Of a stretch of DNA of 32,082 nucleotides, positions 1-32,082 are shown piece after piece. This DNA is from Megasphaera massiliensis (GTDB lineage Bacteria; Bacillota; Negativicutes; Veillonellales; Megasphaeraceae). Position numbers and translations under genes: made by a program. The notes beneath the pieces were generated by a model. That model was not told where the DNA came from, did not search any database, and was given only the letters and a program-made list of their open reading frames with translations. The DNA is taken from contig NZ_HF954537.1 in assembly GCF_000455225.1 (NCBI RefSeq), forward strand, positions 37,093-69,174, written 5' to 3'. Position 1 is the first letter of the stretch, and each line of letters starts with the position of its first letter.

Positions 1-194
1 AAACGCCTTTCGGACTCTTTTTTGCATCTCCGGAAACGGGTCGGCCCTGCCCTTCGGAGGCTTCCTTCAAAAAATGACAGCCCGGGATATATAAAAGTAT
101 GATTTCCGTAAGAAAGAGGGAAGGATGCCTGGTTCCGTGGCCGCCGGCGATGGGGATGCGGCGATGAAGCCGTAGTTTTGGCGTACCGGGTCCA
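1..194. other. Window-edge region without an assignable gene
   Basis: All three + frames stay open for at least 70 bases from the window edge (the first closes with TGA at 100-102), so the 3' end of an upstream gene may lie here. None of the short translations is recognisable and the true frame cannot be chosen. Nothing else was found before the stop of the transposase-like gene at 195. Confidence 0.3.
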
Positions 195-671
195 TCAGGG
201 ACAGCCTTTATATTTCCAATGATGGAGCTCATCGTGCAGGCTTTCTACGACGGCCTGCCGGGCCATATCGCCATAGACTAACTGGGTATGGGCTCCTTTT
301 TTCCATATCGGCGACGACGGGAGCTTCCCGCCGGTGATGTGACCGGCCAGAAAATTTTTTAAGCGCCGGATGAACCACGCGGGCAGGCGTTTGTGGTACT
401 TTCGGTAGCGAATAAAGATTTGGATGCGGTCGGGCATGATGCGAAAGCCTTCGACGACGGCGATTTTATTGTATTCTTTCATGAGGTCTAAGGCCTTGAT
501 TACGGCCTTGCCCGACGGGGAGGGCTGCCAGACGAGCTGGTCTTCGTCGGTGGCAACGGTCCCGAAAGGGGCTTTTCCGCTGCAGGCATAGAGGGTGATC
601 AACTGGCCTCGGGGGACCGTCGAAAAAGGCGGCAGCCAGGAGGGGATCGGGGAAAATGCTTTTAGGGTCAT
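195..671 (-). CDS. Degenerate Y1 (IS200/REP-associated) transposase-like protein
   Basis: 158 residues starting at the ATG at 671, chosen because GGAGGTG lies 6 bases upstream; a longer in-frame ATG at 734 has no such site. The layout follows the COG1943 single-domain Y1 transposase/RAYT fold: an N-terminal LITLYACSGKAPFG strand (family: TxxTKNR..FG), a helix, then the FRIMPDRIQIFIRY strand where active members carry YVxMPNHxHxxI, and a C-terminal IWKKGAHTQLVY segment where active members have WQRNYYEHIIR. Both histidines of the HUH motif are replaced (R and Q), and the tyrosine nucleophile position holds no obvious Tyr. The protein should therefore be unable to cut DNA. The frame is intact with a good ribosome binding site, so it may be a domesticated DNA- or RNA-binding derivative. 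The family call rests on motif spacing only. Confidence 0.6.
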   Translation of the reverse strand: MTLKAFSPIPSWLPPFSTVPRGQLITLYACSGKAPFGTVATDEDQLVWQPSPSGKAVIKALDLMKEYNKIAVVEGFRIMPDRIQIFIRYRKYHKRLPAWFIRRLKNFLAGHITGGKLPSSPIWKKGAHTQLVYGDMARQAVVESLHDELHHWKYKGCP

Positions 672-786
672 GACGACACCTCCGTGAATTGAATGGTGTG
701 ACGGGCTGTCATTGCCTTTATTGTACACGTCCACTCTGAGAATACAATTAAGGGAAGATGTTCTCCTGTTAAAACCAAATTAGACC

Positions 787-814
787 TTGTTTTTCCTGAA
801 TAAGGTGGTATAAT
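787..814 (+). promoter_or_regulatory. Sigma-A type promoter of the MATE gene
   Basis: TTGTTT (787-792), 16-base spacer, perfect TATAAT (809-814). The start codon lies 50 bases downstream of the -10. Confidence 0.6.
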
Positions 815-863
815 AAAGCTATTTCACTTTAGGTTCTGTATACTGCAAAGAGAGGATGATTCC

Positions 864-2213
864 ATGGTTCGCAGTATGACTTCCGGCAACCCGATCGGGC
901 TGATCCTGGCCTTTACCGTGCCCTTATTGATCGGCAACGTCTTCCAGCAATTCTATAATATTGCCGACATCATCATCGTCGGCCGGACGATCGGCGTCAA
1001 TGCCTTAGCGGCTGTCGGCGCCGTCGCCCCTGTCTATATGTCCGTTTTTGGCGTGACCATCGGTCTGTCGGCCGGTTTTTCGGTCATCGTCGGCCAGCGC
1101 TTCGGCGCCAAGGATATGGACGGCCTGCGCCGTTCTGTGGCGACATCGACGATGCTGGCCTTTGCCATTACCCTCATGGTTACGGCCGGTGTAAGCCTGG
1201 CCATGCCCCTTATCCTGCGGGTCATGAACATATCCGGTGTCCTCTATGACGATGCCTATCACTACATGATCATCATCGTTCTGGGACTCATGGCGATGAT
1301 GGCCTACAATCTCTTGTCCAGCATTTGTAGAGCCTTAGGGGACAGTCGGACGCCCCTTTATTTTCTCATCGTATCGTCTCTCTTGAACATCGCCCTGGCC
1401 CTGTTGTTCATCGTCGTCTTCGGCTGGGGGGTACCGGGATCGGCCATCGCCTTGGTCATCGCCCAGGGCGTGTCAGCCGTCTTGTGCTTTGCCTTTATGA
1501 AAAAGCGGTTTCCCATGCTGCGCCTGACCCGCTCTGACTGGAAGTTTGATTGGGCCTTTGCCTGGCAGCACCTGCGCCTGGGCCTTCCCATGGCGGTCCA
1601 GTTCCTCATCATTTCCATGGGGATCTTGATCCTCCAATCGGTCTGCAACACCTTCGGACCGGAGACGATTGCCGGCTTCGTATCGGCGACGAAAATCGAA
1701 CAGTTGGCCCTGCAGCCCATGATTTCCTTCGGCATTGCCATGGCCGTCTATTCGGCGCAGAACTACGGCGCCGGTAAGTTTGACCGCATCCGTATGGGCG
1801 TCCGCCAATGTTCCCTGGTCTCCCTGGCCTTCTGCGCGGCAGCGGCTGTTGCCATGTACTTTTACGGCCGCAACGTCATCGCCTTGTTCACGACCGTTCA
1901 CGATGATATCCTCATGGAACAGGCTCTCCTTTATTTAAAGATGTCGGTCCCGTTCTATATTTTTTTGGGCCAAATCTTTGTCTACCGCAATGCCCTTCAG
2001 GGAATGGGCATTTCCAGCGTGCCTTTGATCAGCAGCCTGTTAGAACTCAGCGGCCGCAGCGTGTCGGCCTTGGTATTGGCTTCGATGTGGGGCTACTTCG
2101 GCATTTGCTGTGCCAGTCCGATTTGCTGGGTCATGGCGGCCTTGTTTACGGGCGGTTCCTACTATTGGGTCATGCACTCCATGAAGAATAAAAGGCGCTG
2201 CGTAATCGAATAG
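864..2213 (+). CDS. MATE family multidrug/Na+ efflux transporter
   Basis: 449 residues, the usual MATE length, with about 12 hydrophobic segments. The N-terminus (SGNPIGLILAFTVPLLIGNVFQQFYNIADIIIVGR) is the classic MatE opening with the first substrate-cavity helix, and it is repeated in weaker form at the second half (LGLPMAVQFLIISMGILILQ), giving the two six-helix bundles. The family exports cationic drugs and metabolites using Na+ or H+ gradients across the inner membrane. The start is supported by AGAGAGGATG just upstream. The gene is monocistronic: its own promoter lies upstream and it ends in a terminator shared with the convergent HxlR gene. Substrate cannot be told from sequence. Confidence 0.93.
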   Translation: MVRSMTSGNPIGLILAFTVPLLIGNVFQQFYNIADIIIVGRTIGVNALAAVGAVAPVYMSVFGVTIGLSAGFSVIVGQRFGAKDMDGLRRSVATSTMLAFAITLMVTAGVSLAMPLILRVMNISGVLYDDAYHYMIIIVLGLMAMMAYNLLSSICRALGDSRTPLYFLIVSSLLNIALALLFIVVFGWGVPGSAIALVIAQGVSAVLCFAFMKKRFPMLRLTRSDWKFDWAFAWQHLRLGLPMAVQFLIISMGILILQSVCNTFGPETIAGFVSATKIEQLALQPMISFGIAMAVYSAQNYGAGKFDRIRMGVRQCSLVSLAFCAAAAVAMYFYGRNVIALFTTVHDDILMEQALLYLKMSVPFYIFLGQIFVYRNALQGMGISSVPLISSLLELSGRSVSALVLASMWGYFGICCASPICWVMAALFTGGSYYWVMHSMKNKRRCVIE

Positions 2214-2237
2214 ACCCTGTCGTCCTCGGACATAAAA

Positions 2238-2274
2238 AATCCCGTCTCCTTTTCTTGGGAGGCGGGATTCTTTT
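2238..2274. terminator. Bidirectional terminator between MATE and HxlR genes
   Basis: 12-bp stem AATCCCGTCTCC / GGAGGCGGGATT (one G-T pair) around a seven- to eight-base loop, with A-rich DNA on the left and T-rich on the right, so it can stop both convergent transcripts. Confidence 0.85.
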
Positions 2275-2277
2275 CGG

Positions 2278-2610
2278 TTAGAGATGTTTTTCACCCCAGT
2301 GCTTCAATTCCAGCAGGATGGGAATCATGGAGTGGGCTTTTTCGGTCAGGGAGTATTCGACGCGGACCGGCATTTCGCGGTACTGTTTGCGTTCGATGAG
2401 GCCGTCTTCTTCCATTTCTTTCAGCGATTGGGCCAGCATCGTATTGGTGATGCCGTAGACGGCGCGGCGCAGTTCGCCGTAGCGCATGACGCCCTTGTCG
2501 TCGATGACGCAGAGCAAGAGGATTTTCCACTTGCCGCCGATGATATTTAAGACCTTTTTTAAGCCGCAGCCCTGGCCGGCGATATTTTCACAGATCGATT
2601 CGTGGTTCAT
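2278..2610 (-). CDS. HxlR family transcriptional regulator
   Basis: 110 residues from the ATG at 2610, which has AAAGGAAAG upstream; the longer frame to 2706 lacks support. The signature NIIGGKWKILLLCVI, RYGELRR...GITNTMLAQSLKEMEEDGLIER and a wing ending RVEYSLTEKA mark a winged-helix HxlR/YodB-type protein. Two cysteines (C7 and C15) precede the first helix. In YodB and relatives an N-terminal Cys in this position senses quinones and disulfide stress. The gene is transcribed away from trxA-trxB over a shared 136-bp gap, which fits control of a thiol redox operon. That target is an inference. Confidence 0.9.
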   Translation of the reverse strand: MNHESICENIAGQGCGLKKVLNIIGGKWKILLLCVIDDKGVMRYGELRRAVYGITNTMLAQSLKEMEEDGLIERKQYREMPVRVEYSLTEKAHSMIPILLELKHWGEKHL

Positions 2611-2665
2611 GGTATTCTTTCCTTTCGTAGTCCGTTTTTTCGTACTACCTCCAAAAAAACTTCGT

Positions 2666-2719
2666 ACTTGATAAGTTTTACATACCATGTATAATATACG
2701 TATCAAAAGAAAAAATCAA
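2666..2719. promoter_or_regulatory. Overlapping divergent promoters of hxlR-like and trxA with candidate operator
   Basis: Rightward (trxA): TTGATA at 2668-2673, 16-bp spacer, TATAAT at 2690-2695. Leftward (HxlR): TTGATT at 2719-2714, 17-bp spacer, TATTAT at 2696-2691. The two -10 boxes occupy the same base pairs, so only one RNA polymerase can bind at a time. The palindrome ACTTGATAAGT (2666-2676) covers the trxA -35 and is a plausible HxlR operator. Confidence 0.6.
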
Positions 2720-2746
2720 GTCATTTACAGAAAGGTGGTCTTCCTC

Positions 2747-3064
2747 ATGGAATACAAATTCACATCGGATAATTTTCAGCAAGAAGTCTTAGAAAGCAAA
2801 GAACCGGTCATGATCGACTTTTATGCCGATTGGTGCGGCCCGTGCCAGATGATGGGTCCTGTCGTCGCCAACTTTGCCGAAGAATATGCCGGCAAGGTCA
2901 AAATCGGCAAGGTCAACACCGATGCCGAACCGCAGTTGGCGAAGGATTACCAGGTCATGAGCATTCCGAACTTCGTCTTCATCAAAGACGGCAAGGTCGT
3001 TGACCAGGCCATCGGTGCCGTATCGGCTGATGCTTTGAAAGAAAAACTCGACGCACTCCTCTAA
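2747..3064 (+). CDS. trxA: Thioredoxin
   Basis: 105 residues, normal thioredoxin length. The active site WCGPC (C30, C33) follows FYAD and the cis-proline loop MSIPNFVFIKDG is present. It reduces protein disulfides in the cytoplasm and is itself reduced by the NADPH-dependent reductase encoded next door. The ATG at 2747 is preceded by AAAGGTGG at 2731-2738; upstream in-frame starts lie in the promoter. It is the first gene of a two-gene operon with trxB. Confidence 0.97.
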   Translation: MEYKFTSDNFQQEVLESKEPVMIDFYADWCGPCQMMGPVVANFAEEYAGKVKIGKVNTDAEPQLAKDYQVMSIPNFVFIKDGKVVDQAIGAVSADALKEKLDALL

Positions 3065-3088
3065 GTGGTTATGAAAGAAGGGAACGCC

Positions 3089-4018
3089 ATGATTTATGAT
3101 GTATTGATTCTCGGTGCCGGCCCGGCCGGTCTTTCGGCAGCCATCTATGCCGGCCGCAACAACCAGTCGGTCCTGCTCATCGAAAAGGGCCAGGACGGCG
3201 GCCAGATTTCGCTCACGGCAGATCTTGAAAACTATCCCGGCCAGATGCTGGAAGGGGAGAGCGGTATGTCTCTTTCTATGCGTATGGCTCAGCAGGCGAA
3301 GAACTTTGGCGTTACACGCGCTCTCGATTCGATCGTCGAAGCCAACCTTTCCGGTGACGTCAAGGAACTGGTGGGGAAATCCGATACGTATCGCGGCCGT
3401 ACGGTCATCATCGCCTCCGGTGCCAACCATCGTCAGTTAGGGATTCCCAGTGAACCTGAGCTGGTCGGTCATGGCATTTCCTATTGTGCCACTTGTGATG
3501 CCGGCTTTTTCCGCGGCCTTGATGTCTACGTTGCCGGCGGCGGCGACAGTGCCGTCCAGGAAGCCATCTTCCTGACCCGCTTTGCCCGCAAGGTCACCGT
3601 CGTCCATCGCCGCCATGAACTGCGTGCCGTCCCGGCTTTGCAGGAACAGGCCTTTGCCAATGACAAACTGGATTTTATCTGGGATTCTGTCATCGACGAT
3701 GCCGGCGGCGACGGCAAACTGCAGTGGCTTTCGGTGCGCAACGTCAAGACCGGCGAAACGACGAAAATCGAGGCACCTGCAGACGACGGCTTCATGGGCC
3801 TCTTCGTCTTCCTCGGCATCGTACCGGCGACGGATATGTTTGCCGACGTCCTGACGCTGAAAGACGGCTACATCGTGACCGATGAACAGATGCACACCAA
3901 CATCGCCGGCGTCTTTGCCGCCGGCGATATCCGCTATAAATCGCTGCGGCAAGTCGTGACAGCCGCTGCCGACGGCGCCATTGCCGCCATGGAAGCTTAC
4001 CATTACTTGAACCACTAA
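3089..4018 (+). CDS. trxB: Thioredoxin-disulfide reductase
   Basis: 309 residues, standard for the low-molecular-weight flavoprotein. It shows the FAD-binding GAGPAG near residue 9, the redox-active CATC (C133, C136), the NADPH-binding AGGGDSA at about 149-155 with the following HRR, and the C-terminal AAGDIR FAD motif. It transfers electrons from NADPH through FAD to thioredoxin. The ATG at 3089 has AGAAGGGA 6-7 bases upstream; the in-frame GTG at 3065 directly after the trxA stop has no ribosome binding site. The 24-base gap from trxA shows cotranscription. Confidence 0.96.
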   Translation: MIYDVLILGAGPAGLSAAIYAGRNNQSVLLIEKGQDGGQISLTADLENYPGQMLEGESGMSLSMRMAQQAKNFGVTRALDSIVEANLSGDVKELVGKSDTYRGRTVIIASGANHRQLGIPSEPELVGHGISYCATCDAGFFRGLDVYVAGGGDSAVQEAIFLTRFARKVTVVHRRHELRAVPALQEQAFANDKLDFIWDSVIDDAGGDGKLQWLSVRNVKTGETTKIEAPADDGFMGLFVFLGIVPATDMFADVLTLKDGYIVTDEQMHTNIAGVFAAGDIRYKSLRQVVTAAADGAIAAMEAYHYLNH

Positions 4019-4027
4019 TAGCGAAGG

Positions 4028-4063
4028 GCACGTTGACTGAAACTGGGTCAGCGTGCTTTTTTT
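4028..4063 (+). terminator. Terminator of trxA-trxB
   Basis: 10-bp stem GCACGTTGAC / GTCAGCGTGC (4028-4037 / 4047-4056, one G-T pair) followed by seven T. Confidence 0.85.
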
Positions 4064-4077
4064 GTTTTGCAGATAAA

Positions 4078-4110
4078 GATGCCCTGCAGCTGTCATGGCT
4101 GCAGGGCATC
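4078..4110 (-). terminator. Hairpin downstream of the sulfite/nitrite reductase gene
   Basis: Perfect 13-bp inverted repeat GATGCCCTGCAGC / GCTGCAGGGCATC with a 7-base loop, 34 bases beyond the stop of the leftward gene. The U tract on the leftward side is poor, so it may act as a 3' mRNA end stabiliser as well as a terminator. Confidence 0.6.
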
Positions 4111-4143
4111 TTTGGTGAAACGCCTCTTTCTGAGCGTCTCGTT

Positions 4144-5706
4144 TTATTCGAAGGAGTTGATCAAAGCCAGGAGCTCTTCTTGATGGGCCGGATACCATTC
4201 ACCATAAGGCTGGTTTGCTTTGAGGAGGGTTTCGTTCAAGGCCAGGAAGAAAGCCGGCAGGTTTTTCGAGGTAATCGTACCGATTTGTTCGGCGACGACG
4301 CCTTTTCCGAGGGCGTAACTTCCGCCGGCATAGATGTTGAAGGCCGGTTCCATGGCGTCGCCGACTTTTTTGGCAGCGCCGCGCAGGCCGAGGGCAGCCG
4401 TTTGCTGGACGGCACAGTTCGACGGACAGCCCGAGAAGTGGCATTTCGGCAGGAAATGGCTGTCGACGCCGCGGTCTTTCAAGGTTTTTGCGATTTCAGC
4501 CAGCATGCCGTGAGAGTCGCGCAGGCCTTGCTGGCAGACGGTGGCACCGATGCAGCTGACCGAGTGTTCGAAGGCCGTCGTCGCCGTATCACCCGCTGTG
4601 AGGGCAGCGACTTTCCGGGCTTCATCAGCCGTAAGGTTGATGATATACGCCGTTTCATCGGCATTGAGGCGGATTTCGGCGCCTTCTATCGTCGAGAGCA
4701 GCCCTAAGAGGTCTTTGAAAACGGACAACTTCGGCGTACCGCCTAAAGGCTTGTATTCGACGTGGTACAGGCCTTCTTGTTTCTGCTTGCGGATACGGGG
4801 GTCGGCGAGGACCGTGTCGTCGGCACCGCTCTTGGCAAGGGCCGGTTCTTCGTCGATGGAGAAGTCGGGGATCCCTTCTTTGCGGGCTTTTTCGACAGCG
4901 TCGCGGACGGCCTTTCGGAAGGCGTCTTCGCCGAGCTGATCGAGGATGAAGCGGGACCGGTTCTTGGCCCGGTGTTCATAGTCGCCGTACTTCATGTAGA
5001 CGTCGCGGCCGTAGCCTAAGATGTAGTAAGGGATGTCCATGGGATCGATGCCTTCGTCGATGAGAATGCCGAAGCGCGAGCCGTTGACGCCGAAGCCGCC
5101 GCCGGCGTAGACGTCGAAGGTGTGGTCCGGACGAGCGACGAAGCCCAGGTCCTTGAAGGTGGCATGGCCTTCGTTGTCGCGGCCGCTGGAGAAGCTGATT
5201 TTATACTTCCGCGGCAGTTTGAAGACGGGAATGAGGTTGATGACGAAGTTGGCGGCGGCCTTAATATAAGGCGTCATGTTGAAATATTCGCCGGGAGCGA
5301 TGCCGTGGAGCGGGCTGGCCGTGATATTTCGCGGGTTGTCGCCGCCGGCGCCGATGCAGTAGATGCCGTTCTCGAAACAGTCCTGGTAGAGGTCGAGGAC
5401 GGATTGTTCGTTGAGATGATGGATCTGCAGGGCTTCACCGGTCGTGAAATGGACGAGGTCCGTATTGTATTTGTCGAGGGCTTCTTTCAAAAAAGCGATG
5501 TGAGCGCTGTCGATAGCCCCGCCGGAGAAGCGGAGGCGCAGCATGCTGCTGTTGGCGCCCCGTTCGCCGTAGCTGCCGAATTTGCCGGAAATGCCTTTAT
5601 ATTTTCCGGGCGGCAGTTCTTTGGCGTAAAAAGCCTGGGTCGCTTCGACGAATTGGGGGAAGCGGCTGCGTATTTCTTCCTTTGTTTCTGCTGTAATCTG
5701 AGTCAT
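4144..5706 (-). CDS. Siroheme / 4Fe-4S nitrite/sulfite reductase
   Basis: 520 residues, the length of monomeric ferredoxin-type assimilatory reductases. Two half-repeats are visible: an N-terminal parachute domain (SSMLRLRFSGG...FTTGEALQIHHL, then NPRNITASPLHG) and a C-terminal one. The cluster and siroheme ligands are complete: C385-x5-C391 and C427-x3-C431. Basic residues for binding the anion are present around RKYKISFSSGRDNEGHATFKDLGFV. The family reduces sulfite to sulfide or nitrite to ammonia with six electrons from ferredoxin; which substrate applies here is not decided by sequence. The ATG is preceded by AGGGGTGG. It stands alone with its own promoter. Confidence 0.9.
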   Translation of the reverse strand: MTQITAETKEEIRSRFPQFVEATQAFYAKELPPGKYKGISGKFGSYGERGANSSMLRLRFSGGAIDSAHIAFLKEALDKYNTDLVHFTTGEALQIHHLNEQSVLDLYQDCFENGIYCIGAGGDNPRNITASPLHGIAPGEYFNMTPYIKAAANFVINLIPVFKLPRKYKISFSSGRDNEGHATFKDLGFVARPDHTFDVYAGGGFGVNGSRFGILIDEGIDPMDIPYYILGYGRDVYMKYGDYEHRAKNRSRFILDQLGEDAFRKAVRDAVEKARKEGIPDFSIDEEPALAKSGADDTVLADPRIRKQKQEGLYHVEYKPLGGTPKLSVFKDLLGLLSTIEGAEIRLNADETAYIINLTADEARKVAALTAGDTATTAFEHSVSCIGATVCQQGLRDSHGMLAEIAKTLKDRGVDSHFLPKCHFSGCPSNCAVQQTAALGLRGAAKKVGDAMEPAFNIYAGGSYALGKGVVAEQIGTITSKNLPAFFLALNETLLKANQPYGEWYPAHQEELLALINSFE

Positions 5707-5745
5707 TTTTTAACCACCCCTTATAAAACAATGGATTTTTGTCTT

Positions 5746-5774
5746 ATTATAACAGACTTTACCGGTCGGAGCAA
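5746..5774 (-). promoter_or_regulatory. Promoter of the nitrite/sulfite reductase gene
   Basis: Reading leftward: TTGCTC at 5774-5769, 17-bp spacer, perfect TATAAT at 5751-5746, about 40 bases before the start codon. Confidence 0.65.
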
Positions 5775-5805
5775 AAAGAGAATTGCCGGAAAAATTGCAT
5801 TTTCT

Positions 5806-5839
5806 TTCAAATTTGTTTAACCTATAGTTATAATATAGG
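5806..5839 (+). promoter_or_regulatory. Promoter of the sensor kinase operon with candidate response-regulator box
   Basis: TATAAT at 5829-5834 sits inside the palindrome CCTATA-N7-TATAGG (5821-5839). No good -35 exists. Instead the box TTCAAATTTGTTTAAC (5806-5821), two half-sites 10 bp apart, covers that position, as expected for activation by an OmpR/PhoB-type regulator. An almost identical box precedes the ArnT-like gene. Confidence 0.5.
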
Positions 5840-5875
5840 CATTGACATAATCTTACATAAAATCAGGTGATGGGT

Positions 5876-7351
5876 ATGCAGTTACGCGACTGGCCGCTGC
5901 GCAAACGGCTTTTGTTTTCTAATTTCATTATGATTTTTATTCCCGTCTTATTTACAGGTATCGTCAGCATCTTCATCCTGCTGGGTCTTCAATTCGGCAA
6001 CATCAACCGGACCAGTATCATTTCCTTCGTTTGGCCGGAAAGCGGCCAGAATATGGCCATCCAGTTCGAGCTGAGCCGCCTTCGCGTCCGCTCCGACCGC
6101 TACGACGGTAATTTGGCGCCTTTGCTGCTGGTGGCCGATCACTTGGAGGACCAGGGGCTCAATGTGTCCATTTGGAAGGACGGACAAGATCTCTACGATA
6201 CAGCCGGTATCGACGGGGATTACCTCCGCCACCAAGTGATGGACGGTGAGCTCCGAGGCCACGCCAGCTTTTCCTGGACCGGCGAAGGCCTGCGCTTTTA
6301 TTACGTTTCACCCCATACGGACGTCCATCTGGCCGTTTCCGGCGCCGTGCCCCTGTACCCCGAGTCGGAATTCATCGATTTATCTTCCAAAGAAATCTTG
6401 AAACTGGCCTTCTATGTCCTGGCGGTCTTGGCCATTTTGCTGACCGTTGCCGTCGGCATCGCCTTGTCGCGGTGGATGGCCCGCCAGATTGTCGAGCCCG
6501 TCGAACGGCTACGGGACATGGCCGATGCCATCAGTCAGGGGAATCTCGACCACCCCGTGCCCATCGTGTCGCGCGATGAAATCGGCGATACGTGCCGGTC
6601 TTTTGAACAGATGCGGCTCCAGCTTCGTTCGGCTCGGGATACGCGGGAAAAGTACGATCAGAACCGCAAGGAACTCTTGGCCGGTATCTCTCACGACTTA
6701 TCGACGCCCCTTACGAAAATCGAAGGCTACGCCAGCGGCATCGTCGACGGCATTGCCAATACGCCGGAAAAGAGACACCATTATTTGACCATGATCCAGG
6801 ACACGTCGCGCCATATGGCAAAGTTGGTACAGACCTTGTTCCTCTTTTCGAAGCTCGATTTAGGGCAGATTCCCTTCCATTGGGAGACGGTTGACATCGG
6901 GGCCTACGTGGCCGACTATGTCGGGGAACAGGGGCCGCTCTATGAATCGCAAGGCCTTTCTGTCCGTTTCACCTCCGCCGTCGATAAGGCGGAGGCACGT
7001 CTGGACCGGAGTCAGTTCCAGCGGGTCCTTGAAAATATCCTCAGCAACAGTCTGAAATATAAGGATCAGGATAGGGGACAGGTGGAAGTGTCCCTTAAAG
7101 ACGACGGCGACCAAGGCTGGCTCTTGACCGTTGCCGATGACGGCCGCGGCGTCGACGATGCTGATTTGACGAAAATCTTTGAAAGTTTTTATCGCAGCGA
7201 TAAGGCTCGCAGCAATGTGGCGAAGGGCAGTGGTCTGGGGCTGGCTGTGGTGCAGCAGATCGTCCTTGCCATGGGCGGCACCATTTGGGCTCGCCATACA
7301 GAACCGAAGGGGCTCACCATCTGCATTCGATTCCCGAAAGGAGAGGCATAA
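5876..7351 (+). CDS. Membrane sensor histidine kinase
   Basis: 491 residues. Domain order: TM1 about 11-37, an extracytoplasmic sensor of about 135 residues, TM2 about 174-196, HAMP about 197-250, HisKA with the phospho-acceptor in ISHDLSTPLTKIEGY (H273), then HATPase with the N box around N387, DDGRGV (421-426) and GSGLGL (451-456). The sensor domain matches no family recognised here. The ATG at 5876 is preferred over GTG 5867 because AGGTGA lies 5 bases before it. It is followed after one base by its response regulator. Its promoter carries the same box as the downstream ArnT-like gene, so the system probably autoregulates. Confidence 0.93.
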   Translation: MQLRDWPLRKRLLFSNFIMIFIPVLFTGIVSIFILLGLQFGNINRTSIISFVWPESGQNMAIQFELSRLRVRSDRYDGNLAPLLLVADHLEDQGLNVSIWKDGQDLYDTAGIDGDYLRHQVMDGELRGHASFSWTGEGLRFYYVSPHTDVHLAVSGAVPLYPESEFIDLSSKEILKLAFYVLAVLAILLTVAVGIALSRWMARQIVEPVERLRDMADAISQGNLDHPVPIVSRDEIGDTCRSFEQMRLQLRSARDTREKYDQNRKELLAGISHDLSTPLTKIEGYASGIVDGIANTPEKRHHYLTMIQDTSRHMAKLVQTLFLFSKLDLGQIPFHWETVDIGAYVADYVGEQGPLYESQGLSVRFTSAVDKAEARLDRSQFQRVLENILSNSLKYKDQDRGQVEVSLKDDGDQGWLLTVADDGRGVDDADLTKIFESFYRSDKARSNVAKGSGLGLAVVQQIVLAMGGTIWARHTEPKGLTICIRFPKGEA

Positions 7352-7352
7352 G

Positions 7353-8039
7353 ATGAAGCGGATTTTAATCATTGAAGACGACAAGGGCATTGCTGAATTG
7401 GAAAGGGACTACTTGGAAGCCAACGGCTTTGCCGTCGATATGGCGTTTGACGGCGATGCGGGGGAGCAGAAGGCCCTTCAGGAAGCCTATGACTTCATCA
7501 TCCTCGACATCATGCTGCCCGGCCGGGACGGGTTCCAAATCTGCCGCACGATCCGCGAATCGAAGGATATTCCCATCATCCTCGTATCGGCCCGGCAGGA
7601 AGACATCGACAAGATACGGGGCCTGGGCCTCGGTGCCGACGACTACATCGTAAAGCCTTTCAGTCCCAACGAACTCGTGGCCCGTGTCAAGGCCCACCTG
7701 ACCCGCTATGAACAGCTGACGGCCCGCGAAGTCCACCGCCATGCCCTCTGTTTTGACGGCCTTGAAATCGACGAAAGCGGCCATCGCGTCTTCGTCAAGG
7801 GGCAGGAAGTGAGCCTGCCCAATAAGGAATTTGAACTGCTCTTGTTCTTCGCTAAGAACCCGGGCATCGTCTTTAGCAAGGAAACCCTCTTTGACCGCGT
7901 CTGGGGCAGTGAAGCCCTGGGCGAAACGGCGACGGTATCGGTCCACGTCAACCGCATCCGCGAAAAAATCGAAGAAGATACGGCCAAACCCCGCTATATT
8001 GAAACGGTCTGGGGCGCCGGCTACCGCTTCCACGGATAG
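7353..8039 (+). CDS. OmpR/PhoB family response regulator
   Basis: 228 residues. The receiver domain has acidic EDD (8-10), phospho-acceptor D52 in LDIMLPG, S79 and K101 in VKPF. The C-terminal winged helix shows the OmpR pattern (SLPNKEFELLLFFAKNPG, then TVSVHVNRIREKIE and IETVWGAGYRF). The start one base after the kinase stop uses AAAGGAGAGG. OmpR-type regulators bind tandem half-sites about 10-11 bp apart. Such a pair is seen before the kinase and the ArnT-like gene, which makes these the likely targets. Confidence 0.95.
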   Translation: MKRILIIEDDKGIAELERDYLEANGFAVDMAFDGDAGEQKALQEAYDFIILDIMLPGRDGFQICRTIRESKDIPIILVSARQEDIDKIRGLGLGADDYIVKPFSPNELVARVKAHLTRYEQLTAREVHRHALCFDGLEIDESGHRVFVKGQEVSLPNKEFELLLFFAKNPGIVFSKETLFDRVWGSEALGETATVSVHVNRIREKIEEDTAKPRYIETVWGAGYRFHG

Positions 8040-8082
8040 AAAGCGATTTTTATAGATCCTTCCCGGTTTATTGTCAGTCTGT

Positions 8083-8113
8083 TCAAACTTTGTTTAACTT
8101 TCCTCCCTATACT
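8083..8113 (+). promoter_or_regulatory. Promoter of the ArnT-like gene with response-regulator box
   Basis: Box TTCAAACTTTGTTTAAC at 8083-8099, 8 bases before the -10 TATACT (8108-8113). It can be read as TGTTCA-N5-TGTTTA, half-sites 11 bp apart like the PhoP-type tandem boxes of enterobacteria. There is no independent -35, consistent with an activator-dependent promoter. Confidence 0.5.
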
Positions 8114-8152
8114 GTAGCCATCATCACCGATGTATAGAAAGGAAAGGATACC

Positions 8153-9694
8153 ATGGAGACTTATCAGACGAAACATGAAACGCCGGGGATGATTTCCCTC
8201 GTCCAACGGCTCTGGCAAAGAGTCCTGTCACAACCGGCTGTCGTCCTCGCCGTCATGACGGCCATCCTTTGTTTTGCTGCTAATCACTTGCTGGTCGTTA
8301 CCGACCCTGTCGAATCGAATTACGCCTTGACGGCCAAGGAAATGCTGGCTTCGGGCGACTATGTTTCGCCTCGCATTTTTGGCAATTATTGGTACGATAA
8401 ACCGATTTTCTTTTATTGGGAGCTCATTGCCGCCTTTAAATTATTCGGTATCAGTAATTTTGCGGCCCGCTTCTTTCCGGCTCTCTTCGGCGTTGCCGGC
8501 ATCCTCTTGGCCTACGCCTTTACGGCCCGGCTCTACGACAAGAAAACGGGATTTTTCACGGGTCTCATCCTGTTGACGACGGTCGAATATTTCTACCTGT
8601 CCAAGGCCATCATCACCGATATGACCTTGTTCGTCTTCTATTCGGCCTGCCTCATGGCCTTTTATATCGCCTACAGTGAAAAACGGCCGGCCTTTTATTA
8701 TGCAGCCTACGCCTTTGCCGGTCTCTCCGTTTTGACCAAAGGCCCTATCGGACTCTTGCAGCCGGGGCTCATTATCCTGCTGTTCCTCTTATGGCGCCGC
8801 GATTTAAAAGCCTTGCTGCACCTTAAAATGATTTCCGGGCTAATGCTCTTTTTGGCCATCACAGCCATTTGGTATGTCCCCATGTACCTCGTGCACGGCA
8901 GTGATTTTATCAGCCAGTTCATCGGCGTCCACAACGTCCTGCGGGCGACCGTATCGGAACATCCGCGATACGACGTCTGGTATTATTACAGTGCCATCTT
9001 CTTAGTCGGTTTCATCCCCTGGGTCTTTACCCTGCCTCTGGCTTGGCGCGACTACGGCCTTACCCGGAAAATGGCAGCCCTTTGGAAGGAAAAGAAAGTG
9101 CGCCTTCCGGCCCTTTCCATGAAGACTCAGTTCCTCCTCGTCTGGGCGGTCACGATTTTCGTCACCTACCAGTTCATGGCGACGAAGTACATGACCTACA
9201 CCTTCCCGTACATGATTCCCATTGCCATCGGCTTTGCGTCCTATTTGAAGAAATACGACCGCTTCGTCGTCAACCTGGCCGGCATCGTCCTGGCCCTTTA
9301 CGTCGCCGTGACCTACCTGGTCATCATTCCTCAGTGCCAGCAGGCTTCGGCTTACGGCGTCTCCCAGATCGTCCGCACCGTAGCCGATGACCAGACGACA
9401 GTCGTCATGTACGGCGGCCGCTATTCCGTGTCCCAGACGTATTACTCCGGGCATCGGGCTTACCGCTTAGCCACAGCGGAACGAATCCGTGAGCTCCTGC
9501 CCGGAGACATCAGCTGGAATGCGAAAAATGTCATGCCTTTCATGGCTATCGAAGACCTGGCCGACCACGACAAGGTCCTGGCCCTGGTCAATGACCGCGA
9601 GGAAGCCCACTTCCTGCAGGAAGTTCCCGGCCATTGGAAATGGATCGGTCAAAAAGGCGTCTGGGTCGTTTACCAAAAAGAAAGCGATTTGTAG
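8153..9694 (+). CDS. ArnT-like (GT83/PMT superfamily) lipid-linked glycosyltransferase
   Basis: 513 residues, with about 11-12 membrane segments in the first two thirds and a C-terminal soluble part. The N-terminal loop VTDPVESNYALTAKEMLASGDYVSPRIFGNYWYDKPIFFYW is the hallmark of the ArnT/PMT group, where the acidic residue after the first helix and the KP motif take part in catalysis. The family moves a sugar from undecaprenyl phosphate to an acceptor at the outer face of the inner membrane; ArnT itself puts 4-amino-arabinose on lipid A and gives polymyxin resistance. Location directly after a two-component system, with a matching promoter box, resembles PmrAB/PhoPQ control of arnT. The actual sugar and acceptor are unknown. 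Start backed by AAAGGAAAGG. Confidence 0.85.
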   Translation: METYQTKHETPGMISLVQRLWQRVLSQPAVVLAVMTAILCFAANHLLVVTDPVESNYALTAKEMLASGDYVSPRIFGNYWYDKPIFFYWELIAAFKLFGISNFAARFFPALFGVAGILLAYAFTARLYDKKTGFFTGLILLTTVEYFYLSKAIITDMTLFVFYSACLMAFYIAYSEKRPAFYYAAYAFAGLSVLTKGPIGLLQPGLIILLFLLWRRDLKALLHLKMISGLMLFLAITAIWYVPMYLVHGSDFISQFIGVHNVLRATVSEHPRYDVWYYYSAIFLVGFIPWVFTLPLAWRDYGLTRKMAALWKEKKVRLPALSMKTQFLLVWAVTIFVTYQFMATKYMTYTFPYMIPIAIGFASYLKKYDRFVVNLAGIVLALYVAVTYLVIIPQCQQASAYGVSQIVRTVADDQTTVVMYGGRYSVSQTYYSGHRAYRLATAERIRELLPGDISWNAKNVMPFMAIEDLADHDKVLALVNDREEAHFLQEVPGHWKWIGQKGVWVVYQKESDL

Positions 9695-9710
9695 TCCCCT
9701 TGGAATGGCC

Positions 9711-9744
9711 TTGTGACTGAATTGTAAAGGCCGGCGCGTATACT
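9711..9744 (+). promoter_or_regulatory. Promoter of the small secreted protein gene
   Basis: -10 TATACT at 9739-9744 in the context GTATACTATAG, close to the ArnT promoter's CTATACTGTAG. TTGTGA-N5-TTGTAA (9711-9727) lies 11 bases before the -10 where a -35 should be. It is a weaker match to the kinase/ArnT box. Confidence 0.4.
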
Positions 9745-9776
9745 ATAGTCAATCTTAAATGAAGGGATTGATATCT

Positions 9777-10109
9777 ATGAAAAAGTTTCAGAATATAGTA
9801 CGCATGGCGTTAGTATTGGCTGTTACGACGGTAACCTTCAGCGGCGCTGCCCTGACGGCCCAGGCTGCAGAACCGAGACCGTACGATCAGCAGTGGGAAC
9901 AGCACGATAACGACCGCAATCGTGACAACCACAACGATAAGAACCACAAAAACGACAAAAATCACAAGAAATACAAGAACGACAAGAAGTACAAGAACGA
10001 TTGGAAAGAAAAAGAAAATCCTAAAAAAGATGTCGACCAGGCCAACCGTAAAGCCAATATCGCCATCGGCGTCGCGGCTATCGCAACGATCGTCGCCTTG
10101 TCGAAATAA
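9777..10109 (+). CDS. Small exported Lys/Asn/Asp/His-rich protein of unknown function
   Basis: 110 residues from the ATG at 9777 (GAAGGGA upstream); an in-frame ATG at 9759 is possible. A clean signal peptide ends ALTAQA-AEP at about residue 30. The middle, about 36-80, is almost free of hydrophobic residues and consists of imperfect short repeats of the type KNDKNHKKYKND, rich in Lys, Asn, Asp and His. The last ~17 residues (ANIAIGVAAIATIVALS) are hydrophobic and could anchor it in a membrane. No family is recognised. The charge and His content suggest binding of polyanions or metal ions at the envelope, but that is a guess. Its promoter resembles that of the preceding ArnT-like gene. A good terminator follows. 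Confidence 0.75.
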   Translation: MKKFQNIVRMALVLAVTTVTFSGAALTAQAAEPRPYDQQWEQHDNDRNRDNHNDKNHKNDKNHKKYKNDKKYKNDWKEKENPKKDVDQANRKANIAIGVAAIATIVALSK

Positions 10110-10119
10110 GGTCGATTCC

Positions 10120-10149
10120 AAGACTGTCCATATCGGGCAGTCTTTTTTT
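10120..10149 (+). terminator. Terminator of the small secreted protein gene
   Basis: 10-bp stem AAGACTGTCC / GGGCAGTCTT (one G-T pair) with a 5-base loop and a seven-base T run. Confidence 0.88.
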
Positions 10150-10175
10150 GTGCCCGGAACCTTTGGGGGCCGTCC

Positions 10176-10204
10176 TTGTCAAGGGGCGGTCCGATGGGTA
10201 TAAT
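10176..10204 (+). promoter_or_regulatory. Promoter of the trmK operon
   Basis: TTGTCA at 10176-10181, 17-bp spacer, perfect TATAAT at 10199-10204. Confidence 0.75.
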
Positions 10205-10238
10205 AAAATAGTATATAACGATAAAGGATGTGTTTGTT

Positions 10239-10928
10239 ATGCAATTGACGCCGCGCCTGGAGGCGGCCGTGTCTCTGATTCCTAAGGGGACGGTCATCGC
10301 CGATATCGGGACCGACCATGCTTATATTCCGGTCCATACCTGTGAAACGGGGTGGTGCCCGTCGGCCATTGCCGCCGATATCGTGCCGGGACCGCTGGCG
10401 GCGGCCAAGGCTCATGTGGCCGGTGCCGGCCTTTCGGACCGTATCGACTGCCGCCTCGGTGACGGCCTGACCTGCGTTGAAACAGGGGAAGCGGACGGCG
10501 CCGTCATCTGCGGCATGGGCGGTTCCTTGATGATCAAAATCCTGCACCAGTCCTATGACCTCTGGCAGTCCTTGAAGTTCGTCGTCCTCCAGCCTCAAAG
10601 CGACAGCGGCGACCTGCGGCGCTTTCTCTATGAAGCGGGCTGGCATATCGAAGACGAAAAAATGGTCATCGACGACGGCCGCCTCTACGAGCTGCTGCGG
10701 GCCGTGCCGGGAAGGGCCGAGGCTTTGCCGGACTGGCAGTATGAACTGGGGCCCGTCAATTGGCAGCGCCGCGACGGACTCCTCGTCCGCAAGATCGAGA
10801 TCCTCATGGAGACGAAGGGGCGCATTTTAGCGGGCCTCAAGAAGAGCCGCCGCGACCTGCACGTTCAAATTGAAGCATTAGAAAAGGACTTATCCTTTTG
10901 GAGGGACATGAAATGTCAGTTACAGTAG
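10239..10928 (+). CDS. trmK: tRNA (adenine(22)-N1)-methyltransferase
   Basis: 229 residues. The SAM-binding motif VIADIGTDHAYIP and the ICGMGG motif are diagnostic of TrmK, which methylates N1 of A22 in the tRNA D-loop region. The C-terminal third (IEILMETKGRILAGLKKS...IEALEKDLSFW) forms the expected coiled coil. The ATG at 10239 is favoured by AAAGGATG 8 bases upstream over the GTG at 10230. The stop overlaps the next gene by 16 bases. The trmK/nif3 pairing is widely conserved in Firmicutes and supports both calls. Confidence 0.94.
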   Translation: MQLTPRLEAAVSLIPKGTVIADIGTDHAYIPVHTCETGWCPSAIAADIVPGPLAAAKAHVAGAGLSDRIDCRLGDGLTCVETGEADGAVICGMGGSLMIKILHQSYDLWQSLKFVVLQPQSDSGDLRRFLYEAGWHIEDEKMVIDDGRLYELLRAVPGRAEALPDWQYELGPVNWQRRDGLLVRKIEILMETKGRILAGLKKSRRDLHVQIEALEKDLSFWRDMKCQLQ

Positions 10929-12034
10929 GTGAAATCGTAAAGGTATTGAATATCTGGGCGCCCTTATCGCTGAAAGAGTCGTGGGACAATCCGGGCCTGC
11001 TCATCGGAAATCCCGATGAAACCGTCGATAAGGTCTTGGTGACCCTGGACGTCATGATGGACACCGTCGACTATGCCATTGAACAAGGCGTGAAATTGAT
11101 CGTCAGCCATCATCCGGTCATCTTCGACGGTCTGAAATCGCTGCGGACCGATACGTACAACGGGGCCATGTACCAAAAGCTCCTGGCCCATCACATCGCC
11201 GTCTACAGCGCCCATACCAATCTCGACAGCGCCGACGGCGGCGTCAATGACGTCTTGGCTACTTTATTGGGCCTTACGGACATCGAAGGCTTGGTGCCCG
11301 TTTCCGAAGACAAACTCTATAAAATCGCCGTCTACGTCCCGGAAAGCCACGGCGACGCCCTGCGCAAGGCCTTGGCTGACAGCGGCGCCGGCTATATCGG
11401 AAAGTACAGTGACTGTTCCTTTACGACGAAGGGCGAAGGGCGGTTCAAAGCTCATGAAGGGGCGAATCCCTTTATTGGCACCGTCGGAAAAGTGGAAACG
11501 GCAGCGGAAGAACGGATTGAAACCATCGTTCCTGAAAGGGGCCTCAAAAAGGTGCTTCAGGCTATGATAGCGGCTCATCCCTATGAAGAACCGGCCTACG
11601 ACATCTATCCCTTGAAAAATAGTGGCCATGCCTTCACCATGGGCCGTGTCGGCAATTGGCCGACGCCGGAACCGGCCATGGCCGTCCTCCAAAAGATAAA
11701 GGACCTCCTCCACCGCGACGCCTTGTCCTATGCCGGCAATACGGATGTAACCGTTCGCCGCGTCGCCCTCCTCGGCGGCGGTGGGGCCGGCTTCATCAAG
11801 ATGGCAAAAAATGCCGGTGCCGACCTCTATCTTACGGGTGACGTCAAATACCACGACGCCCAGGAAGCCTTTAAGCAGGGCCTCGTCGTCGTCGACGGCG
11901 GCCACTTCGGTACGGAATCGCCTGTCGTCGACGACCTTTGCCGGAGACTTCAGGCCGCGTCAGAAGAACGGCAGTGGGGCATCGACTGTCAGCGCGACCC
12001 GACGTCGCAGGATATGATTCAGTATTTAATCTAA
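10913..12034 (+). CDS. Nif3-like dinuclear metal centre protein
   Basis: 373 residues, the long Firmicute form (YqfO type) with a PII/CutA-like insertion in the middle, about 130-235. Metal-ligand motifs are VSHHPVIF, HTNLDSADGGVND and, near the C-terminus, DGGHFGTE. The family has a conserved two-metal site; its biochemical role is still unsettled, with GTP cyclohydrolase-like proposals. The ATG at 10913 fits GGAGGGA at 10900-10906; the ATG at 10908 is too close to it. Translationally coupled to trmK. Confidence 0.93.
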   Translation: MSVTVGEIVKVLNIWAPLSLKESWDNPGLLIGNPDETVDKVLVTLDVMMDTVDYAIEQGVKLIVSHHPVIFDGLKSLRTDTYNGAMYQKLLAHHIAVYSAHTNLDSADGGVNDVLATLLGLTDIEGLVPVSEDKLYKIAVYVPESHGDALRKALADSGAGYIGKYSDCSFTTKGEGRFKAHEGANPFIGTVGKVETAAEERIETIVPERGLKKVLQAMIAAHPYEEPAYDIYPLKNSGHAFTMGRVGNWPTPEPAMAVLQKIKDLLHRDALSYAGNTDVTVRRVALLGGGGAGFIKMAKNAGADLYLTGDVKYHDAQEAFKQGLVVVDGGHFGTESPVVDDLCRRLQAASEERQWGIDCQRDPTSQDMIQYLI

Positions 12035-12035
12035 A

Positions 12036-12053
12036 CGGTTCTCGGGAGAACCG
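12036..12053. repeat. Perfect palindrome between nif3-like and thiE
   Basis: CGGTTCTC-GG-GAGAACCG, directly after the stop codon. No T run follows, so it is not a classic terminator; it may be an RNA processing or stability hairpin. Confidence 0.6.
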
Positions 12054-12073
12054 ATAAGGAAGGTAGCTGTACT

Positions 12074-12718
12074 ATGACTAAAGAAGACCATGTAAAACAT
12101 TTATTAGAAGACCCGGTCTATGCCATCATGGGCAATGAAGAACTTTGCCTGGGCCGGAGCAATATCGACGTCGCCAAGGGGCTGATTGAAGCCGGCGTTA
12201 CCATCATCCAGTATCGGGAAAAGCATAAAAAATGGCGTGCTAAATACGAAGAAGCCAAGGCCATTGCCAACCTCTGCCATGAAAAAGGCGTGACCTTCAT
12301 CATGAATGATTCGACGGATCTTGCCATCGCCTGCGGGGCCGACGGCATCCACGTCGGACAAGACGATGCGCCGGTCGAAGTCGTCCGCCAATTGGCAGGC
12401 CCCGACGTCTTTATCGGCGTTTCGACGAATACCATTGACGAAATGAAACAGGCCCTGGCCGACGGTGCCGATTACGTCGGCTTCGGCCCCATGTTCCCGA
12501 CCCAATCGAAGGCCGATGCCGATGACGTCGTAAGCGGCGAAGCCAAGGCCTTTGCCTTGAAGTTCAGCCTGCCCGTCGTCACCATCGGCGGCATCAGCCT
12601 GGACAATATCCGCAGTATCTATGATGAAGGCTTCCGTTCCTTTGCCATGATTTCAGCCATCGTCGGCAAGGAAGACATGACCAAGGCTGTCGCCGACATC
12701 CGCCGTATCTTGCAGTAA
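12074..12718 (+). CDS. thiE: Thiamine-phosphate synthase (ThiE family)
   Basis: 214 residues in a TIM-barrel pattern. ThiE signatures are present in order: IIQYREK, FIMNDSTDLAIACGADGIHVGQDD, the phosphate loop YVGFGPMFPTQSK and VVTIGGI. The enzyme joins the HMP pyrophosphate and thiazole phosphate moieties to thiamine phosphate. The loop after GPMFPT (QSKADADDVVSGE) differs from the common PTxTKPDA form, so a variant substrate range is possible. No TPP riboswitch or other thi genes lie nearby; it sits at the end of the trmK-nif3 group. AAGGAAGG precedes the ATG at about ten bases. Confidence 0.87.
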   Translation: MTKEDHVKHLLEDPVYAIMGNEELCLGRSNIDVAKGLIEAGVTIIQYREKHKKWRAKYEEAKAIANLCHEKGVTFIMNDSTDLAIACGADGIHVGQDDAPVEVVRQLAGPDVFIGVSTNTIDEMKQALADGADYVGFGPMFPTQSKADADDVVSGEAKAFALKFSLPVVTIGGISLDNIRSIYDEGFRSFAMISAIVGKEDMTKAVADIRRILQ

Positions 12719-12744
12719 CGGCATAACAAGGCCGACGGTGGTCA

Positions 12745-12773
12745 TTGACGGCAATCGGAAAATATGATATTCT
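12745..12773 (+). promoter_or_regulatory. Promoter of rnpB
   Basis: TTGACG at 12745-12750, 17-bp spacer, TATTCT at 12768-12773; the RNA starts about 8 bases later. Confidence 0.75.
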
Positions 12774-12780
12774 ATAAGAC

Positions 12781-13130
12781 GTTGAGTATGAAAGGCAATC
12801 GCTAGTGCTTCGGCATTAGAGGAAAGTCCGAGCTCCGCAGGGCAGGATGCCGGCTAACGGCCGGCGAAGGTGACTTTAGGGACAGTGCCACAGAAATGTG
12901 TACCGCCACGCAAGTGGTAAGGGTGGAACGGTGCGGTAAGAGCGCACCAGCGGTACAGTAATGTGCCGGCTAGGTAAACCCCATCTGGAGCAAGACCGAA
13001 TAGGGAAGGGATGAAGCGGCCCGCTGATCTTCCGGGTTGTGTCGCTTGAACATGCTGGCAACAGTATGTCTAGATAGATGATTGCTGCTGCGCAAGCAGT
13101 ACAAAACTCGGCTTACTGATTACTCATCAT
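12781..13130 (+). ncRNA. rnpB: RNase P RNA, bacterial type A
   Basis: Recognised from the conserved core in order: GAGGAAAGTCCGAGCTCC after P1-P3, CCACAGAAATG, GTGGTAAGGGTGGAACGGTG, GGTAAACCCC, GGAGCAAGACCGAATAGG, AGATAGATGATTG and the closing ACAAAACTCGGCTTAC. P1 is formed by TGAGTA (12783-12788) and TACTCA (13121-13126), which sets both ends to within a few bases and gives about 350 nt. It is the catalytic RNA of the ribonuclease that removes 5' leaders from tRNA precursors. It has its own promoter and a terminator just after. Confidence 0.96.
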
Positions 13131-13141
13131 TATAGGAATAC

Positions 13142-13183
13142 AAGGGACTGTTGCGTGACATGACAGCATGCGGCAGTCCCTTT
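13142..13183 (+). terminator. Terminator after rnpB
   Basis: Stem AAGGGACTG / CAGTCCCTT (13142-13150 / 13174-13182), extendable by four pairs, ending in a short T run that merges with the lysC -35 hexamer. Confidence 0.7.
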
Positions 13184-13209
13184 ACATTTATGGCCGTCCA
13201 TGATATTAT
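13181..13209 (+). promoter_or_regulatory. Promoter of lysC
   Basis: TTTACA at 13181-13186, 17-bp spacer, TATTAT at 13204-13209; leaves an untranslated leader of about 80 nt. Confidence 0.55.
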
Positions 13210-13217
13210 TGCAATAA

Positions 13218-13257
13218 GTGGTTTTTATGGGCCTCAACCATAAGAATGAATTACCAC
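13218..13257 (+). promoter_or_regulatory. Stable hairpin in the lysC leader
   Basis: GTGG-TTTTTATGG / CCATAAGAA-N7-CCAC: a 9-bp stem (one G-T pair) capped by a 7-base loop and closed by a further 4-bp stem across a bulge. It lies between the promoter and the ribosome binding site. Too short for a lysine riboswitch; possible attenuator or protein-binding element. Confidence 0.45.
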
Positions 13258-13297
13258 GGCAAGGAATACTTAAACAAACAAAAGCGAGGGATTTAAG

Positions 13298-14524
13298 TTG
13301 GCATTAATCGTTAAGAAGTTTGGCGGCAGCTCTGTCGCTACGCCGGACAAAATGCGTGCTATTGTGCAACGGGTCTTGAAAGGGAAAAAGCCTGAAGACA
13401 AAATCGTCATCGTCGTCTCTGCCATGGGGGATACGACGGATGATTTAGTAGCCTTAGCAAAGCAGATTACCTCTAAGGCTTACGGCCGTGAAATGGATAT
13501 GCTCCTGACGACGGGCGAACAGGTTTCGATCGCCCTCATGGCCATGGCCTTCCAAGAAGCCGGTCAGAAGGCCGTCTCCTTTACGGGGGCTCAGGCAGGC
13601 ATCAAGACCAGCGATGCTTTCAACAAGGGCCGTATTCTGGCTTTGAAGCCGGCCCGTATCATGAAGGCACTGGAACAAGATAATATCGTCGTCGTTGCCG
13701 GTTTCCAGGGCATTACCGGTCATGGTGACATCACAACCCTCGGCCGAGGCGGTTCCGATACGACAGCCGTCGCCATTGCCGGCGCTATCCACGCTGATGT
13801 TTGTGAAATCTATACCGACGTTGACGGCGTATACACGTCCGATCCCCGTGTCGTTCCCAATGCTAGAAAAATCGATCAGATCACATACGGCGAAATGCTG
13901 GAAATGGCGAAACTCGGCGCCGGTGTCATGCAGCCCCGGGCCGTCGAAATGGGCAGCCGCTTCGGCGTTCCCATTTACGTGCGCTCGACTTTTTCGGAAG
14001 ATGAAGGAACTATGATACAGGAGGATTGCTCTATGGAAGTCAAACAATATCTCATCCGCGGCGTCGCTTCGGATAAAAATGTTGCTAAAATCACCGTTCT
14101 CGGGATTCCCAATAAACCGGGGTTTGCTTATCGCGTCTTTTCTGAATTGGCAGAAAAGAACGTCGACGTCGACATGATCGTTCAGAGCGTCCGCTATGCC
14201 AACGAAGGCGTTACGGATATTACCTTTACCATTGCCCGCACGGATTTGGAAGAAGCCGAATCGGTCTTCCATGCCCTGCGCACGGAAATGCCGGTTGAAG
14301 ACATCATCATCGACGACAAGATGGCTAAGGTTTCCGTCGTCGGCGCCGGTATGGCCGGTCACCCGGGCATTGCTGCCGGCATGTTCGGCGTCCTCAGCGA
14401 CAATGACATCAACATCGAAATTATTTCTACGTCGGAAATCAGTATTACCTGCCTCATTGCGGAAGAAGTCGTCGATTCGGCGGTCAAAGCCATTCATCAG
14501 CACTTCTTCGACGAAGAAGACTAG
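13298..14524 (+). CDS. lysC: Aspartate kinase
   Basis: 408 residues from a TTG start with GCGAGGG seven bases upstream. The kinase domain opens with VKKFGGSSVAT and contains TTGEQVSIALM, GFQGITGHGDITTLGRGGSDTTA and the YTDVDGVYTSDPR loop. Two ACT regulatory domains follow (about 265-335 and 340-405). The enzyme phosphorylates aspartate, the first step to lysine, diaminopimelate, threonine and methionine. Length and layout match the Bacillus AKII / Corynebacterium class, which is feedback-inhibited by lysine alone or with threonine; which applies is not shown by the sequence. An internal start at 14033 probably makes a separate beta chain. Confidence 0.96.
   Translation: MALIVKKFGGSSVATPDKMRAIVQRVLKGKKPEDKIVIVVSAMGDTTDDLVALAKQITSKAYGREMDMLLTTGEQVSIALMAMAFQEAGQKAVSFTGAQAGIKTSDAFNKGRILALKPARIMKALEQDNIVVVAGFQGITGHGDITTLGRGGSDTTAVAIAGAIHADVCEIYTDVDGVYTSDPRVVPNARKIDQITYGEMLEMAKLGAGVMQPRAVEMGSRFGVPIYVRSTFSEDEGTMIQEDCSMEVKQYLIRGVASDKNVAKITVLGIPNKPGFAYRVFSELAEKNVDVDMIVQSVRYANEGVTDITFTIARTDLEEAESVFHALRTEMPVEDIIIDDKMAKVSVVGAGMAGHPGIAAGMFGVLSDNDINIEIISTSEISITCLIAEEVVDSAVKAIHQHFFDEED
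14033..14524 (+). CDS. Aspartate kinase beta subunit from an internal start
   Basis: In frame within lysC, ATG 14033 is preceded by a perfect AGGAGG (14019-14024) at an 8-base spacing, stronger than the site of the full-length protein. The 163-residue product would hold just the two ACT domains. In-frame beta subunits of this kind are established for Bacillus subtilis AKII and Corynebacterium aspartokinase, where they form alpha2beta2 enzymes. Confidence 0.6.
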   Translation: MEVKQYLIRGVASDKNVAKITVLGIPNKPGFAYRVFSELAEKNVDVDMIVQSVRYANEGVTDITFTIARTDLEEAESVFHALRTEMPVEDIIIDDKMAKVSVVGAGMAGHPGIAAGMFGVLSDNDINIEIISTSEISITCLIAEEVVDSAVKAIHQHFFDEED

Positions 14525-14532
14525 GGGGATCC

Positions 14533-14832
14533 ATGTCTGTATTGGATAGCTTTACCGAAGAAATGCTGCAGTCTGAACTGCCCAAGCGAGTGACCTTGGA
14601 GCGGCTCATTCACGGGCTGGAAGTCGAGAAGCCGCCGAAGTTTTCCATTCCGGCACCGAAATATACCTTTGAAACGAATTTACATGGCTTTCGGTACGAT
14701 TACCAGCATCAAACTGTTACGATTTCTTATAAAGTAGCCCACGGCCTTCACGATGATATGACCGTGTCCTTTACGACCTTTCGAGTCTTGCTGGAAGGGC
14801 TGGGGGTCTGTATCCGAATGCAGAAGTGGTAG
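14533..14832 (+). CDS. Uncharacterised 99-residue protein
   Basis: The gene starts 8 bases after lysC with AGGGGG upstream, so it is likely cotranscribed. The protein is soluble and acidic in its first third (FTEEMLQSELPKRVTLERLIHGLEVEKPP). It has a beta-rich second half (YTFETNLHGFRYDYQHQTVTISYKVAHG). No domain is recognised. A terminator follows. Confidence 0.75.
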   Translation: MSVLDSFTEEMLQSELPKRVTLERLIHGLEVEKPPKFSIPAPKYTFETNLHGFRYDYQHQTVTISYKVAHGLHDDMTVSFTTFRVLLEGLGVCIRMQKW

Positions 14833-14840
14833 TTAACGTT

Positions 14841-14875
14841 GCCGCAGTTCCTGAGGGGATTGCGGCTCTTTTTTT
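14841..14875 (+). terminator. Terminator/attenuator directly upstream of acpS
   Basis: GCCGCA / TGCGGC stem (14841-14846 / 14861-14866) with an inner TTCC / GGGG pairing, then CTTTTTTT. The acpS ribosome binding site (GGAGG) follows the T run immediately. Confidence 0.7.
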
Positions 14876-14884
14876 GGAGGAATT

Positions 14885-15247
14885 ATGCGCTGCGGAACGG
14901 ATATGGTACAAATCAGCCGCATGGATGATTTAGTGCGGCGTCACGGCACGTCGCTGCATCGATTCTTTACGGAACAGGAACTGGCCTACTGCCAGCGTGG
15001 CGGGTCGTGGCGGATGGAGTCCCTGGCCGGCATCTTTGCGGCTAAAGAGGCCTTGTTCAAGGCCTTGGGAACGGGTTTTCGTCGGGGAAAATGGACCGAC
15101 GTCGAAGTCGTTCACGATGAATGGGGGGCGCCGCAGTTTTGCTGTTACGGTTTCTATGCCGAAGCCGTGCGGGAAAAAAGCTGTCAGCCGCCGTCCCTGT
15201 CCATTGCTCATGACGGGGACTATGCCGTCGCTTTCGTCGTCCTGTAA
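14885..15247 (+). CDS. acpS: Holo-[acyl-carrier-protein] synthase
   Basis: 120 residues, typical AcpS size. The N-terminal GTDMVQISRM carries the Mg-binding Asp, and FAAKEALFKALG is the second signature with the Glu and Lys of the active site. It transfers 4'-phosphopantetheine from CoA to acyl carrier protein. The C-terminal SIAHDGDYAVAFVV matches the family's closing strand. GGAGG lies 5 bases before the ATG. It is followed by the NAD(P)HX repair gene, a neighbour pairing common in Firmicutes. Confidence 0.95.
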   Translation: MRCGTDMVQISRMDDLVRRHGTSLHRFFTEQELAYCQRGGSWRMESLAGIFAAKEALFKALGTGFRRGKWTDVEVVHDEWGAPQFCCYGFYAEAVREKSCQPPSLSIAHDGDYAVAFVVL

Positions 15248-15284
15248 GGGCGATACGATTTAGGATTTAGAAGGGAGCCAGGCC

Positions 15285-16937
15285 ATGAAAAAAATAAATA
15301 CAGCCGCCCAGATGCGGCAAATGGATTATGAAGCCATGCACGGAATATACGCGATAGCACCGGCGGTACTCATGGAAAACGCCGGTCGGGCCGTTGCCGA
15401 ACGGGCCGAAAAATGGATCGAAGGCTGGGACGGCAAAGACGTCGTTATCTTTTGCGGTAAGGGCAATAACGGCGGTGACGGCTTCGTCATCGCCCGCTAT
15501 ATCTTAGTGGCCGGAGCCAGAGCCTATGTCTACATCTTAGGCGATGACGGTGATTACAGCGACGAAGCGCGGCAGCATCTGCATACCTTACGGGAGCTGG
15601 CAGATGACGAAACGTGTCTCCTCCTTTCGGCGCCGGAAAGTCAAGCCGATTGGCAGCTCTTGCGAAAACGGCTCCACGCCTCGTCCATCGTCATCGATGC
15701 CATGGTCGGAACGGGCTTTCACGGCAGCCTGCGCCAACCTGTATCAGCCATCGTCGCGGAAATCAACGTGGCCTCTGCTGTCGGGGCGGTGACGGTCATC
15801 GCCGTCGACATGCCGACCGGCGTCAATGCCGATACGGGCGTCGTCAGCCATGGCGACGACGAAGAAGACGGACCCCTCTTTGCCGACATGACGGTCACCT
15901 TCGGTGTCTTGAAACGAGGCCTTTCCCTCTATCCCGGACGGGCCTGCGCCGGCCATATCGAAGTCGATTCCATCGGCATGCCCGGGCCGCTCCTATACGG
16001 GGCCAACGACGATGCCGTCTATTTACTGCAGCAGTCGGACATCGCCGAAATCGTCGTGCCCCGCAGCCCCGACAGCCATAAGGGCAGTCACGGGACGATC
16101 GCCGTCGTCACCGGCAGCAGCCAAATGGCAGGAGCAGCCCTCATGGCCGCTCACGGAGCCGTCCGCAGCGGTGCCGGGAAAGTCTTTCTCCGCGTACCCG
16201 GTAAGGTCGGGCCTTACTGTATCGGTGTTCAGCCGGAAGTCATGGTCAAAAGTGTCGGGACCGGCGACTCTTTTACGGCAGAGGACGCCGAGTCCATCAT
16301 CGAAGAAAGCCGGAACTGGTCGGTATTGGCCATGGGTCCCGGCATGGGGAAGGATGATCGGACGCGGGAATTCTTGAAGCGCGTCTTAGCCGGAACGACG
16401 TGCCCCGTCGTCCTCGATGCCGACGCCTTGAACCTCTTGGCCGGTGAAAAGGAATTCATCCGTTCCCTGGGACAGGGACTCATCGTGACGCCCCACTTAG
16501 CCGAATTTTCCCGTCTCAGCGGGTTGTCCCTGGATGACATCAAAGAGGACCTTATCGGAACGGCTCGGGCCTTTGCGGCAGACTGGAAGGTCAACCTGGT
16601 CCTCAAAGGGGCACCGACCCTCATCGTGTCGGCCAAGACGGGCAACGTCTACGTCAACCCGACGGGCAATGCCGGCATGGCTTGCGGCGGCATGGGCGAT
16701 ATCCTGACCGGTATGATTGCCGCCATGACGGCCCATCAGGGCATGAGCGATCTTTGCAGTGCCGCCTGTGCCGGCGTCTATCTCCACGGTGCCGCCGGCG
16801 ACGCCTGCCGAAAAGACCGCGGCCCTTACGGCTTTACGCCAATGGAAACGGCCGATGCCGTGCCGGGGGTCTTAGGAGACCTCGAAGAAAATTTGGCCCT
16901 GCCTATTTTGCAGCAGCCCTTAATTGGAGGCAAGTAA
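15285..16937 (+). CDS. nnr: Bifunctional NAD(P)H-hydrate epimerase / ADP-dependent dehydratase
   Basis: 550 residues with two domains. The N-terminal YjeF_N epimerase (about 1-225) shows VLMENAGRAVAE, FCGKGNNGGDGFVIAR and DAMVGTGFHG. The C-terminal ribokinase-like dehydratase (about 240-545) shows KGSHGTIAVVTGS, AMGPGMGK, VLDADALNLLA, VTPHLAEFSRLSG and the ATP/ADP loop GNAGMACGGMGDILTGMIA. Together they repair hydrated NADH and NADPH formed by heat or by GAPDH side reaction. AAGGGAGCCAGG precedes the ATG. Its stop overlaps the ribosome binding region of the next gene. Confidence 0.95.
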   Translation: MKKINTAAQMRQMDYEAMHGIYAIAPAVLMENAGRAVAERAEKWIEGWDGKDVVIFCGKGNNGGDGFVIARYILVAGARAYVYILGDDGDYSDEARQHLHTLRELADDETCLLLSAPESQADWQLLRKRLHASSIVIDAMVGTGFHGSLRQPVSAIVAEINVASAVGAVTVIAVDMPTGVNADTGVVSHGDDEEDGPLFADMTVTFGVLKRGLSLYPGRACAGHIEVDSIGMPGPLLYGANDDAVYLLQQSDIAEIVVPRSPDSHKGSHGTIAVVTGSSQMAGAALMAAHGAVRSGAGKVFLRVPGKVGPYCIGVQPEVMVKSVGTGDSFTAEDAESIIEESRNWSVLAMGPGMGKDDRTREFLKRVLAGTTCPVVLDADALNLLAGEKEFIRSLGQGLIVTPHLAEFSRLSGLSLDDIKEDLIGTARAFAADWKVNLVLKGAPTLIVSAKTGNVYVNPTGNAGMACGGMGDILTGMIAAMTAHQGMSDLCSAACAGVYLHGAAGDACRKDRGPYGFTPMETADAVPGVLGDLEENLALPILQQPLIGGK

Positions 16938-16938
16938 G

Positions 16939-17862
16939 TTGAAGAAACGAAGATTTTTATTATTTCCTGTAACCCTGTTATTGACCTGTATGCTCATCCT
17001 CGCCGGTTGTGCCAACAGCCTTACGTCCATGGCTTCTTCCGGGGCCAGTGCCGTCCAGTCCCTGACCGATTCTGATAAAGACCTGAAGGTGTCGGTCCTG
17101 AACGTCGGCCAGGCCGATGCGACCCTCATCCAGTATAAGGGCCAAAATATGCTCATCGACACAGGCGACGTCGACAGCCGCGATTCTTTGGTACAGCAGC
17201 TGAAAGAGCGCAACGTAAAAGAACTCGACGCCATTATCATCACACATCCTCACGGCGACCACATGGGCGGCATGGCAGCCTTATTTAAAGCCTTTCCCAT
17301 CAAGCAGATCTACGATAACGGACAAGTAGCCAACACGGTCATGTACCGCAACTACTTAAAGAACATCAAGGCCAAGCAGATCCCCTACAAGGTATTGAAG
17401 AAAGGGGACAGCCTGACCCTTGGCGATGACGTCGTCTTTACGGTCCTTTCGCCGGGTACGATTTTCACCAAGGAGAATACGACCGGTGTCTCGGAAAGCG
17501 GTTTGACCAATGACAATTCCATTGTCTGCAAGATGACCTACGGCAAGTTCTCCATGCTGTTCACCGGCGACGCCCAAAAGGAAGTCGAGCAGCAGCTCCT
17601 CAAAGAGGACATCAAGGCCGATATCCTGAAAGTCGGCCACCACGGCAGCAAGACGTCGTCGTCCGATGCCTTCGTGAAGGCCGTAGCCCCTAAGGCGGCG
17701 ACCATTTCCTGCGGCGTCAATAATTCCTATAAGTTCCCGCATGAACCGACCTTGAAGACCCTTCAGAAATATCATGTCGACGTATACAGAACGGACCGCA
17801 ACGGCGTCATTACCATCAAGACCGACGGTTCGTCGTACAGCATTGAAAAGGAGCATGAATGA
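16939..17862 (+). CDS. MBL-fold lipoprotein related to the ComEC hydrolase domain
   Basis: 307 residues from the TTG at 16939, with GGAGG 8 bases upstream (an in-frame TTG at 16924 overlaps that site). A lipoprotein signal ends ILAG-C24, so the mature protein is lipid-anchored outside the cytoplasm. The metallo-beta-lactamase core carries LNVGQADATLIQ, LIDTGD, THPHGDH (H103, H105, D107, H108), FTGDA and KVGHHGS. This is the pattern of the ComEC/Rec2 C-terminal domain, thought to degrade the non-transforming DNA strand. Here it is a free-standing surface enzyme without the ComEC channel. Substrate is unknown; a nuclease or phosphodiesterase is likely. Confidence 0.88.
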   Translation: MKKRRFLLFPVTLLLTCMLILAGCANSLTSMASSGASAVQSLTDSDKDLKVSVLNVGQADATLIQYKGQNMLIDTGDVDSRDSLVQQLKERNVKELDAIIITHPHGDHMGGMAALFKAFPIKQIYDNGQVANTVMYRNYLKNIKAKQIPYKVLKKGDSLTLGDDVVFTVLSPGTIFTKENTTGVSESGLTNDNSIVCKMTYGKFSMLFTGDAQKEVEQQLLKEDIKADILKVGHHGSKTSSSDAFVKAVAPKAATISCGVNNSYKFPHEPTLKTLQKYHVDVYRTDRNGVITIKTDGSSYSIEKEHE

Positions 17863-18086
17863 TGAAAAAAGAACTCATCGGCAGCATCGACCGCATTACG
17901 GAACAGACAGCCTATATCCTCTTGAATGATGATGAGCATGAACTCCAATTTCCCGTCGAACTCCTGCCCGAAGGGGCCGATGAAGGCATGGTCTTTACTC
18001 TGACCATCGAGCGCAATGAAGCGGAGGAACAGAAGTTAGCCGACGAAATCGCCGAGCTCCGCAGCAGTCTGCAGCAAAATCCATAG
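17859..18086 (+). CDS. DUF3006 family small protein
   Basis: 75 residues. Starts with an ATGA overlap on the preceding stop (a second ATG at 17862 is equally close to AAGGAG). The beta-rich KELIGSIDRITEQTAYILLNDDEHELQFPVELLPEGADEGMVFTLTIE pattern is DUF3006, found next to ComEC-like MBL genes in many Firmicutes. The C-terminus is a short charged helix. The constant pairing suggests a functional partner of the MBL protein, but no activity is known. Confidence 0.85.
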   Translation: MMKKELIGSIDRITEQTAYILLNDDEHELQFPVELLPEGADEGMVFTLTIERNEAEEQKLADEIAELRSSLQQNP

Positions 18087-18091
18087 TCGAG

Positions 18092-18136
18092 AACGCCTGT
18101 TGAGAAGCGACATACCTTCTCAACGGGCGTTTTTTT
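18092..18136 (+). terminator. Terminator after the MBL/DUF3006 genes
   Basis: 15-bp stem with one G-T pair: AACGCCTGTTGAGAA / TTCTCAACGGGCGTT, 10-base loop, followed by six T. Confidence 0.9.
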
Positions 18137-18402
18137 CTGTTATGGGAGAGGCGGATATGTTAGCCGCTGAATGATGCGGTGCATCCGATTAAAACGAAAT
18201 GAAATTGTAAAAAATGAAATACTTTCTTACTATGCATACAAAATTGACAAATATGGCATAAAATGAATAAATAAACATAAAATGAATGGATATGTAAAAT
18301 TACTAAGCTGTAAATCGTAAAAAGTTAGTAAATTCACAAAATAAAATGGCTTAATAGAGCCAATGTTTAAAAATAAAGAAATTTTTCACGAAAGACGTTA
18401 CT
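18137..18402. other. AT-rich intergenic region upstream of the first porin gene
   Basis: No gene. Strongly AT-rich compared with its surroundings. It holds a GC-rich inverted patch near 18150-18190, two copies of ATAAAATGAAT (around 18257 and 18279) and, from 18319, sequence conserved before the second porin gene (AAAAAGTTAGTAAATTCAC), followed by GGCT-N6-AGCC. Position and A tracts suggest an UP element for the strong promoter that follows. Confidence 0.5.
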
Positions 18403-18431
18403 TTGACAGGGTAAAAACTAAAATGTATAAT
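18403..18431 (+). promoter_or_regulatory. Strong promoter of the first SLH porin
   Basis: Perfect TTGACA (18403-18408), 17-bp spacer, perfect TATAAT (18426-18431). The predicted start is near 18438. Confidence 0.88.
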
Positions 18432-18437
18432 AATTAC

Positions 18438-18623
18438 AGTGAGTGTGGTGCGCAGGCAGGCAGCACTCGCCCGATAGAGCCGACAAACAGTGTGATTCAA
18501 GGCAGTAAAAGAGAGGAAACTAGGACAACTCGCCAATGAACCCTTGAAGAATACGTTTCGACACTCGCCTGTAACGGTGTAAGGCTTACAGAAACTTCAT
18601 CTTATCGAAAAGGGGTTATACTC
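18438..18623 (+). promoter_or_regulatory. Long conserved structured 5' leader, copy 1
   Basis: About 186 nt between promoter and start codon, closely matching the leader of the second porin gene. Pairings present in both: TTCAAGG (18496-18502) with CCTTGAA (18542-18548), AGTGT near 18490 with ACACT near 18562, GTGC with GCAC near the 5' end, and GAG/CTC inside the central loop. It ends with AAAAGGGG as ribosome binding site. No known riboswitch class is recognised. Confidence 0.55.
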
Positions 18624-19964
18624 ATGAAATCCAAAGTATTAGCAGCTCTCGTAGCAACCATGGCCGTTGGCGCAACTTGTGCTTTCGCAGCGAACCCGTT
18701 TGTCGACGTACCGTCCGACAGCTGGGCTTACAAATCCGTCGTAGAATTGGCTGACGCCGGCATCATCCAGGGTGTTGACGGTGAACATTTCCAGGGCCAG
18801 CGCAACATCACTCGTTACGAAGCCGCTGAAATGGTCGCCAAAGCTATGGCTCACATGGACAAAGCTTCTGTCGAACAGCGTGCCCTCATCAACAAATTGG
18901 CTGATGAATTCGCTGACGAACTCAACAACCTCGGCGTTCGCGTAAGCGCTCTCGAAAACCGCGTCGGCAACGTTAAACTGACCGGTGACGCTCGTGTTCG
19001 CTATCGTTACCAGAAAGACAGCAAAGAAAACGACGCTTCTTGGGATTATCGTGTTCGCCTCCGCGCTAATGCTATGGTCAACAAAAACACGAAGGTTACC
19101 TATGGCATCAGCACCGGCAACCATGCCTTCTCTGACAATGGCAAAGCTGAAGATGAAAACGACATCTTATCGGATATCGCTAAAGTCGACTACAACTTCG
19201 GCGGCGGCGACTGGACTCTCAGCGTAGGCCGTACGGACAAATACGTTATCGGCGGTTCTAAAGGTTATGGCTACAACTACGGCGATATCTTCGACCGCGC
19301 TGAATTGAAGTACAGCGGCGACAGCTTCATGGCTACGGCCGGCTACGGTAAATTTAAGGCTGGCGGTGTTGCAGGTCTTGCAGCTGATCCGTTGAGAACA
19401 GTCTTGCCGGAAGGTCTTGACGGCACCAAGACGGCTTACGGCGTCATCGAAGGCCGCTTCGGCAACGGCACGGCTATCGGCGGTTACTACAACACCTTCG
19501 ACAACGATGAATACAATGCGATTGTAAGAGGTACGGAACTCGATTACCTCTGGGGTGCTTATGCAAGCTTCAACTTCGGCAAAGACTGGAACCTCCTCGG
19601 TAACTACGAACGCGTCAACTACAACAGCAATATCTCCACCTCTAAAGTTCGCAGCGACGAAGATTCCGCTGCCGTTTGGATCGGCCGCCTGACCTACGGC
19701 AAAGCTGTCATGGCTACGCCGAAGACATGGGACGCTTGGGTTGAATACCTCAACGCTGAAGACGGTGCATACATCGGCGGTTCCACCAACTCCTGGAGAT
19801 GGGGCAAACTGGATAACCTCGAATCCTGGGGTGCCGGCATCGACTACACCTTCGCGAAAAACGCTCAGTTCCAGGTCATGCAGTCCTTCGCTTCGAAAGT
19901 TAAAGACGGCGACGGCAGCGATCCGGAAGAACAGACGCGTGCTCAGTTCGTATTCGCATTCTAA
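18624..19964 (+). CDS. SLH-domain outer-membrane porin (OmpM/Mep45 type), copy 1
   Basis: 446 residues. Signal peptide to about residue 23 (AFA-ANPF), one SLH domain about 24-80 (FVDVPSDSWAYKSVVELADAGIIQGVDGEHFQ...ITRYEAAEMVAKAM), a coiled-coil spacer about 82-113, then a porin beta-barrel ending in AQFVFAF with C-terminal Phe. In Negativicutes such proteins trimerise in the outer membrane and bind polyamine-decorated peptidoglycan through the SLH domain, tethering the two layers and allowing diffusion of small solutes. The start has AAAAGGGG 10 bases upstream. Promoter strength and codon use suggest a very abundant protein. Confidence 0.94.
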   Translation: MKSKVLAALVATMAVGATCAFAANPFVDVPSDSWAYKSVVELADAGIIQGVDGEHFQGQRNITRYEAAEMVAKAMAHMDKASVEQRALINKLADEFADELNNLGVRVSALENRVGNVKLTGDARVRYRYQKDSKENDASWDYRVRLRANAMVNKNTKVTYGISTGNHAFSDNGKAEDENDILSDIAKVDYNFGGGDWTLSVGRTDKYVIGGSKGYGYNYGDIFDRAELKYSGDSFMATAGYGKFKAGGVAGLAADPLRTVLPEGLDGTKTAYGVIEGRFGNGTAIGGYYNTFDNDEYNAIVRGTELDYLWGAYASFNFGKDWNLLGNYERVNYNSNISTSKVRSDEDSAAVWIGRLTYGKAVMATPKTWDAWVEYLNAEDGAYIGGSTNSWRWGKLDNLESWGAGIDYTFAKNAQFQVMQSFASKVKDGDGSDPEEQTRAQFVFAF

Positions 19965-19988
19965 TCCTTCCTCATCAAGGAACTTACC

Positions 19989-20019
19989 AAGACCACTCAG
20001 AAATGGGTGGTCTTTTTTT
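19989..20019 (+). terminator. Terminator of porin copy 1
   Basis: AAGACCACTC / GGGTGGTCTT stem, loop AGAAAT, seven T. Confidence 0.9.
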
Positions 20020-20189
20020 GTGCGGACAACGCCTGTGAAAGCCTTGACGAATATCGCATAAAATGAATCAACCAAGATGGATGAGCCTGTACTTGGATGT
20101 AACGTGCAAAAAAAAGTTAGTAAATTCACAAATTAAAATGGCGTATTGAAGCCGATATTTAGAAATAAAGGGATTTTTTACAAGATACT

Positions 20190-20218
20190 TTGACAGGTTA
20201 GAATACAAAATGTATACT
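20190..20218 (+). promoter_or_regulatory. Promoter of the second SLH porin
   Basis: TTGACA (20190-20195), 17-bp spacer, TATACT (20213-20218); one mismatch in the -10 compared with copy 1. Confidence 0.85.
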
Positions 20219-20224
20219 CATTAC

Positions 20225-20413
20225 AAAGAGTGTTGTGCCAAGGCAGGCAGCACGTGACCCGTAGGGCAGACAACGGTGTGATTCAAGGCCGTAACAGAGA
20301 GGCAACCGGGATAACTCGCCAAGGGACCCTTGAAGCATATGTGTTGACACGCGCCCGTGACGGGGGAAGGCTTACAGAAATTTCATTTTACATCGAAAGG
20401 GAGGTTACTATTT
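20225..20413 (+). promoter_or_regulatory. Long conserved structured 5' leader, copy 2
   Basis: About 189 nt. The block GTGTGATTCAAGGC and the later ACTCGCCAA and ACCCTTGAAG are identical to copy 1. TTCAAGG (20282-20288) pairs with CCTTGAA (20328-20334). A local ACGG/CCGT pairing is perfect here but has one mismatch in copy 1. It ends in GAAAGGGAGG as ribosome binding site. Confidence 0.55.
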
Positions 20414-21703
20414 ATGAAAGCCAAAGTATTCGCAGCTCTTGCCGCGGCCATGGCCGTTGGCGCAGCCTGTGCTTTTGCAGCGAACCCGTTTGTCGACGTA
20501 CCGTCCGACAGCTGGGCTTATCAATCCGTCGTTGAATTGGCTGACGCCGGCATCATCCAGGGCGTTGACGGGGAACACTTCCAGGGCCAGCGTAACATCA
20601 CCCGTTACGAAGCCGCTGAAATGGTCGCCAAAGCCATGGCTCACATGGACAAAGCTTCTGTCGAACAGCGCGCCCTCATCAACAAATTGGCTGATGAATT
20701 TGCTGACGAACTCAACAGCCTCGGCGTCCGTGTCAGCGCTCTCGAAAACCGCGTCGGCAGCGTGAAACTGACTGGTGACGCTCGTTTTCGGTATCGGTAT
20801 CAGAAAAACAACAAAGAAAACGATAAATCTTGGGATTATCGTATTCGCCTCCGCGCTAACGCCAGGGTTAACGACCGTACGAAGGTTACGTACGGTATCA
20901 GCAGCACGTACCACTCCTTCGCGGATAATGGCGCAGCTGAAGATGAAAACGATATCACGACCGATATCGCTAAGGTAGACTATAATTTTGGCGGCAAGGC
21001 TTGGAACCTCAGCGTCGGCCGTACGGATCGATATGTCATCGGCGGCAACAACTCCTATGGCTATAACTACGGCGATATCTTCGACCGCGCGGAATTGGCG
21101 TACAAGGGCGACCGCTTCAAAGCTGCGGCCGGCTACGGTAAATTGAAGAAGGGACGCCTGGCAGGGTCCGGCACGGTGGAAGGCGCCAAGACGGGGTACG
21201 GTCTCATCGAAGGTTCCTTCGGCAACGGCACGGCTGTCGGTACGTACTACAATTCCTTCCAGGACACCAACCTCGATGATCTCTGGGGTGCTTATGCAAG
21301 CTTCCTCTTCGGCCGGGACTGGAAGCTCCTCGCGAACTACGAACGGGTCAGCTATGACAAGGCTATCTCTACGGCACGGGGCAACGAAGATTCGGCCGGC
21401 GTTTGGATCGGCCGCTTGACTTACGGCAAGGCCGTCATGGCTAGGCCCAAGACTTGGGATGTTTGGGTTGAATACATCAATGCTCAGGACGGGGCCTATG
21501 CGGTGGGGGCTTTTGGTGCCACCAGCTCTTGGAGACGGATCGGCAAATTGGATAACCTCGAATCCTGGGGGGCCGGCATCGACTATACCTTCGCGAAAAA
21601 CGCTCAGTTCCAGGTCGGGCAGTCCTTCGCTTCGAAAGTGAAAGACGGCGACGGCAAAGATCCGGAAGAACTGACGCGAGCCCAGTTCGTCTTCGTATTC
21701 TAA
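20414..21703 (+). CDS. SLH-domain outer-membrane porin (OmpM/Mep45 type), copy 2
   Basis: 429 residues with the same layout as copy 1: signal peptide ending AFA-ANPF, SLH domain, coiled coil, barrel, C-terminal AQFVFVF. The mature N-terminus through the coiled coil is almost identical, while barrel segments differ and one loop is shortened (KKGRLAGSGTVEGAKTGYG against a longer acidic/neutral loop). Copy 2 has more Lys/Arg in several variable segments (ARVNDRT, YKGDRFK, KLKKGR), which may alter ion selectivity. The ATG at 20414 is supported by GGGAGG and by homology; the longer frame runs into the leader. Confidence 0.94.
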   Translation: MKAKVFAALAAAMAVGAACAFAANPFVDVPSDSWAYQSVVELADAGIIQGVDGEHFQGQRNITRYEAAEMVAKAMAHMDKASVEQRALINKLADEFADELNSLGVRVSALENRVGSVKLTGDARFRYRYQKNNKENDKSWDYRIRLRANARVNDRTKVTYGISSTYHSFADNGAAEDENDITTDIAKVDYNFGGKAWNLSVGRTDRYVIGGNNSYGYNYGDIFDRAELAYKGDRFKAAAGYGKLKKGRLAGSGTVEGAKTGYGLIEGSFGNGTAVGTYYNSFQDTNLDDLWGAYASFLFGRDWKLLANYERVSYDKAISTARGNEDSAGVWIGRLTYGKAVMARPKTWDVWVEYINAQDGAYAVGAFGATSSWRRIGKLDNLESWGAGIDYTFAKNAQFQVGQSFASKVKDGDGKDPEELTRAQFVFVF

Positions 21704-21727
21704 TCCTTCTCCACCGTGAATCTTATA

Positions 21728-21757
21728 AAGACCACTCAGAAATGGGCGGTCTTTTTT
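21728..21757 (+). terminator. Terminator of porin copy 2
   Basis: AAGACCACTC / GGGCGGTCTT stem with one A-C mismatch and one G-T pair, same AGAAAT loop as copy 1, T run. Confidence 0.82.
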
Positions 21758-21828
21758 GCGCTGTCAGGGCCTTGTTTTTCGTGGAAGACGCCGGCAGCGG
21801 ATATCGCTCTTGGGGGAGGGGGACATAA

Positions 21829-21861
21829 AAAAACGCAGCTACATGACGTGGCTGCGTTTTT
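21829..21861. terminator. Bidirectional terminator between porin 2 and the phytase-like gene
   Basis: 14-bp stem AAAAACGCAGCTAC / GTGGCTGCGTTTTT (one G-T pair) with a 5-base loop; A run on the left and T run on the right serve both directions. Confidence 0.85.
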
Positions 21862-21894
21862 CATCTCACCCGTTTGGAGGCGGCTGATTCTTTC

Positions 21895-23238
21895 TTATAA
21901 GGCTTTCGGCAGGGTAAAGAACCAAATCTGGCTTTCCTGTTCCGTCGGAGCGTTCTTCTTGAGGCTGATCTTGATCTTATGGACTTTATTGTCTTTATTG
22001 TAGATCATGGCTTTTTTGTCGCTGTCGTAGGTGTAGTCCGAAACTTCCGGATCGGCGACGGCCGAATCTTTGACATCGATGTCCATGCCGAAGTCATTGT
22101 CGTTGACGACGGCGAGGGTCTGGCGGTCCGGCAAGAGGGCCAGGCCTTCGGCTTTTTCGATGTTCCAGCCATTTGCACGCAGGTCGAGGACCAGTTCTTT
22201 CTTAGCCGGTACGATCTTGCCGTCCAGGCGGCCGTATTCGAGATCGCCGTTATCGGCAATGGGGGTCGCGCCGTTGAGGTCTACTTTGTAGATCAGGTTC
22301 TGCATTTCGCCGTGCTGTTTGCCCTGTTCGATCATGAGGAACTGGCCCTTGCCGATGGACGTGATATCGCCGATTTTGGCAGCGCCGGTGTTCTTATAGC
22401 CCGTGTCGACGGGATAGGCATACATGGTCGTTTCTTTTGTAATCGGATCGAATTCGACGATGCGCGTATATTTGGCCGTCTTGGCCGTTTTGCCATCGAC
22501 GTTTAAGGGGCTTTGGATGAGGGCGAAGACGTGGCCCTTTTCATCGACCGTCAGGCCTTCACTGCCGCGGTTGGGGACGCGGTCGGCTAAAATCTTGGGC
22601 AGGCCCATGCCGGGGCCGTATTTTTCAAGGATATTGCCTTTTTTATCGACTTTAGCGATGAAGGGTCCATATTCGTCACTGATCCAGAAATTGCCGTCCT
22701 TATCGAGGGCCAGGCCTTCCGTATCGAGACCGTTTCTGTCGGTACCGAGGTCATTCATCTTGAAGTCTAGGGCGACTTCATTGGTCGAACCGGTCAGGCC
22801 CGACGGAATCGGTTTGCCGCTAATGGGCTTGCCGTTTACTTTCAAGGGGATGGAAGAAATGATATCGGCCCGGTCTTTAGCCGGATTGACCTTGATGACG
22901 CCGATGCTGGGCGTGAAGTTCGGCGTCGGGAAGAATTTCCCGGACATCTTTTTGCCGTCTTTGACGTACATCGGGATGTCGCCGTTAGGGCCGCGGTCGG
23001 TGATGGCGTAGAATTCCATCGTGCCGTCGGCTTTGACCGATTTCAGGGCCAGGGCCGAGCCGTAGCCGGGATTGATGTGATGGTTAAAGGCTTTTTCATT
23101 TCCCTTATACGGGAGCTGATAGGCATCAGCATGGACGATGTAGGCCGTCGGTTCGACGTCCTTGGCACTCAGGGCCATGCTTCCCATGGCGGTAAGGGTC
23201 AGCCCTAAAGCGAGCCAGCGTTTCCATTGTTTTTTCAT
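21895..23238 (-). CDS. Exported esterase-like phytase-family protein
   Basis: 447 residues from the ATG at 23238; the ATG at 23247 (three more residues) is equally possible, since GCAGGAGGTG lies 12 and 3 bases before them. A signal peptide (KKQWKRWLALGLTLTAMGSMALSA) is followed by a beta-propeller-like domain with YAITDRGPNGD, TEGLALDKDGNFWISDEYGPFI, GSEGLTVDEKGHVFALIQSPL and KAEGLALLPDRQTLAVVNDNDFG. This is the 'esterase-like activity of phytase' family (PF13449). Acidic DRGPNGD and DEYGPF loops suggest metal-assisted phosphoester or ester hydrolysis in the periplasm. The physiological substrate is unknown. Confidence 0.87.
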   Translation of the reverse strand: MKKQWKRWLALGLTLTAMGSMALSAKDVEPTAYIVHADAYQLPYKGNEKAFNHHINPGYGSALALKSVKADGTMEFYAITDRGPNGDIPMYVKDGKKMSGKFFPTPNFTPSIGVIKVNPAKDRADIISSIPLKVNGKPISGKPIPSGLTGSTNEVALDFKMNDLGTDRNGLDTEGLALDKDGNFWISDEYGPFIAKVDKKGNILEKYGPGMGLPKILADRVPNRGSEGLTVDEKGHVFALIQSPLNVDGKTAKTAKYTRIVEFDPITKETTMYAYPVDTGYKNTGAAKIGDITSIGKGQFLMIEQGKQHGEMQNLIYKVDLNGATPIADNGDLEYGRLDGKIVPAKKELVLDLRANGWNIEKAEGLALLPDRQTLAVVNDNDFGMDIDVKDSAVADPEVSDYTYDSDKKAMIYNKDNKVHKIKISLKKNAPTEQESQIWFFTLPKAL

Positions 23239-23375
23239 AGTGATCATGCACCTCCTGCATATTTCAACCCATTGTATCAAGACGTCATCAATGTTTTGTG
23301 ATGAACGGGTAAGGGCTGTGTAAAAACGAGGATGGTGTATAATGGTAGCAAAGGCATTGAAAAGGAGACAGGGAC

Positions 23376-23972
23376 ATGACGGAACAAGAATGGGAACAAC
23401 TTTTACAAATCAAGACGGCCGGCCGGGACGACAGTCACGCTGACGGCGAGCATCATCCCTATGAGCCGACGGACTACGGTGTCCTTGAAAAATTGGCCAA
23501 CAGCGGCTCTATCCGCAAGAAGGATACCCTTATCGACTATGGCAGCGGCAAAGGAAGGGTCAGTATCTTCATGACCTATCAGACCGGATGCCGCTCTATC
23601 GGCATCGAATACGACGAACGGTTGTGGCAGAAAGCCCTGGTCAACGCCAAGAGTCCGGCAGCTCGAAATAAGGTGTCCTTTATCCTGGCCGATGCAGCGG
23701 TGTATGACCTGCCAGATGAAGCCGACTGCTGTTTCTTCTTCAACCCCTTTGCCCTGCACACCCTGAAAAGGGTCCTGGGGAAGATCTTCGATTCTTTGCA
23801 GCGTCGGCCGCGGCGGCTGCGAATCTTCTTTTACTATCCTTATGAAGACGTGGAAGATTTTCTCAGCCACCACCTGCGCCTCGTGGCAGAAGACCCAATC
23901 GACTGCAGCGACCTCTTTGGCGGCGATGCGAAAGAAAAAATCCTCGTATATCGCGTGCGAGAGGAGCTGTAA
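23376..23972 (+). CDS. Class I SAM-dependent methyltransferase, substrate unknown
   Basis: 198 residues. Motif I TLIDYGSGKGRVSIFM, acidic end of beta-2 in SIGIEYDERL and motif III-like VSFILADAAVYDL identify a Rossmann-fold methyltransferase. An NPF motif (CFFFNPFAL) stands where catalytic NPPY/DPPF motifs of N-methyltransferases lie, so an amine or ring nitrogen substrate is conceivable. AAAAGGAGA precedes the start, and a TATAAT (23338-23343) lies upstream without a good -35. The stop is 4 bases from that of the convergent gene. Confidence 0.85.
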   Translation: MTEQEWEQLLQIKTAGRDDSHADGEHHPYEPTDYGVLEKLANSGSIRKKDTLIDYGSGKGRVSIFMTYQTGCRSIGIEYDERLWQKALVNAKSPAARNKVSFILADAAVYDLPDEADCCFFFNPFALHTLKRVLGKIFDSLQRRPRRLRIFFYYPYEDVEDFLSHHLRLVAEDPIDCSDLFGGDAKEKILVYRVREEL

Positions 23973-23976
23973 GACC

Positions 23977-24945
23977 TTAGCGATTTTGCTGATTCCGGAG
24001 ATAACGGGCCGCACTGCACCGCAGGGTATCGAGTTCATCGGCTTGGATATGGTCGTCGCATAGCGGCAGGATCTGATCTTGTAAGACGGAATCCGGCGCC
24101 GTTTTCAGCCTTTCCGGGTCCAGCCAGGGCAGGGCGAGATTTACTTTTTCCGGAGTCTCCTTTTCCGGTTTGGCAGCGGGAATGCGGTTGTAAGGGCAGG
24201 CATTTTGACAGGCATCACAGCCGACGACCCAAGACCCCATGGCTTTTTCAGGCAGCGCAGGCGGCAGTTGGCTTTTGCCGAAGGTATTCCAAAAAGAGAC
24301 GCACTTCAAAGGATTCATGGTAAAGGGGGCTGAAAGAGCCCGAGTCGGGCAATGGTCCTGACAGAGGCGGCATTGAGGGGCGCAGGGCTTCAGGTCGTGA
24401 TGTTGGTGGAGTTCACAGGACGCATCGATGACGAAGCCTTCGAGCATGACGAAGGAGCCCTTCTCGGTATAGAGAAAGTTGTTTTTCCGGATAATGCCCA
24501 AGCCGGCCTTCATGGCGGCATGACGAAGGCCGCCGATTTGAAGGTGGGAGCTTTTTTCGCCGCCTTCCCAGCGGATGCCTTCTGCCGTCAGCCAGTCGGT
24601 AAAGGCGTCTTTCTTCCGGAGTCCTTCATCGTCGAGGGATACTTGCGGGGCGAGAAAGAAGGCCCGAGCGTATTTCCCTTCAAGGGACTCGGGCAGGCGG
24701 TATCGGCCGAGCCACCACGTACAAATGATGACCGATTTAGCCCAGGGGAAGCGCTGTTTCGTTTTCATTCCGGGCCCTATGCGTTCATAAAAGGGGCGGC
24801 TCGTCGGTTCCTTTTCCAGTCGCTCTTGGAAGCGTTCCAGGTATTCATCCATCTCGTCGATGGCGATGATGCCGCAGTCGTCGTAGCCGGAAAGCAGGGC
24901 CTGTTGATAGATTTTTTCAGCAAGCAGAGACGGGGAGGTAGTCAT
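23977..24945 (-). CDS. QueG-like double 4Fe-4S cluster protein
   Basis: 322 residues. The C-terminal half carries two ferredoxin-like clusters: C188-x3-C192-x2-C195-x3-C199P and C243-x2-C246-x3-C250P with C215 between them. The order and GCDACQNACPYN match epoxyqueuosine reductase (QueG) and its relatives, including reductive-dehalogenase-like proteins. The N-terminal part is a cobalamin-binding type fold in that family. It might reduce epoxyqueuosine in tRNA, but the N-terminus differs from classic QueG and it is under TetR-type control, unusual for a tRNA modification enzyme. AAAGGAG precedes the ATG by 7 bases. Confidence 0.8.
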   Translation of the reverse strand: MTTSPSLLAEKIYQQALLSGYDDCGIIAIDEMDEYLERFQERLEKEPTSRPFYERIGPGMKTKQRFPWAKSVIICTWWLGRYRLPESLEGKYARAFFLAPQVSLDDEGLRKKDAFTDWLTAEGIRWEGGEKSSHLQIGGLRHAAMKAGLGIIRKNNFLYTEKGSFVMLEGFVIDASCELHQHHDLKPCAPQCRLCQDHCPTRALSAPFTMNPLKCVSFWNTFGKSQLPPALPEKAMGSWVVGCDACQNACPYNRIPAAKPEKETPEKVNLALPWLDPERLKTAPDSVLQDQILPLCDDHIQADELDTLRCSAARYLRNQQNR

Positions 24946-24971
24946 AGGAGACTCCTTTCTGATAAAAAAAA

Positions 24972-25016
24972 TAAACCACTTGGTCTATTTATAGACCGAT
25001 TAGTCTATTTTGTCAA
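24972..25016. promoter_or_regulatory. TetR operators over the QueG-like gene promoter
   Basis: Leftward promoter: TTGACA (25016-25011), 17-bp spacer, TATAAA (24993-24988). Two inverted repeats of the form TAGACC-N4-GGTCTA lie 20 bp apart: TAAACCacttGGTCTA (24972-24987) and TAGACCgattAGTCTA (24992-25007). A third, offset palindrome GGTCTA-TTTA-TAGACC (24982-24997) overlaps both. Binding would cover the -10 and spacer. Confidence 0.75.
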
Positions 25017-25024
25017 TACCTGTA

Positions 25025-25053
25025 TTGCATTCCTGCTCTATTTTTTGTATAGT
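25025..25053 (+). promoter_or_regulatory. Promoter of the TetR regulator gene
   Basis: TTGCAT (25025-25030), 17-bp spacer, TATAGT (25048-25053), just outside the operators. Confidence 0.55.
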
Positions 25054-25072
25054 AGCGGAGGAGGGACGCGTT

Positions 25073-25663
25073 ATGACTAAAGGTGAAGAAACGAAAGAAA
25101 AGATTATCTGCCGGGCTGCCGGCTTGTTTTGGGAAAAGGGCTATGTGGCAACCGGTGTCCAGGATATTTTGACGGCCGCCGGGGTGACCAAGGGCTCATT
25201 CTATTTTTATTTCAAGCGTAAAAAAGACGTCGGTTTTGCAGCTGCGGAATTTTATGAAAAACGGGTCTTGGGGATGATGGAAGAGATCGCCGACCGGGAA
25301 GGAGCTTGGGAACCTTTTATACGAGGCGTCGCAGCGACTATGATACAGGAGGCCGAAGAAGGCCGTTTTTATGGGTGTCCCTTTTCGGTGCTGGGCATGG
25401 AAATCGCCTTTAGCGAACCGGATTTGGCAGCAGCCTTCTTACAGGGACTGGAAAAGATACGGGTCTTGTTTCAAACCGTCCTTCGTCAGTCGGGGGTGCC
25501 GGAAGGGAAGGCGGAAGGGATGTCGCGGTTGCTATTGACCTCTTACGAAGGCTACCTCCTGCAGTACCGACTGAGCAAGGATATTCGCTGGCTGACATGG
25601 ATGAGGGACGACTTGTCAAGGGCAAAGAGCCAATCAGATCTGGTGGAATCGGAGGAAGATTGA
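25073..25663 (+). CDS. TetR/AcrR family transcriptional regulator
   Basis: 196 residues from ATG 25073 with GGAGGAGGG upstream. The N-terminal helix-turn-helix (ETKEKIICRAAGLFWEKGYVATGVQDILTAAGVTKGSFYFYFKRKKDV) is a textbook TetR_N domain; the rest is the helical ligand domain, which resembles the YxaF/LmrA-type (AcrR) C-terminal layout including the GCPFSVLGMEIA segment. It is divergent from the QueG-like gene, whose promoter it most likely represses through two TAGACC/GGTCTA operators. Ligand unknown. Confidence 0.92.
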   Translation: MTKGEETKEKIICRAAGLFWEKGYVATGVQDILTAAGVTKGSFYFYFKRKKDVGFAAAEFYEKRVLGMMEEIADREGAWEPFIRGVAATMIQEAEEGRFYGCPFSVLGMEIAFSEPDLAAAFLQGLEKIRVLFQTVLRQSGVPEGKAEGMSRLLLTSYEGYLLQYRLSKDIRWLTWMRDDLSRAKSQSDLVESEED

Positions 25664-25754
25664 GGGTAAGTCTGTTTTCATCCGCTCGGGTCAGCTCGCT
25701 CCGACAGAAATTTTATTTCTGAAAATAAAAATCAAAAAGCGTTAGAAAAGCAAC

Positions 25755-25833
25755 ATACCTCCTGTACATAATCTGGTAGGATAAGATCATCAAGCGAGAG
25801 CTTATGAAGATAAGAGATTGCGTCAGGAGGTAT
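25755..25833 (+). promoter_or_regulatory. Possible SD-sequestering leader of the DUF2249 gene
   Basis: ATACCTCCTG (25755-25764) is the exact reverse complement of CAGGAGGTAT (25824-25833), which contains the ribosome binding site of the next gene. If transcription begins before 25755 the two would form a 10-bp helix hiding the SD. No clear promoter was found, so the transcript start is the open point. Confidence 0.4.
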
Positions 25834-25837
25834 TCCT

Positions 25838-26521
25838 ATGTATAACGAATGGAAAGATAAAAAAGAACAGTTTAAGGTCATCGATCTGCGTCAGGCGAAG
25901 GGCAACTTTTCCCAGGGCCTCTTCAAACAGGCCGACCAGGTTGAAGCCGGCAGCGGACTGCACCTCATCCAGAGTTTTGAACCGTACCCGCTCTATGAAG
26001 CCATGACCGACCGGGGATTTGAATACTATGTCGAAGAAGTACAGCCTCATGAATACCACATCTGGTTCTATCGCCGTGAAGCCAAGGCGGCATCGGGGAA
26101 GAAGCCCTTCGGTCCGGCAGCCCTCTTGAATTTCCCCATCATCGATAAGAATTTGGGCCGCATTGCCGTCGAATTCTGGGATGAAACGTGGAACGACGAA
26201 CGCCATTACCTACCCTATGAAATACGGCTCATGTTGTCCCTGGCCAATGCCGTCGGTGCCGGCCGCCATCGCCAGGCTGTGCGGGAACTGGTCAAAGCCT
26301 ATATCCACGGCATCGATTCTAGGGCTTTAGACGACGTATTCGAACTCATTGCCTGGAATCAGGGCATCGGCTTCTTCAGTTCTGAAATCGGCCCGTCGCC
26401 CTTATTCGGAGCCTATAAATTAATCAAGCAGGAAGAAGAAAAGGGGACCGATCGGGAATCCATTAAGCACCTCTTGATGGAACAGTTCGGCGAAAAGAAT
26501 CAGCAAGTCAAAGTATTATAA
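25838..26521 (+). CDS. DUF2249-containing two-domain protein
   Basis: 227 residues; AGGAGG 7-8 bases upstream fixes the start. The N-terminal part (about 12-80: VIDLRQAKGNFSQGLFKQADQVEAGSGLHLIQSFEPYPLYEAMTDRGFEYYVEEVQPHEYHIWFYR) is a DUF2249/TusA-like fold. The C-terminal part (about 125-205: YEIRLMLSLANAVGAGRHRQAVRELVKAYIHGIDSRALDDVFELIAWNQGIG) has the helix pattern of an AhpD/carboxymuconolactone-decarboxylase-like domain. The whole protein has no cysteine, so neither a TusA-type thiol nor an AhpD CxxC is present. A binding or sensing role is more likely than sulfur transfer. The C-terminal assignment is tentative. Confidence 0.7.
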   Translation: MYNEWKDKKEQFKVIDLRQAKGNFSQGLFKQADQVEAGSGLHLIQSFEPYPLYEAMTDRGFEYYVEEVQPHEYHIWFYRREAKAASGKKPFGPAALLNFPIIDKNLGRIAVEFWDETWNDERHYLPYEIRLMLSLANAVGAGRHRQAVRELVKAYIHGIDSRALDDVFELIAWNQGIGFFSSEIGPSPLFGAYKLIKQEEEKGTDRESIKHLLMEQFGEKNQQVKVL

Positions 26522-26540
26522 GCGATGGCATAGGATGTTG

Positions 26541-26598
26541 AAAGAAGGATTGCACAGAAGGGCTTGAAGGGGCCTTAATGCAGCGATCCTTCTTTTTT
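26541..26598 (+). terminator. Terminator after the DUF2249 gene
   Basis: AAAGAAGGAT / ATCCTTCTTT stem (26541-26550 / 26586-26595) with a nested AAGG/CCTT pairing and a T run. Confidence 0.8.
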
Positions 26599-26606
26599 GT
26601 TATAAT
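26598..26606 (+). promoter_or_regulatory. Extended -10 promoter of pepT-pepC
   Basis: TGT-TATAAT, an extended -10, directly abuts the T run of the preceding terminator; no convincing -35 is visible. Confidence 0.6.
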
Positions 26607-26645
26607 AGAGGCGTAATATTGTAGTACAGAAAAGGAAGTGTTACC

Positions 26646-27890
26646 ATGCTCCATCGCGATGCATTGATCAATCGTTTTTTGAAATACGTCTCTTTTGATA
26701 CCCAGTCGGACGAAGAAAATGACGCCGTTTGCCCGAGTACGCCGGGCCAGCTCGTCTTTTCCAAAGCCTTAGCCGAAGAATTGAAAGGCCTCGGCCTTTC
26801 CGACGTTTCCATCGATGAACACGGCTACGTCATGGCCACCTTGCCTGCTAACGGCGTCGACGGCCCCGTCGTCGGCTTCATTTCTCACGTCGATACCAGC
26901 CCCGATGCCTCGGGGAAGGACATCAAGGTCGTCCGCAAAGATAATTACGACGGCAAGGATATCGTCTTGAATGAAGAAAAGAACATCGTCTTTTCGACGG
27001 AATCCTTCCCGGAAATCCTCAAATATAAGGGTCAGGACATCTTGTTCACCGACGGCACGACCCTCCTCGGTGCCGATGACAAGGCCGGCGTCACGGCCAT
27101 CGTCAGCGCCGTCGAATATTTGATCCAACATCCGGACGTGAAGCACGGCAAGATTCGCATCGGCTTTACGCCGGACGAAGAAACGGGCCGCAGTGCTGCC
27201 TTGTTCGATGTCGAAAAATTCGGCGCTCACTTTGCCTACACCGTCGACGGCGGCGAATTGGGCGGTCTTGAATATGAAAACTTCAACGCTGCTAATTGGA
27301 CCATTACCTTCCACGGCCGCAGCGTCCATACCGGCGATGCCAAGGGCAAGATGAAAAACGCCCTGACCATGGCCGCTGAATGGCAGCAGCTCCTGCCGGC
27401 CGGGGAAAAACCGGAATACACCGAAGGCCATGAAGGCTTCTTCCACGTCTATAAACTGAACGGCGACGTCGAAACGTGCACGATGCACATCCTCATCCGC
27501 GACCACGACCGGAAACTTTTTGAACAGCGAAAGGCCTTCCTGCGGCAGATGGCTGCTCTCTTTACCGATAAATACGGCCAAGGGACGGTGGACCTCGACG
27601 AACGGGACGTCTACTATAACATGCTGGAAAAAATCGAAGACGGTCATATGGACGTCGTCGACCTGGCTAAGACGGCCATGGAAGCCGTCGGCGTTACGCC
27701 GGAAGTCGCTCCCATCCGCGGCGGTACCGACGGGGCTCAGCTCTCCTTCCGCGGCCTGCCGTGCCCCAATCTCTTTACGGGCGGTGCCAACTTCCACGGC
27801 CGTTTCGAATACCTGCCCATTGAGTCTTTGGTCAAAGCCTGCGAAACGGTCATTGAAATCGCCAAACGGGCTTATACGTTACAGAAATAG
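26646..27890 (+). CDS. pepT: Peptidase T (tripeptide aminopeptidase)
   Basis: 414 residues, normal for M20B PepT. Zinc-site motifs are in order: FISHVDTSPD (H81, catalytic D83), GADDKAG (D144), TPDEETGRS (general base E178, E179) and the late IRGGTDGAQLS. The dimerisation lid contains the characteristic DGGELGGLEYENFNAA. It removes N-terminal residues from tripeptides in the cytoplasm. AAAAGGAAG lies ahead of the ATG. The 8-base gap to pepC makes a peptidase operon that recovers amino acids from imported or degraded peptides. Confidence 0.97.
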   Translation: MLHRDALINRFLKYVSFDTQSDEENDAVCPSTPGQLVFSKALAEELKGLGLSDVSIDEHGYVMATLPANGVDGPVVGFISHVDTSPDASGKDIKVVRKDNYDGKDIVLNEEKNIVFSTESFPEILKYKGQDILFTDGTTLLGADDKAGVTAIVSAVEYLIQHPDVKHGKIRIGFTPDEETGRSAALFDVEKFGAHFAYTVDGGELGGLEYENFNAANWTITFHGRSVHTGDAKGKMKNALTMAAEWQQLLPAGEKPEYTEGHEGFFHVYKLNGDVETCTMHILIRDHDRKLFEQRKAFLRQMAALFTDKYGQGTVDLDERDVYYNMLEKIEDGHMDVVDLAKTAMEAVGVTPEVAPIRGGTDGAQLSFRGLPCPNLFTGGANFHGRFEYLPIESLVKACETVIEIAKRAYTLQK

Positions 27891-27898
27891 GAGGTACC

Positions 27899-29209
27899 AT
27901 GAAAGAAATTACGCAAGACTTGTTACAGGGCTTTCACAAGGCCTATGCATCCGATAAAGAAGCTCAGGTCCTCCATTCGGCCCTGGCTAAGACCGATATG
28001 GCGGAACTTTCCTACGTTCCCGCAGCGGGGGCGAAATTAAAAGGCGCCTTTTCCGTCGAAGTCGTGACCCGAGGGATTACGGCCCAACAGAAATCGGGGC
28101 GCTGCTGGCTCTTTGCGGCCCTCAATATCCTCCGGGAAAAGGTGGCTGAAACCTGCCGTCTCGACAGCTTTGAACTGTCACAGAACTACCTCTCTTTTTA
28201 TGACAAATTAGAAAAAGCAAACAACTTCTTGGAAATGGTCATTGAAAATGCCCATGAACCGATCAAGGGACAGGCTATGCAGTATGTCCTGCGCGGCATG
28301 ACCGACGGCGGCTACTGGACGGAAGCCGTAGACCTCATCGAAAAATACGGCGTCGTTCCTAAACAGGTCCAGCCTGAATCGTACCAGTCGGACCACACCG
28401 ACCGCTTCGTGACCGTGATGAACCGCCTACTGCGAAAAGACGCCATGGAGCTGCGGGAATTGGTCCTGGCCGGAAAAGATCCTTATGGACGTAAACAGGA
28501 AATGTTGGCTGAAATTTATAAGGCCGAATGCATCGCCTTTGGCGAGCCCGTTCAGACCTTTGACTTCGCCTATCGCGACAAGGACAAGGTCTATCACGAA
28601 GAACGGAATCTGACGCCGCAGGAGTTTTACCAAAAGTACGTCGGCATCTCCCTTCGCGATTACGTACCGGTCATCCACGAACCGACGCCGGATAAGCCCC
28701 TTCATCGCCTCATCCGCTTCCATGGGATTGAAAATATGGCCGGCTCCGATATGGAAGCCCTCCACCTGTCCCAAGAAGAGCTGGAAGATTTGTGCATCAC
28801 ACAGCTGAAAGCTGGCCAGGCCGTGTGGTTTGCCTGCGATGCCGGTGCCTTCGGGGCTCGAAAAGACGGGGTCTGGGATCCGGACAGCGTTCAGTATGAA
28901 GCCTTATTAGGCGGTTTTTCGACAGACATGCCTAAGGGAGAACGCCTGCAGTACGGCAGCAGTTCGGCGACGCACGCCATGCTGCTCACGGGCGTCCACT
29001 TCGATGGCGACGGCAAAGCCGACCGCTGGAAAATCGAAAATTCCTGGGGCAAAGACGTCGGCGATCAGGGCTATTTCGTCTGCTCGGCCAAGTATTTTAA
29101 AGAATACGTCTATGAAGCCGTCATCGACCGCCGCCACTTCAGCCCGGATCAGACGGCCATGCTGGAAACGGAACCGGTCGTCATCAACGCCTGGGACGAA
29201 GATTGTTAG
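27899..29209 (+). CDS. pepC: Aminopeptidase C (bleomycin hydrolase family)
   Basis: 436 residues, standard for C1B cysteine peptidases. Active site: QKSGRCWLFAALN with C69, H359 in ATHAMLLTG and N381 in IENSWG. Family members form a hexameric barrel in the cytoplasm and trim N-terminal residues. The C-terminal tail ...VVINAWDEDC ends in Cys, where homologues carry the short C-terminal arm that reaches into the active site. GGAGG lies 6 bases before the ATG. Confidence 0.97.
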   Translation: MKEITQDLLQGFHKAYASDKEAQVLHSALAKTDMAELSYVPAAGAKLKGAFSVEVVTRGITAQQKSGRCWLFAALNILREKVAETCRLDSFELSQNYLSFYDKLEKANNFLEMVIENAHEPIKGQAMQYVLRGMTDGGYWTEAVDLIEKYGVVPKQVQPESYQSDHTDRFVTVMNRLLRKDAMELRELVLAGKDPYGRKQEMLAEIYKAECIAFGEPVQTFDFAYRDKDKVYHEERNLTPQEFYQKYVGISLRDYVPVIHEPTPDKPLHRLIRFHGIENMAGSDMEALHLSQEELEDLCITQLKAGQAVWFACDAGAFGARKDGVWDPDSVQYEALLGGFSTDMPKGERLQYGSSSATHAMLLTGVHFDGDGKADRWKIENSWGKDVGDQGYFVCSAKYFKEYVYEAVIDRRHFSPDQTAMLETEPVVINAWDEDC

Positions 29210-29268
29210 TCCGTACCGTTGGATAGTAAACATAGCTTTGCCAGTTCGACGGCCGGAGCATGAATGAG

Positions 29269-29304
29269 AGAGGACTGCCGCTCGAGCGGCAGTCCTCTTT
29301 GTTT
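29269..29304 (+). terminator. Terminator of pepT-pepC
   Basis: Perfect 30-base palindrome, arms AGAGGACTGCCGC / GCGGCAGTCCTCT around TCGA, followed by TTTGTTT. Confidence 0.9.
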
Positions 29305-29350
29305 AGTTCAATATTCCCTACGGAGATACTTTTTAAAAGGAGTGATTTCT

Positions 29351-29818
29351 ATGGCTTTTTCAATCGTTCACGGCGATATCGTTACCATGGACACCGACGC
29401 TATCGTCAATGCGGCCAATTCTCAATTGCTGGCCGGAAGCGGCGTCTGCGGGGCTATTTTCCGCGCCGTCGGGACGCGGGCTGATGAACTTCAAAAAGAA
29501 TGTCTGGCCAAGGCTCCTTGTCCGACAGGGCAGTCGGTCCTTACCGAGAGTTATGGCCTGAAGGCCCGATACATCATCCATACGGTCGGTCCCGTTTGGC
29601 AGGGAGGAGGGCAAGGCGAAAGGGAACTCTTGTACAGCTGTTATGAGACGGCTTTAGGCTTGGCCGCGGAAGCGAATTGTAAGTCTATCGCTTTTCCCCT
29701 TATTTCAGCAGGTATCTTCGGTTATCCCAAGGAAGAAGCCTTAGACGTTGCTCGAAAGGCTGTACGTGACTTTTTAAGACACCATGACATGGACGTTCGC
29801 CTCGTCCTCTATCCTTGA
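29351..29818 (+). CDS. Macro domain protein (ADP-ribose derived signal hydrolase)
   Basis: 155 residues, a stand-alone macro domain. ADP-ribose-binding motifs: HGDIVTMDTDAIVNAANSQLL, GSGVCGAIFRAVG and FPLISAGIFGYPKEEAL. Family members remove ADP-ribose from proteins or deacetylate O-acetyl-ADP-ribose. The loop that reads GGGVDGAIH in YmdB/MacroD is GSGVCGAIF here, replacing the Asp by Cys as in alphavirus nsP3 macro domains. ATG 29351 with AAAAGGAG is used; the longer frame runs back into the pepC terminator. The reading frame ends soon after VRLVLYP, slightly earlier than most homologues. Confidence 0.9.
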   Translation: MAFSIVHGDIVTMDTDAIVNAANSQLLAGSGVCGAIFRAVGTRADELQKECLAKAPCPTGQSVLTESYGLKARYIIHTVGPVWQGGGQGERELLYSCYETALGLAAEANCKSIAFPLISAGIFGYPKEEALDVARKAVRDFLRHHDMDVRLVLYP

Positions 29819-29891
29819 AAAAGTTCCGGGGACTCTTGGCACCGAGGGCGATGGGAACCGGCTGCTCTTACGGGAAAATGCTGTTTTTGCC

Positions 29892-29920
29892 TTGTGCCTT
29901 TAGCTTCTTTGCTATAAAAT
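29892..29920 (+). promoter_or_regulatory. Promoter of the TVP38 family gene
   Basis: TTGTGC (29892-29897), 17-bp spacer, TAAAAT (29915-29920). Confidence 0.5.
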
Positions 29921-29963
29921 GAAATTAAGCGTGAATCTATGATTATGGGAAGTGGAACCTGTT

Positions 29964-30650
29964 ATGAATCGAACGATGATTGCCAATTTGATGAAGCCTT
30001 TGACCTTGGTACTGCTGGTCGGCATCTGTCTGGCCATTCATTGGCTTATGCCGTCTTTTTACAGCACCCTGTGGCAGCTGACGCTGCAGCATGATATTCC
30101 GGGACTGACCGATTATATCTCGTCCTTTGGCAGCGTAGCCGTCTTTATCATGATCCTGCTCATCGTGCTGACCAATATGACCGGTTTGCCGTCGGTCCAG
30201 TTCGTCACCGTCAACGGCATCCTCTTCGGCCTCGTGCCGGGGATTCTCATCTCCTGGGCCGGGCAGGTCATCGGCAACGTATTGGCTTTCATCATCATGC
30301 GCTACGTCTTTCGGCATAAGGCCCAGGCCTTAGTCGATAAGAGCCGATGGTTGTCGCAGCTCAACGGGAAAATCGACTGTAAGCTGGTCTTCTTCTTTCG
30401 GGCCATTCCCTATTCTCCCAACTTTGTCGTCACGGCCTTTGCAGCCCTGGGCCGCATCGGTTTTGCCGAACACGGTACAGCGACCATGGCCGGGAAAATC
30501 CTCGCCGTCTGTATGGAAGTCTGGCTGGGCTACGACCTCATCCATTTTAACCCCCACAGCCTGATAGCCGTCTGTCTGATGGTCTGTCTTTTGGCGGTCC
30601 TGCTCTTCGGCAGCCGCCGCTGGCTGAAGCATAAAAGTAGTTTAAAATAA
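29964..30650 (+). CDS. TVP38/TMEM64 family (VTT domain) inner-membrane protein
   Basis: 228 residues from ATG 29964; an in-frame GTG at 29952 overlaps the purine-rich AGTGGAA likely used as ribosome binding site. About five to six hydrophobic segments. The VTT signature is present: a re-entrant LTNMTGLPSVQFVTVNGILFGLVPGILISWAGQVIGNVLAFIIMRY, then FFFRAIPYSPNFVVTAFAALGRI. The related DedA family includes lipid flippases such as undecaprenyl-phosphate recyclers; the exact cargo of TVP38 types in bacteria is not settled. Confidence 0.88.
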   Translation: MNRTMIANLMKPLTLVLLVGICLAIHWLMPSFYSTLWQLTLQHDIPGLTDYISSFGSVAVFIMILLIVLTNMTGLPSVQFVTVNGILFGLVPGILISWAGQVIGNVLAFIIMRYVFRHKAQALVDKSRWLSQLNGKIDCKLVFFFRAIPYSPNFVVTAFAALGRIGFAEHGTATMAGKILAVCMEVWLGYDLIHFNPHSLIAVCLMVCLLAVLLFGSRRWLKHKSSLK

Positions 30651-30678
30651 TATCACATATATGTAGGAGGTATTTCTT

Positions 30679-31998
30679 ATGGGCTTAATTAAGGCAGCTA
30701 TCGGCGCCGCAGGCGGTGTCTTGGGCGACCAGTGGAAAGAGTTCTTTTACTGTGACAGCCTGAACGAAACGATTTTGATGGCTAAGGGCCAAAAGCGAAT
30801 CAGCCGGTTCGGCCGCAGCAGCAACACGTCAGGCGAAGACAACATCATTTCCAACGGCTCGCGCATTGCCGTCAATGACGGCCAGTGCATGATGATCGTC
30901 GAATCGGGGAAGGTCGTCGAAGTCTGTGCCGAATCAGGGGAATATACCTACGATACGTCGACGGAACCGTCTATCTTTTCCGGGGACTACGCCGGGGATT
31001 TAGGCGAAATGCTGCACCAGGTCCTGTCGCAGATGAAAGAACGCTTTACCTTTGGCGGCGACGCCGGAAAGGACCAACGGGTATACTATTTCAACTTAAA
31101 GGAAATTATCGGCAATAAGTACGGTACGCCCAGTGAAGTGCCTTTTAAGACCTATGACGATACGACGGGCCTCGCGCTCCTCGTGCGCCTGCGCTGTTTT
31201 GGCGAGTACAGCTACCGCATGGTGAACCCCATCTTGTTCTATACGAATGTTGCCGGCAATGAAGCGGATTTTTATGACCGCAGCCGTCTCGACAGCCAGC
31301 TGAAATCGGAACTGCTTACGGCACTCCAACCGGCCTTTGCTAAATTGTCGGCCCTGCGCATCGACTACTCGCAGATTCCGGGCCATACGGAAGAACTGAC
31401 GCAGGCCCTGAACGACGTCTTATCGCCGAAGTGGCGCGATTTGCGGGGCATTGAAATCGTCTCCATGGGAATGAACAGTGTCAAGGCCAATGAAGAAGAT
31501 GAAGAAAAGATCCAGAAGGCTCAGATGGGCATGACCATGGGCCGCCCCGATATCGGACTGGGGACCTTGGTCGACGCTACGGCGGACTCTATGCGGACGG
31601 CTGCCGGAAACGAAGGTGCCATGGGCGCGGCTATGGGCTATATGGGCATGAATATGGCCGGTCAGGCCGGTGCCGGATTGGCTCAGGAATTGGCGGCCCG
31701 CCAACAGGCTCAAGCACCGGCAGCGACTCCGACAGCGGAGACGGGCTGGACCTGCTCCTGCGGTCAGCAAGGGAATACGGGGAAATTCTGCATGAACTGC
31801 GGGAAGCCGAAACCGGAACCTGCTGCTTCCTGGACCTGCCCGTCCTGCGGTCACAGCGGCAACGAAGGGAAATTCTGCACCAACTGCGGCAAGCCTAAAC
31901 CGGTGGAATCACCGGACTGGACCTGCCCGTCCTGCGGCCAACAAGGGAATACGGGGAAATTCTGCATGAACTGCGGTACGAAGAAACCTGAAGATTGA
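30679..31998 (+). CDS. SPFH-domain protein with three C-terminal zinc ribbons (YdjI-like)
   Basis: 439 residues. The first ~290 form an SPFH/virion-core-like domain (DQWKEFFYCDSLNETILMAKGQKRI, IAVNDGQCMMIVESGKVVEVCAESGEYTYDT, VSMGMNSVKANEEDEEKIQKAQMG). A Gly/Met/Ala-rich linker of about 65 residues follows. Three tandem ~30-residue zinc ribbons start at W357, each WTC-x(1-2)-CG...GKFCxNCG. The first has CSC, the other two CPSC. In Bacillus the YdjI protein belongs with PspA-type membrane stress genes. The gene after this one begins like a YdjG zinc-ribbon protein, which supports a membrane stress role. AGGAGGT precedes the ATG. Confidence 0.88.
   Translation: MGLIKAAIGAAGGVLGDQWKEFFYCDSLNETILMAKGQKRISRFGRSSNTSGEDNIISNGSRIAVNDGQCMMIVESGKVVEVCAESGEYTYDTSTEPSIFSGDYAGDLGEMLHQVLSQMKERFTFGGDAGKDQRVYYFNLKEIIGNKYGTPSEVPFKTYDDTTGLALLVRLRCFGEYSYRMVNPILFYTNVAGNEADFYDRSRLDSQLKSELLTALQPAFAKLSALRIDYSQIPGHTEELTQALNDVLSPKWRDLRGIEIVSMGMNSVKANEEDEEKIQKAQMGMTMGRPDIGLGTLVDATADSMRTAAGNEGAMGAAMGYMGMNMAGQAGAGLAQELAARQQAQAPAATPTAETGWTCSCGQQGNTGKFCMNCGKPKPEPAASWTCPSCGHSGNEGKFCTNCGKPKPVESPDWTCPSCGQQGNTGKFCMNCGTKKPED
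31768..31976 (+). repeat. Zinc-ribbon coding repeats with an exact 35-base duplicate
   Basis: Positions 31768-31802 (ribbon 1) and 31942-31976 (ribbon 3) are identical over 35 bases; the middle ribbon differs (NEGKFCTNCG). This points to recent gain or homogenisation of ribbons 1 and 3. Confidence 0.8.
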
Positions 31999-32008
31999 GG
32001 TGATTCCC

Positions 32009-32082
32009 ATGGCCGATACGTCAGTCAGTTATAAATGCCCTCACTGTGGGGCGCCGATTCAATTTAAGCCCGAGGCGCAGAC
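32009..32082 (+). CDS. Start of a zinc-ribbon protein (YdjG-like), cut by the window end
   Basis: GAGGTGA and ATG 32009 open a frame that begins MADTSVSYKCPHCGAPIQFKP and runs off the window. The CPHCG knuckle near residue 10 is typical of the TFIIB-type zinc ribbon at the N-terminus of YdjG-like membrane proteins encoded beside SPFH genes. Only 24 codons are visible, so the family is tentative. It starts 10 bases after the SPFH stop, hence one operon. Confidence 0.65.
   Translation, partial: MADTSVSYKCPHCGAPIQFKPEAQ

Follow-up and report, generated by a model that had tools for sequence, protein, structure and literature searches.

The window, a 32,082-nucleotide stretch of the Megasphaera massiliensis genome (contig NZ_HF954537.1), encodes two OmpM-type SLH porins in tandem, and all coordinates given below refer to its plus strand. 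The porin genes occupy positions 18624-19964 and 20414-21703; both open reading frames carry an SLH domain scoring over the cut-off, and the listed frame of the second gene begins earlier, at a GTG. Each gene is preceded by a sigma-70-like promoter and a leader of its own. The first promoter, TTGACA and TATAAT with a 17-nucleotide spacer (18403-18431), agrees with the consensus at 12/12 positions, and leader 1, located between this promoter and the ATG (18438-18623), is the predicted 5' UTR of the first gene. The second promoter (20190-20218) agrees at 11/12 positions, and leader 2 extends over 20225-20413, its start being placed from the promoter. R1, a covariance model of the Megasphaera-type leader, matches leader 1 at 18477-18572 with 92.1 bits and leader 2 at 20263-20358 with 71 bits. 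An initial annotation of the window had proposed a leader in front of each porin gene, and both were recovered here behind consensus promoters. A third porin paralogue of the same genome has a similar leader upstream and a fourth has a diverged one. A terminator-like hairpin lies between the two porin genes (19989-20014); four such sites were found, against 3.0 expected in shuffled sequences.

Promoters that agree with the consensus in at least 11 of 12 positions recur in 30/44 related leaders as compared with 1/44 shuffled ones, and the promoters make it very probable that transcription starts just before the first hairpin of the leader, P1. This hairpin was placed at 18439-18470 in leader 1 by the minimum-energy fold, and P1-like hairpins in relatives were judged by eye only. 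The predicted promoter is thus positioned so that the leader would be transcribed.

Upstream of the -35 box there is an inverted repeat, TGGCTTAATAGAGCCA, at 18347-18362, with a looser TGGCGTATTGAAGCC copy at about 20138-20155. Similar GC-rich repeats are found 5' of several related porin promoters (for example L011, L023, L024, L031, L042 and L069). An automated count recorded inverted repeats with arms of at least 6 in 8/40 regions, the shuffled value being 9%. The upstream repeat could be an operator.

Covarying helix of the leaders

Within leader 1 the strand UUCAAGG (18496-18502) is complementary to CCUUGAA (18542-18548), and the two enclose a loop of 39 nucleotides; the same strands occur in leader 2 at 20282-20288 and 20328-20334. 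This helix, here termed P2b, had been described in the initial annotation with a loop of about 40 nucleotides, and it stands at both leaders, with covariation at every pair. We examined 53 regions upstream of porin-family genes in 15 genomes of the genus, which were our own choice among strong matches; the invariant core described below is present in 44 of them and absent from 9. Twenty-six sequences were prepared, two were dropped as identical to others, and the remaining 24 were aligned without gaps. RNAalifold, applied unaided to these 24 related leaders, returned UUCAAGG/CCUUGAA together with a GAG/CUC pairing. Changes on both sides of a pair were seen at 7/7 pairs of P2b, in 39 cells; shuffled alignments gave 9.4, and slid versions no more than 17.

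A larger set of leaders was assembled for duplex tests. L029 was excluded for having no stricter core, a core-to-ATG distance of 50-125 nucleotides left 143 leaders, and removal of near-duplicates left 128. Across these 128 non-redundant leaders, P2 strands pair with their own partners at -25.8 kcal/mol and with permuted partners at -15.5 kcal/mol (z -31.7). By this comparison of sequences, the leaders before both porins are real elements with a shared RNA structure, and the proposal of a structured cis-acting leader of porin genes is borne out by the covariation in homologues. It had been held that a lack of covariation, or transcripts starting just before the ATG, would speak against this proposal; neither is seen in the sequence, because covariation is present and a promoter lies ahead of the leader.

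Outside P2b, an AGUGU/ACACU pairing had been described as common to both leaders. Both strings occur in 2/24 related flanks, leader 1 being one of the two and leader 2 not, and we dropped this pairing as a conserved outer helix. The outer flanks are complementary in general (24 leaders, z -7.5, 0/5000), mostly through other letters. For leader 1 the whole-leader fold uses 18486-18493 and 18551-18557 as the two strands of an outer stem, P2a, and the best flank-only duplex keeps GUGU/ACAC; the choice between these alternatives is unsettled. The GAG/CUC pairing is invariant in all 24 leaders: it is conserved, and since its letters never vary the helix is unproven.

The single-sequence folding energies of the window leaders are no better than those of shuffled sequences (z 0.07 and 0.74). 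We therefore dropped single-sequence folding as evidence, and the structure emerges only from comparison. Likeness of the two copies was dropped as well. The initial annotation had considered the leaders far more alike than their surroundings, but their likeness (77.9%) is not above background when set against 81.0% in the 135 nucleotides upstream, 83.2% in the coding sequence and 116/166 (70%) at fourfold sites. Leaders whose likeness within the window does not exceed that of their surroundings, and single-sequence folds that are not better than shuffled, are what one would expect if the leaders had no function and resembled each other through duplication or homogenisation of the porin genes. 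Compensatory changes across species and a core found in 86/102 genera of the class make this explanation barely credible.

Distribution of the core and the genes downstream of it

Inside the P2b loop of leader 1 lies the invariant core, GAGGAAACUAGGACAACUC (18513-18531), which follows a class-wide pattern and whose GAG and CUC probably pair. The core of leader 2 deviates (GAGGCAACCGGGAUAACUC, 20299-20317), being the sole row with a C there among the 24 aligned, and in a sister genome the equivalent second leader (L022) lacks an intact core. Together these observations suggest that the second-leader copy may be losing the element or decaying.

A narrow form of the core, GAGAGGAAACnnGGnnnACUCGCC, was found in 16 stretches of a named-genome collection, from which the window's own genome may be absent, under titles naming Megasphaera, Anaeroglobus, Colibacter and 'Veillonellaceae bacterium'. 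The R1 model identified 37 places in 16/61 genomes of the order, all within the window's family, and a comparison of coordinates puts 37/37 directly 5' of an OmpM-type gene or gene fragment. Leaders in other families of the order carry a shorter core, GAGGAAACnnGGn(n)nACUC. This pattern is present in 319/379 Negativicutes genomes, representing 86/102 genera, and in its exact form is absent from 60/379; read backwards, it gave 6 matches in Negativicutes, counted by eye. R1 was set aside as a class-wide probe because it reached 18/380 genomes as compared with the 319/379 reached by the core pattern; its two weak matches outside the window's family coincide with core matches. Our genome searches covered the window's phylum, where the core was seen outside the class in 73/384 genomes against 15 backward matches (both counted by eye), with repeated matches in a few families. 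We also considered an upstream open reading frame starting inside the core and dropped it, since many copies have AA, AC, CA or another pair of bases ahead of GG. A tandem OmpM-type array in genome G008 (C33:756903-767905) has three upstream regions without the core (L066, L067 and L068), and the other sampled ones have it.

In these bacteria OmpM porins act both as general pores and as tethers of the outer membrane (PMC10628300). In order to identify the genes that follow the core, we used 119 distinct class-wide copies, namely those on fetched loci, which were partly picked to include isolated copies and are not all matches; 3 have no downstream gene in reach, leaving 116 readable. Genes were called OmpM-type when phmmer against the window's porin gave an E below 1e-8, with start codons picked by script. 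By this measure 103 of the 116 targets are OmpM-type SLH porins and 13 are other genes, comprising one TonB receptor and 12 SLH-less proteins resembling outer-membrane barrels. The clearest non-porin target is the TonB-dependent receptor gene behind the core at L159 (G063:C1). In Pfam searches with 6 of the 13, one was assigned over the cut-off as a TonB-dependent receptor and one matched Porin_4 just under it; two had weak Wzi matches, also under the cut-off, and two had no match. Outer-membrane barrels usually carry a final phenylalanine as their signal, and this residue terminates 75/77 complete target proteins; among the 13 non-OmpM targets, 12 are complete and 11 of these end in it.

Outside the class we selected 20 regions, non-randomly, from families with matches (2 of 22 core matches have no gene in the stretch). 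The 20 copies with a gene include 8 followed by an SLH-porin-like protein on the phmmer measure and 12 that are not. Most of the latter start with a signal-peptide-like stretch, and 7/8 complete ones end in phenylalanine. We read the regulon of the core as outer-membrane barrel proteins, with the SLH-less members so assigned mainly by signal peptide, sequence character and last residue. The earlier suggestion of envelope control is partly right, because the examined downstream genes encode outer-membrane-type proteins, among which SLH porins are not the sole kind. In genomes that lack annotation the core could serve to flag outer-membrane genes, and it is possibly a trace of an ancestral Firmicutes outer membrane.

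Complementarity to the Shine-Dalgarno region

Leader 1 contains a strand (18539-18561), made up of AACCCUU (18539-18545) and UUUCGA (18556-18561), that is predicted by duplex calculation to pair with the Shine-Dalgarno region of gene 1 (18605-18617). In the 128 leaders, the post-core strand paired with its own Shine-Dalgarno region gives -13.44 as compared with -10.28 for permuted partners (z -14.2, 0/5000 permutations). The 5' flank, used as a control, gives z -1.1 (709/5000), and shuffled 3' arms reach -9.65. Leaders of the window's family alone give z -6.0 (36 leaders). The signal is local, being confined to 16-nucleotide segments that start 0 to 30 nucleotides past the core with a peak at +6 (t -8.2); upstream of the core |t| is at most 2.1. 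The helix spans at least 4/6 Shine-Dalgarno-like bases in 115/128 leaders, and its pairing covaries across the class when inspected by eye (CUUAGG/CUAAGG, CCUUGA/UCAAGG, CUCAG/CUGAG and CCUCG/CGAGG). The best duplex of leader 1 with its own Shine-Dalgarno region reaches -12.1 kcal/mol, with 15/128 Shine-Dalgarno regions scoring better, and leader 2 matches its own poorly, 92/128 foreign ones being better.

Such specific complementarity is left unexplained if the leader chiefly shields an abundant mRNA from decay. This role, which we regard as improbable, would fit the P1 hairpin near the predicted 5' end and the description of OmpM1 as the most abundant outer-membrane protein of V. parvula (PMC10628300).

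The first part of the anti-Shine-Dalgarno strand (AACCCUU in leader 1) overlaps the 3' strand of P2b. P2 and the anti-Shine-Dalgarno helix share bases and cannot fully coexist, and two mutually exclusive helices of this kind have the layout of a translational switch. The anti-Shine-Dalgarno pairing shows no preference for P2-paired bases relative to foreign Shine-Dalgarno regions (0.68 against 0.69). When whole leaders are folded, P2 is the more stable in 86/128, and the two folds lie within 5 kcal/mol of each other in 78/128, so that folding alone could tune expression. No effector would then be needed, and the leader would be a passive setter of the translation level, or a thermosensor-like structure, acting through competition between P2 and the anti-Shine-Dalgarno helix. 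However, such a device fails to explain why about 12 core bases, mostly in the loop, are kept in 86/102 genera, and we find it rather unlikely.

We favor, as a reasonably likely explanation, that each leader acts in cis as a translational switch whose core is recognized by an effector. In the 'on' fold, the long P2 stem around the invariant core would hold the anti-Shine-Dalgarno strand and leave the ribosome-binding site free; in the 'off' fold, this strand would pair with the Shine-Dalgarno region. The effector, a small molecule or an envelope-reporting protein, would recognize the core and shift the balance. P2, the invariant core, the matched anti-Shine-Dalgarno strand and the outer-membrane-type genes downstream all come from the comparison of leaders; we infer that an effector exists, that it favors the 'on' state and that cells switch between the two folds. 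In silico, the window leaders favor P2 by 7.7 and 9.5 kcal/mol, for which reason the 'off' state may be rare in them; in the leader of the third paralogue the sequestered form is favored by 4.5 kcal/mol. The initial annotation had missed the invariant core, its class-wide range and the anti-Shine-Dalgarno pairing.

Candidate signals and relation to known systems

The 'SLH motif' is a riboswitch candidate from Thermovirga lienii, predicted to be a cis-regulatory RNA (Stav et al. 2019, PMC6429828). Its published text reports 80 examples, from Synergistaceae, Clostridia and Negativicutes, with SLH genes downstream of about 60%, suggests c-di-GMP, and in the passages describing the motif names no target class beyond SLH genes (PMC6429828). 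The window leaders and the SLH motif very probably belong to the same family, as judged from the published text description, and the window leaders are probable new members of this candidate family. Like the majority of SLH motifs, the core lies upstream of SLH-domain genes (103/116 class-wide copies), and both are found in Negativicutes and in other Firmicutes (here 319/379 Negativicutes genomes and 73/384 other genomes of the phylum); in contrast to the 80 reported examples, the core was found in hundreds of genomes. What is added to the motif's description as consulted is this breadth, outer-membrane targets in general, the anti-Shine-Dalgarno switch, and evidence against c-di-GMP and Hfq. 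The main text of a follow-up study of 26 genomes makes no mention of SLH (PMC8632094), and the words promoter, untranslated and operon are absent from the available text of the OmpM study (PMC10628300). No other publications on such leaders were found among the matches listed in our literature searches.

We examined whether the candidate signals can be produced in these bacteria. GGDEF domains gave 0 matches in the window's genome (99.96% complete) and are absent from 48/61 genomes of the order, of which 45 carry the core (overlap by eye); c-di-GMP is therefore unlikely to be the signal of the core. The c-di-GMP riboswitches, the GEMM families of Rfam, are also located in 5' leaders of surface-protein genes; unlike them, the leaders described here have no Rfam match above threshold, and GGDEF is missing from the majority of the order's genomes. 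Hfq likewise gave 0 matches in the window's genome and is absent from 49/61 genomes of the order, the core being present in 46 of those 49 (overlap by eye), and control by Hfq-dependent small RNAs is therefore unlikely.

In E. coli, small RNAs control the mRNAs of outer-membrane proteins post-transcriptionally, at translation initiation. The switch proposed here would act at the same step, but small RNAs act in trans, whereas this element is encoded in cis on each mRNA, in genomes without detected Hfq. The core itself might be the target of trans-acting small RNAs, as in enterobacterial porin mRNAs, and targets of outer-membrane type with several copies per genome are in keeping with this. Bases within the core differ between copies, however, and would break continuous pairing with a small RNA; the missing Hfq also counts against such control, although an Hfq-free small RNA might be at work. 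On balance we consider targeting by small RNAs quite improbable. The initial annotation had allowed for control by a small RNA; this suggestion is weakened for the Hfq-type form by the lack of Hfq matches in the window's genome. The candidates left for the effector are a small molecule or a protein.

The cis-acting switch that we favor resembles translational riboswitches in its covarying structure, its invariant core and an anti-Shine-Dalgarno strand common to two exclusive helices. It thus has the conserved aptamer-like structure and, in silico only, the expression platform acting on the Shine-Dalgarno region that characterize such riboswitches. The class as a whole binds small-molecule ligands, whereas any ligand here is putative.

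How the amount of outer-membrane protein is set without detectable Hfq is addressed by no publication among the matches listed. One cis element before outer-membrane genes would be a short, testable answer to such Hfq-less control of protein level. More tentatively, and with less confidence than we would place at even, we suggest that a single RNA switch of ancient origin controls the regulon of outer-membrane proteins in the outer-membrane-bearing Firmicutes. Its core would precede OmpM tethers, other porins and occasionally TonB receptors, and would respond to an effector other than c-di-GMP. Such a switch would be a cis-encoded, Hfq-free counterpart of the porin small RNAs of E. coli, inherited together with the outer membrane.

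When the window leaders and 20 class loci were compared with Rfam 15, none reached the gathering threshold of any family, in agreement with the initial annotation, which had recognized no known riboswitch. Sub-threshold matches were Retro_dr1 (E 6.1) for the window leaders and isrJ, BSnc120 and sX6 in L239 (E 0.03-0.04). Elsewhere in the window, at 12783-13130, lies the class A RNase P RNA, matched by Rfam over its full length with 282 bits.
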